Counted from the first letter of the stretch, positions 1 to 64,000 are shown. The stretch: 64,000 nucleotides of DNA from Candidatus Hydrogenedentota bacterium (GCA_019637335.1 JAHBVV010000026.1:1-64000), one strand, 5' to 3'. Translations and numbers: made by a program. Notes: generated by a model from the letters alone, not told the origin.

Positions 1-104
1 CCCCGCCCCCCAAAATTTGACCCGATCCGCCCGCGCTTAGTATCCTATCCGCTTTCAATCCCCCGTGTTTTCGCTCGCGATCCGTATAACCCTTGAGGCC
101 CTTC

Positions 105-1892
105 ATGCACCCTTTCAGAACTCACACGTGCGGCGCGCTGCGCAAGGATCACGCCGGCGAACAGGTCCGCCTGTCCGGCTGGGTCCACCGCAAGCGCGAC
201 CATGGCGGCGTTATTTTCATCGACCTGCGGGACCACTACGGCCTGACGCAGGTCGTGGTGAATCCGGACAGCCCGGGTTTTGCGGATGCGGACCGGGCGC
301 GGAATGAGAGCGTGCTGACGGTGACGGGGGAGGTGGTGCCGCGGACGGCGGAGACGGTGAACCCGAACATGCCGACGGGCGAAATCGAGGTGGTGTGCCG
401 CGCGCTGGAAATCGAGTCGATGGCGGAGATTCTGCCGTTCCCGGTGAACCAGGAGCTGGATTGCCCGGAGGAGATGCGCCTGGAGCACCGCTTCCTGGAT
501 CTGCGCCGGGAGCACATGCACCAGAACATCCTGCTCCGCTCCCAGACGACAGCGCTGGTGCGGAAGTACATGACGGAGCACGGCTTCACGGAGTTCCACA
601 CGCCGATCCTGACGAGTTCGTCGCCGGAGGGCGCGCGGGACTACCTCGTGCCGAGCCGCCACTACCCGGGCCATTTCTACGCGCTGCCGCAGGCGCCGCA
701 GCAATTCAAGCAGCTGCTGATGGTCTCGGGGTTCGACCGCTACTTCCAGATCGCCCCCTGCTTCCGCGACGAGGACTCGCGCGCGGACCGGAGCCCGGGC
801 GAGTTCTACCAGATCGATATCGAGATGTCCTTCATCACGCAGGACGAACTCTTCACGCAGCTGGAGGGCCTCCTCTGCACGCTGTTCAAGGAACTCTCGA
901 ACAAGCAGATCGTGGCGGAGGTCTTCCCGCGCATCCCCTTCCGCGACGCGATGGAGAAGTACGGCAACGACAAGCCGGACATCCGCTTTGGCCTGGAGAT
1001 GGTCGATTGCACGGACCTTTTCGGCGCCTGCGAGCTGAAGGTCTTTGCAAGCCAGGTGGAGACCGGCGGCGCGGTCAAGGTGATCAACGCGAAGGGCGCC
1101 GCGAGCCAGCCCCGGAAGTTCTTCGACGACGCGGAGAAGTACGCGAAGTCGCAGGGCGCCCGCGGGCTTGCGTGGATCGCGCTGCGCGACGGCGAAATGA
1201 AGGGGCCGATCGTCAAGTTCCTCAGCGAGACGGAGAAGGAAGCGCTCAAGGCGCGCATGGGCGCGGAGGAGGGCGACGCGCTCTTCTTCGGCGCGGGCAA
1301 GCGCCAGGAGACCAACGAGCTCCTGGGCAAGGTCCGCACGTGGCTCGGCGCGGAGCTCGGCCTGATCGACAAGAACGTCGTCTCCTTCTGCTGGATCGTG
1401 GACTTCCCCATGTTCGAGTGGAACGAGGAGCTCAAGAAGGTCGACTTCAGCCACAACCCCTTCTCGATGCCCCAGGGCGGCATGGAGGCGCTCGAAACGC
1501 GGGATCCGCTCGACGTCCTCGCCTTCCAGTACGACATCGTGTGCAACGGCATCGAGCTCAGCTCCGGCGCCATCCGTAACCACCGCCCGGACATCATGCT
1601 CAAGGCCTTCGAGATCGCCGGCTACAACGAGGACGTGGTGAAGAACGAGTTCCCCGCCCTCTGGAAGGCCTTCCACTACGGCGCCCCGCCCCACGGCGGC
1701 ATCGCGCCCGGCCTCGACCGCATCGTCATGCTTCTGGCCGACGAGCCCAACATCCGCGAGGTCATCGCCTTCCCGCTCAACCAGAAGGCGCAGGACCTCC
1801 TCATGGCCGCGCCCAACCAGGTCAAGCCGATCCAGCTCGAAGAGCTCCACCTCCAGATCAAATACCCGCCGGAGCCGGAAAAGAAGGCGTAA
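105..1892 (+). CDS. aspS: Aspartyl-tRNA synthetase
   Basis: This 595-residue class II enzyme charges tRNA(Asp) with aspartate in the cytoplasm. The N-terminal OB-fold anticodon-binding domain (about residues 5-110, with [23 protein letters not shown]) is followed by the catalytic core with motif 2 ([19 protein letters not shown]), a bacterial GAD-type insertion at roughly residues 290-410, and motif 3 ([18 protein letters not shown]). The length fits bacterial AspRS (about 580-600). The reading frame is open from a TTG at 93, but ATG at 105 gives the usual [12 protein letters not shown] start. The gene stands alone and converges on leuB. Whether it is discriminating or also charges tRNA(Asn) cannot be told from the sequence. 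Confidence 0.97.
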
Positions 1893-1920
1893 CGGCGGCG
1901 GAGATACAAGCGAATTGCGT

Positions 1921-1957
1921 CGCGGGCCCCCGGACCGGGGGCCCGCGATTCGTTTGA
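1921..1957 (+). terminator. Hairpin terminator after aspS
   Basis: CGCGGGCCCCCGG pairs with the following GGGGGCCCGCG around a 3-base loop, then ATTCGTTTG. It lies between the convergent aspS and leuB, so it may serve both. The T-tract is weak. Confidence 0.6.
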
Positions 1958-2011
1958 CAGGGGCGGCCTCATCTCAGCCAGGAATGCGTGAGGCCCGCGA
2001 GTCTAAGGTCG

Positions 2012-3109
2012 CTACTGTTTCAGCGCCGCCACGACCTTGTCGCCGAATTCGCTGGTTTTCATGATGGTCAGCTTGCCTTCGGGGTCGCGGAGGTCGGCGG
2101 TGGTGATGCCGGCCCCGAAGACGCTGCGCATGGCGTCCCACACCATTCGGGCCTGGGTCTTGAGGCCGAAGCTCTTGTCCAGCATCAGCGCGACGGACCC
2201 GATCATGCTGTAGGGGTTGGCGATGCCCTGGCCGGCGATGTCGGGGGCGGAGCCGTGGGAGGGTTCGTAGTAGGCCTTGTCGGGGCCGACGCAGGCGGAG
2301 GGCATGAGGCCGAGGGAGCCGAGGATGCCGCCGCCGAGGTCGCTGAGGATGTCGCCGAACATGTTTTCCATGACCATGACGTCAAACTGGCGCGGGTTGA
2401 TCACGAGGGCGGTGGCGGCGGCGTCGACGATGATCTGCTTGACCTCGACTTCGGGGTATTCGGGCGCGATCTCGCCGAGGATCTCGTTCCAGAGCACGCT
2501 CGACTTGAGCACGTTGCTCTTGTGGACGTTGTGGAGGACTTTCTTGCGGCCCATGGCCTCCTGGAAAGCGACGTGCATGATGGCGGCGATCTGGTCCTCG
2601 TCGTATTCAAGGTGTTCGTCGACGAAGCGCTTGCCCTCGGCGTTGACGCCGGTCTCCTTCTTGCCGAAGTAGAGGCCGCCGACGAGCTCGCGGATCATCA
2701 TGAGGTCGATGCCCCCCGCGACGACATGGGGCTTCAGCGGGGAGAAGTGGGCGAGTTCCGGCGGGAGGTAGACGGGACGGAAATTGGCGAAGGTGTTGTA
2801 GCGGCGGCGGAGGGGGAGCAGGGCGCCGCGCTCGGGCTGCTCGTCCACGGGGATTTTCTTCGATTCCTCGAAGCTCAGGCCGATGGGCCCCTTGACGATG
2901 GCGTCGGCCTTGTCGCAGATGGCTTTTGTCTCGTCGGGGAAGGCGTGGCCGTGCTTGAAGTAGGCGGCGCCGCCGAAATCGGCGCGGAGGATATCGAACT
3001 TGACGTCGCTGATGCGCTCGACGGCTTCCAGGACCTTGACGGCCTCCACGGAGAGTTCCGGGCCGATACCGTCGCCTTCAAGCAATGCGATGGAGAAGGA
3101 TTGTGACAT
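2012..3109 (-). CDS. leuB: 3-isopropylmalate dehydrogenase
   Basis: A 365-residue member of the isocitrate/isopropylmalate dehydrogenase family. It oxidises and decarboxylates 3-isopropylmalate with NAD+ in leucine synthesis. The N-terminus LLEGDGIGPE is the family start. The catalytic region contains RELVGGLYFG. The metal-binding signature ENMFGDILSDLGGGILGSLG and the cofactor loop EPSHGSAPDIAGQGIANP are intact. The length (about 350-370) and the ELVGGLYFG loop favour LeuB over isocitrate dehydrogenase. ATG at 3109 is preceded by GGAAAG. It lies downstream of the TolC gene on the same strand (63-bp gap); no other leu genes are in the window. Confidence 0.93.
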   Translation of the reverse strand: MSQSFSIALLEGDGIGPELSVEAVKVLEAVERISDVKFDILRADFGGAAYFKHGHAFPDETKAICDKADAIVKGPIGLSFEESKKIPVDEQPERGALLPLRRRYNTFANFRPVYLPPELAHFSPLKPHVVAGGIDLMMIRELVGGLYFGKKETGVNAEGKRFVDEHLEYDEDQIAAIMHVAFQEAMGRKKVLHNVHKSNVLKSSVLWNEILGEIAPEYPEVEVKQIIVDAAATALVINPRQFDVMVMENMFGDILSDLGGGILGSLGLMPSACVGPDKAYYEPSHGSAPDIAGQGIANPYSMIGSVALMLDKSFGLKTQARMVWDAMRSVFGAGITTADLRDPEGKLTIMKTSEFGDKVVAALKQ

Positions 3110-3172
3110 GATGCTTCTTTCCTGTTACTACCTGGGTGAACGATGGCGCGGGCGGGCTCGGGGCGGGGGAGG

Positions 3173-4981
3173 TTACTCCCAGCGGGGCCGGAGGCCTTCC
3201 CAATAGCCGACGGGCTTGTCCTCGGCCTCGGGGGCATCCAGCTCGATGCCCAGGTTGTCCAGGAGGGCGCCTTCGGCGAGCTCCAGTTCGACCCGGGCCT
3301 TTTCGTACTCGATGTTGGAGATCAGTTCCTGCACCTGTGCGGCGGTCAAGTCCTGCTGGATCTGGAGGACCTGCCAGCTGGTGGTGACGCCGAGCTGGAG
3401 GCGTTTTTCCTCGGCCGCGACATTGGCGATCTGGAGGCGCGTGGCCTGCTTGTTGCTCTGCACGAGCATGGCGTTCGAGGCGAGTTTGCTCGTGGCGAGG
3501 TTTACATTGAGCATGACCTGCTGGCGCGCCTGCTCCAGGTTGACCTCGGCCTGGCGGCGGGTGAGGCGGGCGCGATTGAAGGAACCGCGGGCGGTGCGGT
3601 TGAAAATCGGAACCGAGGCCTGAAACCCGTAGGCGTAGGCGTAGTCCTGCCGGTCGCGGATGCCTTCGAGTGTCTCGCGCAGTTTGTGATCGCGCCCGCC
3701 GGAGGTGTAGCGGTAGATCAGGTCAAGCTGGGGCATCAGATCGCGCCGGGTGCGGTATTCCTCCAGCACGGCGCTGTCGATTTCGAGCTGGCGGATGGTC
3801 ATCTCCGGGCGGTTTTCCAGCGCCTTGTCGATACTCGCGAAGACCTGGGCCTCGTAGGCCTGGGGGTCGAAGTCGCCGGGCTCCGCGGGCGCGGGCCGGT
3901 CGATGGGTACTATCAGCGCTTTGGAGAAGCGGTCGCCATCGCGCAGGTTCAGCAGGCTCTTGAGGTAGTTGCTTGCGTCCGTGATGCTCTGGCGCGCCGC
4001 GATGAAGTCGCTCTGGCGCGTGGCCACGCCGGCCTTGGCCTGCAAGACCTCGATGTCCGCGGCCGTGCCGATTTCCTGGCGGGTCTCGTTGACCTTGAGG
4101 AGGCGCTCGGCGTTGTCCAGCGCTTCGGACCGCACCTTGAGGTTTTCGACCGCGCCCACGAGATCCCAGTACGCGCGAATGACCTCCGATACCGTCTGGA
4201 GCACGGTGAGCCGGAGCTGTTCCTGGGTGGCGAGTTTTGAGTTCCGCGCGATGTTGATACGGACGCGGTTGTACTTCAGGCCGAAGCCGCGCAAAAGGGG
4301 CTGGGTTAGCTGGAGGTTGAGCTGGCCGCTGTGTTCCTCGACGAAGCGGCTGAAGGTCGACTCCGACTTCTGCATGTCCCAGGAGATGTTGTATTGCGTG
4401 CCCAGGTGCAGCCGGCCGGCCAGTGTTGCGTTGGTGACGGTGTCCCAGGATTCCACGCTGCTGATGCCGCCGAAGGCCACGGTCTGCTGCGATTGGGACT
4501 GGTTCGATCGGGAATAGATGGCGGAGCTCTGGAGGATGGGATCGAACTCGCCCCGCGCGGAAAAGATGTCCTGATCGGCCTTGAGGGGCTCATACTCGGT
4601 TACGGCGATATCGAGGTTTTCGGCGAGCGCGATGAGGATGCACTCTTGCAGCGCGAGCTGGAGGAGATCGGCGCCCGCGCCCGCGCGCAGGGTCTGGCGC
4701 AGCGGCTCGAGATCGATCAGGTCGATATTGATTTCCTCCCGGAGGTTGATGTCTCCGTCGAGCCCGTCCAGGTGATCGCCGTAGCGGAGCGTCAGTTCGT
4801 TGGCGGGCGTGGGGAGGAAGGGGGCGTCATCCGACTCCGGCGCCTGGACGGATTCCAGGGGCGTTTCGGCCTCCTCGATCGCGGGGGGCGCGGATTCCTG
4901 GGCGATTGCCCGGAAGGGGAGCGCGAGCAGGCTTGCCAGGAACAGGGTGAAAACGATCGGTCGCAGCATTCGATTCTCCAT
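3173..4981 (-). CDS. TolC-family outer-membrane efflux protein
   Basis: A 602-residue protein with an N-terminal signal peptide (LRPIVFTLFLASLLALPFRAIAQ) and two OEP-type repeats rich in long amphipathic helices, as in TolC. Typical segments are NLDIAVTEYEPLKADQD near residue 140, LNLQLTQPLLRGFG near 225, and RTARGSFNRARLTRRQAEVNLEQ in the second half. It should form the outer-membrane and periplasmic channel of an efflux or type I secretion system. No membrane-fusion or inner-membrane partner is adjacent, so the substrate is unknown. It is longer than E. coli TolC (about 490) because of an acidic, proline-rich N-terminal stretch before the helical domain. A promoter-like site lies about 130 bp upstream. 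Confidence 0.9.
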   Translation of the reverse strand: MENRMLRPIVFTLFLASLLALPFRAIAQESAPPAIEEAETPLESVQAPESDDAPFLPTPANELTLRYGDHLDGLDGDINLREEINIDLIDLEPLRQTLRAGAGADLLQLALQECILIALAENLDIAVTEYEPLKADQDIFSARGEFDPILQSSAIYSRSNQSQSQQTVAFGGISSVESWDTVTNATLAGRLHLGTQYNISWDMQKSESTFSRFVEEHSGQLNLQLTQPLLRGFGLKYNRVRINIARNSKLATQEQLRLTVLQTVSEVIRAYWDLVGAVENLKVRSEALDNAERLLKVNETRQEIGTAADIEVLQAKAGVATRQSDFIAARQSITDASNYLKSLLNLRDGDRFSKALIVPIDRPAPAEPGDFDPQAYEAQVFASIDKALENRPEMTIRQLEIDSAVLEEYRTRRDLMPQLDLIYRYTSGGRDHKLRETLEGIRDRQDYAYAYGFQASVPIFNRTARGSFNRARLTRRQAEVNLEQARQQVMLNVNLATSKLASNAMLVQSNKQATRLQIANVAAEEKRLQLGVTTSWQVLQIQQDLTAAQVQELISNIEYEKARVELELAEGALLDNLGIELDAPEAEDKPVGYWEGLRPRWE

Positions 4982-5110
4982 GCGAGGGTTCCGCGAAGCG
5001 GCCCGCCCGCGCAGGGCCCGCCTGACGGACCGGCGTCGCCGCTCTATGGAGGAGAGTGGATAAAAACGCGCCGGTTGTTACACCTGAGGGCCCAAGTTTC
5101 CGCAGGCGCC

Positions 5111-5140
5111 AGTCTACTGATTGATTCCCTTTGGAGTCAA
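5111..5140 (-). promoter_or_regulatory. Sigma70-like promoter for the TolC gene
   Basis: Read on the minus strand: TTGACT, 18-bp spacer, TAGACT. It lies about 130 bp before the TolC start and is the only good match in the 173-bp gap. Confidence 0.45.
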
Positions 5141-5154
5141 ACCGCGCGGCTGGA

Positions 5155-5625
5155 TCAGGCCTCGGGCGCGCCTTTGAGATTGGCCGGATCGACGCCGGAC
5201 TGGCGCATGGCCTGTTGCTCGAATTGCTGCACGCGCACGGCGAAGGCCTGCTCCAGTTCGCCCAGGGCCTGGGCGAGCCCCTGCGACTCGTCCTGGGTGA
5301 GGTTGCCGGCGGTTTTCTCCTGCAACATGATCATCAGGTCGAGCGTGTAGCGGGCGGCGTCCAGATTGACCATGACCTGGCCCGTGCCCGGCTCGGCCAC
5401 GAGGCCCAGGGCGAACATGGCCTGGGTCGCCAGGGAGCCGATCAGGGCGGTGAAGCTCGCCGCGTCGGGATCGTCTTCCAGGGCGGGCTCGTCCGCTTCG
5501 GCGGGCGCCTGCGCCTGCGCGGGCGCCTCGACCGCCGCGGCCTTGCGGGCCGCTTCTTCCTTTTCCCGCTGTACCTGGGCTTTCCACCCCTCGTCGATAA
5601 AGATTTTCTTTTCTTCCTCGCTCAT
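5155..5625 (-). CDS. DUF1844 domain protein
   Basis: A 156-residue cytoplasmic protein starting MSEEEKKIFIDEGWK, with a charged and alanine-rich linker (residues 15-60) followed by the DUF1844 helical domain (SFTALIGSLATQAMFALGL ... NLDAARYTLDLMIMLQEKT ... ALGELEQAF). The family is common in Planctomycetes, Acidobacteria and relatives; its function is unknown. An in-frame start 13 codons upstream is possible, but the chosen ATG follows GGAGGCTCCCCCG and matches the usual family start. It lies between the TolC gene and the ndk cluster on the same strand. Confidence 0.85.
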   Translation of the reverse strand: MSEEEKKIFIDEGWKAQVQREKEEAARKAAAVEAPAQAQAPAEADEPALEDDPDAASFTALIGSLATQAMFALGLVAEPGTGQVMVNLDAARYTLDLMIMLQEKTAGNLTQDESQGLAQALGELEQAFAVRVQQFEQQAMRQSGVDPANLKGAPEA

Positions 5626-5667
5626 CGGGGGAGCCTCCTGGGTTCGGGAAAGGGAAAAGCGCACAAT

Positions 5668-5694
5668 CCCGGCCCCGTGTACGGCGGGGCCGGG
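5668..5694 (-). terminator. GC-rich hairpin after the 31-residue gene
   Basis: CCCGGCCCCG and CGGGGCCGGG form a perfect 10-bp stem with a 7-base loop between the small basic gene and DUF1844. The minus-strand continuation is not a strong T-run, so it may slow or end transcription of the ndk unit. Confidence 0.5.
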
Positions 5695-5730
5695 AGTGCG
5701 TCAAAAAAGCGTGCAAAAAGCAGCCGGAAA

Positions 5731-5826
5731 TCAGCTCTTCTTGTTCTTGTGGCGGTTCGCGCGCCGCTTCTTCTTGCGCTTGTGCTTGTTAATCTTCGCC
5801 TTGCGGGCTTTACGTCCTCCAGCCAC
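5731..5826 (-). CDS. 31-residue ultra-basic protein (possible small ribosomal protein)
   Basis: GTG-started frame of 31 residues: a start VAGGRKARKAKINKHKRKKK and an end RRANRHKNKKS. About 60 percent of residues are Lys, Arg or His, with no acidic residue. The start is preceded by a near-perfect ribosome-binding site (AGGAGG, 7 bases from GTG), which makes real translation likely. The KINKHKRKKKRRANRHKNKK pattern resembles, from memory, the very short AURKAIP1/COX24-domain (mS38-like) proteins annotated in Bacteroidetes; this was not checked. It lies 50 bp downstream of ndk and probably shares its transcript. Such strong basicity suggests RNA or ribosome binding. Confidence 0.75.
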   Translation of the reverse strand: MAGGRKARKAKINKHKRKKKRRANRHKNKKS

Positions 5827-5876
5827 TGAAAATCCTCCTGAAGCTTATTGCTTTTCTCGCTGGGTCCTGCGACGGG

Positions 5877-6326
5877 TCAGTTCAACCACTGGTCGTCAGG
5901 CTGGCTATAGGTTATGAGTTCGCTGTCGTTGAAATAGAGACTGATCTCGCGCTCGGCCGTCTCGGGGGCGTCCGACGCGTGAATGATGTTGTTCTGCATG
6001 CTCAGGCCGAAGTCGCCGCGGATCGTGCCCACGTCGGCCTTCAGGCAGTTGGTCGCGCCGTTCATCTTCCGGACCTGCGCCACGGCGTCGGGGCCTTCCC
6101 ACACCATCTGGACCGTCGGGCCGGAGGTGATGAAGGAGACGAGATCGCCGAAGAAGGGCTTGTCCTTGTGTTCGTCGTAGTGCGCTTTGGCAATGTCCTG
6201 GCCGAGGATCTGGATCTTCAGCCCAACCAGTTTCAGGCCGCGTTGCTCGAATCGGCGGATGCACTCGCCCACGAGGCGGCGCCCCACGCCATCGGGCTTA
6301 ACCATTACAAAGGTGCGTTCGTTCAC
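5877..6326 (-). CDS. ndk: Nucleoside diphosphate kinase
   Basis: A 149-residue enzyme that balances nucleoside triphosphate pools by phosphate transfer through a histidine. The [19 protein letters not shown] start, the substrate-binding [10 protein letters not shown] and the active-site [16 protein letters not shown] are present. The catalytic His is followed by Ala rather than the usual Gly (HASD for HGSD), a known tolerated variant. The frame is open far upstream; the GTG at 6326 is chosen because the family begins at this residue. It lies between serS and the small basic protein gene on the minus strand. Confidence 0.95.
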
Positions 6327-6455
6327 GATACAGGATTCTTTCCGGGGCGGATTCCGGCGCGGCGGCCAGGCAGGGGCCCGCGCGAAGAGACCGCAGATAC
6401 ACCGGGCGCGCGGCATTCCAACCGGAAAGTACGCGCGCCCGCACACAGAGCGGGA

Positions 6456-6485
6456 AGTGTAGCAAAATACCCGCGCGGCGCGCAA
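6456..6485 (-). promoter_or_regulatory. Possible ndk promoter
   Basis: On the minus strand TTGCGC, 18-bp spacer, TACACT, about 130 bp before ndk. The match is moderate, in a gap otherwise without features. Confidence 0.3.
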
Positions 6486-6528
6486 CTGCGGGGCGATCAT
6501 ATCGCCGATCCGCCCGCGCGGCGGGCCC

Positions 6529-7800
6529 TCAGGCGTTCCGGATCACCTCCAGGCCGCCCATATAGCCTCGGAGCGCCTCGGGAATGAGCACCGAACCGTC
6601 TTCCCGCTGGTAATTCTCGAGGATGGCCACCAGCGTGCGGCCCACGGCGAGTCCGGATCCGTTCAGGGTATGCACGAATTCCGGCTTTTTGTCGCGCTTG
6701 AAGCGGATGTTCGCCCGGCGCGCCTGGTAATCGGTGAAATTGGAGCAGGAGCTGATTTCGCGGTAGGCGTTCTGGCCCGGGAGCCAGACCTCGAGATCGT
6801 AGGTCTTTGCGGCGGAAAAGCCGAGATCGCCGGTGCACAGGGTCATGACGCGGTAGGGGAGTCCCAGGGCCCGCAGGATCGCCTCGGCGTTCTGCGTCAG
6901 CTTCTCCAACTCGTCCCAGCTCTCTTCCGGGCGCACAAACTTGACCATTTCGACCTTGTTGAACTGGTGCTGGCGGATCATCCCCCGCGTGTCCTTGCCG
7001 TGCGATCCGGCCTCACTCCGGAAACACGGGGTGTAGGCGGCGTAGTAGCGCGGCAGTTCCTCGTCGCGCAGGATCTCGTCCCGATGGATGTTGGTGACGG
7101 GGACTTCGGCGGTCGGGATGAGCCAGTAGTCGGTGTCCTGCACGCGGAAGCCATCCGCCGCGAATTTCGGGAGCTGGCCGGTGCCCTGCATGCTCTGGGA
7201 ATTGACCATGAAGGGCGGCAGGGCCTCGGTGTAGCCGTGCTTTTCCGTGTGGGTGTCGAGCATGAAGTTGATGAGCGCCCGCTCCAGCCGCGCGCCGGGG
7301 CCCGTGCTCAGGCAGAAGCGCGCGCCGGTCAGCTTGGCCGCCCGCTCGAAATCGAGGATCCCGAGCGCCTCGCCCAGCGCAACGTGATCCTTCGGCTCAA
7401 AGGAGAATTGGGGGATCTCGCCCCAGGCGCGCTCTTCGCGGTTGTGCGATTCGTCCTGCCCCTCGGGGAGGCTGGCGTCGGGCAGGTTGGGCAATCGGAG
7501 AAGGTGATCCGTGAGATTGGTCTCAACTTGCCGCATCTCTTCTTCTTTTATGGCGATCATGTCTTTGACCAGCCTCATTTCCTCAATGATCGGAGATGCG
7601 TCTTCCCCGGCTCGCTTGGCAGCAGCAATACCGTCACTGGCTTTGTTCTGTTCAGCGCGAAGTAGTTCCATGTCGTATGTGAGGCTTCGGCGTTTCGCGT
7701 CTTGCCTTAAGACGTGGTCTATAGGATACGCGCCGCCGCGTTTAGCGAGTGCGGCGGCGACGGCCTCGGGTTCCTGGCGGATCAATTTAATGTCAAGCAT
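6529..7800 (-). CDS. serS: Seryl-tRNA synthetase
   Basis: A 423-residue class II synthetase that charges tRNA(Ser) and tRNA(Sec). It begins [22 protein letters not shown], followed by the long antiparallel coiled-coil arm (about residues 30-100) that grips the tRNA variable arm. The core carries [23 protein letters not shown], the motif 2 region [28 protein letters not shown], and motif 3 [19 protein letters not shown]. The length is typical (about 425). ATG at 7800 is the natural start. A short promoter-like site sits just upstream. Confidence 0.97.
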
Positions 7801-7815
7801 GTTGGGGCCTTTTTG

Positions 7816-7844
7816 GATATGCTGGCGATTAATGATTATGTAAA
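7816..7844 (-). promoter_or_regulatory. Possible serS promoter
   Basis: On the minus strand TTTACA, 17-bp spacer, CATATC, ending about 16 bp before the serS ATG. This would give a very short leader. Confidence 0.35.
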
Positions 7845-7930
7845 CGATCGATGATCATTTGTAACGCTTTCGCGGAATGAAGCACCCGCCGCGTTGAAGG
7901 CGAGCCTCAGTCAGGACGGGCTTGAATAGC

Positions 7931-8113
7931 AGGATCGCGGACATTCCTGTCCGCGGCAGAAAAAGCGCATGAGATCTCGCGATCGATGCGCATGTGAAGA
8001 GACACAGGTTCCCAATGTGTTCCGCTCCGTGGGCGCCGGGTTTCTATTCCAAATTAGTCACATCTCTTTATGTCCCGAGCTCCATTTGTCGCGGACACGA
8101 ATGTCCGCGATCC
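7931..8113. repeat. Two inverted copies of a palindromic REP-like element
   Basis: GGATCGCGGACATTCCTGTCCGCG (perfect 8-bp stem CGCGGACA/TGTCCGCG, loop TTCC) at 7933-7955 recurs inverted at 8090-8113 with loop CGAA, keeping the GGATC flank. A decayed copy is near 43527. The remaining 512 bp between serS and parB contain no gene I can support. Confidence 0.75.
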
Positions 8114-8208
8114 TTTGGCGCGCTTCCTCGGCTATTTGCGGACAGTTCGCGCCATTTCAGCGGGCCGCTGCTTCAGACGGCTAAAACGTTACTACTATCT
8201 AACGAGGG

Positions 8209-8250
8209 ACGGCAGCGACGGATCTGCAACGTGGATTGTGTCGCTGCCGT
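8209..8250. repeat. 11-bp inverted repeat downstream of parB
   Basis: ACGGCAGCGAC (8209-8219) and GTCGCTGCCGT (8240-8250) flank a 20-base loop, 63 bp past the parB stop. There is no T-tract on the parB strand, so it may be a transcript-end stabiliser or a binding site rather than a terminator. Confidence 0.45.
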
Positions 8251-8312
8251 TCCTGTAGCCCCTGCAAGATACGCGAGACTTTCCCGATCCCTGGTCCATG
8301 CGCACGCGGAGC

Positions 8313-9219
8313 TTATCCGCGCAGGAGTTCCAGCAGCCGGTCCAGTTCATCGTGCGAAAAGTACTCGATTTCGATGCGTCCCTTGCCGCCGCCCTGGGTC
8401 TTGAGCTGGACCTTCGTGCCGAGGCTCCGGCGCAGTTCGTCTTCGAGTTGCGCGATGTTCGGATCCTTCTTCGGCTTTGCGGGGGCGTCTTTCTGGGCCT
8501 TCTGATCGGCCGCGATTTTTTCCGCCTGCCGCACCGACAGGCCCTGCGCGATTATCTTGCGGGCCGCGCTGATCTGCGCCGCCGTGGATTCAATGGAGAG
8601 CAGCGCGCGGGCATGGCCCATGGAGAGCGTGCCGTCCGCCACCCACGCCTGGACCGATTCGGGGAGATTGAGCAGCCGGAGCGTGTTCGCGACCGTGGCC
8701 CGCTTTTTGCCCACTTCCTGCGCGACTTCCTCCTGGGTCCACTGGAACTCGTCCATCAGATCCTGGTAACCCTGCGCGAGTTCGATCGCGTTGAGGTCCT
8801 CGCGCTGGAGGTTTTCGATCAACCCCAGCTTGAGCATGTCCTTGTCGGATACGTCGCGGCAGATGGCGGGGATCGTTTTCCGGTCGGCCATGATGCTGGC
8901 GCGCACGCGCCGCTCGCCGCTGATCAGCTCGTAGTGATCACCCGCCTGGCGGACCAGCACCGGCTCCTGGACGCCGTCGCGCCGGATGGACTCCGCAAGC
9001 TCCTCCAGGGCTTCTTCATTGAAGACGCGCCGCGGCTGCTTCGGGTTCGGGCGGATTTCCGAGGGGTCGAGCGCGATCAGGCGCGCGCCATCGGGCAGGG
9101 CCGCGGGCTCCGCCGGGGCGGCGATTGCCGGCTTCTCGGGGGCCGGGGCCGTGCGGGCGGTGGAGGCGTTGTTGCCGATGAGGGCGCCCAGGCCCTTGCC
9201 GAGGCCCTTGCGCTTGGGG

Positions 9220-9227
<8 letters not shown>
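8313..9227 (-). CDS. parB: Chromosome-partitioning protein ParB
   Basis: A 304-residue ParB/Spo0J protein that binds parS sites and, with CTP, forms the partition complex. The start [14 protein letters not shown] is typical. The CTP/ParB-N domain includes [29 protein letters not shown] and GERRVRA; the helix-turn-helix has [16 protein letters not shown] and [18 protein letters not shown]. The C-terminal dimerisation end is basic then acidic ([20 protein letters not shown]). A TTG lies 6 bases upstream, but GTG at 9227 follows GGAGGTGA with correct spacing. It overlaps parA by 8 bases, so the two are co-translated. No parS consensus was seen nearby. Confidence 0.95.
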
Positions 9228-9978
<751 letters not shown>

Positions 9979-10093
9979 CGCGTTGCCCTATCGATTTTTA
10001 TGCCGGAGTCTCGGGGTGGATACAGGGGGCGTATGATACGAACCAGCCGGGCCGCAAGTCAATTGGAGCGCGATGTGGAGCGCAATGTGGGAG

Positions 10094-10384
10094 GGGCCTT
10101 TTTGCGGGTACAGCCTCGGGCCGGATTGTGGGTTTTACCTCCGGTGTTGGGCTGCCACTGCCGGTCCGATGCGGACACCTGGGCCTTTTTGCGGGTACAG
10201 CCTCGGGCCGGGTTGTGGGTTTTGCCTCCGGTGTCGGGCTGCCACTGCCGGCCCGATGCGGTCCCCTGGGCTTTTTGGGGGTACAGCCTCGGGCCGGGTT
10301 GTGGGTTTTGCCTCCGGTGTCGGGCTGCCACTGCCGGCCCGATGCAGTCCCCTGGGGCTTGCCGGCCCGATGCAGTCCCCTGGC
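10094..10384. repeat. 87-bp tandem repeat, three copies plus a fragment
   Basis: Copies begin at 10094, 10181 and 10268 with period 87; a fourth fragment near 10360 repeats only the last 25 or so bases (GCCGGCCCGATGCAGTCCCC). Copies are more than 90 percent alike by eye. Each contains a palindrome-like CGGGCTGCCACTGCCGGCCCG. The 410-bp gap from parA to the DUF1569 gene holds nothing else. Because 87 divides by three, frames run through it, but no start or RBS supports a protein. Confidence 0.9.
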
Positions 10385-10388
10385 CCCG

Positions 10389-10841
10389 CTATTCGAACTG
10401 GCGGAGGTGGTGATCGAAATGAAGCACGTGGAAGCGGTCCCAGCCGTCGATGCCGAGGTGGCCGAAGGCGGGGTGGGGGGCGGGCTGCAATTCATCGGCC
10501 TGGACCAGGCTGAGGTATTCCTCGAGGATGGCTTGCAGGGTCTCCAGGTCGCCGGGTTCGCGGGTGACGATGCCCTGCGCGCGCAGGTGGGCCGGGAGCC
10601 CCATGTCCCTGGGCAACGCGATGGCGCCGGCGAGAACGAGCGGGCGGGTCACGTAACGGTGGAGGCAGTTTCCGAAGAAGGGCACCGCACGCGAGCGGCC
10701 CATGGCGTGGCGGAGCGACCAGATCAGGTGCTCGATCAGCCGGTCTCGCGTGAGTTCGCCCCAGCGGGGCACGGCATCCTTGCGAATGGCGCCCAGCCGG
10801 CTCACAACATCCTCGACATAGTCCCCATCGAAATGGCGCAT
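10389..10841 (-). CDS. DUF1569 (DinB-superfamily) protein
   Basis: A 150-residue protein with the DUF1569 pattern: an N-terminal helix pair, W-G-x-L-T-x-D-x-L-I-E-H-L (GELTRDRLIEHLIWSLRHAMG), and the C-terminal HPAFGHLGIDGWDRFHVLHFDHHLRQF, which carries three histidines expected to bind metal in the DinB/YfiT four-helix fold. Members are thiol-dependent or uncharacterised. It is a single gene, between the 87-bp repeat (which begins 5 bp past its stop) and the TTTAGGC array. Confidence 0.85.
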   Translation of the reverse strand: MRHFDGDYVEDVVSRLGAIRKDAVPRWGELTRDRLIEHLIWSLRHAMGRSRAVPFFGNCLHRYVTRPLVLAGAIALPRDMGLPAHLRAQGIVTREPGDLETLQAILEEYLSLVQADELQPAPHPAFGHLGIDGWDRFHVLHFDHHLRQFE

Positions 10842-10879
10842 ACGGGCTCCCGGGTTGTTTGCGGCGGTATTGTAGCATG

Positions 10880-11018
10880 TTTAGGCTTTAGGCTTTAGGC
10901 TTTAGGCTTTAGGCTTTGGGCTGTAGGCTTTGGGCTGTAGGCTGGAGGCTGGAGGCTTTGGGCTGTAGGCTTTGGGCTGGAGGCTTTAGGCTTTAGGCTT
11001 TAGGCTGTAGGCTGTAGG
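10880..11018. repeat. TTTAGGC heptamer array (left arm)
   Basis: About 18 imperfect 7-8 bp units (TTTAGGC, TTTGGGC, TGTAGGC, TGGAGGC) in direct orientation. They start in the promoter side of the DUF1569 gene and end about 115 bp before the four-helix-bundle gene. The inverse orientation appears on the other side of that gene. Confidence 0.9.
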
Positions 11019-11132
11019 GAGCGGGGCCGTTGGGTGGAGATTTCAGGCTGTAGGTTGTAGACTTTCGTAAGGATTACGATCCAGGGTGCTTGCATTGGAT
11101 GCGGCTATTGGGAATAGCAAAGCGAGGGAGCG

Positions 11133-11498
11133 ATGCGGGATCACCGAAAGCTTCGGGCCTTTGATCTGGCGGATGCGCTGGTGTTGCAAGTGTATCGTGT
11201 AACACAGCGGTTTCCGAAGGACGAACAATTCGGGCTTACCTCGCAATTGCGCCGCGCTGCGGTCTCTATTGCCTCAAACATCGTCGAGGGGTGTGCACGT
11301 TCTTCCGAGATAGAGTACTTGAGGTTCCTCGATATTGCATACGGATCGCTCAAGGAAGTCGAGTACCAGCTCGATCTATCGAATCGGCTTGGATATCTTG
11401 AGCCTGATATCAACCTCGAATTGGAGCGTCATTGCAACGAGACAGGGAAAGTGCTGAACGGCCTTATTCGTGCCTTGCGCTCGAAAAGAACTACGTAA
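11133..11498 (+). CDS. Four-helix-bundle protein (23S rRNA intervening-sequence/S23 family)
   Basis: A 121-residue helical protein with the S23/IVP hallmarks: LRAFDLADALVLQVYRVTQRFPKDEQFGLTSQLRRAAVSIASNIVEG near the N-terminus and FLDIAYGSLKEVEYQLDLSNRLGYL in the middle. The fold is a pentamer-forming four-helix bundle; the role is unknown. Relatives occur inside rRNA intervening sequences and near diversity-generating elements. ATG follows GAGGGAGCG. The A+T content is visibly higher than in its neighbours, and it is bracketed by inverted heptamer arrays, both consistent with arrival as a cassette. Confidence 0.9.
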   Translation: MRDHRKLRAFDLADALVLQVYRVTQRFPKDEQFGLTSQLRRAAVSIASNIVEGCARSSEIEYLRFLDIAYGSLKEVEYQLDLSNRLGYLEPDINLELERHCNETGKVLNGLIRALRSKRTT

Positions 11499-11520
11499 CC
11501 CAATTCCAGGCCGTCTTCCA

Positions 11521-11553
11521 CCTCCAGCCTAAAGCCTAAAGCCTAAAGCCTAA
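11521..11553. repeat. TTTAGGC array (right arm, inverted)
   Basis: CCTCCAGCC followed by AAAGCCT units, the reverse complement of the array at 10880-11018. It lies between the four-helix-bundle stop and the DUF1080 stop. Confidence 0.85.
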
Positions 11554-11557
11554 CCCC

Positions 11558-12670
11558 CTACTCCCACATCTCCAGTTCCTTCCATTCGATCACGGCGCCG
11601 TCGCGGTGCATTTGCAGGGTGATGTGGCCGGGCCAGATTTTGTCGAGGCTGCTGGTTTCGGCGGACTTCTGGCCGTTGATATAGGTCACGGCGTGGTTCC
11701 CTTCGACGAAGACCTGCAGCAGGTTCCACTCGCCGGGATGGAACAGATCGTCGCGGCCGCGGACGTGGCCGTAGATGCTGCCGGAGACCATGCCCGCCCC
11801 GGGGACGTCGAGAAGCTGCACTTCGTTGCCGCGGTCGCTGTCGTCGTCTTTCCACCGGAAGAATACGCCGCCATTGGCCGAGGAGCTGCACCGGTAATAG
11901 AGCTGGAGGGCGACGTCCTGGCATTCGCGGACGTATTGCAGGTAGCCGTTGCCGCCCGCGCCGCGCAGGACGCCGTCTTCCACGGTCCACCAGGCGCGCT
12001 TGTTGCGCACCGGCCGCCAGCCATCCAGGGTTTCGCCGTTGAACATCGTGATCCGGCCGGGGCTGTCCGGCAGGGGGACGAGTTCGAGATCGGCGATGTG
12101 CATGCCCCAGCCGAGGTTGTTCTGAAAGCCGATCCGGCCGCGCCGCAGGGTGTGCCGCAGCCGCGGGTGTTCGTCAAGGTTGAGATCCTGCACGACCTGT
12201 TCATTGATGGTGACGCGCAGGTGGGGCCAGTCCATGTGGACGGTGCAGTCATTCCATTCGCCCGGCTCTTTCACCGCTACGACCTTCGGCGGGACGTGAC
12301 GGAAGATGGCGCCCGCGCGGTAGGGATCCGGCGCGTCGCCCGCGTGGTCGGCCAGTTCAATTTCGAGGCCCGCGCGCCAGGCGCCGTTGGCGGGCGCGTG
12401 GATGAAGAGTCCGGATTCCTCCCACTTGTGGTAGTTGAATCGGAAGCGGAGCACGAAGTTTTCGTAGTTTTCGCGGGTTATTATCGCCGAGGGTTCGCCG
12501 CCACCCTGCTGGATGCGTAGCTGGCCGTCTCGAATCTCAAAGGACTTCGCCGTACCACCGATGGTCTCCCAGGCGGCGGGCTCTTCCAGCAGGCGGCGGG
12601 GCGGCGTCTCGGCGGGCGCGGACGGGGTGAGCAGGAAATAAATGCAAAGCATGGGAAGCAGTGTGCGCAT
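11558..12670 (-). CDS. Exported protein with two DUF1080 (3-keto-disaccharide hydrolase-type) domains
   Basis: A 370-residue protein with a signal peptide (MRTLLPMLCIYFLLTPSAPAE). Two lectin/laminin-like jelly-roll domains follow: one at about 25-200 with ENYENFVLRFRFNYHKWEESGLFIHAP, and a more typical DUF1080 at about 205-370 with ITMFNGETLDGWRPV, WWTVEDGVLRGAGGNGYL and ANGGVFFRWKDDD. DUF1080 proteins in PVC bacteria act on or bind sugars (3-keto-disaccharides in some studied members). It is a single gene, divergent from gltB. Confidence 0.85.
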   Translation of the reverse strand: MRTLLPMLCIYFLLTPSAPAETPPRRLLEEPAAWETIGGTAKSFEIRDGQLRIQQGGGEPSAIITRENYENFVLRFRFNYHKWEESGLFIHAPANGAWRAGLEIELADHAGDAPDPYRAGAIFRHVPPKVVAVKEPGEWNDCTVHMDWPHLRVTINEQVVQDLNLDEHPRLRHTLRRGRIGFQNNLGWGMHIADLELVPLPDSPGRITMFNGETLDGWRPVRNKRAWWTVEDGVLRGAGGNGYLQYVRECQDVALQLYYRCSSSANGGVFFRWKDDDSDRGNEVQLLDVPGAGMVSGSIYGHVRGRDDLFHPGEWNLLQVFVEGNHAVTYINGQKSAETSSLDKIWPGHITLQMHRDGAVIEWKELEMWE

Positions 12671-12885
12671 GAGGTTGTTTACTCCAGTAGAACGGTTCGG
12701 ATTGCGGGTGTCCGCAGTCCACTATAGCACGCGTCGGGCGCTCCGGGCCATGGGGTCTGGTTCAAAAAGCTACCAAATGGTAGGATATGAGGGGGTCGAT
12801 CATGAAGGGTCGGCGTGCGGGCGCGCGGTTGTCCATGTATCAATGAGATTATAACTAGCTGGAAATAAACAAGTTGCAAATTCAT
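12671..12885. other. Gene-free divergent region upstream of gltB
   Basis: Between the DUF1080 start and the gltB promoter. The last 60 bases are clearly A+T-rich (TTATAACTAGC, GGAAATAAAC), as expected for an upstream promoter element. No gene, riboswitch or hairpin that I can name. Confidence 0.5.
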
Positions 12886-12915
12886 TTGACATGAGGTGCG
12901 CGTGTTTTGTATCAT
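12886..12915 (+). promoter_or_regulatory. Strong sigma70-like promoter of gltBD
   Basis: TTGACA, 18-bp spacer, TATCAT, with A+T-rich sequence upstream. It lies about 115 bp before the gltB start and is the best promoter match in the window. Confidence 0.65.
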
Positions 12916-13029
12916 ACCCGCTGGAATGAACCGCGCGATACCGGCCTCTGACCGGGCGCGGATTCGATACCTGCCTTGCCTGCGCTGCTTACCCCTCCCA
13001 GGCACAACCGTGAATAAGGTGGAACCATT

Positions 13030-16000
13030 TTGTCTCAGCGATCTATCTCCCGAAGCGGGCTGTACGAGCCGTCGTACGAGCACGATGCGTGTGGCATTGG
13101 CTTTATCTGCAATATTGACGGCCGCAGCCAGCACAGCATAATCAAGGACGGCCTCCAGATTCTGGTGAATCTGACGCACCGCGGCGCGTGCGGGTGCGAC
13201 CCGGAGACGGGGGACGGCTGCGGCATCATGCTGCACATACCGCATGAGTTGTTCGCCGAGAGCGCCCGGGCGCACGGGTTTGACCTGCCCGCGCCCGGCG
13301 AATACGCCGTAGGCATGGTGTTTCTGCCTCGGGACCGCAATTCCCGCGAATCCTGCATACAGATCTTGAACAAAGCGATCCTGGAAGAGGATCAGGAACT
13401 CCTGGGCTGGCGGGATGTGCCCCGGGATTCAAGCAACATCGGCTGGCTGGCCCGGGAGAACGAGCCCTTTATCCGGCAGGTGTTCATAGGCCGGAGCGAG
13501 GGGCTGACCGTCGAGGCTTTCGAGCGGAAGCTCTACACCATCCGCAAGGCGGCGACCCACATGATCGGCAACTCGGTCATATCGGGGAAGTCCGAGTATT
13601 ATGTGCCCAGCATGTCCGCCCGGACGATTGTGTACAAGGGGCTGATGCTCCCCGAGGCGATGGACAAGTACTACCTGGACCTGGCGGACGAGCGCACGAA
13701 GAGTGGCATGGCCCTGGTGCACCAGCGTTACAGCACCAACACGCTGCCCGCGTGGCCGCTGGCCCAGCCGTTCCGCTTTCTGGCGCACAACGGCGAGATC
13801 AACACGCTGCGCGGCAACCTGAATATGATGGACTCGCGGGAACACCACTTCGAGAGCCCGCTTTTCGGGGACGATATCAAGAAAATCCTCCCGATCCTCT
13901 CCTCCGGCGCGAGCGACTCCGCGAATTTCGACAATGCCTTTGAGCTTCTGGTTCGCGGCGGTCGCGACGTGGCCCATGCGATGGCGATGATGATTCCGGA
14001 GCCGTGGAGCGGGCACGAGACGATGCCGGATGAGAAAAAGGCGTTCTACGAGTACCACTCCTGCAAGATGGAGCCGTGGGACGGCCCGGCGTCCATGGCC
14101 TTCTCCGACGGCCTGCGCATCGGCGCGGTGCTTGACCGGAACGGCCTGCGCCCCTCGCGCTACTGGGTCACCAGCGACAACCAGGTGATCATGGCGTCCG
14201 AAGCGGGTGTCCTGCCGATCCCGCAGGAGAAGGTGCTCAAGAAGGGCCGCCTCGAACCGGGCCGCATGTTCCTCGTGGACATGGAAGAGGGCCGGATCGT
14301 GGACGACGCCGAACTCAAGGATAGCTTCGCGCGCCGGAATCCCTACCGGGAATGGCTGGACACGCACCGGGTGGAGCTGCCGACGGACCTGGCGGAACCC
14401 GCGCCGGCGCCGGAGCCCGCCAGCCTGCTGGAGCGCCAGCAGGTGTTTGGCTACACGCGGGAAGACCTGGAGATCATCCTGGCCCCCATGGCGCAGGAAG
14501 GCAAGGAACCCACGGGCTCCATGGGCAATGACGCCGCCCTGGCCGTGTTGTCGCCGCGCCCGCAACTGCTCTTCAATTACTTCAAGCAGCTCTTCGCCCA
14601 GGTGACCAACCCGCCCATCGACCCGATCCGCGAAGACATTGTGATGTCGCTCGAGACGGACATCGGCCGCGAAGGCAACCTGCTTGCCGAGAAGCCCGAG
14701 GACTGCCGCCAGCTGCACCTGCAATCGCCCATTCTGACGAACGCGCAGCTTGCCTTCATCAGGAACCTGGACCGCGACGGCTTCCGCAGCGCCGTGATTT
14801 CGACGCTGTTTGACGCGGAGAAGGGCCCCGGCGAGCTTGACAAGGCGCTCCACCGGATCTGCCGCGAAGCGGTCGAGGCCGTACAGGGCGGCAAGACCAT
14901 GATCATCCTCTCGGACCGGGGCGTGAGCAAGACGCACGCGCCGATCCCGAGCCTGATGGCGGTGGGCGCGGTGCACCAGCACCTGGTGCACAAGCACAAA
15001 CGATCGGAATGCGGGCTCATTATCGAGACCGGCGAGGCGCGCGAGGTGATGCACTTCGCGCTGCTCACGGGCTATGGCGCGGGCGCGGTGAACCCGTACC
15101 TCGCGCTGGAAACGCTCGACGACCTCCGCAACCGCGAGCTGGTTGTCGAAGCGAAGCCCGGCTACGCCCAGAAAAACTACATCAAGGCGGTGGAAAAGGG
15201 GCTGCTGAAGGTGATGTCCAAGATCGGCATCTCCACGCAGCACAGCTACCGCTGCGCGCAGATTTTCGAGGCGGTCGGCCTGAGCACGGCGCTCGTGCAG
15301 CGCTGCTTCTCCGGCACGGCCACCCGCATCGAGGGCATCGGCGTGAAGGAAGTGGCGATCGAGTCGCTCATGCGCCACGCCATGGCCTATCCCGAGAAGC
15401 CCGCGCGGCGCCCGGACCTCGACGTGGGCGGATCCTACCGCTGGCGGCGCCGGGGCGAGTTCCACATGTGGAACCCGGAAACCGTCGCGCGCCTGCAGCA
15501 CGCCACGCGCCTGAACAGCGCCAAGACCTACGAGGAATTCGCCGAGGAGGTGAACAACCGCAACCGGTCGCTGGCGGCGCTGCGGGGCCTGCTCGAATTC
15601 CGCGAGGGGAACCCGATCCCGCTGGAACAGGTGGAGCCCGCGTCGGAAATCGTGAAGCGCTTCTGCACCGGCGCCATGTCCTACGGATCCATCAGCGCGG
15701 AGGCCCATGAAAACCTGGCGATCGCGATGAACCGGATCGGCGGGCGCAGCAACACCGGCGAAGGCGGGGAGGACCCGCGGCGCTTCGAGCCGGACGCGAA
15801 CGGCGACCTGCGCCGCAGCGCCATCAAGCAGGTGGCGTCGGGCCGGTTTGGCGTGACGAACGAGTACCTGGTCAACTCGGACGAGCTGCAGATCAAGATG
15901 GCGCAGGGCGCGAAGCCGGGCGAAGGCGGGCAGCTGCCGGGCCACAAGGTGTTCGACAACATTGCGAAAGTTCGCTATTCCACGCCCGGCGTGGAGCTGA

Positions 16001-17562
16001 TTTCGCCGCCGCCCCACCACGATATCTACTCGATCGAGGATCTGGCGCAGCTGATCCACGACCTGAAAAACGCAAACGTCCACGGCAAGGTGTCCGTGAA
16101 GCTGGTGTCCGAGGTGGGCGTCGGCACGATCGCGGCCGGCGTTTCGAAGGGCAAGGCCGACCTGGTGCTCATCAGCGGGCACGACGGCGGCACGGGCGCG
16201 TCACCGCTCACGTCGATCAAGTACGCCGGCCTGCCCTGGGAGCTCGGCCTCACCGAAACGCATCAAGTCCTCGTCGAAAACGACCTGCGCGACCGCATCC
16301 GCGTGCAGGTCGACGGCCAGCTGAAGACCGGCCGCGATGTGGCCATCGGCGCGCTCCTGGGCGCGGACGAGTTTGGTTTTGCGACGGCCCCGCTGATCGT
16401 ATCGGGGTGCATCATGATGCGCAAGTGTCACCTGAACACGTGCCCCGTGGGTATCGCGACGCAGGACCCCGAACTGCGCAAGAAATTCGACGGCAAGCCC
16501 GAGCACGTGGTCAATTACTTCTTCTTCATGGCCGAGGAATGCCGGAAGATCATGGCGCAACTCGGATTCCGCACGATGGACGAGATGATCGGCCGCGCGG
16601 ACATGCTGAAATTCTCGCCGCTGCCCGAACACTGGAAGGCGCGGCACCTCGACTTCTCCCGCATCCTCTACATGGCGAAGGCGTGGGACGGATCGACCCT
16701 GCACCAGAGCAAGCCGCAGGACCACGGCATCGAAGGCGCGCTTGACCATGTGCTGATGGAGAAGGCAAAGCCCGCGCTGGAGAACCAGGCGCCGGTTCGC
16801 TTCACGCAAACGATCCGGAACGTAAACCGGACCGTCGGCACGATGCTCGCCAGCGAACTGACCCGGCGCCACAAGCTCGGCATGTACGGCGGCAGCCTGC
16901 CCGAGGACACGGTCTGGATCGACTGCCACGGGATCGGCGGGAACAGTTTTGGGTCGTTCATCATCAAGGGGATGACCCTGAACGTCATCGGCGAGACCAA
17001 TGACTATGTTGGGAAAGGCCTTTCCGGCGGCAAGATTATCGTTTCCCCGCCACCGGAATTCCGCGGCAAGCCCGGCGAGAATATCATCATCGGCAACGTG
17101 GCCCTGTACGGCGCGACCGAGGGCGAAGCCTACTTCCGCGGGTTGGCGGGCGAGCGCTTCGGCGTGCGTAACAGCGGCGCCTGGGCGGTGGTCGAAGGCG
17201 TGGGCGACCACGCTTGCGAGTACATGACCGGCGGGCGCGTGGCCGTGCTGGGCCGCACGGGCCGCAATTTCGCGGCCGGCATGAGCGGCGGTATTGCCTA
17301 CGTGTACGACCGTGACGGCGACTTCGCGATCCATTGCAACACGGAAAGCGTGGACCTGAAGCCGCTCCACGAGAAGAGCCTGCCGGAACTCCGGCGCATG
17401 CTGGAGCGCCACGCGGACTACACCGGAAGCGAAACGGCCCGGGCGATCCTGGACAACTGGGACGCGGAGACGAAGCGATTTATCCGTGTGATGCCCCGCG
17501 ACTACGCCGCCGTACTGAAGCAGCAGGAACAGGAACAACCGGAGGTGACGCATGCTTCCTGA
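13030..17562 (+). CDS. gltB: Glutamate synthase large (alpha) subunit
   Basis: A 1510-residue enzyme that moves the glutamine amide to 2-oxoglutarate, making two glutamates with reducing power from GltD. Domains: N-terminal glutamine amidotransferase with catalytic Cys21 (EHDACGIGF, exposed after propeptide removal) to about residue 420; central domain to about 800; FMN-binding synthase domain with [23 protein letters not shown] and the 3Fe-4S cluster [15 protein letters not shown] near 1134; C-terminal beta-helix GXGXG domain. The start is TTG at 13030 with AAGGTGG upstream; a nearby GTG is out of frame. It overlaps gltD by 11 bases. Confidence 0.97.
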
Positions 17563-19066
17563 TAAAGCCAAGGGATTTATGGTTTTCGACCGGGAGATCG
17601 CGCACGACGACGATCCGGCGGAGCGCCTCCAGCACTACCGGGAGTTTTCGCACTCGCTGCCCCCGGAGAAGATCAAGGAACAGGCGTACCGCTGCATGAA
17701 CTGCGGGATCCCGTTCTGCCACAGCGGCTGCCCGCTGGGCAACCAGATCCCGGACTTCAACGAGCTCATGAAGGACGACGACTGGGAAGAAGCCCTGTTT
17801 GTCCTTCATTCCACGAACAACTTCCCGGAATTCACGGGGCGCGTCTGCCCGGCGCCCTGCGAGACGGCCTGCGTCCTGGGCATCAACGAGCCGGCGGTCA
17901 CCATCGAGATTAACGAGCGCGAGATTGCGGATCGCGGCTGGCGCGAGGGCTGGATCGTCCCGCAGCCGCCCGAACACCGGACCGGCAAGCGCGTGGCGAT
18001 CGTGGGATCCGGCCCCGCCGGCCTGGCCGCCGCCCAGCAGTTGAACCGCGCCGGCCACCACGTGTCCGTCTATGAACGGGCGGACGAACCCGGCGGCCTG
18101 CTGCTCTACGGCATTCCCAATTTCAAGCTCGAAAAGGCCATCGTGCGCCGCCGCGTCGACCAGATGCGCGCCGAGGGCGTGGAATTCATCTGCAACGCCG
18201 AAGTGGGCGTGGACGTGCCCACGAGCAAGCTGGATCAGTACGACGCGGTGCTGATCACCATCGGCTCCACCAAGAGCCGAACCTTCGACGGGATGAATAT
18301 CCCCGGATCGGACCTGAAGGGCATCTACCCCGCCATGGATTTCCTGCCGCAGCAGACGCGGCGCGTGCTCGGCAAACCCGTCAAGGACGAGGAAATTCTG
18401 GCGACGGACAAGCACGTGATCGTGATCGGCGGCGGCGACACGGGATCGGACTGCGTCGGCACGAGCCTGCGCCAGGGGTGCAAGTCGCTCGTCAACCTGG
18501 AATTGATGCCCAAACCCCCGCTGGCGCGGGCCGAAGACAACCCGTGGCCGCAGTGGTCGTTTGTGTACCGGACCTCCTCCAGCCACAAGGAAGGCGGGGA
18601 GCGCCGTTACAGCGTGCTCACCAAGCACTTTGAGGACAATGGCAACGGCCACGTGGCCGCGCTGCACACCGTGCAGCTGGAATGGGGCGAGCCGGACGAG
18701 AACGGCCGCCGCGCCATGAAGGAAGTGCCCGGCACGGAGGAACGCCTTCCCGCCGACCTCGTGCTGCTGGCCATGGGCTTCACCCAGCCGGAAACCGATA
18801 CCTTCGTGAAGGATCTGGGGCTCGATATGGAGCGCAACCGCTTCGGGCAGGCCATCAAAGCGACCATGACGGACTACAAGTCCTCGCGCGAGAAATACTT
18901 CGTCGCGGGCGACGCCCGGCGCGGCCAGTCCCTGGTGGTCTGGGCGATTCTGGAGGGCCGCGAGGCCGCGCGCGCGATCGACGTCTACCTCATGGGCGAA
19001 TCGACGCTACATGATCGCGACAGCCACGGATATGAAAGCGTCATTCGGGGCCGCGTGCCGGTCTGA
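17552..19066 (+). CDS. gltD: Glutamate synthase small (beta) subunit
   Basis: A 504-residue NADPH-dependent flavoprotein that feeds electrons to GltB. The N-terminal Fe-S region has [17 protein letters not shown] and [12 protein letters not shown]. The FAD-binding motif [15 protein letters not shown] is near residue 150, the NADPH-binding [18 protein letters not shown] near 291, and the C-terminal FAD contact [24 protein letters not shown] near 450. The start lies inside gltB (11-base overlap) behind GGAGGTGA, so translation is coupled. The operon ends at a strong terminator. Confidence 0.97.
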
Positions 19067-19089
19067 CCCGGCCGATCATCGGCGTTTTT

Positions 19090-19131
19090 CCCCGGAGGCG
19101 GGCTCTTGTCAGCCTCCGGGGAACTTTTTTC
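19090..19131 (+). terminator. Rho-independent terminator of gltBD
   Basis: CCCCGGAGGC and GCCTCCGGGG form a perfect 10-bp stem with a 12-base loop, followed by AACTTTTTT. It cleanly separates the glt operon from the peptide cluster. Confidence 0.9.
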
Positions 19132-19285
19132 GTTGCACTGGGGATGGTATCCACAGGTGTAACGGCGGAAGCGGCGTGCCGGTACTATCGGAGGAGCGGG
19201 CGGTACCAGCGCGCGCCGGTTTTCTGGCCCGGCCTCCCTGTGTTATGCTTCGCCTGCGTTACACTACCCAGGAAGGACGAGATTG

Positions 19286-19429
19286 TTGAAGCACCTCCAG
19301 AATCTGTCACGATTGCCCGAAAAAGCGGATGGTTTCACCACCGGAGAAAAGCTCGCGCTGGCGGCCGGCATCGCGGACGCGATCGCGGCGTTCTTTGAAA
19401 CCAAGGAGGGCGCGGGATCGGGGAGCTAG
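19286..19429 (+). CDS. Predicted RiPP precursor peptide 1 (47 aa)
   Basis: TTG-started frame of 47 residues, with AAGGA eight bases upstream. The leader MKHLQNLSRLPEKADG matches the four peptides that follow. The rest is an alanine-rich helix (ALAAGIADAIAAFF) ending ETKEGAGSGS, with the conserved last lysine at position 40. There is no Cys. It is the first of five head-to-tail paralogous short genes after the gltBD terminator. A TGTTATGCT extended -10-like site lies at about 19241. A second in-frame TTG directly precedes the start. The function is inferred from the family pattern and the downstream maturation and export genes; there is no named family that I recognise. Confidence 0.75.
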   Translation: MKHLQNLSRLPEKADGFTTGEKLALAAGIADAIAAFFETKEGAGSGS

Positions 19430-19501
19430 TTCGTTTCCGGGGCGCGCCCCGGCAGCCGGCCACCTCGAATCGAGCCTACAGACACATCCAGGGATTTTCT
19501 T

Positions 19502-19675
19502 GTGAAACATCTATCCGTAATCAGCCGGCGCCCGCGGCCCGCGCAACTGCCGAATGTGAACGTTTCCGCGATATTCTCGCTCGTCGCCAACATCCTTTTC
19601 GCGGTATCGACAGCGGTTCTCGCGAAAGAGAACTCCGATTTTCCCAATATTCCGCTGCCGGGGGGGAGCCGTTAG
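19502..19675 (+). CDS. Predicted RiPP precursor peptide 2 (57 aa)
   Basis: GTG-started frame of 57 residues behind AGGGA (7-base spacing). The leader MKHLSVISRRPRPAQ is followed by a hydrophobic stretch AIFSLVANILFAVSTAVL that could be a membrane segment or an aggregation-prone core, then AKENSD (last Lys at 42) and a proline- and glycine-rich tail FPNIPLPGGSR. No Cys. The gap to peptide 1 is 72 bp. The shared leader with a diverged core is what precursor families with one modifying system usually show. Confidence 0.75.
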   Translation: MKHLSVISRRPRPAQLPNVNVSAIFSLVANILFAVSTAVLAKENSDFPNIPLPGGSR

Positions 19676-19759
19676 GCCGCCGGCAGCCGCCGGACCGAAC
19701 CACAGGGCGGTCGCCGGAAATTGTCGCCGGTGGCTCGCCCCGCTTACCGAGGTACCATC

Positions 19760-19927
19760 ATGAAGCATCTTCAAACCCTTTCCCGCCGTCCCGAAAAAGC
19801 GCAGAGTCCCCTGTGTTCGGGATTTCAGAACGACTACCACGTGTTGCTGTGCTTCCTCCTGGAGCTGGTCCAGACCGTGTTTCCCGCGTTCGCCGACTCC
19901 AAGACGCCCACGCAGTCGGGCGCGTGA
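19760..19927 (+). CDS. Predicted RiPP precursor peptide 3 (55 aa)
   Basis: ATG-started, 55 residues, with GAGGT upstream. The leader MKHLQTLSRRPEKAQSP is the closest to the consensus. The core has a hydrophobic helix (YHVLLCFLLELVQTVFPAF) and ends ADSKTPTQSGA with the conserved last lysine at 48. It is the only one of the five with cysteines (positions 19 and 31), so cysteine chemistry is not a shared feature. The frame stays open upstream of the chosen start, but the leader match fixes it. Confidence 0.8.
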   Translation: MKHLQTLSRRPEKAQSPLCSGFQNDYHVLLCFLLELVQTVFPAFADSKTPTQSGA

Positions 19928-19939
19928 GGGCTACGCGGC

Positions 19940-20125
19940 GTGCGGCGGCTGGCCCTCATCTCGCGGCGCCCCCACCAGGCGCAGGACGTGGCCCCCGAGG
20001 TCAAGCTGACCGCCCTGCGCGACCTGGTCGCCGCGGCGGGGGCCTGGCCGGCGCTTGAAGACGGCCTGACCGCCATTATTCCGCTGTTCGTGAACAAGGA
20101 TCCGAGCAACCCGGCTCCGGAATGA
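19940..20125 (+). CDS. Predicted RiPP precursor peptide 4 (61 aa)
   Basis: GTG-started, 61 residues, only 12 bases after peptide 3 stops, with GAGG upstream inside the end of the previous gene. The leader MRRLALISRRPHQAQ keeps the LISRRPxxAQ part while KH has become RR. The core is LTALRDLVAAAGAWPAL then DGLTAIIPLFVNKDPSN, with the conserved last lysine at 53 and a proline-rich tail. No Cys. A weak hairpin and a T-run follow. Confidence 0.75.
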   Translation: MRRLALISRRPHQAQDVAPEVKLTALRDLVAAAGAWPALEDGLTAIIPLFVNKDPSNPAPE

Positions 20126-20169
20126 GTCCCGCCGGTTTTTTTGACTTGTAGCCGCCGCCGAAATATGGT
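20111..20169 (+). promoter_or_regulatory. Weak hairpin with T-run, then promoter for peptide 5
   Basis: CCGGC/GCCGG (5-bp stem) followed by seven Ts ends at 20142, and TTGACT (20141-20146), 17-bp spacer, TATGGT (20164-20169) follows directly. This would let peptide 5 be made apart from peptides 1-4. Confidence 0.45.
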
Positions 20170-20207
20170 CTAATAGGGGCGGACTGGAGAACCTACGGAG
20201 TGGACCT

Positions 20208-20333
20208 ATGAAGCACATCAAGCCGGTATCGACCCCCCGGGCCGACTCGTTTCTGGATTTCTACAACGCGCTTTTCCGCGCCTGGGTGGAATTCCGCAAC
20301 GCAAAGACGGACGAGGCGGTTTCGGGGTTCTGA
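20208..20333 (+). CDS. Predicted RiPP precursor peptide 5 (41 aa)
   Basis: ATG-started, 41 residues, with GGAG 7 bases upstream. The leader is the most diverged (MKHIKPVSTPRADSF, with KH and the serine-proline part kept). The aromatic-rich core FLDFYNALFRAWVEF is followed by RNAKTDEAVSGF, with the conserved last lysine at 33 followed by Thr as in peptide 3. No Cys. It has its own promoter-like site and is followed by a hairpin before the acyltransferase genes. Its small size and aromatic helix make it a possible special member, such as a signal or immunity peptide; that is only a guess. Confidence 0.7.
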   Translation: MKHIKPVSTPRADSFLDFYNALFRAWVEFRNAKTDEAVSGF

Positions 20334-20360
20334 GACCCCGCTGAGCCAGACGCAATCGAG

Positions 20361-20397
20361 CGGGGCCTGACGCCCGGGCGCAGGCCCCGATTGGTTT
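20361..20397 (+). terminator. Hairpin between precursor peptides and maturation genes
   Basis: CGGGGCCTG and CAGGCCCCG form a 9-bp stem with an 11-base loop, followed by ATTGGTTT. The T-tract is imperfect, so it probably acts as a partial terminator that sets a high peptide-to-enzyme ratio. Confidence 0.5.
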
Positions 20398-20440
20398 GCC
20401 TGGCGGGCGCCGCGCGCTGCGGGGATAGGGAACGGACGCG

Positions 20441-21001
20441 GTGATCACGGGCGCCTACAGCTACATTCGCGGCACGGAACACGATGACGTGGCGGCGCTC
20501 GCGGCCCTCTACCGCGACGGCGTGTTGCGCGCCGGGTTGCTGGATGGCCGCCGGGAACCGATACTGCCCACCCTGGAGGAGCTCGCGGAGTTCCTCAACC
20601 GCAAGGAATTCGCCGAAAGCGCCTTCTACACCATAGAGGACCGCACGGGCGGCATTCGCGGCTTCTGCACGCTACGCGGCCTCAATCCGGAAGCCCGCCA
20701 TTGCGAATACAGCCTGCTGTTCCTCGACGAATCCGATTATGGGGATCCCCTGGCCGGCGAGGCGACGGGCGTCATGCTGGAGCGCGCGTTTGTGCGCTGG
20801 GGCCTCCGCAAGGTGGTCGCCACGTGCCTCGAATCCGAGTCGGCGTTTAGAGCCCACCTGGCGCGGCACGGCTTCGTTTCCGCCGGCGTGCAACGCGATG
20901 TGCTCCACGCGCGGGGACGCTGGCACAATATGGAATCCCTCTACCGCGGCAATCCCCAAAGTGAACCCACGCAGATCGGCGCCCCGAACCATGCCCTATA
21001 A
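20441..21001 (+). CDS. GNAT-family acyltransferase A of the peptide cluster
   Basis: A 186-residue GNAT-fold protein. Strands and helices follow the family: IRGTEHDDVAALAALYRDGV at the N-terminus, FYTIEDRTGGIRGFCTLRGL and HCEYSLLFLDESDYGDPLAGEA (acyl-CoA-binding region, no classical QxxGxG), then the C-terminal FRAHLARHGFVSAGVQRDVLHARGRW. It starts at GTG 20441 and overlaps the next GNAT by 11 bases. In this setting it is likely to acylate the precursor peptides, perhaps at lysine or the N-terminus; some RiPP GNATs attach fatty acids. Other small-molecule targets or self-protection cannot be excluded. Confidence 0.75.
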   Translation: MITGAYSYIRGTEHDDVAALAALYRDGVLRAGLLDGRREPILPTLEELAEFLNRKEFAESAFYTIEDRTGGIRGFCTLRGLNPEARHCEYSLLFLDESDYGDPLAGEATGVMLERAFVRWGLRKVVATCLESESAFRAHLARHGFVSAGVQRDVLHARGRWHNMESLYRGNPQSEPTQIGAPNHAL

Positions 21002-21620
21002 GACCGAGACCTTTATCCGACGCGCGGAGCGGGACGATCTGGACACGGTGGTGCGCTGGATGGAAAGCCCCGATTTTCTGTACTTTCTGTATGGGGATCC
21101 GGCGCGGTCGCCCCGCCAGGTGCGCGAGAAGATCGTGGGCATGCTTGGGCGCGCCACGGGCCACACGATGCCCGGCGGGATCTACCTGATCGTCGACAGC
21201 GCGAAACACGGGCCGATCGGTTTGCTTTCGCTGCAAAACATCAGCTGGCGCAACCGTTCGTGCAGCATTGATTTGTATCTTGGCCAGGCCCAGCTCCGGA
21301 ACAAGCTCATCACCGCCAGCGCCATTTACCAGGCGCTTGAGTACTGCTTTTTCGAGCTGAATCTTCACCGGATCACGGCCTATATCTACAGCTTCAACAC
21401 GGCTTCGTGGCGGATATTCGAGAAGACTGGCGCCCGGCGCGAATTGACGCTGAAGGACCATGTGGTCCGGGATGGCCAGCCGCACGATCTGTATTGTTAT
21501 GGCCTGCTGCGGCCCGAATTCGACGCGTTGCGCGCGCGCCACGCGGTCGCGGCGGAGGGCTTCTCCCTCCAGGCGATGATCGAGATGCTCGGCGCGGTGG
21601 ATCCGGAGCCCGCGCCGTGA
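20991..21620 (+). CDS. GNAT-family acyltransferase B of the peptide cluster
   Basis: A 209-residue GNAT protein (RimJ/RimL-like layout). It begins YKTETFIRRAERDDLDTVVRWMESPDF and has IYLIVDSAKHGPIGLLSLQNISWRNRSCSIDLYLG, LRNKLITASAIYQALEYCFFELNLHRITAYI (acyl-CoA helix) and NTASWRIFEKTGARRELTLKDHVVRDGQPHDLYCYGLL, the classic C-terminal GNAT end. ATG 20991 lies inside the preceding gene, and GTGA at its end overlaps the protease gene, so all three are translationally coupled. The likely role is peptide acylation or immunity. Confidence 0.78.
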   Translation: MPYKTETFIRRAERDDLDTVVRWMESPDFLYFLYGDPARSPRQVREKIVGMLGRATGHTMPGGIYLIVDSAKHGPIGLLSLQNISWRNRSCSIDLYLGQAQLRNKLITASAIYQALEYCFFELNLHRITAYIYSFNTASWRIFEKTGARRELTLKDHVVRDGQPHDLYCYGLLRPEFDALRARHAVAAEGFSLQAMIEMLGAVDPEPAP

Positions 21621-22561
21621 CAGGGCTCTTTCTCGGCGTGCTGGCCGCATATCTCGTGCACGCGATCGCCTTGCACCGCGCCAGCGGACCGGAAACCGAG
21701 GCCGACGCCGAGACCCACCTGCACCGGGGCATGCCGGCCCCGCTCATGCCCTTTGCGCTTTTTCTCGCCGTTCATGCGCTGGAGAGCGCGCGGCTTTCCG
21801 CCTGGCTCCATTCGCCGGCCGTGCTGGCGTCCGCTGGGGCGCTGCTCATGCTGGTCATGCTCAACCAGCTTCGACGGAAGCATCTGGAATTGCATGGCGG
21901 CGGCGCGGCGTTTCGAATCTTCTACGTGGCGGGCGGCGCGCTTCAGACCGTGCTGCTGGTCCTGGCCGGGTACTACGCCTGGGAGGAGGGGATCCTCGGC
22001 CGGGGACTTTTTCACCCGCAATGGGTTATACTGGGGCTGGCGGGCGGCCATCTCATCTTCGGGATATCGCTGCTCTTCAGCCACCGTTCGCTCGAAAGCC
22101 TGCGCGATATAGGCGTCTACATCGCCGATCCGCGCCCCGTTTCGGCGTACGCGGCGCGATCGCCCCGGCAGGTCTTCGCGTGCATTGACGTGAGCCTGAT
22201 CGAGGAGTTGGTGTACCGCGTCGCCGCGCAGGGCTTGCTGCTGGCCTGGACGGGCAACGCCTGGGCCGCAATCCTGGTTACGGCGGTGGTCTTTTCGGTG
22301 GTGCACCGGCACTTCTTCTATAATCACGTGGTGGATTCCGCCGAGTTTCTGGCGTTTTCCATCCTGCTCGGCGCGCTCTACCACCTGACGGGAAGCCTTA
22401 CGCTGGTGGTGCTGGTGCACGCTGTGCGCAATCTGGAAATTGTCTATTTCGACCAATCGAAGGACCCCGCGGACGGTGCGGGCTCCGCGGAACCCGCGCC
22501 GCGCGCGGCAATTGGCGCCCGGTGGCGGGCGCCAGTTTATTCCCCCATGCATGGAAAGTGA
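21617..22561 (+). CDS. CPBP-family intramembrane protease
   Basis: A 314-residue multi-pass membrane protein of the CPBP (CAAX protease/bacteriocin-processing) group. About seven hydrophobic segments are seen. The three motifs are complete: EELVYR (196-201), FSVVH (226-230) and HAVRN near the C-terminus, so it should be an active metallo-type glutamyl protease. The start is GTG 21617, sharing GTGA with the upstream stop; longer frames have no RBS. Family members process bacteriocin precursors or give immunity (SkfC in the B. subtilis skf cluster is one). Here it may remove the MKHL-type leader or protect the producer. Confidence 0.85.
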   Translation: MTGLFLGVLAAYLVHAIALHRASGPETEADAETHLHRGMPAPLMPFALFLAVHALESARLSAWLHSPAVLASAGALLMLVMLNQLRRKHLELHGGGAAFRIFYVAGGALQTVLLVLAGYYAWEEGILGRGLFHPQWVILGLAGGHLIFGISLLFSHRSLESLRDIGVYIADPRPVSAYAARSPRQVFACIDVSLIEELVYRVAAQGLLLAWTGNAWAAILVTAVVFSVVHRHFFYNHVVDSAEFLAFSILLGALYHLTGSLTLVVLVHAVRNLEIVYFDQSKDPADGAGSAEPAPRAAIGARWRAPVYSPMHGK

Positions 22562-22569
22562 TACCTGAT

Positions 22570-23595
22570 ATGGCCGTATCTTCCGAAGCCCTGGTTCGCC
22601 TGGAGGGCCTCGAAAAAACCTTTATACTCCGCCACTTCTTCCACAAGGAAGAGGAGGACAGCAAGCGCCGCGTCTACGTCCGCAAGGAAGTGAAGGCGGT
22701 CACCGGAGTCAGCTTCGATATCCAGCCCGGCGAAATCTTCGGCCTGCTGGGCCCCAACGGCGCCGGAAAGACGACCACGGTAAAAATGCTCTCGGGCCTC
22801 GTGAAGCCGGATCGGGGCGCCGTGTACATCGACGGGCTCGAAGTCGAGCGGAACCGCCGCAGGGTCCTCGAAAAGGTCGGGGTGGTGCTCGAAGGCACGC
22901 GCACGAGCATGTGGCCGCTGACGCCGCTGGAAAACCTGGCGTACTACGGCAACCTGAAGAATGTATCGGGCGGCATCCTCAAGGAGCGATCCCACCAGCT
23001 CCTGGATTTCATCGGCCTGCGCGAAAAGAAACACACGCAGGTGCGCCACCTCTCGCGCGGCCAGAAGCAGAAGCTGGCGATCTGCATTGCGATGATCGCG
23101 GATCCAAAGGTGCTGCTGTTGGACGAGCCCACGACCGGGCTTGACGTGCAGAGCGCGCGCGCCATCAAGGACAAAATCATTGAAATGACGCGGGAACATG
23201 GCAAGAGTGTTCTTGTGACCACGCACGATATGCACGTGGCGCAGGAGCTCTGCGATCACATTGGCATCATCGACAGGGGCGGGCTGGTGGCCTGCAAGCC
23301 GACGGCGGAACTGATCGGCCTGTTTTCCGATCAGGTCTACGTCTTCCGGACCGATCGCGAAGTCGATACGGCCGCCTTCGAGGCGCTACCCGGCGTCTTG
23401 AGCGCGGTAACGGAACAGTCGGCCGATGGGCCGCTGCTGGTGGTGAACATCACCCCGGAACCGGCGGCCCGATCCGAGGCGCTCTACGGGGTGATGGCGG
23501 GCCTGCGCGATGCGGGCCACGAGCTCTGGAGCATTTCCCAGCGCCAGCAGAATCTGGAGAGCGTGTTCCTCCAGCTTACAACGAGCAGCATATAA
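22570..23595 (+). CDS. ABC transporter ATP-binding protein of the peptide cluster
   Basis: A 341-residue ATPase. Walker A GPNGAGKTTT, Q-loop region VLEGTRTSMWPLTPLENL, signature LSRGQKQKLAICIAM, Walker B LLLDEPTTGLD and the switch histidine TTHDMH are all present; the C-terminal 90 residues form the DUF4162-like tail common in drug and bacteriocin exporters (EcsA/BcrA/DrrA type). The long charged insert after the first strand (HKEEEDSKRRVYVRKEVK) is typical of this subgroup. ATG 22570 is chosen over an upstream in-frame ATG inside the protease gene. It pairs with the permease that follows for export or self-immunity. Confidence 0.93.
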   Translation: MAVSSEALVRLEGLEKTFILRHFFHKEEEDSKRRVYVRKEVKAVTGVSFDIQPGEIFGLLGPNGAGKTTTVKMLSGLVKPDRGAVYIDGLEVERNRRRVLEKVGVVLEGTRTSMWPLTPLENLAYYGNLKNVSGGILKERSHQLLDFIGLREKKHTQVRHLSRGQKQKLAICIAMIADPKVLLLDEPTTGLDVQSARAIKDKIIEMTREHGKSVLVTTHDMHVAQELCDHIGIIDRGGLVACKPTAELIGLFSDQVYVFRTDREVDTAAFEALPGVLSAVTEQSADGPLLVVNITPEPAARSEALYGVMAGLRDAGHELWSISQRQQNLESVFLQLTTSSI

Positions 23596-23630
23596 CCTGC
23601 GGCCGCGCCCGCGGAGGAGCGTTTGAGTTT

Positions 23631-24479
23631 ATGAGTTTCTTTCTCGTCATGAAAGCCGAAATCGTGCGCGCGCTCATCGTCATGCGCCGCTACTGGTTCC
23701 GCACGGTGACCGGCATGATTATGGGGTACGGCATGCTGCTGGTGTTGATCATGGGGTTCATGGTCAGCCGTGACGAAGTGACAAGCGCCATGGACGGGCG
23801 TTTCGGCGACGCGGGCCAGGCGACGAATTTCGTCCTGGGATTCATCATTGGCATGTTCGCGTTCGGCATCGTGGGCATGTTTACCCAGGGCATCCAGAGC
23901 ATGGCCGGGACCGGCGTGCTGGAGCAGCTCTGCCTCAGCCCGCACGGGCTCGTGACCAACTTTCTCGCGCGCACCATCGTCACGGCGGTCACCTCGATCT
24001 TCTCTTCGTCGCTCATGGTCTGGATGGTCACCGCCACGGTGGGCGGGACGCTGCACTTCGATCCGGTTGCGGTGCCGATTCTGCTCTGCCTTACCTTCGT
24101 AAATCTGCTCGGATTCGGATTCATGATGGGCGGGCTCGTGCTGGTCTTCAAGCAGGTGGGGCAGGTCGCCATTCTCATTCGCATGGGCCTGTTCGCCCTT
24201 GCGATTTTCGCCACCGAGGAGATGCTGAACCGGGGCTTCATCATGGCGGCCTTCATGCACATACTGCCGATTACCGACGCCGCCATCCTGCTCAAGTGGA
24301 CGCTTATCTCCAACCAGGGCATCGTGGGTGACAATTTCGAGAACTACCGCCCGGTATTGCAGCACCCGTCGATGTTCTTTCTGATTGTCAATTGCGCGGT
24401 CTGGTTCGGGCTTGGCGTGGCCGTATTCCGCTTTATGGAAACGTGGAGCCGCGCGAAGGGTACGCTGGGGACCTATTGA
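23631..24479 (+). CDS. ABC-2 type permease of the peptide cluster
   Basis: A 282-residue integral membrane protein with about six transmembrane segments (GMLLVLIMGFM, VLGFIIGMFAFGIVGMF, TIVTAVTSIFSSSLMVWMV, ILLCLTFVNLLGFGFMMGG, LIRMGLFALAIFA, IVNCAVWFGLGVAVF) and the ABC-2 feature MAGTGVLEQLCLSPHG after segment two. Its stop overlaps the next start (TGATG). Together with the ATPase it forms an exporter, probably of the finished peptides. Confidence 0.9.
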   Translation: MSFFLVMKAEIVRALIVMRRYWFRTVTGMIMGYGMLLVLIMGFMVSRDEVTSAMDGRFGDAGQATNFVLGFIIGMFAFGIVGMFTQGIQSMAGTGVLEQLCLSPHGLVTNFLARTIVTAVTSIFSSSLMVWMVTATVGGTLHFDPVAVPILLCLTFVNLLGFGFMMGGLVLVFKQVGQVAILIRMGLFALAIFATEEMLNRGFIMAAFMHILPITDAAILLKWTLISNQGIVGDNFENYRPVLQHPSMFFLIVNCAVWFGLGVAVFRFMETWSRAKGTLGTY

Positions 24480-26296
24480 TGGGCGCGCCGGCATTACATC
24501 GCTTCGAGCAGGGCGGCAAGCGTTTCGTGGTGGACACGGAGACCTGCTTCTGTTTCGAGTGCGATGCGGTGTCGTGGGCCGTGCTCGAACACTATCCCGA
24601 AACGCCGGTGAACCGCATCGCGCACCTGGTCGGGCAGGATCACCCCCGCCGCGAGGTGGAGGAGGTGATAGGCGAACTCGAATGGCTCCGATCCACGAAA
24701 GCGATCCTGCCGCGGCGAAGCCCCGCGGAGCTGCTCAAGCAATTCGAGGTGGCGCGCGCCCTGCAACGGGTGGACGTCTGGACGGATGGTGACTGCGTGG
24801 TCCTCGAGGGGGCGATGGCGTTGCTTCTCGGGCGCTCGCGCGACCGGGATGCGATCGCGCTCCACATCCATCCCGGCGGGCCGGCCTCGCGGCTGCTGGA
24901 ATCGGTCGATGCCGCCTTCCGCAACGCGCGGCTCGCGGGAAAATCGCTCGAAATCGTCCTGGAGGCGCCCGTATCGCTGTCCGGCCGCGATGCGCGCGCC
25001 TTGGGCCCGCACGGGCTGTCCCTCGCCTGGAGCGTCGCGCCGGACGCGCCCGCGGACGCCCTGCGCGCTTTTGACGCGGCGCTGGGAAAGGGCCTCTCGG
25101 GGCTGGCCGGCGTCCTGGAGGGCGCCACGGCCATCCTGACCCCCGCGTCGGGCGCGTTCCGGGATGCCGTCGTTCATCTGCACGGCGCGGGCTTCACGCG
25201 GATCGAAATAGATCTGTCGGCGGCCTATCAGCGCGATCCCGGCCTGGACCCGGCCGCGGTGCTGGAGGGGATGCGGGCGGCGGCGGTCTACTACGCGCAG
25301 CAATTGCTCGCGGGAAAGCATTTTCGTCTGGAGCCGATCGCGGCCACCTTTCACCAGATCTACGAAGGCGCGCCGCGCCCGCGATCCGACGCCAGCGGGA
25401 CACACGAGCTCGCGATCGATGCGCGGGGTGAGCTCTACCCCTCGCGCTATTTCGCCGGACAGGACGCCTTCCGGCTCGGGAATCTGGCGGACGGGCGAAT
25501 CGACGAGGACCGGCGGGCGCCGTTCGACGATCTCGGCGCCATCAGCACATCGCCGTGTAATACCTGCTGGGCGCGGAACCTGTGCGGGGGCGGCCACAGC
25601 GCCATCCACGCGGCGCGCACCGGCGCCATCCGCACCCCGGATCCGGCCTGGTGCGATCGCCAGCGGGACTGGTTCGCGTCGGCGATCGCCGCGTTCAACC
25701 TCCTTTCGTCCCAGGGGGTTAACTTCGACCGGATATACCAGTCCGTACAGCCCGCTGGCCGCCTCTCGCTCTGGCAGGCGGCGAAAGCGGCGATGACGCT
25801 GAAGGCGGGCGTCCGGCCCATTGCCGAGGCGGACGCGCCCCTGCTTGCGCGCTGGGAGAACTGGAGCGAATCGGTCTACTTTCTGGGCAACGAATACGGG
25901 ACCTTCCTCGCGACCCGGTACGACCGCGAAATGGACTCGTTGCACCCACGCGGCATCGAGCAGGAGCTGGTCATTATCTCGCGCCGCGGCGATCCGATTG
26001 GGTTGCTGAAGATCCGGCCCGAACCCCGCCTGCAACTGGCGCGCGTGTGGATTTACCTGCGCAACCCACAGCAGTATGCCGATCCCGGCCTGCGGCGGAG
26101 CTTCCGGCACATTCTCGGCGAGGCGGCGCGCCATGACGCCTTCTCCACGCTCGTTGCGGCGGCCGGACCGGGGGATCCGGGCCTCGGCGACTTTCTTCTG
26201 GCGTCGGGTTTCACCCACGCCGGGCGCGAGCGGGCCGCGCTTTTCCTGCACGACGCCTACCACGACATCGACATGTACAGCGTGCGCCTCTCCTGA
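24479..26296 (+). CDS. Pseudo-radical-SAM/SPASM protein fused to a GNAT domain
   Basis: A 605-residue protein with three parts. Residues 5-75 (HRFEQGGKRFVVDTETCFCF, then a winged-helix-like stretch) resemble the peptide-recognition N-terminus of SPASM peptide maturases. Residues 80-350 look like a radical SAM barrel, but where CxxxCxxC is expected there is only VDVWTDGDCVVLEG, so a catalytic 4Fe-4S cluster cannot form. A SPASM-type cluster follows: Cys360, Cys363, Cys369 (CNTCWARNLCGGG) and Cys392, while the usual YPC is YPS. Residues about 437-605 are a GNAT domain. ATG overlaps the permease stop by one base. It is probably a peptide-binding scaffold that presents leaders to acyltransferases. 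Confidence 0.75.
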   Translation: MGAPALHRFEQGGKRFVVDTETCFCFECDAVSWAVLEHYPETPVNRIAHLVGQDHPRREVEEVIGELEWLRSTKAILPRRSPAELLKQFEVARALQRVDVWTDGDCVVLEGAMALLLGRSRDRDAIALHIHPGGPASRLLESVDAAFRNARLAGKSLEIVLEAPVSLSGRDARALGPHGLSLAWSVAPDAPADALRAFDAALGKGLSGLAGVLEGATAILTPASGAFRDAVVHLHGAGFTRIEIDLSAAYQRDPGLDPAAVLEGMRAAAVYYAQQLLAGKHFRLEPIAATFHQIYEGAPRPRSDASGTHELAIDARGELYPSRYFAGQDAFRLGNLADGRIDEDRRAPFDDLGAISTSPCNTCWARNLCGGGHSAIHAARTGAIRTPDPAWCDRQRDWFASAIAAFNLLSSQGVNFDRIYQSVQPAGRLSLWQAAKAAMTLKAGVRPIAEADAPLLARWENWSESVYFLGNEYGTFLATRYDREMDSLHPRGIEQELVIISRRGDPIGLLKIRPEPRLQLARVWIYLRNPQQYADPGLRRSFRHILGEAARHDAFSTLVAAAGPGDPGLGDFLLASGFTHAGRERAALFLHDAYHDIDMYSVRLS

Positions 26297-26300
26297 CCGG

Positions 26301-26347
26301 TTGCGCCCGGGTGCGCCGGGGTATATAGTAGAAGTAACGCAGTTACT
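26301..26347 (+). promoter_or_regulatory. Promoter with palindromic operator before the response regulator
   Basis: TTGCGC, 17-bp spacer, TATAGT, then the perfect palindrome AGTAAC-GCA-GTTACT at 26333-26347 around the expected transcript start. A repressor or the regulator itself may bind there. Confidence 0.45.
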
Positions 26348-26358
26348 CCGGAGCGTTT

Positions 26359-26757
26359 ATGGGATCCATCGTAAAAGTAGTCGTTGCCGATGACGATCTC
26401 TATGTCGCCCGCTTCATCGCGCGCGTCATGGCGTCGCTCGGCTACTGCGCCATTCTGTGCAGCGATGGCGAGCGGGCGTTGCACGTGCTCGAGGACAACC
26501 CGGACGCGCGCCTGCTGGTGACGGATATCTCCATGCCCAACATGGACGGACGGCGCCTGCTCGGGGAGCTTCGGAGCCGGGAGAACTTCAAGAAGCTGCC
26601 GGTCATCCTCACGTCGGGCCTGGCGCGCGTCAGCGAGATCGCCGATCTGCTGGATGTCGGGGTCACGTGTTATCTCGGGAAACCCATTGAGGTGGACGAG
26701 CTGCGGAGCTACGCCCAGAATCTGGTCCAGCACGGGACCGTTGTCGCGCCGAAATAG
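26359..26757 (+). CDS. Single-domain response regulator (CheY-like)
   Basis: A 132-residue receiver domain with no output domain. The acidic pocket ADDD (10-13), phospho-acceptor Asp56 (LLVTDISMPNMDG), conserved Ser/Thr (LTSG) and Lys (YLGKPIE) are all present. It follows the peptide cluster by 62 bp with its own promoter-like site, so linkage to the cluster is possible but unproven. No histidine kinase is in the window. Confidence 0.9.
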   Translation: MGSIVKVVVADDDLYVARFIARVMASLGYCAILCSDGERALHVLEDNPDARLLVTDISMPNMDGRRLLGELRSRENFKKLPVILTSGLARVSEIADLLDVGVTCYLGKPIEVDELRSYAQNLVQHGTVVAPK

Positions 26758-26859
26758 CGGGTGATCAGCGCGCGGATGCAGGGCAATCGCATTTAAACCC
26801 GATCGCGGCATTTGGGCGTAAAGTTGAGTTGATTTGGGGCCTTGAATCAATGAACGTGG

Positions 26860-26935
26860 GCGTGTTGGAGCGCCGGCATCTCTGCCGGCAAGGTCCGGGA
26901 TTCGCCGCAGGCGAAATGCCAGCGCTCCAACACGC
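26860..26935. repeat. 76-bp REP-like element with long terminal stem
   Basis: GCGTGTTGGAGCGCCGGCAT at 26860-26879 pairs with ATGCCAGCGCTCCAACACGC at 26916-26935 (one mismatch in 20). The interior holds GCCGGCA/TGCCGGC and TTCGCC-GCA-GGCGAA hairpins, then TTTTCT follows. The rest of the 325-bp gap between the regulator and the YncE gene holds no gene I can support. Confidence 0.85.
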
Positions 26936-27082
26936 GCCCTTTTCTAAAATTTCAGGTGGTTCGTATGGCGCTCGGCTCGAACTGGAAGTATAAATGCGAT
27001 TGACCGGCGTGCGGGTGGGCCTTGGCGCGTGTCTTTCCCATCGTGTGCTATAGTGGGCATCGCACATGTGGAGGGAAGAACC

Positions 27083-29794
27083 ATGCGCTTCGTTCATTGG
27101 CTGCTGCTTTTGTCCGTTCTGTCGGGATGCGCCACGACGCGGGAATCGGAATCTGATCGGAGCGCGGATCCGGTATCACAACGCCCCACCGACTTTCTTG
27201 ATCAGGCCGTGGTCGGGCCGTTGGGGGATGGGACGTACATCGTGCCCACGAACCAGTTGATCGATCCCGCGGGCCTGACGGTGGAATTTCCCGGGCGGCC
27301 GGTGGGGGTTGCGAAGCATCCGTCGGAGCCGCTGCTGGCGGTGAAGAACCGGCTGGATGTGCTGCTGCTGGATGCGACCAGCGGGTCAATCCTCCAAACC
27401 CTGCCCATGCCGCGCGACGGCGCCAGTTTTTGCGGGCTCGAGTGGATGCCGGACGGCGGCGCGTTCTGGGTGACGTCCGCAAAGCGCTACGCGCACCGGG
27501 GGGCGCGCCAACCGGATGGGACATTTGCGTGGGATGCGGAGATCGGGCTTCCGGGGCCCGGCGGCCAGGGGGACTCCGCGCCGGGCGGCATTGCAATCGA
27601 TGAGCGCCGGGGGCTCGCCTACATTTGCCTGAGCCGCAACAACAGCATCGGCGTGGTGGACCTGGCGGAGAGGAAGGTGCTGGAGGAAATCCCGGTGGGC
27701 ATCGCGCCCTACGACGTGAAACTGCATCGGGACTACCTCTTTGTGACCAATTGGGGCGGGAGCCGTCCCGCCGAGGGCGCGGCCACGGGCCCGACTTCCG
27801 GAAGCCGCGTATCGGTGGATGCGCGCGGGATTGCGAACACGGGAAGCGTATCCATCATCCAGTTGCAGTCCATCGCCGCGGTGTTGGTGGCGGAAGGGGC
27901 GAGCGCGGCGCAGGTCGCGGATCGGGAGCACCACGTCACGCCCATGAACGCCGCCAGAGCCTGGACGTCCTTTGATGTAGAAGTCGGCTTGCACCCGAGC
28001 GGGATGGCCTTTTCACCGGATGGCGACCGGTTGTATGTCGCCAATGCCAACAGCGATACGGTGTCGGTGCTGACGACGTCGGCAGTACAGCCCGGGCTCG
28101 TCGCGGTGGAGGGCGATCTTGTCGTGAAACCCGCGCCAAACCTTCCTTTCGGTAGCGCGCCCAATGCGCTGGCGGTCTCCCCGGATGGCGCCTCGTTGTA
28201 CGCGGCGCTCGGCGGGAACAACTGCATCGCGGTGGTGGACCTGGAGGCGGGCAAGGTGACGGGGCTCATTCCCACCGGCTGGTATCCGGGCGATGTGCAG
28301 TTTGATGCGGCCTCGAATGTCCTGTATGTGGCCAACACCAAGGGCGTGGGATCGCGGAATCAGGAGTTCGAGCACATTGCGAAGCGCGTGGGGGACTATC
28401 AGGCGGTTGAGGTGCCGCCGGGCGAGTACTACAACTCCCACACGCACCGCGGGAGTGTGTCGATTATCCCCACGCCCGAGGGGGACGAGCTGAAGGAACT
28501 CACCTACCGCGTCGCAACCAACATGCGGCTTCCGCAGATCGAAGCGGCGATGGGCGCGAAGCCGGCCCGCGAGAAGCGGGAGACGCCCGTGCCCACGCGG
28601 CCGGGCGAGGTCTCGCCGATCAAGCACGTGCTCTACATCATCAAGGAGAACCGGACCTACGACCAGATCCTGGGCGATCTGCCGCAGGGGAACGGCGATC
28701 CGAGCCTGGTCCACTTCGGCCGGGACGTGACGCCGAACCACCACGCGCTCGCGGAAGAGTTTGTGCTGCTGGACAACTTCTACTGCAACGGCGTACTCAG
28801 CGCCGACGGGCACCAGTGGGTGGCCGAGGGGTATGTGACCGATTATATCGAGAAGCAGTTCGGCGGGTTCACGCGCAGCTACCCCTACGCGGGCGATGAC
28901 GCGCTCGCCTATGCGTCGTCCGGGTTTATCTGGGACCAGGTGCTCGCGAAGGGACTGACATTCCGGAACTACGGCGAAATGGTGCAGGCGAAGATCACCC
29001 CGAAGGACGCAACCTGGGCGCAGATCTACGCGCAATACCAGAACGGCGGCGACGCCATCCAAATCGAGGCGACTTCCCACATTCCGACGTTGCAGGCGAA
29101 CATGAATCCCCGCTTCATCGGCTTCCCGGGGGTGGTGCAGGATGTGTACCGCGCGAAGGTGTTTCTGGAGGAGTTCGCGGAGTTCGAGAAGAATGGAAAC
29201 CTGCCCCATTTCATGACGATGCTCCTGCCGAATGATCACACCTCGGGCACGCGCGAAGGCATGCCGACGCCCCGGGCCGCGGTGGCGGACAACGACCTCG
29301 CGCTGGGCCAGATTGTGGACGCGATCACGCACAGCTCGTACTGGCCGGAAACGGCGATCTTCGTGGTGGAGGATGATCCGCAGGCGGGCCTGGACAGCGT
29401 GGACGGGCACCGGACCGTGGCGTTCTGCATCAGCCCCTACACGCGGCGGGGCGCGGTGGTGAGCACCCACTACAACCAGAGCAGCATGCTGCGGACGATC
29501 GAGCTGATCCTCGGGCTTGACCCCGTCAACCAGCTTACGCTGGCGGCCCTGCCGATGAACGACTGTTTCCAGGAGACGCCGGAAGTGACGCCGTACAAGG
29601 TGAAGCCCAACATCATCCCGCTGGACGAGATGAATCCCCCGATCGGCGCGACGCGCGGACTCCAGCGGTACTACGCGAAGCAGTCGATGAAGATGCCGCT
29701 CGATGACATCGACAACGCGGACGAGGGCCTGTTCAACCGGATCCTGTGGCATTCGGTGAAGGGCTACGATGTGCCGTATCCGGTGGTGGAGTGA
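27083..29794 (+). CDS. Bifunctional YncE-like beta-propeller/phosphoesterase lipoprotein
   Basis: A 903-residue lipoprotein: signal MRFVHWLLLLSVLSGCATT with the lipobox cysteine. Residues about 60-500 are a YncE-type seven-bladed propeller with repeated YVAN and LYVANANSDTVSV units (NSIGVVDLAERKVLEEIPVGIAPYDV). Residues about 510-900 are a phosphoesterase/alkaline-phosphatase-superfamily domain (HVLYIIKENRTYDQILGDL, DGHQWVAEGYVTDYIEK, VVEDDPQAGLDSVDGHRTVAFCISPY). The same fusion is common in Acidobacteria and PVC bacteria. The substrate is unknown. ATG 27083 follows GGAGGGAAG. Confidence 0.88.
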   Translation: MRFVHWLLLLSVLSGCATTRESESDRSADPVSQRPTDFLDQAVVGPLGDGTYIVPTNQLIDPAGLTVEFPGRPVGVAKHPSEPLLAVKNRLDVLLLDATSGSILQTLPMPRDGASFCGLEWMPDGGAFWVTSAKRYAHRGARQPDGTFAWDAEIGLPGPGGQGDSAPGGIAIDERRGLAYICLSRNNSIGVVDLAERKVLEEIPVGIAPYDVKLHRDYLFVTNWGGSRPAEGAATGPTSGSRVSVDARGIANTGSVSIIQLQSIAAVLVAEGASAAQVADREHHVTPMNAARAWTSFDVEVGLHPSGMAFSPDGDRLYVANANSDTVSVLTTSAVQPGLVAVEGDLVVKPAPNLPFGSAPNALAVSPDGASLYAALGGNNCIAVVDLEAGKVTGLIPTGWYPGDVQFDAASNVLYVANTKGVGSRNQEFEHIAKRVGDYQAVEVPPGEYYNSHTHRGSVSIIPTPEGDELKELTYRVATNMRLPQIEAAMGAKPAREKRETPVPTRPGEVSPIKHVLYIIKENRTYDQILGDLPQGNGDPSLVHFGRDVTPNHHALAEEFVLLDNFYCNGVLSADGHQWVAEGYVTDYIEKQFGGFTRSYPYAGDDALAYASSGFIWDQVLAKGLTFRNYGEMVQAKITPKDATWAQIYAQYQNGGDAIQIEATSHIPTLQANMNPRFIGFPGVVQDVYRAKVFLEEFAEFEKNGNLPHFMTMLLPNDHTSGTREGMPTPRAAVADNDLALGQIVDAITHSSYWPETAIFVVEDDPQAGLDSVDGHRTVAFCISPYTRRGAVVSTHYNQSSMLRTIELILGLDPVNQLTLAALPMNDCFQETPEVTPYKVKPNIIPLDEMNPPIGATRGLQRYYAKQSMKMPLDDIDNADEGLFNRILWHSVKGYDVPYPVVE

Positions 29795-29863
29795 AGGGTG
29801 AAGGGTGAAGGGTTTTTCCGCCGAGCGGAACGGTATGCGTTCCCACGGAGGACCGTGGGAACG
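29793..29863. repeat. GAAGGGT short tandem repeat and CGTTCCCACGG palindrome
   Basis: Three GTGAAGG(G)T units run on from the stop codon. Then CGTTCCCACGG-AGGA-CCGTGGGAACG forms a perfect 11-bp stem at 29838-29863. A hairpin of this sequence type is widely scattered in many genomes. Confidence 0.8.
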
Positions 29864-29886
29864 AGTCCCGGGTGAAGGGATTTATG

Positions 29887-31248
29887 ATGAAGATTTCCCG
29901 CCGGACGTTTGCGCGGGCCGCGATGGCGGCGTCGATCGCGCCGGTGATAATTCCATCGCGGGCGCGTGGCAATGAGGTTGTTCCACCGCCCAGCGAGCGC
30001 ATCACTGTGGGCGTCATTGGCCTCGGCGGGCTCGGCATGGGGCATGTGGGCCGCTTCCTGCAGGCGTCGGGGACGCAGGTGGTGGCCGTGTGCGATGTGC
30101 AGGCGCTCCACTACCGCGACCAGGAATGGGAGAAGCGCAGCCCCTGCGGGCGCGACGCCGCGAAGGCGGTGGTGGAGGACTTCTACGGCGAGCAGATGCG
30201 GAGCGGCGCGTATGCCGGGTGCGATGCGTACCGCGACTTTCGGGAGCTTTGCGCGCGGGAGGACATCGACGTCGTGGTGGTGGCCACGCCGGATCACTGG
30301 CACGCGCATATCTGTCTGGAGGCAATGCGGAACGGCAAGGATGTGTATTGCGAGAAGCCCGTGACCCACCTCTTCCGCGAGGGTCAACTCGTGGTTGCGG
30401 AAGTGGCGAAACAGCAGGCTATCTTCCAGGTGGGATCGCAGCAGCGCTCGGATCGCGGTTTCCGCCGTTGTGTTGAGCTCGTGCGGAACGGGCGCATCGG
30501 CAGAGTGGTCCATGTGGAGGTGGGGCTGCCCCGCGGCTTCGACGAGCCCCAGGGCGACCCCTCGATTACGGACCCGCCGGAGAATCTGGACTACGATTTC
30601 TGGTGCGGCCCGTCCGAATTGCTGCCCTACATGCGCGCGCGGCACCACCGCGCCTGGCGCTGGCATCGGGCCTACGGCGGCGGGCAGTTGATGGACTGGA
30701 TCGGGCACCACAACGACATCGCGCACTGGGCCACGGGCGTGGAGCGTAGCGGCCCCGTGGAAGTGACCGCGCCCGGGAGGTGGACCTGGTCCAGGTTCGA
30801 GGGCTATGACACGCCCGTGGACTACGAGGTGTGGAGCCATTACGCGAATGGCATGACCATCAGCATCAGCACGCGGCACGCGGGCGGGGTGAAATGGATC
30901 GGGGAGGATGGCTGGATCTGGGCGAACCGGGGCGATCAGACCGGGTCGGACATGGCCTGGTTCGCGCGCGACTTTGATCCGGGTCCGGTAAAGGCCTACG
31001 CGTCCGACGACCACGTGGGGAACTTTCTCGATGGCGTGCGCACGCGCGAGGCCTGTATCGCGCCCGCGGAAGTCGGGCATCGATCGATTACGCCGGGCCA
31101 CCTGGGCTACGTGGCGGAGGCGCTGGGCCGCAGGCTCCAGTGGGACCCGGAGAACGAAGTGGTCGTGGGCGACGCGGAGGCGGACAAGTTGCTCAAGGCG
31201 GTGGACTATCGCGCGCCGTTTTCTCAGGCTTCAGGCTGGAGGCTTTAG
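29887..31248 (+). CDS. Tat-exported Gfo/Idh/MocA-family oxidoreductase
   Basis: A 453-residue NAD(P)-dependent sugar oxidoreductase. The Tat signal SRRTFARAAMAASI precedes the Rossmann motif VGVIGLGGLGMGHVGRFL and the family signature DVYCEKPVTH (the Lys is near residue 158). The C-terminal alpha/beta substrate domain has YGGGQLMDWIGHHNDIAHWA. ATG 29887 gives the best spacing to AAGGGA; ATG 29884 and GTG 29872 are alternatives. The last codons (SGWRL) run into a heptamer repeat, so the C-terminus may have been extended by repeat insertion. It probably acts on exported or periplasmic sugars in PVC-type metabolism. Confidence 0.9.
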   Translation: MKISRRTFARAAMAASIAPVIIPSRARGNEVVPPPSERITVGVIGLGGLGMGHVGRFLQASGTQVVAVCDVQALHYRDQEWEKRSPCGRDAAKAVVEDFYGEQMRSGAYAGCDAYRDFRELCAREDIDVVVVATPDHWHAHICLEAMRNGKDVYCEKPVTHLFREGQLVVAEVAKQQAIFQVGSQQRSDRGFRRCVELVRNGRIGRVVHVEVGLPRGFDEPQGDPSITDPPENLDYDFWCGPSELLPYMRARHHRAWRWHRAYGGGQLMDWIGHHNDIAHWATGVERSGPVEVTAPGRWTWSRFEGYDTPVDYEVWSHYANGMTISISTRHAGGVKWIGEDGWIWANRGDQTGSDMAWFARDFDPGPVKAYASDDHVGNFLDGVRTREACIAPAEVGHRSITPGHLGYVAEALGRRLQWDPENEVVVGDAEADKLLKAVDYRAPFSQASGWRL

Positions 31249-31262
31249 GTCTTTAGGCGTCC
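31225..31262. repeat. Solo TTTAGGC-type repeat at a gene end
   Basis: CAGGCTTCAGGCTGGAGGCTTTAGG units span the stop codon of the oxidoreductase. They are the same family as the arrays at 10880-11018 and 11521-11553, without a cassette. Confidence 0.75.
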
Positions 31263-31320
31263 AGGGCCTACTGGGGGCTGCGGGCGCTGGGGCGGCCTGG
31301 AATCTGGGGGGTGTGGGATA

Positions 31321-31358
31321 AAAGAAGCGCCCGGCTCCTTTGGTGGGGAACCGGGCGC
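31321..31358 (-). terminator. Rho-independent terminator of the first prepilin gene
   Basis: On the minus strand GCGCCCGG, a 16-base loop, CCGGGCGC, then TTCTTTT. It is 27 bp past the prepilin stop. Confidence 0.75.
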
Positions 31359-31384
31359 GGGAATGCGGATTCGGGGATGTGGAA

Positions 31385-32377
31385 TCAGTTGCCTTCGTTG
31401 ACCATGGCGTCGAAGGCCGCAAAGCCACTCTGCACAGGGACTTCACCGGGGAACTTGATGAATTCCACGTGGCCGTCCATGTAGAGGACGTTCGATCCGC
31501 CGGGCACGTGGTTGAAGTCGGCCGGGGTCGTGCTGATGCGGTCCCACATGATGAAGATCTCCGACTGCGCACGCGCGCTCGCGCCGGGGTTGTTGATGTC
31601 CGTCACTAGGAAGCGCTCGATGCCTTCGCGCAGCTTCAGGATCGAGCTGCCGCCACCGGTGCCATTCGGCGCCGCAACCGGGATATCGCCCTCGGTGACG
31701 CGGTTGATCGCCTCGGCTTTGACCGGATCGCCGTTCGGCGGGAAATTGGGGACGATACGCTGGAGGATGCCTTCCAACCAGAGGACCGCCTGGGCCGGGC
31801 CGGAACCGGTCGCGCCCAGGAGCGCCGTGGTAAGCGGTCCAACCGGGGCGGTCGGATCGTCATTGCTGACGCGATCCCAGATATAACCCTGGTAGGCGTA
31901 GCTCTGGTCGACGGCGTTCATGCAGGTGCCGCCGTGGTTGCAGCCCTTGCCGTTCTGTGCGCGGGGCTGTGTGCCGTCATAGTCGGTGCGTCCGAAGAGA
32001 ATCTCTCCGCTCTGGCCGGTCCAGTTGGCCGCGTTGCCGTCGGCGTCCGACGGGCAGGTGAAGACATTGGGATCCGCGATGTACTCGGGATAAACCTCGA
32101 GGACGTAGGGGCCGAAGTTCGCCTTTACACTGTTGTAGTCGGGGTTGCCCGCCGGCGGCGGAACGGCCTTGAAGAACACGGACGGGAAGGTCTCGCCCTT
32201 GCTCTCATTGGTGTACATCTTGAACATGAGTCCAAGCTGCTTGAGGTTGTTCTGGCAGCTTGAGCGGCGGGCGGCCTCCCGCGCGCGGGCCAGGGCCGGC
32301 AGCAGGATGGCCGCGAGAATGCCGATGATCGCGATGACCACCAGCAGTTCGATAAGGGTGAAACCTCTCTTTTTCAT
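31385..32377 (-). CDS. DUF1559-type prepilin/pseudopilin 1
   Basis: A 330-residue secreted structural protein. It begins [23 protein letters not shown], with the Gly-Phe cleavage and methylation site for prepilin peptidase. The C-terminus carries the prepilin-processing motif as [17 protein letters not shown] (H-x10-DG; the described family is H-x9-DG). Cysteines such as SCQNNLKQ and FTCPSDADG are conserved with the second copy at 46935. It is a PVC-typical pseudopilin of unknown role, probably in an envelope or secretion filament. The start is the ATG at 32377; the upstream extension has no pilin character. The leader is about 160 bases long. Confidence 0.92.
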
Positions 32378-32541
32378 GGAACTCTCCAGTAATTCGATGT
32401 GATTGCTTAGGGAACGTTTCAATGGGGGGAACCAATCTTCGATATCGCGCACAAATTCAGCCTACTCGACCTGGGCCGGGCCGCGGTCGCGGAGAATCGA
32501 GACCGCGCTGGCCGTAGCGTTGAATTACCGATAACGCCAGT

Positions 32542-32570
32542 ATGGTACCACTATCCGGACGTGGCGTCAA
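32542..32570 (-). promoter_or_regulatory. Promoter of prepilin 1
   Basis: On the minus strand TTGACG, 17-bp spacer, TACCAT, giving a leader of about 160 bases before the prepilin ATG. Confidence 0.5.
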
Positions 32571-32942
32571 TAGTCGCGAGGGCCCTGGGAAGTCTCCGGG
32601 GTCGGGCATAGAAACATATGGCTCCGGAAAACTATGCAAACAAATAAGTTATGGGATATCCGCACGAGCGCCGCCCGCTTCGAAACAGCATCTGGACTTT
32701 GTGTACAAAGAAAGAGTTATCGATAATGTTATCCGTTCCAGCCAGCACCCGGGCCGCGCCCGGGCCGCGTAACCGCAAAACGCCATCGTACGGCGGGCCC
32801 CGCCGGAACCTGGCGCGGGTTGGATCTTGAAGCCTTTTTTTACCTATCCTTGCCGGAGTATCCCTGTTCGGCGTCGCGCCGCGGGGCAACCCCTTGGAAA
32901 TTGGCGGCGGCGTTCGGGCCGGCCGCGATGGAGCCTTTCAAG
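32571..32942. other. Gene-free divergent region
   Basis: Between the prepilin promoter and the sugar-isomerase gene. It contains the perfect palindrome TTATCGATAA at about 32717 and a possible plus-strand promoter TTTGTG, 18 bp, GATAAT (32698-32727). No gene is supported. Confidence 0.4.
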
Positions 32943-33833
32943 ATGAACGACTTTTCGCGCAGGACCTTCCTGCAGGCGGCGGGCGCGGGCGCGCTGGCCG
33001 CGGCCATCTCGCCGGCGGCGCTGGCGAAGGCGCTTCCGGGCAGCCAGATGAAGCTCGGGCTGGTGACCTACCTCTGGGGCCAGCATTGGGATCTGGACAC
33101 CATCATCAAGAACTGTGCGGCGAGCGGCGTACTCGGGGTGGAGTTGCGCACGGAGCACGCGCACGGCGTGCAGCCGGAGATTTCCCAGGCGGCCCGGGCG
33201 GAGGTCAAGAAGAAGTTCGCGGACAGCCCTGTAATCTGCCTGGGCCCGGGTACGAACCAGAAGTACGACTCCCCGGATCCCGCTGTGCTTCGCAAGAACA
33301 TCGAGGGGACCTTCGAGTTTATCCGCCTGAGCCACGACATCGGCGCGAGCGGCGTCAAGGTGAAGCCCGATCATTTTCAAGAGGGCGTGCCGCGGGAAGT
33401 GACCATTGAGCAGATCGGCAAGTCGCTCAACGAGGTGGGCAAGTTCGCCGGCGACTTTGGCCAGGAGATCCGGCTGGAGGTCCATGGCTCGTGCGCGGAA
33501 CTCCCCACGATCAAGGCCATCATGGACGTGGCGGATAACCCGAATGTTGGCGTGTGCTGGAATTCGAACGACCAGGACCTTCAGGGCGAGGGCCTCGAAT
33601 ACAACTTCAACCTGGTGAAGGACCGCTTCGGCGCGACGGCGCACATCCGCGAGCTGAACGTGGGCGACTACCCCTACCAGGAACTCATGAACCTGTTCGT
33701 CGCGATGGACTACAAGGGCTGGATCTGCCTCGAATGCCGCACGGAGATCGAGGACGGTATCGCGGCGCTGACGGAACAGCGCGAGATCTTTGAGTCGATG
33801 GTCGACGTGGCGCGGGCGAAGTTGGGCGCGTAA
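32943..33833 (+). CDS. Tat-exported sugar-phosphate isomerase/epimerase-like TIM barrel 1
   Basis: A 296-residue protein with the Tat signal FSRRTFLQAAGAGALAAAISPAALA and an AP-endonuclease-2-type TIM barrel. Strands include MKLGLVTYLWGQHW, GVLGVELRTEHAHG, IRLEVHGS, NVGVCWNSND and AHIRELNVGDYPYQELM, with the metal ligands Glu, His, Asn/Asp and Glu at the expected strand ends (ICLECRTEIEDG). The ATG at 32943 starts the Tat motif; an ATG five codons upstream is possible. It probably isomerises or epimerises a sugar or cyclitol outside the cytoplasm. The next gene is a relative. Confidence 0.85.
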   Translation: MNDFSRRTFLQAAGAGALAAAISPAALAKALPGSQMKLGLVTYLWGQHWDLDTIIKNCAASGVLGVELRTEHAHGVQPEISQAARAEVKKKFADSPVICLGPGTNQKYDSPDPAVLRKNIEGTFEFIRLSHDIGASGVKVKPDHFQEGVPREVTIEQIGKSLNEVGKFAGDFGQEIRLEVHGSCAELPTIKAIMDVADNPNVGVCWNSNDQDLQGEGLEYNFNLVKDRFGATAHIRELNVGDYPYQELMNLFVAMDYKGWICLECRTEIEDGIAALTEQREIFESMVDVARAKLGA

Positions 33834-33969
33834 CCCGTTCGAAGAATATTGATGCATGACACGGCCGGGCCGCCCCGCACCGGGCGCGGTCCGGCCCGCC
33901 GCTTGCGCAGCGCGCATACAACACGACGCCGCCCCATGGGCAGCCGGCCGGCGTCGGAGGAGAAGCCCC

Positions 33970-34890
33970 ATGGCAGTATCCCGCCGTCATTTCTTGAAGG
34001 CCACCGCCACTGGCGCGGCCGCCGCGATCCTTCCGCTGGGCGCCGCGCGCGCCCAAGCCGCCTTCAAGCTCGACTACATCCTGGCCTCCAGCCTGTACGG
34101 GCAATTGCCGCTGAAGGACATCCTTCCCGAAGTGGCGAAGGCCGGGGCAACGCACATTGACCTGTGGCCGAAGAAGCACGGCAGCCAGCGCGAAGAGCTC
34201 GACGCAATGGGCGAGGAGGCCTTCCTGGCGCTGCTGGCGGAGCACCAGGTGAAGCCGGGCATCCTCACGCGCTACGACCTGGGGCCCTACAAACTCCTGG
34301 ACGAGGTCAAGCTCGCGGGCCGCATCGGCGCGCGGCTGGTGATCGCCGCGAGCGGCGGCGGCGGCAGCGAGGGCCCCGATCTGAAGGGGCGCATCCAGGG
34401 CTTCATCGAGAAGATCAAGCCGACCGTGGACGCGGCGGAAGAGGCGGGCGTTACCGTGGGCATCGAGAACCACGGGAACGCACTGATCCAGAGCCCCGAT
34501 TCCATGCGGTATTTCGCGGAACTGGCGACGAGCCCGGCGCTCGGCATCGCGTACGCGCCCTATCACCTGCCGCAGGACCCCGCGCTGCAGGCCGGCCTCA
34601 TCCGCGACCTGGGCCCGAAGGTCAGCCATTTCTACGCGTGGGAGCACGGGTTCGGCAGCACCGGCGAAATCCCCAAGGCCCACGAAATGCAGCAGCTCCC
34701 GGGCTTCGGGCAATTCGATTTCATCCCCGTGTTGCAGGCCTTCAAGGAGATCGAATACAGCGGCTGGACATCGGTCTTCATGCACCCGATCCCGCGCGGC
34801 ATCCCGATCCTCCCCACGATCGAGGAATCCACCGCCGCATTGAACCGATCCAGGGCGTATCTGGAGGATTGTCTGGGGAAGTTGACGTAA
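33970..34890 (+). CDS. Tat-exported sugar-phosphate isomerase/epimerase-like TIM barrel 2
   Basis: A 306-residue relative of the previous gene: Tat signal SRRHFLKATATGAAAAILPLGAARA, then barrel strands LDYILASSLYG, GATHIDLWPKKHG, ARLVIAASGGGG, VTVGIENHGN and VSHFYAWEHG, with the usual metal ligands (E in GIENHG, H in HFYAWEHG). The GGAGGAGAAG site precedes ATG 33970. It follows gene 1 by 136 bp on the same strand. The substrate is unknown. Confidence 0.83.
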   Translation: MAVSRRHFLKATATGAAAAILPLGAARAQAAFKLDYILASSLYGQLPLKDILPEVAKAGATHIDLWPKKHGSQREELDAMGEEAFLALLAEHQVKPGILTRYDLGPYKLLDEVKLAGRIGARLVIAASGGGGSEGPDLKGRIQGFIEKIKPTVDAAEEAGVTVGIENHGNALIQSPDSMRYFAELATSPALGIAYAPYHLPQDPALQAGLIRDLGPKVSHFYAWEHGFGSTGEIPKAHEMQQLPGFGQFDFIPVLQAFKEIEYSGWTSVFMHPIPRGIPILPTIEESTAALNRSRAYLEDCLGKLT

Positions 34891-34897
34891 AAGCGTT

Positions 34898-34969
34898 CAG
34901 GGACGGCAGGGACTTCAGGGACAGCAGAGACCGAAACACCTGCCGTCCCTGAAGTCCCTGCTGTCCCTG
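34898..34969. repeat. 30-bp inverted repeat built from CAGGGAC units
   Basis: Arms 34898-34927 and 34940-34969 are reverse complements with two G-A differences in 30 bases (both tolerated as G-U in RNA); the loop is 12 bases. Each arm is itself three 9-base CAGGGACNN units. It lies between an isomerase stop and the DJ-1 gene, with no T-tract. Confidence 0.85.
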
Positions 34970-34993
34970 TAATCACTGGAGAGTACCACGAAT

Positions 34994-35563
34994 ATGAACA
35001 AAGTCCTCATCATCATCGGCGACGCGTCGGAGACGCTCGACACCCTCTACCCCTACTACCGCCTGCAGGAAGACGGCTTTCAGCCGGTCGTCGCCGGGCC
35101 GGAGCGCCACCGCTACCAGATGGTCATGCACGAGGTGAAGCCGGGCTGGACGATCACGAAGGAGTGGGAGGGCTACACGCTCCAGGCGGACGTCGCGTTC
35201 TCGGAGATCCAGCCCGAGGAATACCTGGGTATCTTCTTCTCCGGCGGGCGCGCCCCGGAGTACATCCGCTATGACTCGGACCTGGTGCGCGTGACGAAGC
35301 ATTTCTTCGAACACAACAAGCCGGTCGCGTCCGTGTGCCACGGCGTGGAAATCCCCGCCTATGCGGATTGTGTCCGCGGGCGGCGCATGGCGACGGTGCC
35401 GAAGTGCCGATTCGATCTGGAGGTGTGCGGCGGCATCTTCGTGAACGAGGCGTCCGTCGTGGATGGGAATTTGTTCAGCGGGCGCACGTACCATGACAAC
35501 GGGGTATACCTGAAGCCCTGGATCGAGGCGTTGAAGGCGGAGCGGGCGAAAGGTGCGGGGTGA
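34994..35563 (+). CDS. DJ-1/PfpI-family protein
   Basis: A 189-residue class I glutamine-amidotransferase-like protein. It starts MNKVLIIIGDASETLDTLYPYYRL and has the acidic residue region FSEIQPEEYLGIFFSGGRAPEYIR and the nucleophile elbow ASVCHGVEIPAYAD (Cys near 115 followed by His). The family includes glyoxalases, protein deglycases and stress chaperones. It is cytoplasmic (no signal). The function is open. Confidence 0.88.
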   Translation: MNKVLIIIGDASETLDTLYPYYRLQEDGFQPVVAGPERHRYQMVMHEVKPGWTITKEWEGYTLQADVAFSEIQPEEYLGIFFSGGRAPEYIRYDSDLVRVTKHFFEHNKPVASVCHGVEIPAYADCVRGRRMATVPKCRFDLEVCGGIFVNEASVVDGNLFSGRTYHDNGVYLKPWIEALKAERAKGAG

Positions 35564-35617
35564 AGGTGCGGCACGTCCGCCGCAGGCGGAAAGGGTGAGA
35601 AGGCGCCAAGGCCACGT

Positions 35618-35680
35618 AGTCCACTCAGTCCACTCAGTCCACTCAGTCCACCCAGTCCACCCAGTCCACCCAGTCCACCA
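35618..35680. repeat. 9-bp tandem repeat AGTCCACTC/AGTCCACCC, seven copies
   Basis: Three AGTCCACTC units are followed by AGTCCACCC units; the array ends 1 bp before the AGGAG ribosome-binding site of the cytochrome gene. It codes for VHS/VHP repeats if read through, but the real start lies after it. Confidence 0.9.
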
Positions 35681-35690
35681 GGAGCAACCC

Positions 35691-37985
35691 GTGCCGCTCA
35701 GACCAGCCTGCATCGCATTGTGCATCGCGCTAGCCGCCCACGTTGGCGCGGCGCCGGTGGTTCCGGGGTTTGACCGTTTTGCGGATGGCGGCGGGCCCGC
35801 CGGGGTGTCGGGCGGCGCGCTGCTCTTCAACGAACTCCAGTGTGGCGCGTGCCACGGGCCCCGGGCGTCGGCGTTTCCCCCGCGCACCGCGCCCGATTTG
35901 CTGGGCGTGGCGGAACGTATTCGCCCGGCCTACCTGGAGGCGTTTCTCGCGGCGCCGCACGACGTGAAGCCGGGGTCCACGATGCCCGATCTGCTTTCGG
36001 GACACGACGCGGCGGATCGCGCGGCGATCGCGGGCGACCTGGCGCATTTTCTCCGCAGCCTCGGCGGGCCATTTCAGGCGGACGGCGCGGCGCCCGATCA
36101 AGAGACCCTGGAGCGCGGCGCACACCTCTTCCACAGCGTCGGGTGCGCCGCGTGCCACGCGCCGGCGCAACCCCCGGAGACGGGCGGCGGCGACGATCCC
36201 TTCGCGGATTCGGGGCTGGTGGAGCTGCCGCCAATTGAACTTCCTTCCGTACCGCTGCCGCATCTGGGCCGGAAAACCTCGGCGGCCGCGCTCGCGGCCT
36301 TCCTCCTGGACCCCGCGCACGCGCGGCCGGGCGGTCGCATGCCGGACATGACACTGGCGGAAGACGAAGCTGCCGCCATCGCGCACTGGCTCGTGAACCG
36401 TTCCCCGGCCCCGCCCGGTGGTGACGATGCCCCCGTGGACCCCGCGCGCGCGGAACGCGGCCGCGCGCATTTCGAATCGCTCGGGTGCGCCGCGTGCCAC
36501 GCCCTGGATGGCGTAGAAAACCGGCACGCCGCGCCCCGGCTGGATGGCGCGGCCAACTGGACCGCGGGATGCCTGGCCGAGGATCCGCCCGCCGGCGCGG
36601 CGCGCTTCGGCCTCGCGGAGAATCAGCGCAATGCGCTCGCGGCCCTGCGCGATGCGCCCGCGGACGAGAAGGTCTCCACCGAGGCCGCGATCAACCACAC
36701 GCTGGTCGCCCTGAACTGCTACGCCTGCCACGATCGGGATGGCGCCGGCGGACCGGAGCCGGGCCGGGCGGCCTACTTCACGGAAACGGAGGCGCTGGAC
36801 CTGGGCGACGAAGGGCGGCTGCCCCCGAGCCTGACGGGCGTGGGCGCGAAACTGACGCCGGGCTGGCTGCGCGACATTCTGACCGATGCGGGGCGCGTAC
36901 GGCCCTACATGGCGACGCGGATGCCGCATTTTCCGGCGGAGTTCGTGGAACCGCTGGCCGAAGCGCTGCTGGAGGCGGACCGCGACCCCGAACCGATGGA
37001 GGTGGATGTGAGCGGCCTGGAGCACCACCACCGCAACCACTACGGGCGCGAATTGATGGGGGTAAACGGCCTCGGCTGCGTGACCTGCCACGATCTCAAT
37101 GGCCACCGTTCGCTCGGCATCCCGGCGGTGGACCTGGCGCACGTGCCGGCGCGCCTGCAGCCGGCCTGGTTCCTCAAGTACATGCTCGAACCCGCGAGCC
37201 TGCGCCCGCAGACGCGCATGCCGGACTTTTTCGACGGCAACAAGAGCCTCAACAGCAAGCTGTTCGGCGGCGACGCCCGGAAGCAGATCGAGGCGCTCTG
37301 GATCTACCTGCGCGAGGTGGAGGAGACCCGCCTGCCGGAGGGCATGGAGGACGACACCGACTACGAATTGCGGCCGACCGACCGACCGCTGGTGCACCGG
37401 ACGTTTATCGACGGCGTCGGGCCGAACGCCATCGCCGTGGGCTTCCCTGGCGGGCTGAACTTCGCCTGGGATGCGCGGGGCGCACGGCCCGCCATCGCCT
37501 GGCGCGGACGATTCATCGACGCGGAGTCGGCCTGGGCCGATCGCTACGTGCCCTTCGTGAAGCCGCTGGGGACCGATGTGGTTGCGTTTCCCGCCGGCGC
37601 GCCCCTGGACCGCACGCTCGAAGGCACGTGGCCCGACAGGAGCGAAGAAATCCGTTACCGGGGCTACCGGCTCGATTCAAGCCGCACGCCCGTCTTCCGC
37701 TATACCCTTGGTGAGGTCCACATAGAAGAGGCCCTCCGCCCCAACGAAGAGGGCGTCGGCCTCGTCCGCCGCCTGACCTTCACCGGCCCGCCGCAAACCA
37801 TTTTCCTGCGCCTCGGCATCGGCGATCCCGTGGAAGGCGCCGGAAACACCTACAAAATCGGTCGAGTAACCCTGCGGGTGGCCGAAGGCCCGCCCGGACA
37901 GCCCGGCCCCGAGGAAGTGGGTTGGGTGTTGCCCGTCGCCGTAACCGAAGCCGGCGCAACCATCGAGCAGGTGATCACATGGTAA
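35691..37985 (+). CDS. Exported penta-heme cytochrome c
   Basis: A 764-residue protein with a GTG start behind AGGAG and the signal ACIALCIALAAHVGA. Five CXXCH heme sites are visible: CGACH, CAACH, CAACH, CYACH and CVTCH, at roughly residues 48, 148, 266, 346 and 466. Each module carries a downstream MPD or MPH methionine as possible axial ligand (TRMPHFP, GRMPDM, TRMPDFF). The C-terminal 200 residues form a beta-rich domain without heme. It should work in periplasmic electron transfer or sugar oxidation with the propeller protein whose start overlaps its end. The frame is open upstream only because of the repeat. Confidence 0.85.
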   Translation: MPLRPACIALCIALAAHVGAAPVVPGFDRFADGGGPAGVSGGALLFNELQCGACHGPRASAFPPRTAPDLLGVAERIRPAYLEAFLAAPHDVKPGSTMPDLLSGHDAADRAAIAGDLAHFLRSLGGPFQADGAAPDQETLERGAHLFHSVGCAACHAPAQPPETGGGDDPFADSGLVELPPIELPSVPLPHLGRKTSAAALAAFLLDPAHARPGGRMPDMTLAEDEAAAIAHWLVNRSPAPPGGDDAPVDPARAERGRAHFESLGCAACHALDGVENRHAAPRLDGAANWTAGCLAEDPPAGAARFGLAENQRNALAALRDAPADEKVSTEAAINHTLVALNCYACHDRDGAGGPEPGRAAYFTETEALDLGDEGRLPPSLTGVGAKLTPGWLRDILTDAGRVRPYMATRMPHFPAEFVEPLAEALLEADRDPEPMEVDVSGLEHHHRNHYGRELMGVNGLGCVTCHDLNGHRSLGIPAVDLAHVPARLQPAWFLKYMLEPASLRPQTRMPDFFDGNKSLNSKLFGGDARKQIEALWIYLREVEETRLPEGMEDDTDYELRPTDRPLVHRTFIDGVGPNAIAVGFPGGLNFAWDARGARPAIAWRGRFIDAESAWADRYVPFVKPLGTDVVAFPAGAPLDRTLEGTWPDRSEEIRYRGYRLDSSRTPVFRYTLGEVHIEEALRPNEEGVGLVRRLTFTGPPQTIFLRLGIGDPVEGAGNTYKIGRVTLRVAEGPPGQPGPEEVGWVLPVAVTEAGATIEQVITW

Positions 37986-39619
37986 GCCCAACGGAGTACG
38001 CCCGAGAATTCACACCCGCAACCATCACAAACACGACGGATGGCCCCAGGAACACGTCGGGCGCCACCAGGAACTCGTTGGGTGCCACCCTCAAGCGGGC
38101 CGCTTCAAGCGGCCAACAGCTTGTGGGTGAAAAGACTTCAACGTCATCGCCAACACGCCCTTTCGCCAGATTTCTTGTAATCTTAAGCGCAATCCTCCTC
38201 GCCCACATCACCCACGCCGAAAACGCCTCCGCCTACACTATCGAACCCATTCCCACGCCGCCGGGCGTCGCTTTCGAGGCGAGCGCGCTGGAGACACTGC
38301 CCGACGGACGCATCGCCGCCGCCACGCGCATGGGCGAGGTGTGGCTGATCGGCGGGCTGTACGAGAACGACCCCGCGAAAATCACGTTCAAGAAGATCGC
38401 CGAGGCCCTGCACGAGCCGCTGGGACTGCTCCACCGCGATGGCGGGCTGTACGTCACCCAGCGCCCGGAATTGACCCACCTTCGCGACACCGACGGCGAC
38501 GACGTCATCGACGAGTACAACACCGTCACCAGCGATTGGGGCATCACCGGAAATTACCACGAATACGCCTACGGCCCCGTGCCGGACCCGGACGGCGGCC
38601 TCTGGGTCACGCTGAACATCGGCATGGGCAAGGCCAACTACCCCGAGCAGGACGCGTGGCGCGGCTGGGGGCTGAAGGTGTATCCCGACGGCCGCCTGGA
38701 GCCGCAGTGCGCGGGCATGCGCTCGCCAGCCGGCGTGGGGGAGAACCTCGAAGGCGATGTCTTCTTCACCGACCAGCAGGGCGACTGGATCCCGGCGGGA
38801 TCCCTGCACCAGCTGCGCGCTGGCGCCTTCTACGGGCACGTCAGTTCGCTCAAGCACTGCGATCGCCCCGGCGCGCCCTTCGCGCGGCCGGAAAAGATCC
38901 CGTCCGGCATCCCGCTGCCGCAGGCCAAGGCGGAGTTTCCCATGCTCAGCCTGCCGGCCGTCTGGTTCCCCTACAAGAAGGTCGGGATGAGCACTACGGA
39001 CATTCTGGCGGTCGAGAACGATGACCAGATAGGCCCATTTCGCGGCCAGCTGCTCGTGGGCGACTTCACCACCGCCGCCATATCGCGCGTGTTCCTGGAG
39101 CGGGTCAACGGCGAATACCAGGGGGCCTGCTTCAACTTCCTCGACGGCTTCCAGAGCGCGGTGCTGCGGATGACCTGGGCCCGGGACGGATCCCTGATCG
39201 TCGGCGAGAGCAACCGGGGCTGGAACTCGGTGGGCACGGCGTCATTCGGGATCGATCGCGTAACCTGGAACCGGCAGACGCCATTCGAGATTCAGGAAAT
39301 GCGGCTTGAGCACGACGGCTTCACCCTGCGCTTCACCAAGCCGGTGAATGCCGAGACCGCGAGCGACCCGGCCGCCTACACCATGAGCAGCTACACGCTC
39401 ATGTACCACAAGAACTACGGCAGCCCCGAGGTGGACACCCAGCCCCACGCGATCCGGCGGGTGACGGTGAGCGAGGACGGCCTGGAAGTGCGGCTGGAGA
39501 CGGACATCCGCCAGTACCACATCCACGAGATCCACGCGGAAGGCGTCCGGAGTGCGGAAGGCGCGCCGCTGGTTCATGCGGACGCCTATTACACCGCGAA
39601 CCAACTTCGAGAACCGTGA
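37979..39619 (+). CDS. Exported glucose/sorbosone-dehydrogenase-like propeller protein
   Basis: About 546 residues. The C-terminal 450 form a beta-propeller resembling PVC glucose/sorbosone-dehydrogenase relatives (ALETLPDGRIAAATRMGEVWLI, RDTDGDDVIDEYNTVTSDWG, GNYHEYAYGPVPDPDGGLWVTLN, AGMRSPAGVGENLEGDVFFTDQQGDW). ATG 37979 overlaps the cytochrome stop by 7 bases, but about 70 atypical Ser/Thr-rich residues then precede the signal-like FARFLVILSAILLAHITHA; the real start may be later (for example a GTG near 38128). No PQQ site is identified. It may donate electrons to the cytochrome upstream. Confidence 0.7.
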   Translation: MVSPTEYAREFTPATITNTTDGPRNTSGATRNSLGATLKRAASSGQQLVGEKTSTSSPTRPFARFLVILSAILLAHITHAENASAYTIEPIPTPPGVAFEASALETLPDGRIAAATRMGEVWLIGGLYENDPAKITFKKIAEALHEPLGLLHRDGGLYVTQRPELTHLRDTDGDDVIDEYNTVTSDWGITGNYHEYAYGPVPDPDGGLWVTLNIGMGKANYPEQDAWRGWGLKVYPDGRLEPQCAGMRSPAGVGENLEGDVFFTDQQGDWIPAGSLHQLRAGAFYGHVSSLKHCDRPGAPFARPEKIPSGIPLPQAKAEFPMLSLPAVWFPYKKVGMSTTDILAVENDDQIGPFRGQLLVGDFTTAAISRVFLERVNGEYQGACFNFLDGFQSAVLRMTWARDGSLIVGESNRGWNSVGTASFGIDRVTWNRQTPFEIQEMRLEHDGFTLRFTKPVNAETASDPAAYTMSSYTLMYHKNYGSPEVDTQPHAIRRVTVSEDGLEVRLETDIRQYHIHEIHAEGVRSAEGAPLVHADAYYTANQLREP

Positions 39620-39982
39620 GATTGTTTCGAAATCGCCCAGAGGCGCCGAGGCATACATTTACCAAATGCCAACCACGTCACATCGCAAGCCATCGAAGAA
39701 AGCGTGCAAGGCTGGGAGCGCAGGCGTCCCGCCTGCCAGGCGGCGAAGCCGCCGTCCATTTTCATCCTTGGATGACGCGAAGCGTCCTGATAGGCGGTAC
39801 CCCACGAAACGCACACCGAACCAACACCCGCTTCCTTCCCAACGGCTCTTGGGGTCGCAGATGCGCCGTAGGCGTATACAGCTACCGGCTGGAGCATTGC
39901 ACCCGTTTCCAGATTCTGGCCCACTTACCAGCCGGAAGCAGTCCCCAAAAATGAAATGCCCGCGCGGCTTCCCTCCGCGATG
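39620..39982. repeat. Gene-free region with hairpin repeats
   Basis: It contains GCAGGCG-TCC-CGCCTGC at 39720-39736 and GGCGGC-GAA-GCCGCC at 39739-39753, a paired-hairpin element; the second hairpin type recurs near 43750. The remainder is lower in GC and holds no gene I can support. Confidence 0.6.
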
Positions 39983-40600
39983 CTAGTCAAAGTAGTGTTT
40001 GGGGCGCGTGTCGGGCGGGGGAATGGGGCCGGGGCCCAGGCCGAGGGCGTTGCGCGCGAGTTCGGCGGGCGGGCTGTCGTCGGGAAAGCGTTCGAGCAGG
40101 TTCCGGTAGAGGATCCGTTCGCGCGGGGCGTCCCCGAGCCGCTTGTAGCAGGTCAGCAGCAGGCCGTAGGCGGCGTGTGCGCCCTCCCACTGGGGATGTT
40201 CCTCAATGACGCGTTCGTAATACCCCGCGGCCGCGGCGAAATCACCGCGCTGTTGCATGTGGAGGTTGCCCAGGGCGCACAGGCGCGCGGCCTGTTCGCC
40301 GGGTTCGCCCGTACGCGCCAACTGATCGAGGTGCTGCGCGATTTGGCGCTCCGCGGGGACCGTGCCGGGATCGCGTTCCCCCTGCATCTCCAGCGCGCGT
40401 TCGAGCGCGGCCCGCCGCGCCGCCTGGACTTCCTCGCCGCCCGGATTCGGGGTGGCGGCGATTGCGCGATCCGGATCCGCCGCGCCAGCGTCTGTGGCGG
40501 CGCTGTTTCCGCCTGGCCCCCAGAGGGCGCCGAGTATCGCCGCGAAAAGGAGCGCGTTGAGGCCGTACCGCCGCATCCCGTTGCGCGCCGCGGCGATCAC
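39983..40600 (-). CDS. TPR-repeat protein of the pilin operon
   Basis: A 205-residue exported or membrane-anchored protein: N-terminal hydrophobic segment (GLNALLFAAILGALWG), a linker, then two or three TPR-like helical pairs (AARLCALGNLHMQQRGDFAAAAGYYERVIEEHPQWEGAHAAYGLLLTCYKRLGD). GTG 40600 overlaps the upstream pilX-like stop in a GTGA arrangement, so the two are translationally coupled. It probably supports assembly of the minor pilins. Confidence 0.8.
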   Translation of the reverse strand: MIAAARNGMRRYGLNALLFAAILGALWGPGGNSAATDAGAADPDRAIAATPNPGGEEVQAARRAALERALEMQGERDPGTVPAERQIAQHLDQLARTGEPGEQAARLCALGNLHMQQRGDFAAAAGYYERVIEEHPQWEGAHAAYGLLLTCYKRLGDAPRERILYRNLLERFPDDSPPAELARNALGLGPGPIPPPDTRPKHYFD

Positions 40601-42333
40601 AGGCCGAGCTCCCGCCAGGAAATCTGGGTCGCCGCGATGATGGGGTAATCGCCGACCATGCCCTCGGGCAGGTTGCGACCGAGTTCCGGAACCTGGTACA
40701 CCGTGGGCGGGTTCAGGGTGAGATCGAAGTAGTTCGACACAATCGTGCCGGCCACCTTCGCCGTTTTCAGCGAGGTCACGCGGCGGCCCGCGTAGAAGGC
40801 CCCCATCAGGTGGATATCGGAGCGAAAGATCAGGTCGAGCAGGGATCCGCCGATCACGATGTTCTCCCGCGCCATGATCCCGATCGCGTTTTCAACCGGG
40901 AAGCTCCCCTCCAAATCCGAGGGATCGCCGCCGTTGCAGGCGAGGAGGTGCGAATCAATCTGCACGGAGCCGCCGGCCAGTATCGCGCCCCTTCCCGTGT
41001 AATAGAGGCTCTTCTGCGAACCCTTCCCGCGGAAGTTCACGTTGCCCGTGACGTAGATCTGGCCGTTGATCTCCAGGACATCCCGGTCGCGGTTGAAGAG
41101 GACATAATCATCCGTTTTCGGGGGAGAGACCGCCGGGAGCGACCCCGACATCTGCTCGCCCGTCGTCGCATTCCAGTAAAAGTGGGCGCCGGCGGTGTCG
41201 AAGGTGATGTTTCCGGTGTAGATGCCGTCATTCGGGATTTCCGGATCGCCGACCAGTACCTCCGCGAAGTATTCTTCGTGCTTGTAGGGATCGCCGGTGT
41301 CCCCCCGCGCCACCTGACGCCCCTGCGCGTCCTGAAACGGGTCCGAGAGCCTGGGGAACACCACCCGGTCCGCCAGGTCGTAAAGTTCATCCCAGCCGTT
41401 GTCGCTGTGCACGTTTTGCGGTTCGCCGCGATCGCCATCGGGCAGCACGCCGCCGCCGATCCAGCCACCCGTGACAAAGACCGCGTCGAGCGTCTCCTTC
41501 ACGGCGTTTCCGAAGGCTTGCGCGTCGCCGAGGGCGGAATCGGCGGTGAGGTTGATCAGGCCGTTCCGCGATCGGAACGTGGCGCGGAGGGTCGAGACGA
41601 TCTCGCCTTCAAAGAGGGTTTGCGGCGGATCGGGAATGTGCCGCAGGAGGGCATCGGGGATCCCGGTGTAGTTGTTGCGCACGCGGGTTGTCCCGCCCAG
41701 CCCCAGCGTGGCCAGCCCGATGGCGCCATCCAGCAGGCCGTCGCCCAGCATGTGGACCGATCCCGCCGCGTTCACGCTGCCGTTGATCAGGCCGCCGCTC
41801 AGGCCCGGGCCCGCGAAGATCGCGTTCTGCCACGCGTTCACATTATCGGTCTTGTAGACCGCCTCCGCCCGGCGCACGGCGGCCCCGGAACGGGCCATGG
41901 CGTACACCGTGTACATCCCCTCCTCGGAGGCGTCGTCGGCCAGGCCGTTGCCGTTGTTGTCGCGCCCATCGTCCTCCCACGCATGCGCGTAGGCGGCGTA
42001 TTCGACGGATTCCATGGACGGCAGGCGCTGCGGCGAGATCGCGTCCGAATCGAAATCCGGTAATACGAGTTCGTTTCGCTCGTTCCAGACCGGCTCCCAA
42101 TCCTCCATGCCGATGGAGCCGTCCTCGCCCGCCTCCAGTTTCGCCTCGGAACGGCTGATGGCCGCATCGAGCCCGAAGAGCGCCGCGTTGTAGTCCTCAA
42201 AATGGGTGACCGCGGTGCGCTGCTGGTAGATCCGGCCCATCAGCGCGCCCGTCACCACGACGGCGACGCCGATGAAGAATACGGCCAGAAGCAGCGCCAT
42301 GCCGCCGTTCGTCTTTTCGTTCGTTGGCCGCAT
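40597..42333 (-). CDS. PilX-like minor pilin/assembly protein
   Basis: A 578-residue protein. The N-terminus GGMALLLAVFFIGVAVVVTGALMGRI is a PilX/PilO-like membrane segment with a preceding GG, and the rest is a large extracytoplasmic beta-rich domain with repeats of the IFAGPGLSGGLINGSVNAAGSVHM type, as in bactofilin-like or adhesin domains. It overlaps the TPR gene by 4 bases and lies 4 bp after the PilW-like gene. Many Asp and Asn (RDNNGNGLADD) suggest calcium binding. The role is inferred from operon position. Confidence 0.75.
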   Translation of the reverse strand: MRPTNEKTNGGMALLLAVFFIGVAVVVTGALMGRIYQQRTAVTHFEDYNAALFGLDAAISRSEAKLEAGEDGSIGMEDWEPVWNERNELVLPDFDSDAISPQRLPSMESVEYAAYAHAWEDDGRDNNGNGLADDASEEGMYTVYAMARSGAAVRRAEAVYKTDNVNAWQNAIFAGPGLSGGLINGSVNAAGSVHMLGDGLLDGAIGLATLGLGGTTRVRNNYTGIPDALLRHIPDPPQTLFEGEIVSTLRATFRSRNGLINLTADSALGDAQAFGNAVKETLDAVFVTGGWIGGGVLPDGDRGEPQNVHSDNGWDELYDLADRVVFPRLSDPFQDAQGRQVARGDTGDPYKHEEYFAEVLVGDPEIPNDGIYTGNITFDTAGAHFYWNATTGEQMSGSLPAVSPPKTDDYVLFNRDRDVLEINGQIYVTGNVNFRGKGSQKSLYYTGRGAILAGGSVQIDSHLLACNGGDPSDLEGSFPVENAIGIMARENIVIGGSLLDLIFRSDIHLMGAFYAGRRVTSLKTAKVAGTIVSNYFDLTLNPPTVYQVPELGRNLPEGMVGDYPIIAATQISWRELGL

Positions 42334-42337
42334 CGGG

Positions 42338-42919
42338 TCAGTTCCTCGGTGTGACCAGCTGCGTCAGGGACTGGCTGATCGGGTGGCCGCGGCGGGAGTG
42401 GCCCTCGGTGCGAACGGTGACGGAAATGCGGCCCTCGACCGCCTCCACCAGAAAGCCCGCGTCCGGGCCGGTGCGCGGGGCGGCCAGGTTGTTGGCCAGC
42501 ACCCGCACGCGATCGCCATCGATCAGGATGAGCTGCGACGCCGTCAGGCCGTCTTCGTTCAGGTCGTTGTCGTCTCGAAGGACCGCGATTTCCGGCCCGA
42601 GTTCAAGCGCGTTTCCGGCATTCACCGCCGTGCCGTTGCCGTCCAGATCGTCCGCCATCCGGAATCGCAGGACCTCCCCGGGCAGCTGCTCCGTATTGAT
42701 GCTGCCGGCGGCGGCCTGGCGCAGGCGCGGCGTGAGCAGGAGCAGGGCGCGGCGCGCTTCGTCTCCGGCGTTCACCTTCACGTCATGCACGCGCGCGGAA
42801 TCGCCCAGGCTCAGGGATACCGAAAAGAGCACGCCCATCAGCGCCGTGAAGATCCCCATCGCCACGGCCAGTTCAAGCAGCGTTACGCCCGCGTTGTATC
42901 GCGCCGGATCCCGCACCAT
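42338..42919 (-). CDS. PilW-like minor pilin
   Basis: A 193-residue prepilin: GVTLLELAVAMGIFTALMGVLFSVS follows a Gly cleavage site, with the conserved Glu five residues into the mature chain. The rest is a small soluble domain (EVLRFRMADDLDGNG, ALELGPEIAVLRDDND). It sits between the PilV- and PilX-like genes (1- and 4-bp gaps). Such minor pilins prime type IV pilus or type II secretion filaments. Confidence 0.82.
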   Translation of the reverse strand: MVRDPARYNAGVTLLELAVAMGIFTALMGVLFSVSLSLGDSARVHDVKVNAGDEARRALLLLTPRLRQAAAGSINTEQLPGEVLRFRMADDLDGNGTAVNAGNALELGPEIAVLRDDNDLNEDGLTASQLILIDGDRVRVLANNLAAPRTGPDAGFLVEAVEGRISVTVRTEGHSRRGHPISQSLTQLVTPRN

Positions 42920-42920
42920 G

Positions 42921-43370
42921 CTACTGCTTCACCAGCGTCGTGGCGCTTGACTCGAACACCTGGCCGCGCGCGTTGCTCCAGAGCAGCGTTGCGCGCACTT
43001 CGAACGGGTCGGGCAGGGCGGGCCGGATCAGCACCGAACCGGCGGGGCGCTCCAGGGGCAGTGGAATGGACTCGCCATTCGCGTCGAAGCACACCAGGGT
43101 CACCGCGCGCCGGACGCCCGGGGTGTCCAGGGCGGGCGGCTGGTATTCCATCAAATCATCGACGGATTTCGTGCGCACCTGATCCAGTACGCTGGACAAG
43201 TGCGCATTGGCGACGGCGCGCTCTTCGTTCAGGCGGGCGACCAGCGCCAGCGACAGGAGCGATCCAAATAACATGGAAAGGCCCAGGGCGAGTACGCCAG
43301 CGGCGAAAGTCAATTCGACGAGACTGAAGCCGGCGTTTTCCGGAATATTCTTTTTTTTGACACGATCCAT
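42921..43370 (-). CDS. PilV-like minor pilin
   Basis: A 149-residue prepilin: MDRVKKKNIPENAGFSLVELTFAAGVLALGLSMLFGSLL, with the Gly-Phe cleavage site and the mature Glu5. The C-terminal soluble domain is beta-rich. ATG 43370 is preferred over a TTG six codons upstream. It is the first gene of a four-gene operon (PilV-, PilW-, PilX-like and TPR). Confidence 0.82.
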   Translation of the reverse strand: MDRVKKKNIPENAGFSLVELTFAAGVLALGLSMLFGSLLSLALVARLNEERAVANAHLSSVLDQVRTKSVDDLMEYQPPALDTPGVRRAVTLVCFDANGESIPLPLERPAGSVLIRPALPDPFEVRATLLWSNARGQVFESSATTLVKQ

Positions 43371-43840
43371 CTGCCCGATTCCCGTCAAAGTTGGTCACTG
43401 CTGCACAACAGGAATGCTACCACCAAGTTCCGGATTTCGCAAGCGCCGCAATGAAATTCAGCACGATTTCGTGGCCATTCCACGTGTCAACGGTTCCGAG
43501 AAATCGCGAAGCAGTGTGGGGGCAAGGATCGCGGACGGGAGTGTCCACGGCAGGGTGAGCCCACCTCCAAAAGGGTTCCCCTGAACCCAGCAAAGCCACC
43601 TCGAAAAGAAAGTGGCACAGCTCTATGACGCGCCGGAGGCGGGCGTCCCGGCTGTGTTCAGCGCCGAAGGCGCAAGTGTAGGATAGCCGTCCCGGCTGTG
43701 TTCAGCGCCGAAGCCGCAAATGTAGGATAGCCGTCCCGGCTGTCCCGGGCGGCGAAGCCGCCCATGCCGGCAGGGTCAGCGATCCACCGTAGACGGAATG
43801 CCGGCACTCACGCCGGGTTCTTCTACGATCTCCACCTCCC
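43371..43840. repeat. Gene-free region with 44-bp tandem repeat and REP remnants
   Basis: The 44-bp unit starting GTCCCGGCTGTGTTCAGCGC is present twice (43645-43688, 43689-43732), with a third start at 43733. A decayed GGATCGCGGAC element is at about 43527 and a GGCGGC-GAA-GCCGCC hairpin near 43750. No gene is supported. Confidence 0.75.
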
Positions 43841-44335
43841 TCAATCAATATACATCGCAAGCTGCTTCTGGCTGTGCGCGTCGAGCGCCGTCCAATCCGC
43901 AATGGTGTAAACATCCCCCGCGACGTCCGTGATCAGCAGCCGGCGTGGCGGCAGAGTCCGCGGCCAGTCATCCACGCCGGTCTGAAATACGCGCGCGCCT
44001 TCCGCGCAGACCACGTCCCAGTACCGCAATTCAAACTCCTTGCGCACCGCGATCACCCGCGTGATCTCGAACGCAAACGCGGCCTCCCGCAGGGCCTGCC
44101 GCAGCACCCCGGCGCTGTCGCTGTCCAGCGCGCCGGGATCGGACACAAGCGCCACTTCGCGCCCGTCATCGTCGCGCAGGGATATAAAGTTGTCCGGCGC
44201 CGACCACGGAAAGCACGGTTGGGCCTGCACGGCCCGTGTTTCGCCGTCCCACGAAGCCACGGTGCGCCCATCCGCCCCTCGGTGTAGCCGCAATGCGCCC
44301 GGAGCCGGCGGCTCGAAGTTCTTGTTTCCGATCAT
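43841..44335 (-). CDS. DUF1854 protein
   Basis: A 164-residue cytoplasmic protein with the DUF1854 pattern (FPWSAPDNFISLRDDDGREVALVSDPGALD, AFEITRVIAVRKEFELRYWDVVCAEGARVF, LLITDVAGDVYTIADWTALDAHSQKQL). In other genomes DUF1854 sits beside an ABC transporter linked to cyanophycin metabolism. Here it is 15 bp downstream of such a transporter, on the same strand. No cyanophycin synthetase or cyanophycinase is present in the window. Confidence 0.88.
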   Translation of the reverse strand: MIGNKNFEPPAPGALRLHRGADGRTVASWDGETRAVQAQPCFPWSAPDNFISLRDDDGREVALVSDPGALDSDSAGVLRQALREAAFAFEITRVIAVRKEFELRYWDVVCAEGARVFQTGVDDWPRTLPPRRLLITDVAGDVYTIADWTALDAHSQKQLAMYID

Positions 44336-44350
44336 GGCTCTTCCTCGCTC

Positions 44351-46621
44351 TTACGCCACGTACATTTCATGCAACTCCTGTTGCATGCGCACCAGGCGCT
44401 GGTAGACGCCGTCTTTCTTCCGCAGGAGCTCGGCGTGCCCGCCTTCTTCGACAATCCGCCCCTCGTCCACCACAAACAGCCGATCCGCCCGCCGGAGCGT
44501 CGAGAGCCGGTGCGCGATCGCGAATACCGTCCGCCCCTCCACCAGCTTGTCCAGCGCTTCCTGGATCTTGTGTTCCGTCTCGGTGTCCACGCTGCTCGTG
44601 GCCTCGTCCAGGATCAGGATGCGCGGATTACACAGGATCGCCCGCGCAATCGAAACGCGCTGCCGCTCGCCGCCCGAGAGCGTGTGGCCGCGCTCGCCCA
44701 CCACCGTGTCGTAGGCCTGGGGAAGCTGGCAGATGAAGTCGTGCGCGTTCGCGGCCCGCGACGCCGCAATCACCGCCGACAGATCCGCCTCCGGCATGCC
44801 ATAGCGGATATTGTCCAGGATCGAACCATGAAAAAGATGGGGATCCTGCAACACGATGCCGAGTTGCCGGCGGTACTGGCCCAGGTCCAGTTCGCGTACG
44901 TCCACGCCGTCTACGCGGATAGCGCCGTGCGACGCATCGTAAAAACGCGCGATCAGATTCGTTATCGTCGATTTGCCCGCGCCGGAGGGCCCCACCAGGC
45001 CGATCATCTCGCCGGGAGCCACATCAAAGCTGACATTCTTCAGCACGTGCCGGACGCCGTCGTAGCCGAAGCTCACCTGGTCGAAGCAAACGCGCCCCTG
45101 GACCGGCTCCAGCCGCACCGGGCGCTCCGCCTCGCGGATCTCGGGAACCGTGTCGAGGATCTCGAAGACGCGGTGGGCCGAGCTCGTCGCGCGGTTGAGA
45201 ATAAAGGTCATCCGCCCCAGAATCTCGATCGGCTGCATGTACATGCCCACATACAACGCAAACGACACAAACACGCCCACCTGGAGCGGTTCGGCGGTCG
45301 GGCTGTAGCCCAAGAGGCGCGGCATCGCGAAAATCCACACGGACAGCGCCATCCCCTGCACCGAAAGCCACAAAAACGGCCAGAAGCTCGTCCAGGTGTG
45401 GTGGATCTGGTTGAAGCTCGCACAGGCCAGGTCGTTGCTCGCGTTGAATCGCGTGCGCTCCCGGTCTTCCTGGTGGAACGCCTTGACCACGCGGATCCCC
45501 GGGATAGCGTCGGCAAGCACCGCCGTCACCGCGCTCCAACGGCGCCACGCCCGGATAAACAGCTGGTGCATTCGCTGGCCGTAGCGGAACAGCACAAACA
45601 GCAGCACCGGCAGTGGCAGGGTCATCACGAGACCGAGCTTCCAATCGAGCCAGAGCAGCACGGCGCTCAGCCCGCACAGCGTGGTGATCGCCACGATGAA
45701 GTCCACAAAGCCCCATGCCAGGAATTCCCAGAGCCGATCGGTGTCCGAGCTGACCCGGCTGATCAGGCTGCCGGTCTGCCGGGCGGAGAAGAAACTCAGG
45801 CTCAGTCTTTGCAGGTGGTCGTACGCCTCGCGGCGGAGATCCCGCGCCACGAATTCGCCCAGCAAGGCCATCGAGCGCATGCGCGCCCACGCAAAAAACT
45901 GCACGCCGCAGTAGGCCGCGCCGAGGAGCGCAATGAGCCACAGGGCTTCCGGACGGGCCGACATCGCATCGCGCGAGCCATCCTGCACCGGTCGCACGAG
46001 CGTGTCAATCAAATGCCCCGTCAGGAAGGGCGGCACGAGCTGCAGCGCGGTAATCGCAAGCGCGGAAAGCACCCCCGCCGATACGCGCCGCCAGTACGGC
46101 TTCATATACGAAATGAGACGCCACAGCACCGCCGAGCTGTCCTCCGAGACCGATGCCTGGGCCGTTTCGATGGGGCGGAGCAGGCTCTGCTGATACAGGT
46201 CCTCCGCGGCGCCCTCCGGCGGGCGGGCCTCGGGGTGATCCAGCAGGTATTTGATGGCCTCAAAGGCGGGGCGCTGCCGGTGGCTGAACTGGATCGACGC
46301 CAGGGCGGTCTCCCCACCGGCGCCCAGCAGCAGCATCCGGCTACAGCTCAATCCCTGTTGGATGCGGGCTTCAACAATGGAATCCCGATCAGCGCGGAAG
46401 CGGCGCCCGCCGCTTTCCTCGATCAGGAACAACGCCCGGTCCGTGAGCACGCACCACAGCGCGCCCAGTTTCAGTTCCGCGTCGAGATCGGCCAGCGCGA
46501 ACAATACCGGCTTCTGTTCTGGCGTGTCCGCGTCCAGCGCGCGCCGCACCGCGTTGGGTAGTCCGGACGGTTGTCGGGTGTAGCGCAACAGCCGGTTGGT
46601 GCGGGCCGCGTGGGTATTCAT
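44351..46621 (-). CDS. ABC transporter with fused membrane and ATPase domains (DUF1854-associated)
   Basis: A 756-residue half-transporter. An unusual N-terminal 170-residue soluble domain (FALADLDAELKLGALWCVLTDRALFLIEE) precedes six transmembrane helices (about 190-470) and an ATPase: Walker A GLVGPSGAGKSTI, signature LSGGERQRVSIARAIL, Walker B ILILDEATSSVD, switch IAHRLSTLRRADR. ATG 46621 follows AGAGGAG; the longer frame lacks an RBS. The pairing with DUF1854 matches the family annotated as cyanophycin metabolism-associated; the substrate is not established. Confidence 0.9.
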   Translation of the reverse strand: MNTHAARTNRLLRYTRQPSGLPNAVRRALDADTPEQKPVLFALADLDAELKLGALWCVLTDRALFLIEESGGRRFRADRDSIVEARIQQGLSCSRMLLLGAGGETALASIQFSHRQRPAFEAIKYLLDHPEARPPEGAAEDLYQQSLLRPIETAQASVSEDSSAVLWRLISYMKPYWRRVSAGVLSALAITALQLVPPFLTGHLIDTLVRPVQDGSRDAMSARPEALWLIALLGAAYCGVQFFAWARMRSMALLGEFVARDLRREAYDHLQRLSLSFFSARQTGSLISRVSSDTDRLWEFLAWGFVDFIVAITTLCGLSAVLLWLDWKLGLVMTLPLPVLLFVLFRYGQRMHQLFIRAWRRWSAVTAVLADAIPGIRVVKAFHQEDRERTRFNASNDLACASFNQIHHTWTSFWPFLWLSVQGMALSVWIFAMPRLLGYSPTAEPLQVGVFVSFALYVGMYMQPIEILGRMTFILNRATSSAHRVFEILDTVPEIREAERPVRLEPVQGRVCFDQVSFGYDGVRHVLKNVSFDVAPGEMIGLVGPSGAGKSTITNLIARFYDASHGAIRVDGVDVRELDLGQYRRQLGIVLQDPHLFHGSILDNIRYGMPEADLSAVIAASRAANAHDFICQLPQAYDTVVGERGHTLSGGERQRVSIARAILCNPRILILDEATSSVDTETEHKIQEALDKLVEGRTVFAIAHRLSTLRRADRLFVVDEGRIVEEGGHAELLRKKDGVYQRLVRMQQELHEMYVA

Positions 46622-46723
46622 GAAGTGCTCCTCTGCCGTAGTCCTGGCCTGATATACAGCTAATCGTTGAGTATGCATACTTCCCAGGCGGCGCGGCAAC
46701 CGGAGCAAGGGTGTGCCAGATAG

Positions 46724-46752
46724 TTGACACCGCGCGCAAAGTGCGGCACTAT
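46724..46752 (+). promoter_or_regulatory. Promoter of prepilin 2
   Basis: TTGACA, 17-bp spacer, CACTAT, giving a leader of about 175 bases. Near the leader end is the perfect 14-bp palindrome CAGGGAGCTCCCTG (46900-46913), 21 bp before the start codon. Confidence 0.5.
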
Positions 46753-46934
46753 GGGGGTAAGGCAGTAGCAGGAATCCACTCTGGACGTACGCGGCGGACG
46801 TTCCGTATTTGCGACCGGCTGTGCGTCACGGCTCGGGATTCCGGAAACCCCCGACGGTGAAAGGAGGTCCGGGCGGGATTACACTTAACAGATAACATTC
46901 AGGGAGCTCCCTGAAAAACGAGGAATTCATTACC

Positions 46935-47993
46935 ATGAAGAACAAGGGATTTACACTTATTGAGCTTCTGGTGGTCATCGCGATCATCGGTATCCTCGCG
47001 GCAATTCTGTTGCCCGCCCTCGCCCGCGCCCGCGAAGCCGCGCGGCGCGCAAGTTGCCAGAACAATCTCAAGCAATTCGGGCTCGTCTTCAAAATGTTTG
47101 CCAACGAAAGTCAGGGCGAGCAGTGGCCGAGCCTCTTCATCAAGGCGTACATTCCGCAGGACGGCGACCCGGCTGGTGTCAATGTCGTCTCCAATTACGG
47201 CCCTTCCGTTCCGGAGATCTACCCGGATTACCTGACCGACCCCAATACGGCCATCTGCCCGTCGGACATCGAAGGAAACGCCTCCCGCTGGACGGGGGTC
47301 GACAACGGCTTTTCCACGGCGGGCGAAAACCTCTTCGGCAGCATGGACCGGCGCGCCCAATCGGAACGCGCCGGGTGCAGCCACGGGGGCTCCTGCGCAA
47401 GCGCGGTCGACCAGAGCTACGCGTACTACGGCTATATCATGGACCAGATCGGGTCTTCGGACCCCACCGTTTCCGCCTCGACCATGGTCGCCACGATGGA
47501 AGCCACCGGACTTGCAAATTACAGCAGCGGCTACAATTTCGACCCCTACGACCCGACCCTGCTGATTCCGGTGCAGGCGAACGCCATGATCCTGCAGCTT
47601 ATTAACACGCTTGTGCCGCTGTACATCGACTTCTCAAGCGCGCCCAACCAGCAAAAGCTGGAGGCGTTCAATCAGTTCACCAAGGAAAACATCAGCGTTC
47701 CCGCGGGTACGGGGACTGCCGGCGGAAACACCATCATGCGCCTGCGCGAAGGTATCGAGCGCTTCCTGATAACCGATATCAACAATGCCGGCGCCTCGGC
47801 CCAGGCGCAAAGCGAAATCTTCGTAATGTGGGACCGGCTCGGGCGCCAGGTCGCCGACTACAATCACGTGCCCGGCGGCGCGAATATCCTCTTCATGGAC
47901 GGGCACGCCGAGTTTGTCAAGTTCAGCGAAGGCGAAGGCATCGCGAACATCTACTTCGCGACCTTCGATTCTCTGTTGAACAAGGGCGCCTGA
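46935..47993 (+). CDS. DUF1559-type prepilin/pseudopilin 2
   Basis: A 352-residue secreted structural protein, a paralogue of 31385-32377: same [23 protein letters not shown] start, [30 protein letters not shown], the CPSD motif, the [29 protein letters not shown] block and [17 protein letters not shown] at the C-terminus (H-x10-DG). It has its own promoter and terminator, so it is expressed alone. GAGGAA precedes the ATG. The long conserved blocks shared by the two copies suggest an old duplication kept for two filament types or conditions. Confidence 0.93.
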
Positions 47994-48023
47994 TCGCACG
48001 CATATCGTGCCACTGTATTTGAA

Positions 48024-48063
48024 AACGCCGGGAGGATGATAAAGCAATCCTCCCGGCGTTCGT
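48024..48063 (+). terminator. Terminator of prepilin 2
   Basis: AACGCCGGGAGGAT and ATCCTCCCGGCGTT form a perfect 14-bp stem with a 9-base loop, about 30 bp past the stop. Confidence 0.8.
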
Positions 48064-48144
48064 GCTATCGGTGTTCGTGAAAGCCGAAACCGGATCTAAT
48101 CCGCCAGGCGCAAGACGTTCCAGGGCGCCCGGTTCCGCGGCTCA

Positions 48145-48250
48145 GTCCCTTGGTTCCCAGTGGTCCCTTGGTTCCCTGTGGCCCCTGTGGTCCCTGTGGT
48201 CCCTGTGGTCCCTGTGGTCCCTGTGGTCCCTGCTGTCCCTGCTGTCCCTG
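48145..48250. repeat. 9-bp tandem repeat CCCTGTGGT, about 11 copies
   Basis: Imperfect units CCCTTGGTT, CCCTGTGGT and CCCTGCTGT lie just past the citrate synthase stop. They resemble in length and composition the arrays at 34898 and 35618. Confidence 0.9.
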
Positions 48251-48261
48251 CAACCCGACCG

Positions 48262-49380
48262 CTACCGTTCGCTCAGCGGCGGAACCGGACGCTCCAGGTG
48301 GCCCCGGTAAATGCTCAGCGGGCGGTAGATTCGGTTGTGGTGTCCCTGCTCCAGAATATGCGCCGACCAGCCCGTCACCCGCGACGCCACAAACAGCGGC
48401 GTGTACAGGTCCAGCGGAAGCCCGAGCAGGTAGTACACCAGACCGCAGGGATAGTCCACGTTCGGGTAGATCTTCTTCTCCTCCACCATGGGCTGCTTGA
48501 TGGCGTCATAGATCGCCATCCAGTTGTCCTCACCCTTCCGCACCGCGAGCTGGCGCAGCTTATCCTCCAGGATCTTCGCCCGGTGGTCGCCCGTGCGGTA
48601 CACCCGGTGCCCGAAGCCCATCACCTTCTCTTTCCGCGCGAGCGCCTCCCGAACCCACTGGGCCGCCTCCTCCGCCGACGAGAAGCGCGTCAGCATTTCC
48701 ATGGCCGCCTCGTTGGCGCCCCCGTGCAACGGGCCCTTCAGCGCCCCAATGGCCCCCGTGATCCCGGAAACGATGTCGGACTCCGTCGAACAGATCACCC
48801 GCGCCGTAAACGTGCTCGCGTTGAAGTCGTGCTCGGCGTAAAGCACCAGCGTCAGATCGATCAGCTCGGCGGAAAGCTCATCTGGAACTTCCCCGTGGCA
48901 CTGATAGAGAATCTGCGCGGCATGGCCCAGGCCCACAAGCGGCGGCAAGGGCTCCTGCCCGTTCAACAGCCGGAAGCGCGCCGCGATAATGCCCGCGATC
49001 TGCGCCGTCAGCCAGAGCGCGCGCTGCCGGTTCGCCTCCTCGTCGTCGCCCGTGACCGGGTCGAAATGCCCCGCATAGGAGACCATGCTCCGGAGCACAT
49101 CCATCATCGGGGCCTCCGGCGGGATCTCGCGGAGCGCGCGCACCAGCGGCTCCGGCAGTGGCCGGTAATCGTCGAGTGTGCTCTGAAGGGCGTCCAGTTC
49201 ATCCGGCGTCGGCAGCTCCCCAAAAAGCAGCAGATGCGCCACTTCCTCGAAAGTGACCGTCTCCGCCAGCTCCTGAATCGGGTAGCCCCGGTACAGCAGC
49301 TTGCCGTTGTTGACGCAGGCGATCGCGGTTTCCCCCGCAATAACGCCCGCCAGGCCGGGGCTGTATTCCTGTTCGCTCAT
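48262..49380 (-). CDS. Citrate synthase
   Basis: A 372-residue type I-short citrate synthase that makes citrate from oxaloacetate and acetyl-CoA; methylcitrate synthase cannot be ruled out by sequence alone. It begins [23 protein letters not shown] and has [31 protein letters not shown] (catalytic His), [35 protein letters not shown] (catalytic His) and [16 protein letters not shown] (catalytic Asp nearby). The ATG at 49380 follows AAGGAGC. It is a single gene, with the tandem repeat at its 3' end. Confidence 0.94.
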
Positions 49381-49508
49381 ACACGCGCTCCTTCGTTCGC
49401 GATCGCGACGCGTGACCATCAGGCATGCACGCGCGCATCACGTCTGGAAAAGTGCCGTCCCGGCGCGATTCTTGTCAAGGCGCGCCCCATTAAACCTTTC
49501 AATAATCA

Positions 49509-50651
49509 CTATGCATCAGGGCTTGGAACGCGCCTGTCGACCATTTGGTCCCTGGGAAAGTAAGGCCGCCGCAGCTCCTCGGGCGTCGCGACGTCGCGGA
49601 AAATCGCATCCGCGACATCGAGCAGCACCGCGAAATCGGGCGGGAGCTGGTCGTGTCCGCCCTCGCGGACATGCAGCAGATTGCGATCCGGGACGCCGAG
49701 AAAATCATACACCGGTTGCGCCGCGGCCCAGGCGCGTTGCGTTCCCTCGGGATTCGCCCACAGATCGCCGTAGGCGTCCGTGGAGAGCACCGCCCGCGGC
49801 GCGACCAGCGCGCGCAGGAAATGCTGGTCGAAGGGCAGTTCCGCTTCGTTGTCCGCGAACCGGCCGAAATCGGCGTGGAACCAGCTCTTGAACCGGTCCG
49901 GCCGGGTGATCAGTTCGAGCGTTTCAATGCCCTTCGGCTTGTGGCGGAAGAGCGCCGCCCCGCCCGCGCCGGAACCGTTCGGCGCGACCAGCGCGAAACG
50001 CTCGTCCAGCGCCCCGGCAAGCAGCGCCGCCTTGCCCGTGCGCGAGTGGCCCGTGATCACCGTCTTCGCCGAGTCGACTTCCGGGATCGTTTCGATATAA
50101 TCCATCACGCGCGACGCGCACCACGCCCAAACGGCCAGGCTGCCCCAGTCACAGTCCGGGTAGGCCGCTTGGGCCGGGCCGGCCTCGTCGTAGCCCTCGG
50201 TATCCGGATCCAGGCTGGTCTGCTCGAAGCACACGAACGCATAGCCGCGCGCCAGAGCCGCCGGCGCGTGTTCGCCGCCCAGCCCGAAGCGCAGCATAAC
50301 GGGCGCAGGCGCGGTGGCCCCCGCGGGATGATACCAGTGGACCGTCGTGCTCAGCCCATGATCCGGGCCAAAGGCGATGCGAACCGCGCGAAAGTCCGCC
50401 GCGCCATCGAAACGCGCGCCGCGTTCCAGTTCGGCCTCCAGCCGCACATTGCCCGGCGCCGGCGGGACGCGGCCATATTCGTGCTCCAGCAGCAGCGCGC
50501 GCATCTCCTCCCGGCGCGCCGGCCACTGCGCGGTTGCGGTGACACGATCACCATTGAGGAAGACCAGCGGATCGGGCAGATCCGGGATGTCCTGCGAGGG
50601 CTCGGCCCCGGCGAGGATGCCAGGTAGCAGCGCCAGCAAGATGAGTAGCAT
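49509..50651 (-). CDS. Exported CE15-like (glucuronoyl esterase-type) hydrolase
   Basis: A 380-residue alpha/beta-hydrolase with a signal peptide (LLILLALLPGILAGA). The nucleophile elbow VITGHSRTGKAALLAGALDERFALVAPNGSGAGG is the GxSRxGK pattern of carbohydrate esterase family 15; HVREGGHDQLPPD offers the catalytic His. CE15 enzymes cleave glucuronate esters in plant cell wall material. The frame continues upstream, but residues before this ATG lack signal-peptide character and the start is the least certain point. Confidence 0.82.
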   Translation of the reverse strand: MLLILLALLPGILAGAEPSQDIPDLPDPLVFLNGDRVTATAQWPARREEMRALLLEHEYGRVPPAPGNVRLEAELERGARFDGAADFRAVRIAFGPDHGLSTTVHWYHPAGATAPAPVMLRFGLGGEHAPAALARGYAFVCFEQTSLDPDTEGYDEAGPAQAAYPDCDWGSLAVWAWCASRVMDYIETIPEVDSAKTVITGHSRTGKAALLAGALDERFALVAPNGSGAGGAALFRHKPKGIETLELITRPDRFKSWFHADFGRFADNEAELPFDQHFLRALVAPRAVLSTDAYGDLWANPEGTQRAWAAAQPVYDFLGVPDRNLLHVREGGHDQLPPDFAVLLDVADAIFRDVATPEELRRPYFPRDQMVDRRVPSPDA

Positions 50652-50805
50652 TTTCACGATGTCGTCGCTCCAGCGGGTTCGGAGGGATTTAACCGCAAAG
50701 GACGCAACGATAGCAAAGAACGCCCCGGCAGGGCCGCCACGGCATTCGTGTATAATGAGAGGGATCCGCCTCGCGAAGCAGCCTGCGGCGGCATGGAGCA
50801 CGTAG

Positions 50806-51015
50806 ATGAACAGCTATACATTCATAGTCGAGCGCTGTCCGGAAACCAATCTATACATCGGGTACGTTCCTGGCTTTCCCGGCGCCCACAGTCAGGGCGA
50901 GACCCTGGACGAACTGCGCGAAAACATGGCGGAAGTCATTCAGTTGCTTCTCGAAGTCGGTGAGCCGGTGCTCGAATCCGAATTTGCCGGCACGCAGACC
51001 ATTCAGATTGGCTAA
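50806..51015 (+). CDS. Orphan HicB-family antitoxin-like protein
   Basis: A 69-residue protein with the HicB N-terminal fold: FIVERCPETNLYIGYVPGFPGAHSQGETLDELRENMAEVIQLLLE. GGAG lies 7 bases before ATG. HicB normally neutralises the adjacent HicA mRNA-cleaving toxin; no HicA-like frame is next to it here, and the C-terminal DNA-binding domain is also absent, as in the short HicB-like (UPF0150) proteins. Confidence 0.88.
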   Translation: MNSYTFIVERCPETNLYIGYVPGFPGAHSQGETLDELRENMAEVIQLLLEVGEPVLESEFAGTQTIQIG

Positions 51016-51046
51016 TCGATGCCGAAATACCCTGCTCTGAAGCCGC

Positions 51047-52492
51047 CTACGCCAGAATCTCTCGGATGACATGCCCGTGCACGTCCGTCAGCCGCCGGTC
51101 GATGCCATTATGCCGCACCGTCAACTTCCGGTGATCGATCCCGAGCAAGTGCAACACCGTGGCGTGCAGGTCGTACCCATAGGTCACATTCTCCACCGCC
51201 TTGTAGGACCACTCGTCGCTCGCGCCGTGCGTCACCCCGCCCCGGATCCCGCCGCCCGCCAGCCACGACGTAAACGTAAACGGGTTGTGGTCGCGCCCCG
51301 CGCTGCCCTGGCTGCACGGCATGCGCCCGAACTCCGTGGTCCAGATGACGATCGTGTCGTCCAGCATGCCGCGCGCCTTCAGATCCTTCAGCAGCGCGGC
51401 CGCCGGTTGGTCCATGCTCGCCGCCATCTCCCCGTGATCCTTCTCCAGGTCCTCGTGTGAGTCCCAGTTGCGGCGGGGGAACGCGTTGTCCGCGCCGCTC
51501 CAGACCTGCACAAAGCGCACGCCCCGCTCCAGCATGCGGCGCGCGAGCAGACAGTTGCGCCCGAAGTCCTCGGTGACCGGATTGGCCAGGCCATAGAGGC
51601 GCTTCGTGGCCTCCGTCTCGCCCGACAGATCGAGCACCTCCGGCGCGGTGATCTGGAGCCGCGCCGCGAGCTCGTAACTCTCGATGCGCGCGTCCAGCCG
51701 CGAATCGCCCGCGCGATCCGCCAGGTGTATGCGGTTCAGGCGCTCCAGCGCGGCCAGGCCCGCCGCGTCGTTCTCCGGCTTCACGAACTCGTCTTCCGGC
51801 GGAAAGAGATCCGCAATGGGATTGGGCTTCGCGGGATGGATCAGCGTGCCCTGATAGTTCGACGGCAGAAACCCCGCACCCCAGTTCTTCGGTCCGCCCG
51901 GGCCGAATCCGCGCGCGTCCGGAAGCACCACGAAGGTCGGAAGGTTGTCCGTCTCGCTCCCGAGCCCATACGTCACCCACGACCCCACGCTCGGAAAGCC
52001 CGGCAGCAGGAACCCCGTCGTCTGCATGAACGTCGCGGGCCCGTGCACATTCGACTTCGCCACCATCGCGGGCAAAAAGGCCATATCGTCGGCGCAGGTC
52101 GCCAGGTGGGGGACCAGATCGCTCACCCATTTGCCGCACTCGCCCCGCTGCTTCCACGCCCACGGCGCCGGCATCACCACGCCCGGCTCGCTCTGAAACA
52201 ACTCCACCTTGCCGCCCGGATCAAAGGGCTGTCCCGCGCGCTCGGCCAGCAGCGGCTTGTAGTCGAACGTATCGCACTGGCTCGCCGCGCCCGACATGAA
52301 CAGCTGGATAACCCGCTTCGCCCGCGGCGGGTGGTGCGGGCCATCCGGCAGGCCCGGTGCGCCCTGGGCAAAGGCGCCCTCCCGGTTCAGCAGGTGGGCC
52401 AGCGCGATGCCGCCCAGCCCGCCGCCGGACTTCCACAAAAACTCGCGCCGGGAAAGCGGGCGCCGGGGCTGGTGTTTTGGGTCGTATTTCAT
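51047..52492 (-). CDS. Tat-exported DUF1501 protein
   Basis: A 481-residue protein with the Tat signal SRREFLWKSGGGLGGIALAHLL and a sulfatase/alkaline-phosphatase-like fold: KRVIQLFMSGAASQCDTFDYKPLL, HGPATFMQTTGFLLPG, MLERGVRFVQVWSGADN, WDSHEDLEKDHGEMAASMDQP, TEFGRMPCSQGSAGRDHNPFTFTSWLAGGGIRGG. DUF1501 genes in PVC bacteria almost always follow a DUF1549/DUF1553 gene in an operon; here that partner is upstream, separated by a 770-bp inserted cassette. The biochemical function is unknown. Confidence 0.9.
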   Translation of the reverse strand: MKYDPKHQPRRPLSRREFLWKSGGGLGGIALAHLLNREGAFAQGAPGLPDGPHHPPRAKRVIQLFMSGAASQCDTFDYKPLLAERAGQPFDPGGKVELFQSEPGVVMPAPWAWKQRGECGKWVSDLVPHLATCADDMAFLPAMVAKSNVHGPATFMQTTGFLLPGFPSVGSWVTYGLGSETDNLPTFVVLPDARGFGPGGPKNWGAGFLPSNYQGTLIHPAKPNPIADLFPPEDEFVKPENDAAGLAALERLNRIHLADRAGDSRLDARIESYELAARLQITAPEVLDLSGETEATKRLYGLANPVTEDFGRNCLLARRMLERGVRFVQVWSGADNAFPRRNWDSHEDLEKDHGEMAASMDQPAAALLKDLKARGMLDDTIVIWTTEFGRMPCSQGSAGRDHNPFTFTSWLAGGGIRGGVTHGASDEWSYKAVENVTYGYDLHATVLHLLGIDHRKLTVRHNGIDRRLTDVHGHVIREILA

Positions 52493-52530
52493 GGGATGTT
52501 AACTCCCTTTTGATGGAGTCAGAGAATATG

Positions 52531-53300
52531 TTCACCACGAAGGGCACGAAGAACACGAAGATTGGAAGATTATTGAAGTCTACGATTTTCGGTTATCAAA
52601 GATGGCTATCAGGCGAAATCTGGAACCAAAGACAAATACTACAATACCATGCGCTTAATGCCATCTTTCAAGCGGATTTCGTTGAAATTCATTAGCAGTC
52701 CTACCGGCTTTTTCGCGAGCCGCATATAGGTCAACAACTGGGCTTCGTGAATTGGGAGTAATTCAGAGACACTCTTCAACTCTACCACCAGCGTATCGTC
52801 TACCAGGATGTCGATCCGGTAGCCGCATTCCACCTCGATTCCCTTGTAATAGACCGTCACGGGGTCTTCGATGCGATGCGGGATGCCCTGCAAACTCAGC
52901 TCATGCGAAAAGCAGAACTTGTACGTTGATTCCAGCAGCCCGGGTCCAAGTTCCTTGTGGACCTCGATTCCGCAACCAATCACGCGACTCGAAAGTTGAT
53001 CAAATTCCATTGTGCTCCCTTTCAATGGGTTCTTCCGGGTGTTTGTGCGGCTTTCTGCGCCATACTCAATAACAAGAACGTAAACTGCGTGATGGGGAAA
53101 GTAAGGTAAACGGTTACCTCATACGATTGCCGACACCCGAAGTTATGACCTTACCCCATAATCGCAAGTATCGATCTATTCAATTCTTCCGAGACAGAAA
53201 TGCAACCCACAGGCCCAACTTGCCATCTGATATTCAAGGTTTCTACTTCATTCTTCTCCATTCTTCTCTTCTTCGTGTCCTTCGTGCCCTTCGTGGTGAA
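52531..53300. mobile_element. 770-bp cassette with 30-bp terminal inverted repeats
   Basis: The left end (52531-52560) and right end (53271-53300) are inverted copies matching in 29 of 30 bases; each begins TTCACCACGAAGGGCACGAA and is made of 9-bp CACGAAGNN units. The cassette carries the GxxExxY gene and lies between the DUF1549/DUF1553 and DUF1501 genes. No transposase is inside. AATAT-like sequence sits next to both ends, but no clean target duplication is seen. The 3' 270 bp inside the cassette hold no gene. Confidence 0.7.
52639..53010 (-). CDS. GxxExxY protein (PD-(D/E)XK-like)
   Basis: A 123-residue protein of the GxxExxY family: IGCGIEVHKELGPGLLESTY holds the signature, and YRIDILVDDTLVVELKSV holds the D-x-E-x-K nuclease-like core, then LLTYMRLAKKPVGLLMNFN. 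The ATG at 53010 follows GGGAGC; a TTG five codons upstream is less likely. Members are small and scattered, often bracketed by short repeats, as here. The function is unknown (nuclease fold, RNA-linked in some views). Confidence 0.9.
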   Translation of the reverse strand: MEFDQLSSRVIGCGIEVHKELGPGLLESTYKFCFSHELSLQGIPHRIEDPVTVYYKGIEVECGYRIDILVDDTLVVELKSVSELLPIHEAQLLTYMRLAKKPVGLLMNFNEIRLKDGIKRMVL

Positions 53301-53313
53301 ATATCTTCCTCCC

Positions 53314-56300
53314 TCAATCCACAAACATAAACTCATTGCTGTTCAAGATCACCCGGCACGCCGCCGCCAGGCCGTGTTCCTCCGCGTAGGGCGAGAGCAC
53401 TTCCAGTTCGCTGTCCGACGGCGCCCGGTTCAGCGCCAGCTGGAAGGCCCGGCCAAGCTGCGCGGGCACGGTGTCCGCGTCCGCCGCGAGCCGGTCCGCG
53501 AAGATCGCCGCCTGCCGCACGATCGCGGCGTTGTTCAGCAGCGCCAGCGCCTGGATGGCCGTCAGCGTCTCGTTGCGCACCGGCACGCTTTGCGACGGGT
53601 CCGCGCAGTCCATGCTCGTCATGAAGGGGTCGGGCACGCTCCGCACCACGAAGCGGTAGATCGATCGCCGGTAGCCCGCCGGGTCCGCCGGGTCGTATTC
53701 GGCATACTTGTAGCGCGGCGAGTGATCGTCCTCGAACACGAAGAAATCCACGCCCGGGCCGCCCATGGTGAGGTCCAGCGCGCCGCTCGCGGCGAGGATG
53801 GCGTCGCGCAGGGCCTCCGCCTCCAGCTGCCGCCGGTTCATCCGCCACAGGTATTGGTTGCTCCCGTCGATGGTCGCAAAGGCGGGATTGTGCCCGGAGG
53901 TCTGGCGATACGTCGCGCTCGTCACGATTTCCCGGTGCAGCCACTTCAGCGACTGCCCATTTTCCAGAAAGCCGCGCGCCAGCCAGTCCAGCAGTTCCGG
54001 GTGGGTCGGCGGCGCGCCCATCCGCCCGAAGTCGTTCGGCGTGGCCACGATGCCCTGGCCGAAATGGTAGTGCCACACGCGGTTGACGATGGACCGCCAG
54101 GTCAGCGCGTTCTCCTCGCGCGTGAGCCACTTCGCCAGCGCCGCGCGGCGTTCGGATTCATCGTGGCCCTCGGGCAGTTCGAAGCGGCTCTCCAGGCCCG
54201 GCAGACACCCCACCGCGCCGGGACCCACCAGCGGGCCCGGCGTCTTCTCGCTCCCGCGCAGGAGCAGGTGAATGTCGCGCATGCCGTCCGGCGCTGTGAA
54301 GTTGCCCTGGCGCGGGAAGCGGTTCGCCGCCGCGTACACCCGCCGCGGCTCCGGGAGCGCGTCCCATGCCGCGTTCACCTCCGCCAGCGCCGTCCGATTT
54401 TCCAGATACGCCGCGCGATCGCCCTCCGGAAGCATCGCAAGCCGCAGCGCCTCGCTTTCTTCGCGCAGCGCGGCCGCCGCGCGCTCCAGCCCGGCGATGG
54501 CGTCCCCGCGCGGGTCGCCCTCGGTTAGTTCCCCGATGCGCCGGTGGCTGTCGTAGCCGTCCACGAGGTGCGCCGTATGCCAGCGCCCCTGATCGATCGA
54601 GTCCAGCGCTGTCACCGGCTTATCCCGGGCCACATTCTCGCCGCCGCCGTAGACCTCCAGCTCCGCCAGCGCGAAAACGTAGTCCTCCAGCCGTTTCCAC
54701 AGCCGCGTGGCGGTCATCCGCACGTAGCGCGCCTTGACGCCGCCGGTTTCCAGCGTAAAGGGCTGGTCCGTCCGCGCGGGATGGTCCTCCGCGGTCTGAT
54801 CGAGCAGGACGATCGGATCGGTGAAGCCCGGTTCGTCCGCGGCTTCCAGCTTGAAGCGGACCGGAAACCCGAATCCCGGCGTATCGGTGAAGTCCACCGG
54901 CCGCGCCGCGATCAGCCGGATGCGATCGATCGCCACCGGCGCGCCCAGGTCGATCTGCACCCATTTCACAGCGTCCGCCTTCGATTCGATGGCGCTGTGG
55001 TAGCCGTTGCTCGGGCTCTCCGACTTCTTCAGCGCGTTCAGCCGTTCCTCGATCGGTTTCAGCGCCTCCGCCAGCGCCGCCAGTTCCGGCGATTCCAGCG
55101 CGTCAATGCGTTTCCGGTAGGCGGCGTCGGCTTGCTGCAAACGATCCCGTTCTCCAATGATCGCCTGCCGCCGCTGGTGGACCGCCGGGTCCTCGTCATA
55201 GATCCGGTCCGCCCGCTCCACCCCCGCGAACACCGCCTGCAAACTGTAGTAGTCCTCCTGGCTGATGGGGTCGAACTTATGGTCGTGGCAGCGCGCGCAG
55301 CCCACGGTCAGGCTGTTGATTGCCGCCATGGCCGTGCTCACCATGTCGTCCCGGTCCAGATTCCGCGTGATTGCCTTGTCGATCGTGCCCTCGCGCAATT
55401 CCACGTGCCCCACAAAGTCCCACGGCCCCGCCGCGAGAAAGCCCAGCGCCACCGTCGCCTGCGGATCCGCCGGGTAGAGCGCGTCCCCTGCGATTTGCTC
55501 GCGGATAAACTGGCCATACGGCTTGTCCGCGTTCAGCGCGTTGATCACGTAGTCCCGGTACGGCCAGGCATGCTCCCGGCGCTTGTCCTTGTCGTAACCG
55601 TGTGTGTCCGCGTAGTGCGCCACGTCGAGCCAGTGCCGCGCCCAGCGCTCGCCATAGCGTGGCGACGCCAGCAGTGTATCCACCAGCCGTTCGTACGCGT
55701 CCGGCCGCTCGTCGTTCACGAACGCCTCCACCTCCTCGGGGGTGGGAGGGAGGCCCAGGAGATCAAACGAAAGCCGCCGGATCAATGTCCGCCGATCCGC
55801 CTCGGGCGCCGGCGAGAGGCCCCGCTCCTCCTGCGCCGCGCGGATGAACCGGTCAATCGGACCGCGCGACCACGTGTCCCCCGCGATTTGAGGAACCGGC
55901 GGCGCCCGAAGCGGCTCAAAGGCCCAGTGGCCCGACCACGGCGCGCCCTCCGCAATCCAGCGCGCCAGGGTCTCGATCTCGGCCTTCGTCAGCGGCTTCG
56001 GCGCGTCCGGCGGCGGCATTCGATCCTCGGGATCGGCCGCCGTGATGCGCTCGTGGAGCAGGCTCGCTGCCGGATCGCCCGGCGCCACCGCCACCGCCCC
56101 CGACTTCAGCGGCTCAAACAGGCCCGCCCGCTCATCCAGGCGCAGGCCCGCCTTGCGCATTTCGCCATCCGGCCCGTGGCAATTGAAACACTTCGCCGCA
56201 AGAATCGGCAGCACGTCGCGCGTAAACTCCACCGGCGCAGCGCCGGCGAACGCCAGCGGAGGAAACAGGGCGATGAATATCAGGGACTTTGAGACAATTG

Positions 56301-56349
56301 GGTACAAGATTGATCTCCCGAGTGGAGCGAACAGGCCCAAAACCAGCAT
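53314..56349 (-). CDS. Exported DUF1549/DUF1553 cytochrome protein (PSCyt-type)
   Basis: A 1011-residue protein with a signal-like start (SLIFIALFPPLAFAGA), a PSCyt1 cytochrome domain with one heme site CFNCH near residue 60, a DUF1549 domain (about 130-340, with RHWLDVAHYADTHGYDKDKRR and VGCARCHDHKFDPISQEDYYSL including a second CARCH site), a central discoidin/F5-F8-like beta-sandwich (YHSAIESKADAVKWVQIDLGAP to VRMTATRLWKRLEDYVFALAELEVYGGG), and a C-terminal DUF1553 domain. This pairing with DUF1501 is a hallmark of PVC bacteria; a role in sulfated polysaccharide use has been proposed. The start is uncertain within the first 40 residues. Confidence 0.88.
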   Translation of the reverse strand: MLVLGLFAPLGRSILYPIVSKSLIFIALFPPLAFAGAAPVEFTRDVLPILAAKCFNCHGPDGEMRKAGLRLDERAGLFEPLKSGAVAVAPGDPAASLLHERITAADPEDRMPPPDAPKPLTKAEIETLARWIAEGAPWSGHWAFEPLRAPPVPQIAGDTWSRGPIDRFIRAAQEERGLSPAPEADRRTLIRRLSFDLLGLPPTPEEVEAFVNDERPDAYERLVDTLLASPRYGERWARHWLDVAHYADTHGYDKDKRREHAWPYRDYVINALNADKPYGQFIREQIAGDALYPADPQATVALGFLAAGPWDFVGHVELREGTIDKAITRNLDRDDMVSTAMAAINSLTVGCARCHDHKFDPISQEDYYSLQAVFAGVERADRIYDEDPAVHQRRQAIIGERDRLQQADAAYRKRIDALESPELAALAEALKPIEERLNALKKSESPSNGYHSAIESKADAVKWVQIDLGAPVAIDRIRLIAARPVDFTDTPGFGFPVRFKLEAADEPGFTDPIVLLDQTAEDHPARTDQPFTLETGGVKARYVRMTATRLWKRLEDYVFALAELEVYGGGENVARDKPVTALDSIDQGRWHTAHLVDGYDSHRRIGELTEGDPRGDAIAGLERAAAALREESEALRLAMLPEGDRAAYLENRTALAEVNAAWDALPEPRRVYAAANRFPRQGNFTAPDGMRDIHLLLRGSEKTPGPLVGPGAVGCLPGLESRFELPEGHDESERRAALAKWLTREENALTWRSIVNRVWHYHFGQGIVATPNDFGRMGAPPTHPELLDWLARGFLENGQSLKWLHREIVTSATYRQTSGHNPAFATIDGSNQYLWRMNRRQLEAEALRDAILAASGALDLTMGGPGVDFFVFEDDHSPRYKYAEYDPADPAGYRRSIYRFVVRSVPDPFMTSMDCADPSQSVPVRNETLTAIQALALLNNAAIVRQAAIFADRLAADADTVPAQLGRAFQLALNRAPSDSELEVLSPYAEEHGLAAACRVILNSNEFMFVD

Positions 56350-56704
56350 GAGAAGACTATAGCCATCGCCACGCGGTCGGTCAAAACCCGCCCTACTCCA
56401 TTTCGCCCCGCAATCCAGTCCCGCCACCAGCAAGTCAACCACCACCCTGCACAGCCATCACGCCCCCCAACCACAATCACCCCAAACCAACGCAACGCCG
56501 TGCCACGCGATCGCGCCCCAGCGCGTTCGTGTGCCTGGAGCAACACCACCCCGCCTTTCCCGCGCCACCTCACACGCGCGGCGCGCCGCCAACGTCTTAC
56601 GCTCACAGCCCGCCACCCGCTTGAACGCGCGCCCGCACTCCACTACACTCAAGCTCCATTATTTCGGGCTTTAATGGTTTTCATGTGTTGTCGGGAGATC
56701 AGCC
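56350..56704. other. Gene-free divergent region
   Basis: Between the divergent DUF1549 and GH42-like genes. It is C- and A-rich (many CAACC and CACGC) with no repeat or recognisable promoter; GGGAGATCAGCC before 56705 is the ribosome-binding site of the next gene. Confidence 0.4.
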
Positions 56705-59700
56705 ATGCAGTGGCGCATAGCGCGGGTACAGTGTTATTTCTGGGTATTCCTTGCAGCCTCGATTATGCTCGCCTTGACCCTCTTCGCCCGCGCCGACATA
56801 CCCCCCGGCCCCGAACTGCTCGACGCCGAGCACGCCCTCTCCATGGAGTTCGAAACGCCGCATACGAAGTGGGCGAAGCCCTACGCGCAAGGCACGACGC
56901 GCGTGCTCTTCTTCGCGCCGTGGTACCAGGGCGGGACCGAATGCCGCGAAATGATCGAGCTGATGCAACGCTTCGATCTGGACGCCGACGCGGTCTACTG
57001 CTTCCCGCCCGGCGACCGCCTGGTGGGCGACGGCGATCCGCGCTGGTATGGCGATCCGGAGCTGGCCACGAAACGCCTGCTGCGGCTCCTCGAAACGCCG
57101 TACGACGTGATTTTCATGAACCAGATTCCGCTGGCGAAGCTGAACGACACGGCGAAAGCCGCCGTGCTCGCGGCGCTGGAGCGGGGAACCGGGCTGGTGT
57201 ATGTGGGCAACGAGCGAACTGGCGAGGAAGCAGCTTGGGGCGCGGATGCCTTTACCCCGCAGGACCAGGCGCGAAACCTGCAAGCGGGCCAGTTCCCAAC
57301 AGATGCGGACCGGCAGTGGATGCCTTCCGGCTTGGCGTATAAGCGGCTCTACAGCTACGGGAAGTCGCGAATCATCCACTTGTTTCCCCGTGAGGCGCTC
57401 ACGTATGAAGCCGGCTGGGAAGCACGATTCGATTATCGGATGGAGCACCAGGGGCGCGCGCTTCTCTGGGCTGCCGGCAAGCTCCCCCAGGGATTCCTCG
57501 GTATCGGGAACAACCCCATCGAAATGCTCCCGCCGGAAATGGCCGAGGCCGCGCGCAAGGCGATGCGGTTTTCTGTCGCGAGCGGCGCCTCCGGAGAGCC
57601 CACCAGAACGATAGGTCCCGAAGGCACAGGCGGGCGCTTCAATCCCGACGTGCCATGGGTCCTGCATTGGGGCGGACTGCCGCCCGAGACACGGCTGACG
57701 GTGCGTATCCGCGACGGCGTTTCCTATGAACGCGAGATCGTGACGCAGGAGGCGGAAGGCACGGGCCTTCTCCCGTTGGAAATTCCATGGCTCCGCAGTG
57801 GTGCGTACTACGTCGAAACGAGCGCGCAAAAGGACGGCCGTGTGCTCACCTGGGCGGGCGCCGATCTGTTCGTGACGACCGGTCGGGAGATCGGCGCGCT
57901 CGATCTCGACCGCGACTGGGCCGAAATCGGCGAACGCATCGAGGGCGCCATCCTGGTGGATGACATGCGTGCCGGTGATGCGGTAGTGGTTCGCGTCTAT
58001 GATGGCGCCAACCGGCTCCTGAGCGAGGCGCCCGCGACGCTGGAAGCGGGGGGCGCGGCAAGATTTTCCGTGGAAGTGCCCGCCTGGTTTCCCATGCTCG
58101 TCCGTGTGGAGGCGGTGCTGGCGAACGGCGGATACGAATTCGATACCGCGCACGCCATGGTCCGCATCACCAACCGAAAACGCGATCAGTTCCACTTCGT
58201 CCTGTGGAATGCGCACACCACCGATCTCGCCCCCTACGGCGCGCAGGCCATGGCGCGCTACGGCGTCACCTCCGTATTGCAGAACAATCCGCTCCCGGCG
58301 CTGTCGGCGGCGAATCTCGCCTTTGTGCCCTATGCCGCAAGTTTCCGCGCGAGCAGCCACTCCCTGCTCGCCATGCTGGACGAGAATGGCGTCTTGAAGT
58401 CCGGTTGCGTGCATGACGAGGAAGGCATGGCGAAGTTCGTGGCGGAAACCGTCGCGCGCGCGGACGACGCACGCAAAATGGGAACCTTCGTCTACTCGCT
58501 GGGCGACGAAAACGCCGTGCGCGCCGGCTGCCTGAGCGATCATTGCCGCGTGGCGTATCAGAACTACCTCCGCGACGAGGTCTACGGCGGCATCGAGGCG
58601 CTGAACGCCTCCTGGGGCACGCGGTTCGCCTCCTTCGACGAAGTCGACGCCGATTCCGCGGGGGATCTGCCCGCCGCGGACGCACCCTCGTGGTTCCGGG
58701 AGTTCTACGCGCAACGGCTCGTGAAAAACGAGACCGACGACCACGTAACCAGCGCAAAACAGATTGAGATGGGCGACATCAACGACGAAATGCGCGCGCT
58801 GCAACGGGAGAATTTCGCGCGCTGGTACGACCGGCAGGATTTCCAGAACTGGTCCTACGTGCAGTGGTGCAAGCGCTTCGTGAAGGCCTTCAAGGAAATC
58901 GACCCGCACGCGCTCACCGGATTTGAGGGCACCGACAGCTTCAGCATCCGCCGCCTGACCACGCGCTCGCGCCAGGGCGGGGATATCGACCTCTTCATGC
59001 GCGAGATGGAGTACTTCGGCCCCTACAACGACCCCGCCAGCGAGGTGGTCCGCTCGCTGGCGAAGGGAGCCTTCCCGCGCGGCAACTGGATCGGCTACAG
59101 CATGGATCCCGACGTTGAACTCGGCTACTACTGGGGGCAGATCACCAACGGCTTTAACGCGGTTCAATGGTGGCGCCTGGACAACGTGGGCCAGGGCTAC
59201 CACGGCTTCCTGGCGCCCGACCTGGCGCCCTCCCCGACCTCCCGCGCCCTCATCGAGGACACCCGAATCGTGCGGGAGGGACTCGGCGACCTGCTCATGC
59301 GCTACACCATGGAGACGGACGGCGTCGCGATGCTCTACAGCCTGCCATCCACCTATATCGCCCATTTCGACGGCAACCCGTCCTACGGGCTCTACGTGCG
59401 CGACCACGAGCGGTGGATTGAGGCGCTCCACAACGCGGGCGTCCAGTTCGACTATGTCACGGACCGCCAGTTGCGCCTCGGCGAGTTTGACGCCTCAAAG
59501 TACAAGGTGCTCATTCTGCCACTCGCTTTCGCCATTGGCGACAAGGAAGCCGATGTTATCCGCGCCTTCGTCCAGGGCGGGGGGACGCTCATCGCGGACC
59601 TGCGCCCCGGGCTCTACAACGACCGCTGCAAGCCCCGAGAGGAAGGCGCGCTGGACGATCTGTTCGGCGTCAAGCGTACGGGAAAACAGAACGCGGTCGA

Positions 59701-60610
59701 GCTGGACCGCATGCGCGTGCAGGGCGAATTGAACGGCGCGCCGCTGTACATGGAGTGGGGGAACTGGTACGGGAAAGACATCTACCCCCAGATGCACACC
59801 GACCCGGCCGTTGAACTGACCACCGGCGAGGCGCTCGGCTGGAATTTCCCGATCCACTTTCACCACGGCCTGAAGTATCCCGCCGCCGTGGTGAACGATC
59901 ACGGCGACGGGCGCGCGATCCTCCTGAATTTCGGCGTGTACTATGCGCCGATGGAAGATCTGCTCCCGGGCCTGCTGGCCGTGGGCGGCGTGGAGCCGGC
60001 GGTGCGCGTCCGTGCCGCGTCGGGCGAATCCGCGGATCGCGCCGTGGCCCGCCTCCTCGACGAGCAGGAGCAGACGCCCGCCACCGCGCCGGGGAACGAA
60101 GAGATGCAGTTGCCTCATCCCCGGGGCCTGGAAGTGACCCGCTGGCGCGACGGAGATGTCGAACTGATCGCCCTGCTGGATGATGTGGACCGAGACGTCA
60201 CGGTCTCTCTCCCGGCGCCGCGCTTCGTATACGACCTGCGCGCCGGAAAGGCCCTCGGCCACGTCCGGGAATTCAAAGCCGCGCTGCGCAAGGCGCGCGC
60301 CAGCTTCTACGCGCTGCTGCCGGAGGAGTCCGCCGCACCCGTGCTGGAATTGCAGGGAAGCGCGGAACAGGATGCGCCGGTCCGAATCGTGATCCAGGCA
60401 AATGGCGGCGGCGCCCGGGCGATTCAACTCGCGCTACGCCAGCCGGACGGCGCCACCGCAACGTGGGCCCCCGGACACGTGATCGCCGATGAGGGTAGCG
60501 GCGCCGTTGCCCTGCCGTTCGCCCTGAATGACCCTCGGGGCGCGTGGGTCCTGGAGGCGCGGGACCTGTTCAGCGGGCTCGCCAACACCGTCCGCCTGAC
60601 ACGGCCATAG
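56705..60610 (+). CDS. Exported GH42-like glycosidase
   Basis: A 1301-residue protein with signal YFWVFLAASIMLALTLFARA. Residues about 45-290 are a glutamine-amidotransferase-like domain (LFFAPWYQGGTECREMIELM); 330-480 beta-sandwich domains; 490-870 a GH42-type TIM barrel (VLWNAHTTDLAPYGAQAMARYGVTSVL, FVYSLGDENAVRAGCLSDHC, LTGFEGTDSFS, GYYWGQITNGFNAVQWWRLD); 880-1090 the trimerisation domain (YKVLILPLAFAIGDKEADVIRAFVQGGGTLIADLRPG); then beta domains. GDEN and FEGTD offer catalytic acids. It probably releases sugar from an unknown galactoside or polysaccharide. Confidence 0.78.
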   Translation: MQWRIARVQCYFWVFLAASIMLALTLFARADIPPGPELLDAEHALSMEFETPHTKWAKPYAQGTTRVLFFAPWYQGGTECREMIELMQRFDLDADAVYCFPPGDRLVGDGDPRWYGDPELATKRLLRLLETPYDVIFMNQIPLAKLNDTAKAAVLAALERGTGLVYVGNERTGEEAAWGADAFTPQDQARNLQAGQFPTDADRQWMPSGLAYKRLYSYGKSRIIHLFPREALTYEAGWEARFDYRMEHQGRALLWAAGKLPQGFLGIGNNPIEMLPPEMAEAARKAMRFSVASGASGEPTRTIGPEGTGGRFNPDVPWVLHWGGLPPETRLTVRIRDGVSYEREIVTQEAEGTGLLPLEIPWLRSGAYYVETSAQKDGRVLTWAGADLFVTTGREIGALDLDRDWAEIGERIEGAILVDDMRAGDAVVVRVYDGANRLLSEAPATLEAGGAARFSVEVPAWFPMLVRVEAVLANGGYEFDTAHAMVRITNRKRDQFHFVLWNAHTTDLAPYGAQAMARYGVTSVLQNNPLPALSAANLAFVPYAASFRASSHSLLAMLDENGVLKSGCVHDEEGMAKFVAETVARADDARKMGTFVYSLGDENAVRAGCLSDHCRVAYQNYLRDEVYGGIEALNASWGTRFASFDEVDADSAGDLPAADAPSWFREFYAQRLVKNETDDHVTSAKQIEMGDINDEMRALQRENFARWYDRQDFQNWSYVQWCKRFVKAFKEIDPHALTGFEGTDSFSIRRLTTRSRQGGDIDLFMREMEYFGPYNDPASEVVRSLAKGAFPRGNWIGYSMDPDVELGYYWGQITNGFNAVQWWRLDNVGQGYHGFLAPDLAPSPTSRALIEDTRIVREGLGDLLMRYTMETDGVAMLYSLPSTYIAHFDGNPSYGLYVRDHERWIEALHNAGVQFDYVTDRQLRLGEFDASKYKVLILPLAFAIGDKEADVIRAFVQGGGTLIADLRPGLYNDRCKPREEGALDDLFGVKRTGKQNAVELDRMRVQGELNGAPLYMEWGNWYGKDIYPQMHTDPAVELTTGEALGWNFPIHFHHGLKYPAAVVNDHGDGRAILLNFGVYYAPMEDLLPGLLAVGGVEPAVRVRAASGESADRAVARLLDEQEQTPATAPGNEEMQLPHPRGLEVTRWRDGDVELIALLDDVDRDVTVSLPAPRFVYDLRAGKALGHVREFKAALRKARASFYALLPEESAAPVLELQGSAEQDAPVRIVIQANGGGARAIQLALRQPDGATATWAPGHVIADEGSGAVALPFALNDPRGAWVLEARDLFSGLANTVRLTRP

Positions 60611-60647
60611 CCACTCGCGACTTTGCAGGCGCCCGGCGAACAGGCCC

Positions 60648-61478
60648 TCAGCCGAAGTCGCCGCGGAGGTAGGCCTGCGTCTGCGCATCCCGCGCGTCTT
60701 GAAACAGTTGCTCGGTGTCCCCGAATTCCACCAGGAACCCGGTGCGGCAGCCGCTGCTCGTGTCCACGTTCAGGAAGCCCGTCTTGTCCGCCACCCGCCG
60801 CGCCTGCTGCAGGTTGTGCGTCACGATCACAATCGTATAGCGCCGCTTGAGTTCGCCGATTAGCTCCTCGATGCGCCGCGTGGCGATCGGGTCCAGCGCG
60901 GAGCACGGCTCATCCATCAGGAGCACTTCCGGCTCCGTCGCGATCGCCCGCGCGATGCACAGCCGCTGCTGCTGGCCGCCGGAAAGCGAAAGCGCGCTCG
61001 TGTGCAGCTTGTCCTTCACCTCGTCCCACAGCGCCGCTCCGCGCAGCGCCATTTCCACCCGTTCCGCGCGGTCGCCGCCGATGCGGTTGATCTTCAGGCC
61101 GAACGCGACATTGTTGTAAATGCTCATCGCGAAGGGATTCGGCTGCTGGAAGATCATCCCGATGTGCCGCCGCACCGCGACCGGATCGATCGCCGGTTCG
61201 TAGATGTCCCGCCCGAGGAAGCGCACCGTTCCCTCCAGGCGGAATCCGGGAATCAGGTCGTTCATCCGGTTCAGGCAGCGGAGCACCGTGCTCTTGCCGC
61301 AGCCCGAAGGCCCGATAAGCGCTGTGACCGCGCCCTTCTCTATCGCCAGGTGCGTGTCGCGCACCGCCAGGAACGTTCCGTAGTACAGGCGGTTGATGGA
61401 CGCCTCGACCACACGTTCCGCCCGCTCCGTGCGCGCTGTAAGCACGCTGCCGGGCCGTGATTCACGCATGAGTATCAT
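60648..61478 (-). CDS. pstB: Phosphate ABC transporter ATP-binding protein
   Basis: A 276-residue ATPase that energises PstCA phosphate import. Walker [27 protein letters not shown]-loop [22 protein letters not shown], signature [16 protein letters not shown], Walker [24 protein letters not shown] and switch [18 protein letters not shown] are all PstB-specific. ATG 61478 follows AGGAAGG. It is the last gene of pstSCAB in the window; phoU is not seen next to it. Confidence 0.96.
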
Positions 61479-61513
61479 CGTCGTCTTCCTTCCTCTGTCC
61501 CAGCACAGCCGCG

Positions 61514-62407
61514 CTAGTGGCGGTAGCGCCGCGCGATCGCCTGGGCCCCCAGGTTGGCCGCAAGCACGATCAGCACGAGCACCAGGGCCGCCGTCCATGC
61601 CAGGTCCACCTGGTTCTGAAACGGCACGCCGGAGAAGTTGTAAATCAGTACCGCAAGCGAGGCCGTCGGCTGCATCAGGTCGGGTTGCCCGCCCGGCGCC
61701 AGCCAGTAATTGCTGAACAGCGCAGTGAACAGCAGCGGCGCCGTCTCGCCCGCCGCCCGCGCCACCGCAAGCATCACCCCCGTCAGCACACCGGGCCACG
61801 CCGCCGGAAGCAGCACCATCCAGACATACTGGAACTGCGTCGCGCCAAGCCCCGCCGCGGCCTGTTTCATCGAGTTCGGCACAGCGCGCAGCGCCTCCTC
61901 CGCCGCCAGCACCACGGTGGGAAGCATCAGAATCGCCAGCGCGATCCCGCCGGCCACCGCCGAATACCCGCCCGTGAACAGCACAAACGCGCCGTAGGTG
62001 AACACGCCGGCAAGAATGGCCGGCAGGCCGGAAAGGACCTTCGCCGCGGATCGCGTTGTGCGCGCCAAGCGGCTCTCCGGCGCGATCTCCGCCAGGTAGA
62101 TCGCCCCCAGGATGCCGGCGGGAACGGCGATCATCGCCGCGAGCCCGGTCATCGCGAGGGTACCCGCGATCGCGTTGCCAATACCGCCGCCCGGCTGCAT
62201 CGGCGGCGGGGGCAACTGCGTCAGCGCCGCCAGGTCCAGGCGCTGGCTGCCGCGATAAAGCAGCATGATCAGCACCGCCATCAGTGGGGTCAGCGCGGCC
62301 GCCGTCAGCAGCGCCGTCAAACCAGTCAGCAGTGCGTTCACCAGCGTGCGTCGGCTCCCCAGCGATCGCTCCAGGCATCGGGTATCGTGCACGGTGATTG
62401 CGCTCAT
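61514..62407 (-). CDS. pstA: Phosphate ABC transporter permease PstA
   Basis: A 297-residue permease with six transmembrane segments and the EAA-type loop [48 protein letters not shown]. The start overlaps the pstC stop by 4 bases (ATGA). It forms the inner-membrane channel with PstC. Confidence 0.95.
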
Positions 62408-63411
62408 GCGCGGCTCCCCTCATAGCGTGTCGCGCGCTGCATGATCGCCGTGCCCATCATGTTGACCAGCAGCGTGATGCAAAGCAGCGCCAGCGCGGCG
62501 TACATCAGCGCCGGCAGTTCCGTTGCCCCCGCCTCCGGAAAGCTGTTCGCCAGAAGCGCCGCGAGCGTGTTCGCCGGCGAGAAGAGAGAGAGGCTGATCG
62601 CGCTCGCGTTCCCCACCAGCATCGCCAGCGCCATCGTCTCGCCCAGCGCGCGCCCGAACGCCAGCACCACTGCACCGAAAAGGCCCGTGGAGGCGCTCGG
62701 CAGCACCACATGCAGCAGCGTTTCCCAGCGCGTCGCGCCGAGGCCCAGCGACGCCTCGCGCACCCGACGCGGAACGGCGTGCAGCGCGTCGGTTGCGATG
62801 GCCGCGATGGTCGGCAGAATCATAATGGACAGCACGATAGCGGCCGGCAGGATGCCCGGGCCGCTCAGCGGCGTCCCAAAGAACGGAATGCCCCCGATCG
62901 CTTCGTGGATCGCATTGCAGGCGGGGCGGATGGCCGGAATAACCACAAAGATGCCCCACAGGCCATACACCACGCTGGGGATCGCCGCAAGCAGCTGGAT
63001 AAGCGTCCGCAGCACATGCTCCGCGCGCGCCGGAAGGCCCGACCAGAGCCCGTTGTCCCGCGCCCCGAATCGCACGAGCAGAGCCGTGAGCGTGGTCGCG
63101 AGATAGCCCTCGGTGATGAAGATCGCCACCGCGATGCCCGAAACCGACGCCAGCCCGAGCGCGAGCAGGGAACTGTACAGCGTGCCCCAGATCTCCGGAA
63201 GGATGCCGTAGGTGTTCGTGTTCGCGTCCCACTCACGACCCAGCAGGAAGCCCAAACCGTGTTGGCGTATGGCCGGATATGCCTCGGCGCCAATCGTGAG
63301 CGCGATGGCGATAACGAGCAGCAAAAGCGCGCACGCGGCCGAACGGCTGGCGGCGCGAAGCAGGGTGTTCGCCGTACGTTGCCCCCGTGTTGGCGGTTTG
63401 GACAGGCTCAT
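62404..63411 (-). CDS. pstC: Phosphate ABC transporter permease PstC
   Basis: A 335-residue permease. The periplasmic insertion after segment 1 ([34 protein letters not shown]), [12 protein letters not shown] and the loop [43 protein letters not shown] are typical. It lies 7 bp after pstS and overlaps pstA. Confidence 0.95.
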
Positions 63412-63418
63412 GATCGCC

Positions 63419-64000
63419 TCAATGAATCTCGGCGGCGGCCGCCCGGACCCGCGCGATGATCTCCGCGGGAAGCGGAAGATACCCCAGCGCTTCGCTGTCG
63501 GCCTGTCCCGCCTCCAGGCAGAAATTCACCAGTTCGCGGAAGATCGCGGCCTTCGAGGCGTCGCCGTAGGTGCGATACCCGATAAGCCAGGTGTACGACA
63601 CGATCGGGTAGCTGTCCGCGCCTTCCGGATCCGGGATCCAGCCCACCAGGTTGTCTGGCAGCGCCGCGCTCGTCAATGCCGCCTGGCCCGAAGCCGGAGT
63701 CGGCGCGACATAGGCCCCGGACCGGTTCTCCAGCAGCGCCATCGGAAGTTTCTGGCCCGAAGCGTACCCGTATTCCACGTAGCCAATGGACCCCGGCGTC
63801 GTCATCAGACTCGCGGTCACCCCTTCATTGCCCTTCGCCCGCGTGCCCACCGGCCAGTTCGGCGATTTGCTCGTCCCCGGGCCCGCCGCGAATTCAGAAC
63901 TGATCGCGCTCAGGTGTTGCGTGAACACGTACGATGTCCCGCTGCTGTCCGCCCGCACCACCACGTTGATAGGAGCATCAGGCAGCGCCACGCCGGGGTT
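63419..64000 (-). CDS. pstS: Phosphate-binding protein PstS (partial, cut by window end)
   Basis: The C-terminal 193 residues of the periplasmic phosphate receptor: LPDAPINVVVRADSSGTSYVFTQHLSAIS, WPVGTRAKGNEGVTASLMTTPGSIGYVEYGYA and SYPIVSYTWLIGYRTY are typical PstS sequence, including the phosphate-binding RxDxSGT. The N-terminus and signal lie beyond the window. Confidence 0.93.
   Translation of the reverse strand, partial: NPGVALPDAPINVVVRADSSGTSYVFTQHLSAISSEFAAGPGTSKSPNWPVGTRAKGNEGVTASLMTTPGSIGYVEYGYASGQKLPMALLENRSGAYVAPTPASGQAALTSAALPDNLVGWIPDPEGADSYPIVSYTWLIGYRTYGDASKAAIFRELVNFCLEAGQADSEALGYLPLPAEIIARVRAAAAEIH

Follow-up and report, generated by a model that had tools for sequence, protein, structure and literature searches.

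The skf locus of Bacillus joins a peptide gene to genes for a SPASM protein, a CPBP protein and an ABC transporter; SkfB has radical SAM activity, a single precursor is present and GNATs are missing. Prochlorosin-type systems have many dispersed precursors of one leader type that are served by one maturation locus. QhpD, the maturase of quinohemoprotein amine dehydrogenase, is an active radical SAM enzyme acting on a protein subunit. GNAT-fold proteins together with lysine-bearing precursors are known from the selidamides and nostolysamides, and for the latter lysine acylation is described (PMC13060382). SCIFF peptides of the ranthipeptide type (CteA/CteB; Tte1186) are widespread in Clostridia, and this distribution has been used to argue against an antimicrobial role (PMC8326336). 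Precursors beside true SCIFF maturases had the leader start MKHIK[VI]LSRNRLQ in common.

The locus analysed here (19286-26296) lies in a window of 64,000 nt, the whole stretch of DNA under analysis, from a member of Candidatus Hydrogenedentota, an uncultured phylum of bacteria. All its genes are on the plus strand and largely coupled: five short ORFs are followed by GNAT1, GNAT2, a CPBP protease, an ABC ATPase, an ABC permease and a SPASM protein. Precursor 1 (19286..19429, class A; MKHLQNLSRLPEKADGFTTGEKLALAAGIADAIAAFFETKEGAGSGS) has a TTG start with an alternative TTG at 19283, the ribosome site GGAAGGA and orthologues in two related genomes (G001, G002). Precursor 2 (19502..19675, class A-like) starts with GTG and carries VSTAVLAKENSDFPNIPLPGGSR in its core, precursor 3 (19760..19927, class B, two conserved Cys) starts with ATG, and precursor 4 (19940..20125, class C, PEVKLT...PLFVNKDPSNP) with GTG. 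The last ORF before GNAT1, precursor 5 (20208..20333, class E, ATG start), is the most conserved. GNAT1 (20441..21001; Pfam PF13302, E=1.4e-8) overlaps by 11 nt with GNAT2 (20991..21620; PF13302, E=3e-17), whose start lies inside GNAT1. The CPBP protease gene (21617..22561; PF02517, E=2.9e-12) starts at the GNAT2 stop in a GTGA overlap at 21617, followed by a DrrA-like exporter ATPase (22570..23595) and an ABC-2 type permease (23631..24479), the latter matching PF12698 weakly and below the cut-off while being conserved in an alignment of 40 sequences. An ATGA overlap at 24479 joins the permease stop to the start of the SPASM gene (24479..26296). A repeat-like inverted element (TTGGAGCG...CGCTCCAA) was observed at 26860-26940 of the window, 3' of a response regulator gene.

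The five consecutive short genes with a common leader and divergent cores were confirmed at their positions. Their leaders are, in order, MKHLQNLSRLPEKAD, MKHLSVISRRPRPAQ, MKHLQTLSRRPEKAQ, MRRLALISRRPHQAQ and MKHIKPVSTPRADSF. The original prediction had assigned the leader MKHLxxLSRRPxxAQ to all five; precursors 1-3 share MKHL..(S)R.PxxA(Q/D), but precursors 4 (MRRLALISRRPHQAQ) and 5 (MKHIKPVSTPRADSF) diverge further, and the family tag of the short ORFs reads MKHhxxhSRxPxxAQ. In 1.25 Mb of related loci, a leader matrix found 151 forward against 1 reverse-strand match at a score of at least 10, a contrast that is not independent, the matrix having been seeded from 31 such peptides and the loci being partly redundant. 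Codon changes in the short ORFs pile up at third positions, and dN is well below dS where dS could be computed. The cores sort into orthologous classes A, B (two Cys), C and E, which recur in the same order across loci, and sequence comparison indicates that they are under purifying selection. Beyond the matrix, the third-position bias, the low dN, the orthologous cores and a whole-genome leader profile confirm, at the level of sequence, that the short frames are genes. This profile of 18 residues (A3) was run over whole genomes and matched nine places in the source genome at E<=1, against none or one in each of five unrelated genomes; one match in the latter was a Tepidibacillus SCIFF peptide (weak, E=0.17). 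At the same threshold, each of nine operon-bearing genomes had four to ten matches and G018 had two; five rows of the profile derive from peptides encoded apart from an operon (one of G000, two of G006, two of G009), so that those matches arise by construction, which does not apply to the dispersed matches in G010, G019, G020, G022, G029 and G031 or to three of the four in G000. The four relatives without the operon SPASM gene gave no credible match, zero in G023, G028 and G035 and one with E=0.95 in G032. The leader search thus recovered tagged peptides in operon-bearing genomes, and a loss of the short frames where the GNAT and SPASM genes stay was tested for and did not occur. In Pfam, NCBIfam and PADLOC no credible family was found for the five peptides. 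An assignment as defence system was rejected for want of a PADLOC match.

No more than 18 of 130 cores contained cysteine; strong hydrophobicity was absent from roughly half of all cores, and many had no hydrophobic stretch of membrane length. A lysine after residue 18 occurred in 130 of 131 tagged peptides, at a median distance of 6 residues from the C-terminus, and N, E and P were enriched after it. Within the last 15 residues a lysine was found in 117 of 131 peptides (shuffled sequences: mean 86, maximum 102), a contrast inflated by the mutual relatedness of the 131 peptides, for which the shuffle overstates independence. The lysine contexts of the window precursors are ETKEG, LAKEN, DSKTP, VNKDP and NAKTD, and the feature recurs in unrelated classes.

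The source genome has five precursors at the operon and at least four tagged peptides elsewhere; dispersed precursors were located by profile search and their counts are not exhaustive. These peptides recur with conserved cores and conserved neighbours. Class G (NFQ..KDFL...FIKTS) has rsfS, a Ser/Thr kinase and an ABC-F gene as neighbours in G000 and G020; more members occur in G022, G041, G016 and G053. Class H, ending in FY.KTP, adjoins argS and/or a PPIC rotamase and a T2SSF gene in G000, G019 and G022, and class F is present in G000, G006 and G022. In G029 and G019 a set of three peptides comes after genes for an ECF sigma factor and a likely anti-sigma protein; two of the three were detected in G010. 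In genomes of family f5, three contigs (L239:1828-5277, L241:1770-5243, L251:1317-4095) carry an ECF sigma gene and a conserved likely anti-sigma gene followed by two to three tagged peptides, possibly a signalling cassette. Three family f11 genomes (G031, G039, G057; L289-L291) have no precursors next to the operon; their A-B-C-E-E array is located, in full or for the most part, on another contig with no operon genes nearby, class B not being detected in G039. The precursors probably act in trans.

The closest solved structure to the SPASM-GNAT protein was CteB, the SCIFF maturase (5wgg), matched by profile with E=1.7e-43 over RRE, barrel and SPASM domain; CteB was also the top fold match of the predicted structure (mean pLDDT 88.9). 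The radical SAM motif CxxxCxxC, already reported missing in the original prediction, was found in 0 of 40 SPASM-GNAT sequences; the GGEP region of CteB had no conserved counterpart in the alignment and the SAM motif regions were not conserved. In the CxCxxC of the RRE-like domain C25 and C28 are invariant and C23 is kept at 90 %. The SPASM domain scored above the cut-off of TIGR04085 and retains CxxCx5C and a distal C (C360, C363, C369 and C392, all invariant), the other ligand positions being lost; we take the retained cysteines to be the ligands of one auxiliary cluster and the lost positions to be those of the other. Its match to NCBIfam TIGR03906 (QhpD) was partial and far below the curated cut-off. 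A GNAT domain forms the C-terminus, as found by profile search (RimL-type chains) and by fold. On sequence and model, the protein is thus best described as a radical-SAM-dead CteB homologue fused to a GNAT domain. Two GNATs had been predicted for the locus, which is correct for the separate genes; the GNAT domains number three, the third being fused to the SPASM protein.

The GxG of the CoA pyrophosphate loop was missing in 33 of 35 GNAT1, 34 of 36 GNAT2 and 39 of 40 SPASM GNAT sequences, and the strict Q/RxxGxG/A in every sequence examined of the three; an ordinary GNAT of the same genome retains WGQG in its CoA loop. GNAT2 has kept the SpeG/RimL fold (AF2 model and Foldseek search) and a strongly conserved SWRNRxC. 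Loss of the CoA loop alone is no proof of lost catalysis, since GNATs with altered loops can still be enzymes. The GNAT domains and the SPASM barrel do not appear to be active in the usual way, because all four candidate modifying domains lack their catalytic signatures; an intact signature was found in none of them, and the proposal that the GNATs and the SPASM protein chemically modify the peptides was not supported. The predicted CPBP protease with complete motifs and the ABC exporter downstream of the GNATs were verified: EExxxR, FxxxH and H are invariant among 28 protease sequences, and Walker A, signature and Walker B are intact in the ATPase of the window and invariant or nearly so in the alignment. 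Protease and ATPase, the only operon parts with intact catalytic signatures, therefore look active.

Homology presents the SCIFF/CteB lineage as the real relative, from which the system appears to be derived. They have in common a homologous RRE-barrel-SPASM maturase, an MKHI-type leader start and a wide conservation within one large taxon. The Hydrogenedentota maturase, however, lacks the radical SAM motif, the cores lack six Cys in about 45 residues, and fused and separate GNATs, a CPBP protease and many dispersed precursor classes are added; without the radical SAM motif and a Cys-rich core, membership among the SCIFF/ranthipeptides was rejected. Short peptides with an MKHIKK leader were seen just 3' of SPASM maturases on two Bdellovibrionales contigs and one contig labelled "bacterium" (L136:2993, L137:10506, L142:2722) and are possibly undescribed SCIFF-like precursors. 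A skf-type layout had been proposed, and the part list of peptide, SPASM protein, CPBP protein and ABC transporter is similar, but the comparison is loose: the SPASM protein is radical-SAM-dead here, precursors are many and GNATs are present. A Skf-type sactipeptide was rejected on the absent radical SAM motif (0/40). The likeness to QhpD is confined to the partial TIGR03906 match of the SPASM part, whereas QhpD is active on a protein subunit. As in prochlorosin-type systems, dispersed precursors with a common leader are served by one maturation locus, but the locus has no lanthionine synthetase and the cores are conserved orthologues, not diversified. GNAT-fold proteins and lysine-bearing precursors recall the selidamides and nostolysamides; in contrast, the Hydrogenedentota system lacks the CoA loop, has another leader and has no lanthionine or other partner enzymes. 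A GNAT-acylated RiPP of the selidamide type was rejected, the CoA loop R/QxxGxG/A not being found. The view that no described class combines these parts was borne out by a search of the open-access literature, in which no description of such a system was found.

The SPASM protein was found in 54 of 60 relatives and by profile in 62 of 68 Hydrogenedentota genomes (a GNAT-only match in G009 left out), usually as a single copy. Nearly all of the 40 loci retained the order GNAT1-GNAT2-CPBP-ABCa-ABCp-SPASM, within the limits of their contigs. In G009, nominally 99 % complete, GNAT1 to ABCp are kept (L198, G009:C288), the contig ends inside the permease and two precursors lie on another contig; the SPASM gene was not found elsewhere, and its absence and assembly loss are indistinguishable. 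Several f5 genomes (L050, L052, L054, L060) have a fourth GNAT-fold gene, GNAT2-like, between GNAT1 and GNAT2. Since some genomes from each of at least three families (f1, f5, f11) have gltD upstream of the operon, this location is suggested as the ancestral position. In the tree of the SPASM protein family f5 stays together, the backbone is weak and f1, f10 and f11 do not form resolved clades, so that the tree suggests vertical descent without proving it. Outside the phylum, a scan of the contig collection yielded only generic SPASM matches and radical SAM/SPASM proteins, almost all of the latter carrying CxxxCxxC. On L129, L141, L145 and perhaps L132 (Aminicenantes, Gemmatimonadota, Latescibacterota) a canonical radical SAM/SPASM protein adjoins a SPASM ORF without CxxxCxxC, which suggests that radical-SAM-dead SPASM partners arose outside Hydrogenedentota too.

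The coupling of tandem leader/core precursors to a maturation and export operon was supported, and with a shared leader and variable cores the system contains a putative leader-binding domain, the RRE assigned by homology to CteB and the binding predicted. With moderate confidence, the locus is regarded as the processing and export site of a leader-tagged small-protein family throughout Candidatus Hydrogenedentota, and leader-guided, trans-acting processing and export is considered quite likely. The N-terminal, RRE-like domain of the SPASM-GNAT protein would bind the leader tag; the protein itself would descend from a SCIFF maturase that had lost its radical SAM chemistry. The GNAT-fold proteins may hold the segment around the C-terminal-side lysine or, less likely, acylate it without ordinary binding of acetyl-CoA. 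From homology and gene linkage, the CPBP membrane protease would clip the leader and the ABC-2 transporter export the core; the transporter could also serve self-protection or another substrate. Within this scheme, capture without covalent change is a tentative choice, short of an even chance, and modification of the lysine through unusual GNAT chemistry a possibility held with still more reserve. Since strong hydrophobicity is missing from roughly half of the cores, a single fate for all peptides is not certain.

Several other readings have to be weighed against leader-guided processing and export. The short ORFs are indeed short, and some start with TTG or GTG behind a weak ribosome site, but a negligible probability remains that they are not genes, against the leader matrix, the orthologous core classes, the A3 specificity, the low dN and the arrays on separate contigs. 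A genuine modifying RiPP pathway, with a GNAT acylating the lysine from a non-CoA donor (aminoacyl-tRNA, acyl-carrier protein) or catalysis at the CxCxxC/SPASM metal sites, could account for the strong conservation of SWRNRxC in GNAT2 and of the cysteine sets, for the lysine enrichment of the cores and for the GNAT fold kept in both models; we regard it as possible but rather doubtful, as all three GNAT domains have lost the CoA loop and the operon has no acyl-carrier or aminoacylation gene. It is unlikely, though seriously to be considered, that the tag directs structural small proteins to the membrane or into secretion, with the operon as a dedicated sorting system instead of a RiPP pathway: many peptides have a basic N-terminus followed by a hydrophobic stretch, the genes are dispersed and protease and transporter are intact, but the SPASM-GNAT protein descends from peptide maturases, the leader resembles those of SCIFF peptides and membrane-length stretches are lacking in many cores. 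CPBP proteins and ABC-2 transporters are frequent companions of bacteriocins; together with several small, partly hydrophobic peptides this would fit an antimicrobial cluster with self-protection by these two proteins. This reading is improbable, given a near-universal, mostly single-copy operon, orthologous cores under purifying selection and precursors scattered beside housekeeping genes; universality and purifying selection disfavour an antimicrobial role here, in line with the published argument on the SCIFF peptides of Clostridia (PMC8326336).

Cores that are orthologous across the phylum and kept by purifying selection point to signalling or a part in the cell envelope, not to warfare, as the most likely role of the products of leader-guided processing and export. 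The findings point to an undescribed and probably everyday pathway, with a substantial chance of its being a separate kind. Slightly below an even chance is given to the full picture of a core-physiology tagging and export pathway for small proteins of the whole phylum, in which an ancient radical SAM maturase would have become a non-radical peptide receptor with a GNAT domain, serving many unlinked peptides of one leader, with a possibly unprecedented GNAT-fold modification at the common lysine. The leader profile offers a means to find small proteins that gene callers may miss. Hydrogenedentota would possess a phylum-wide RiPP-like pathway in which all apparent modification enzymes are motif-less, with no described physiology and with precursors beside housekeeping and sigma-factor genes; it lets the reuse of leader recognition without its chemistry be examined, and likewise whether the peptides act as signals or in the envelope.
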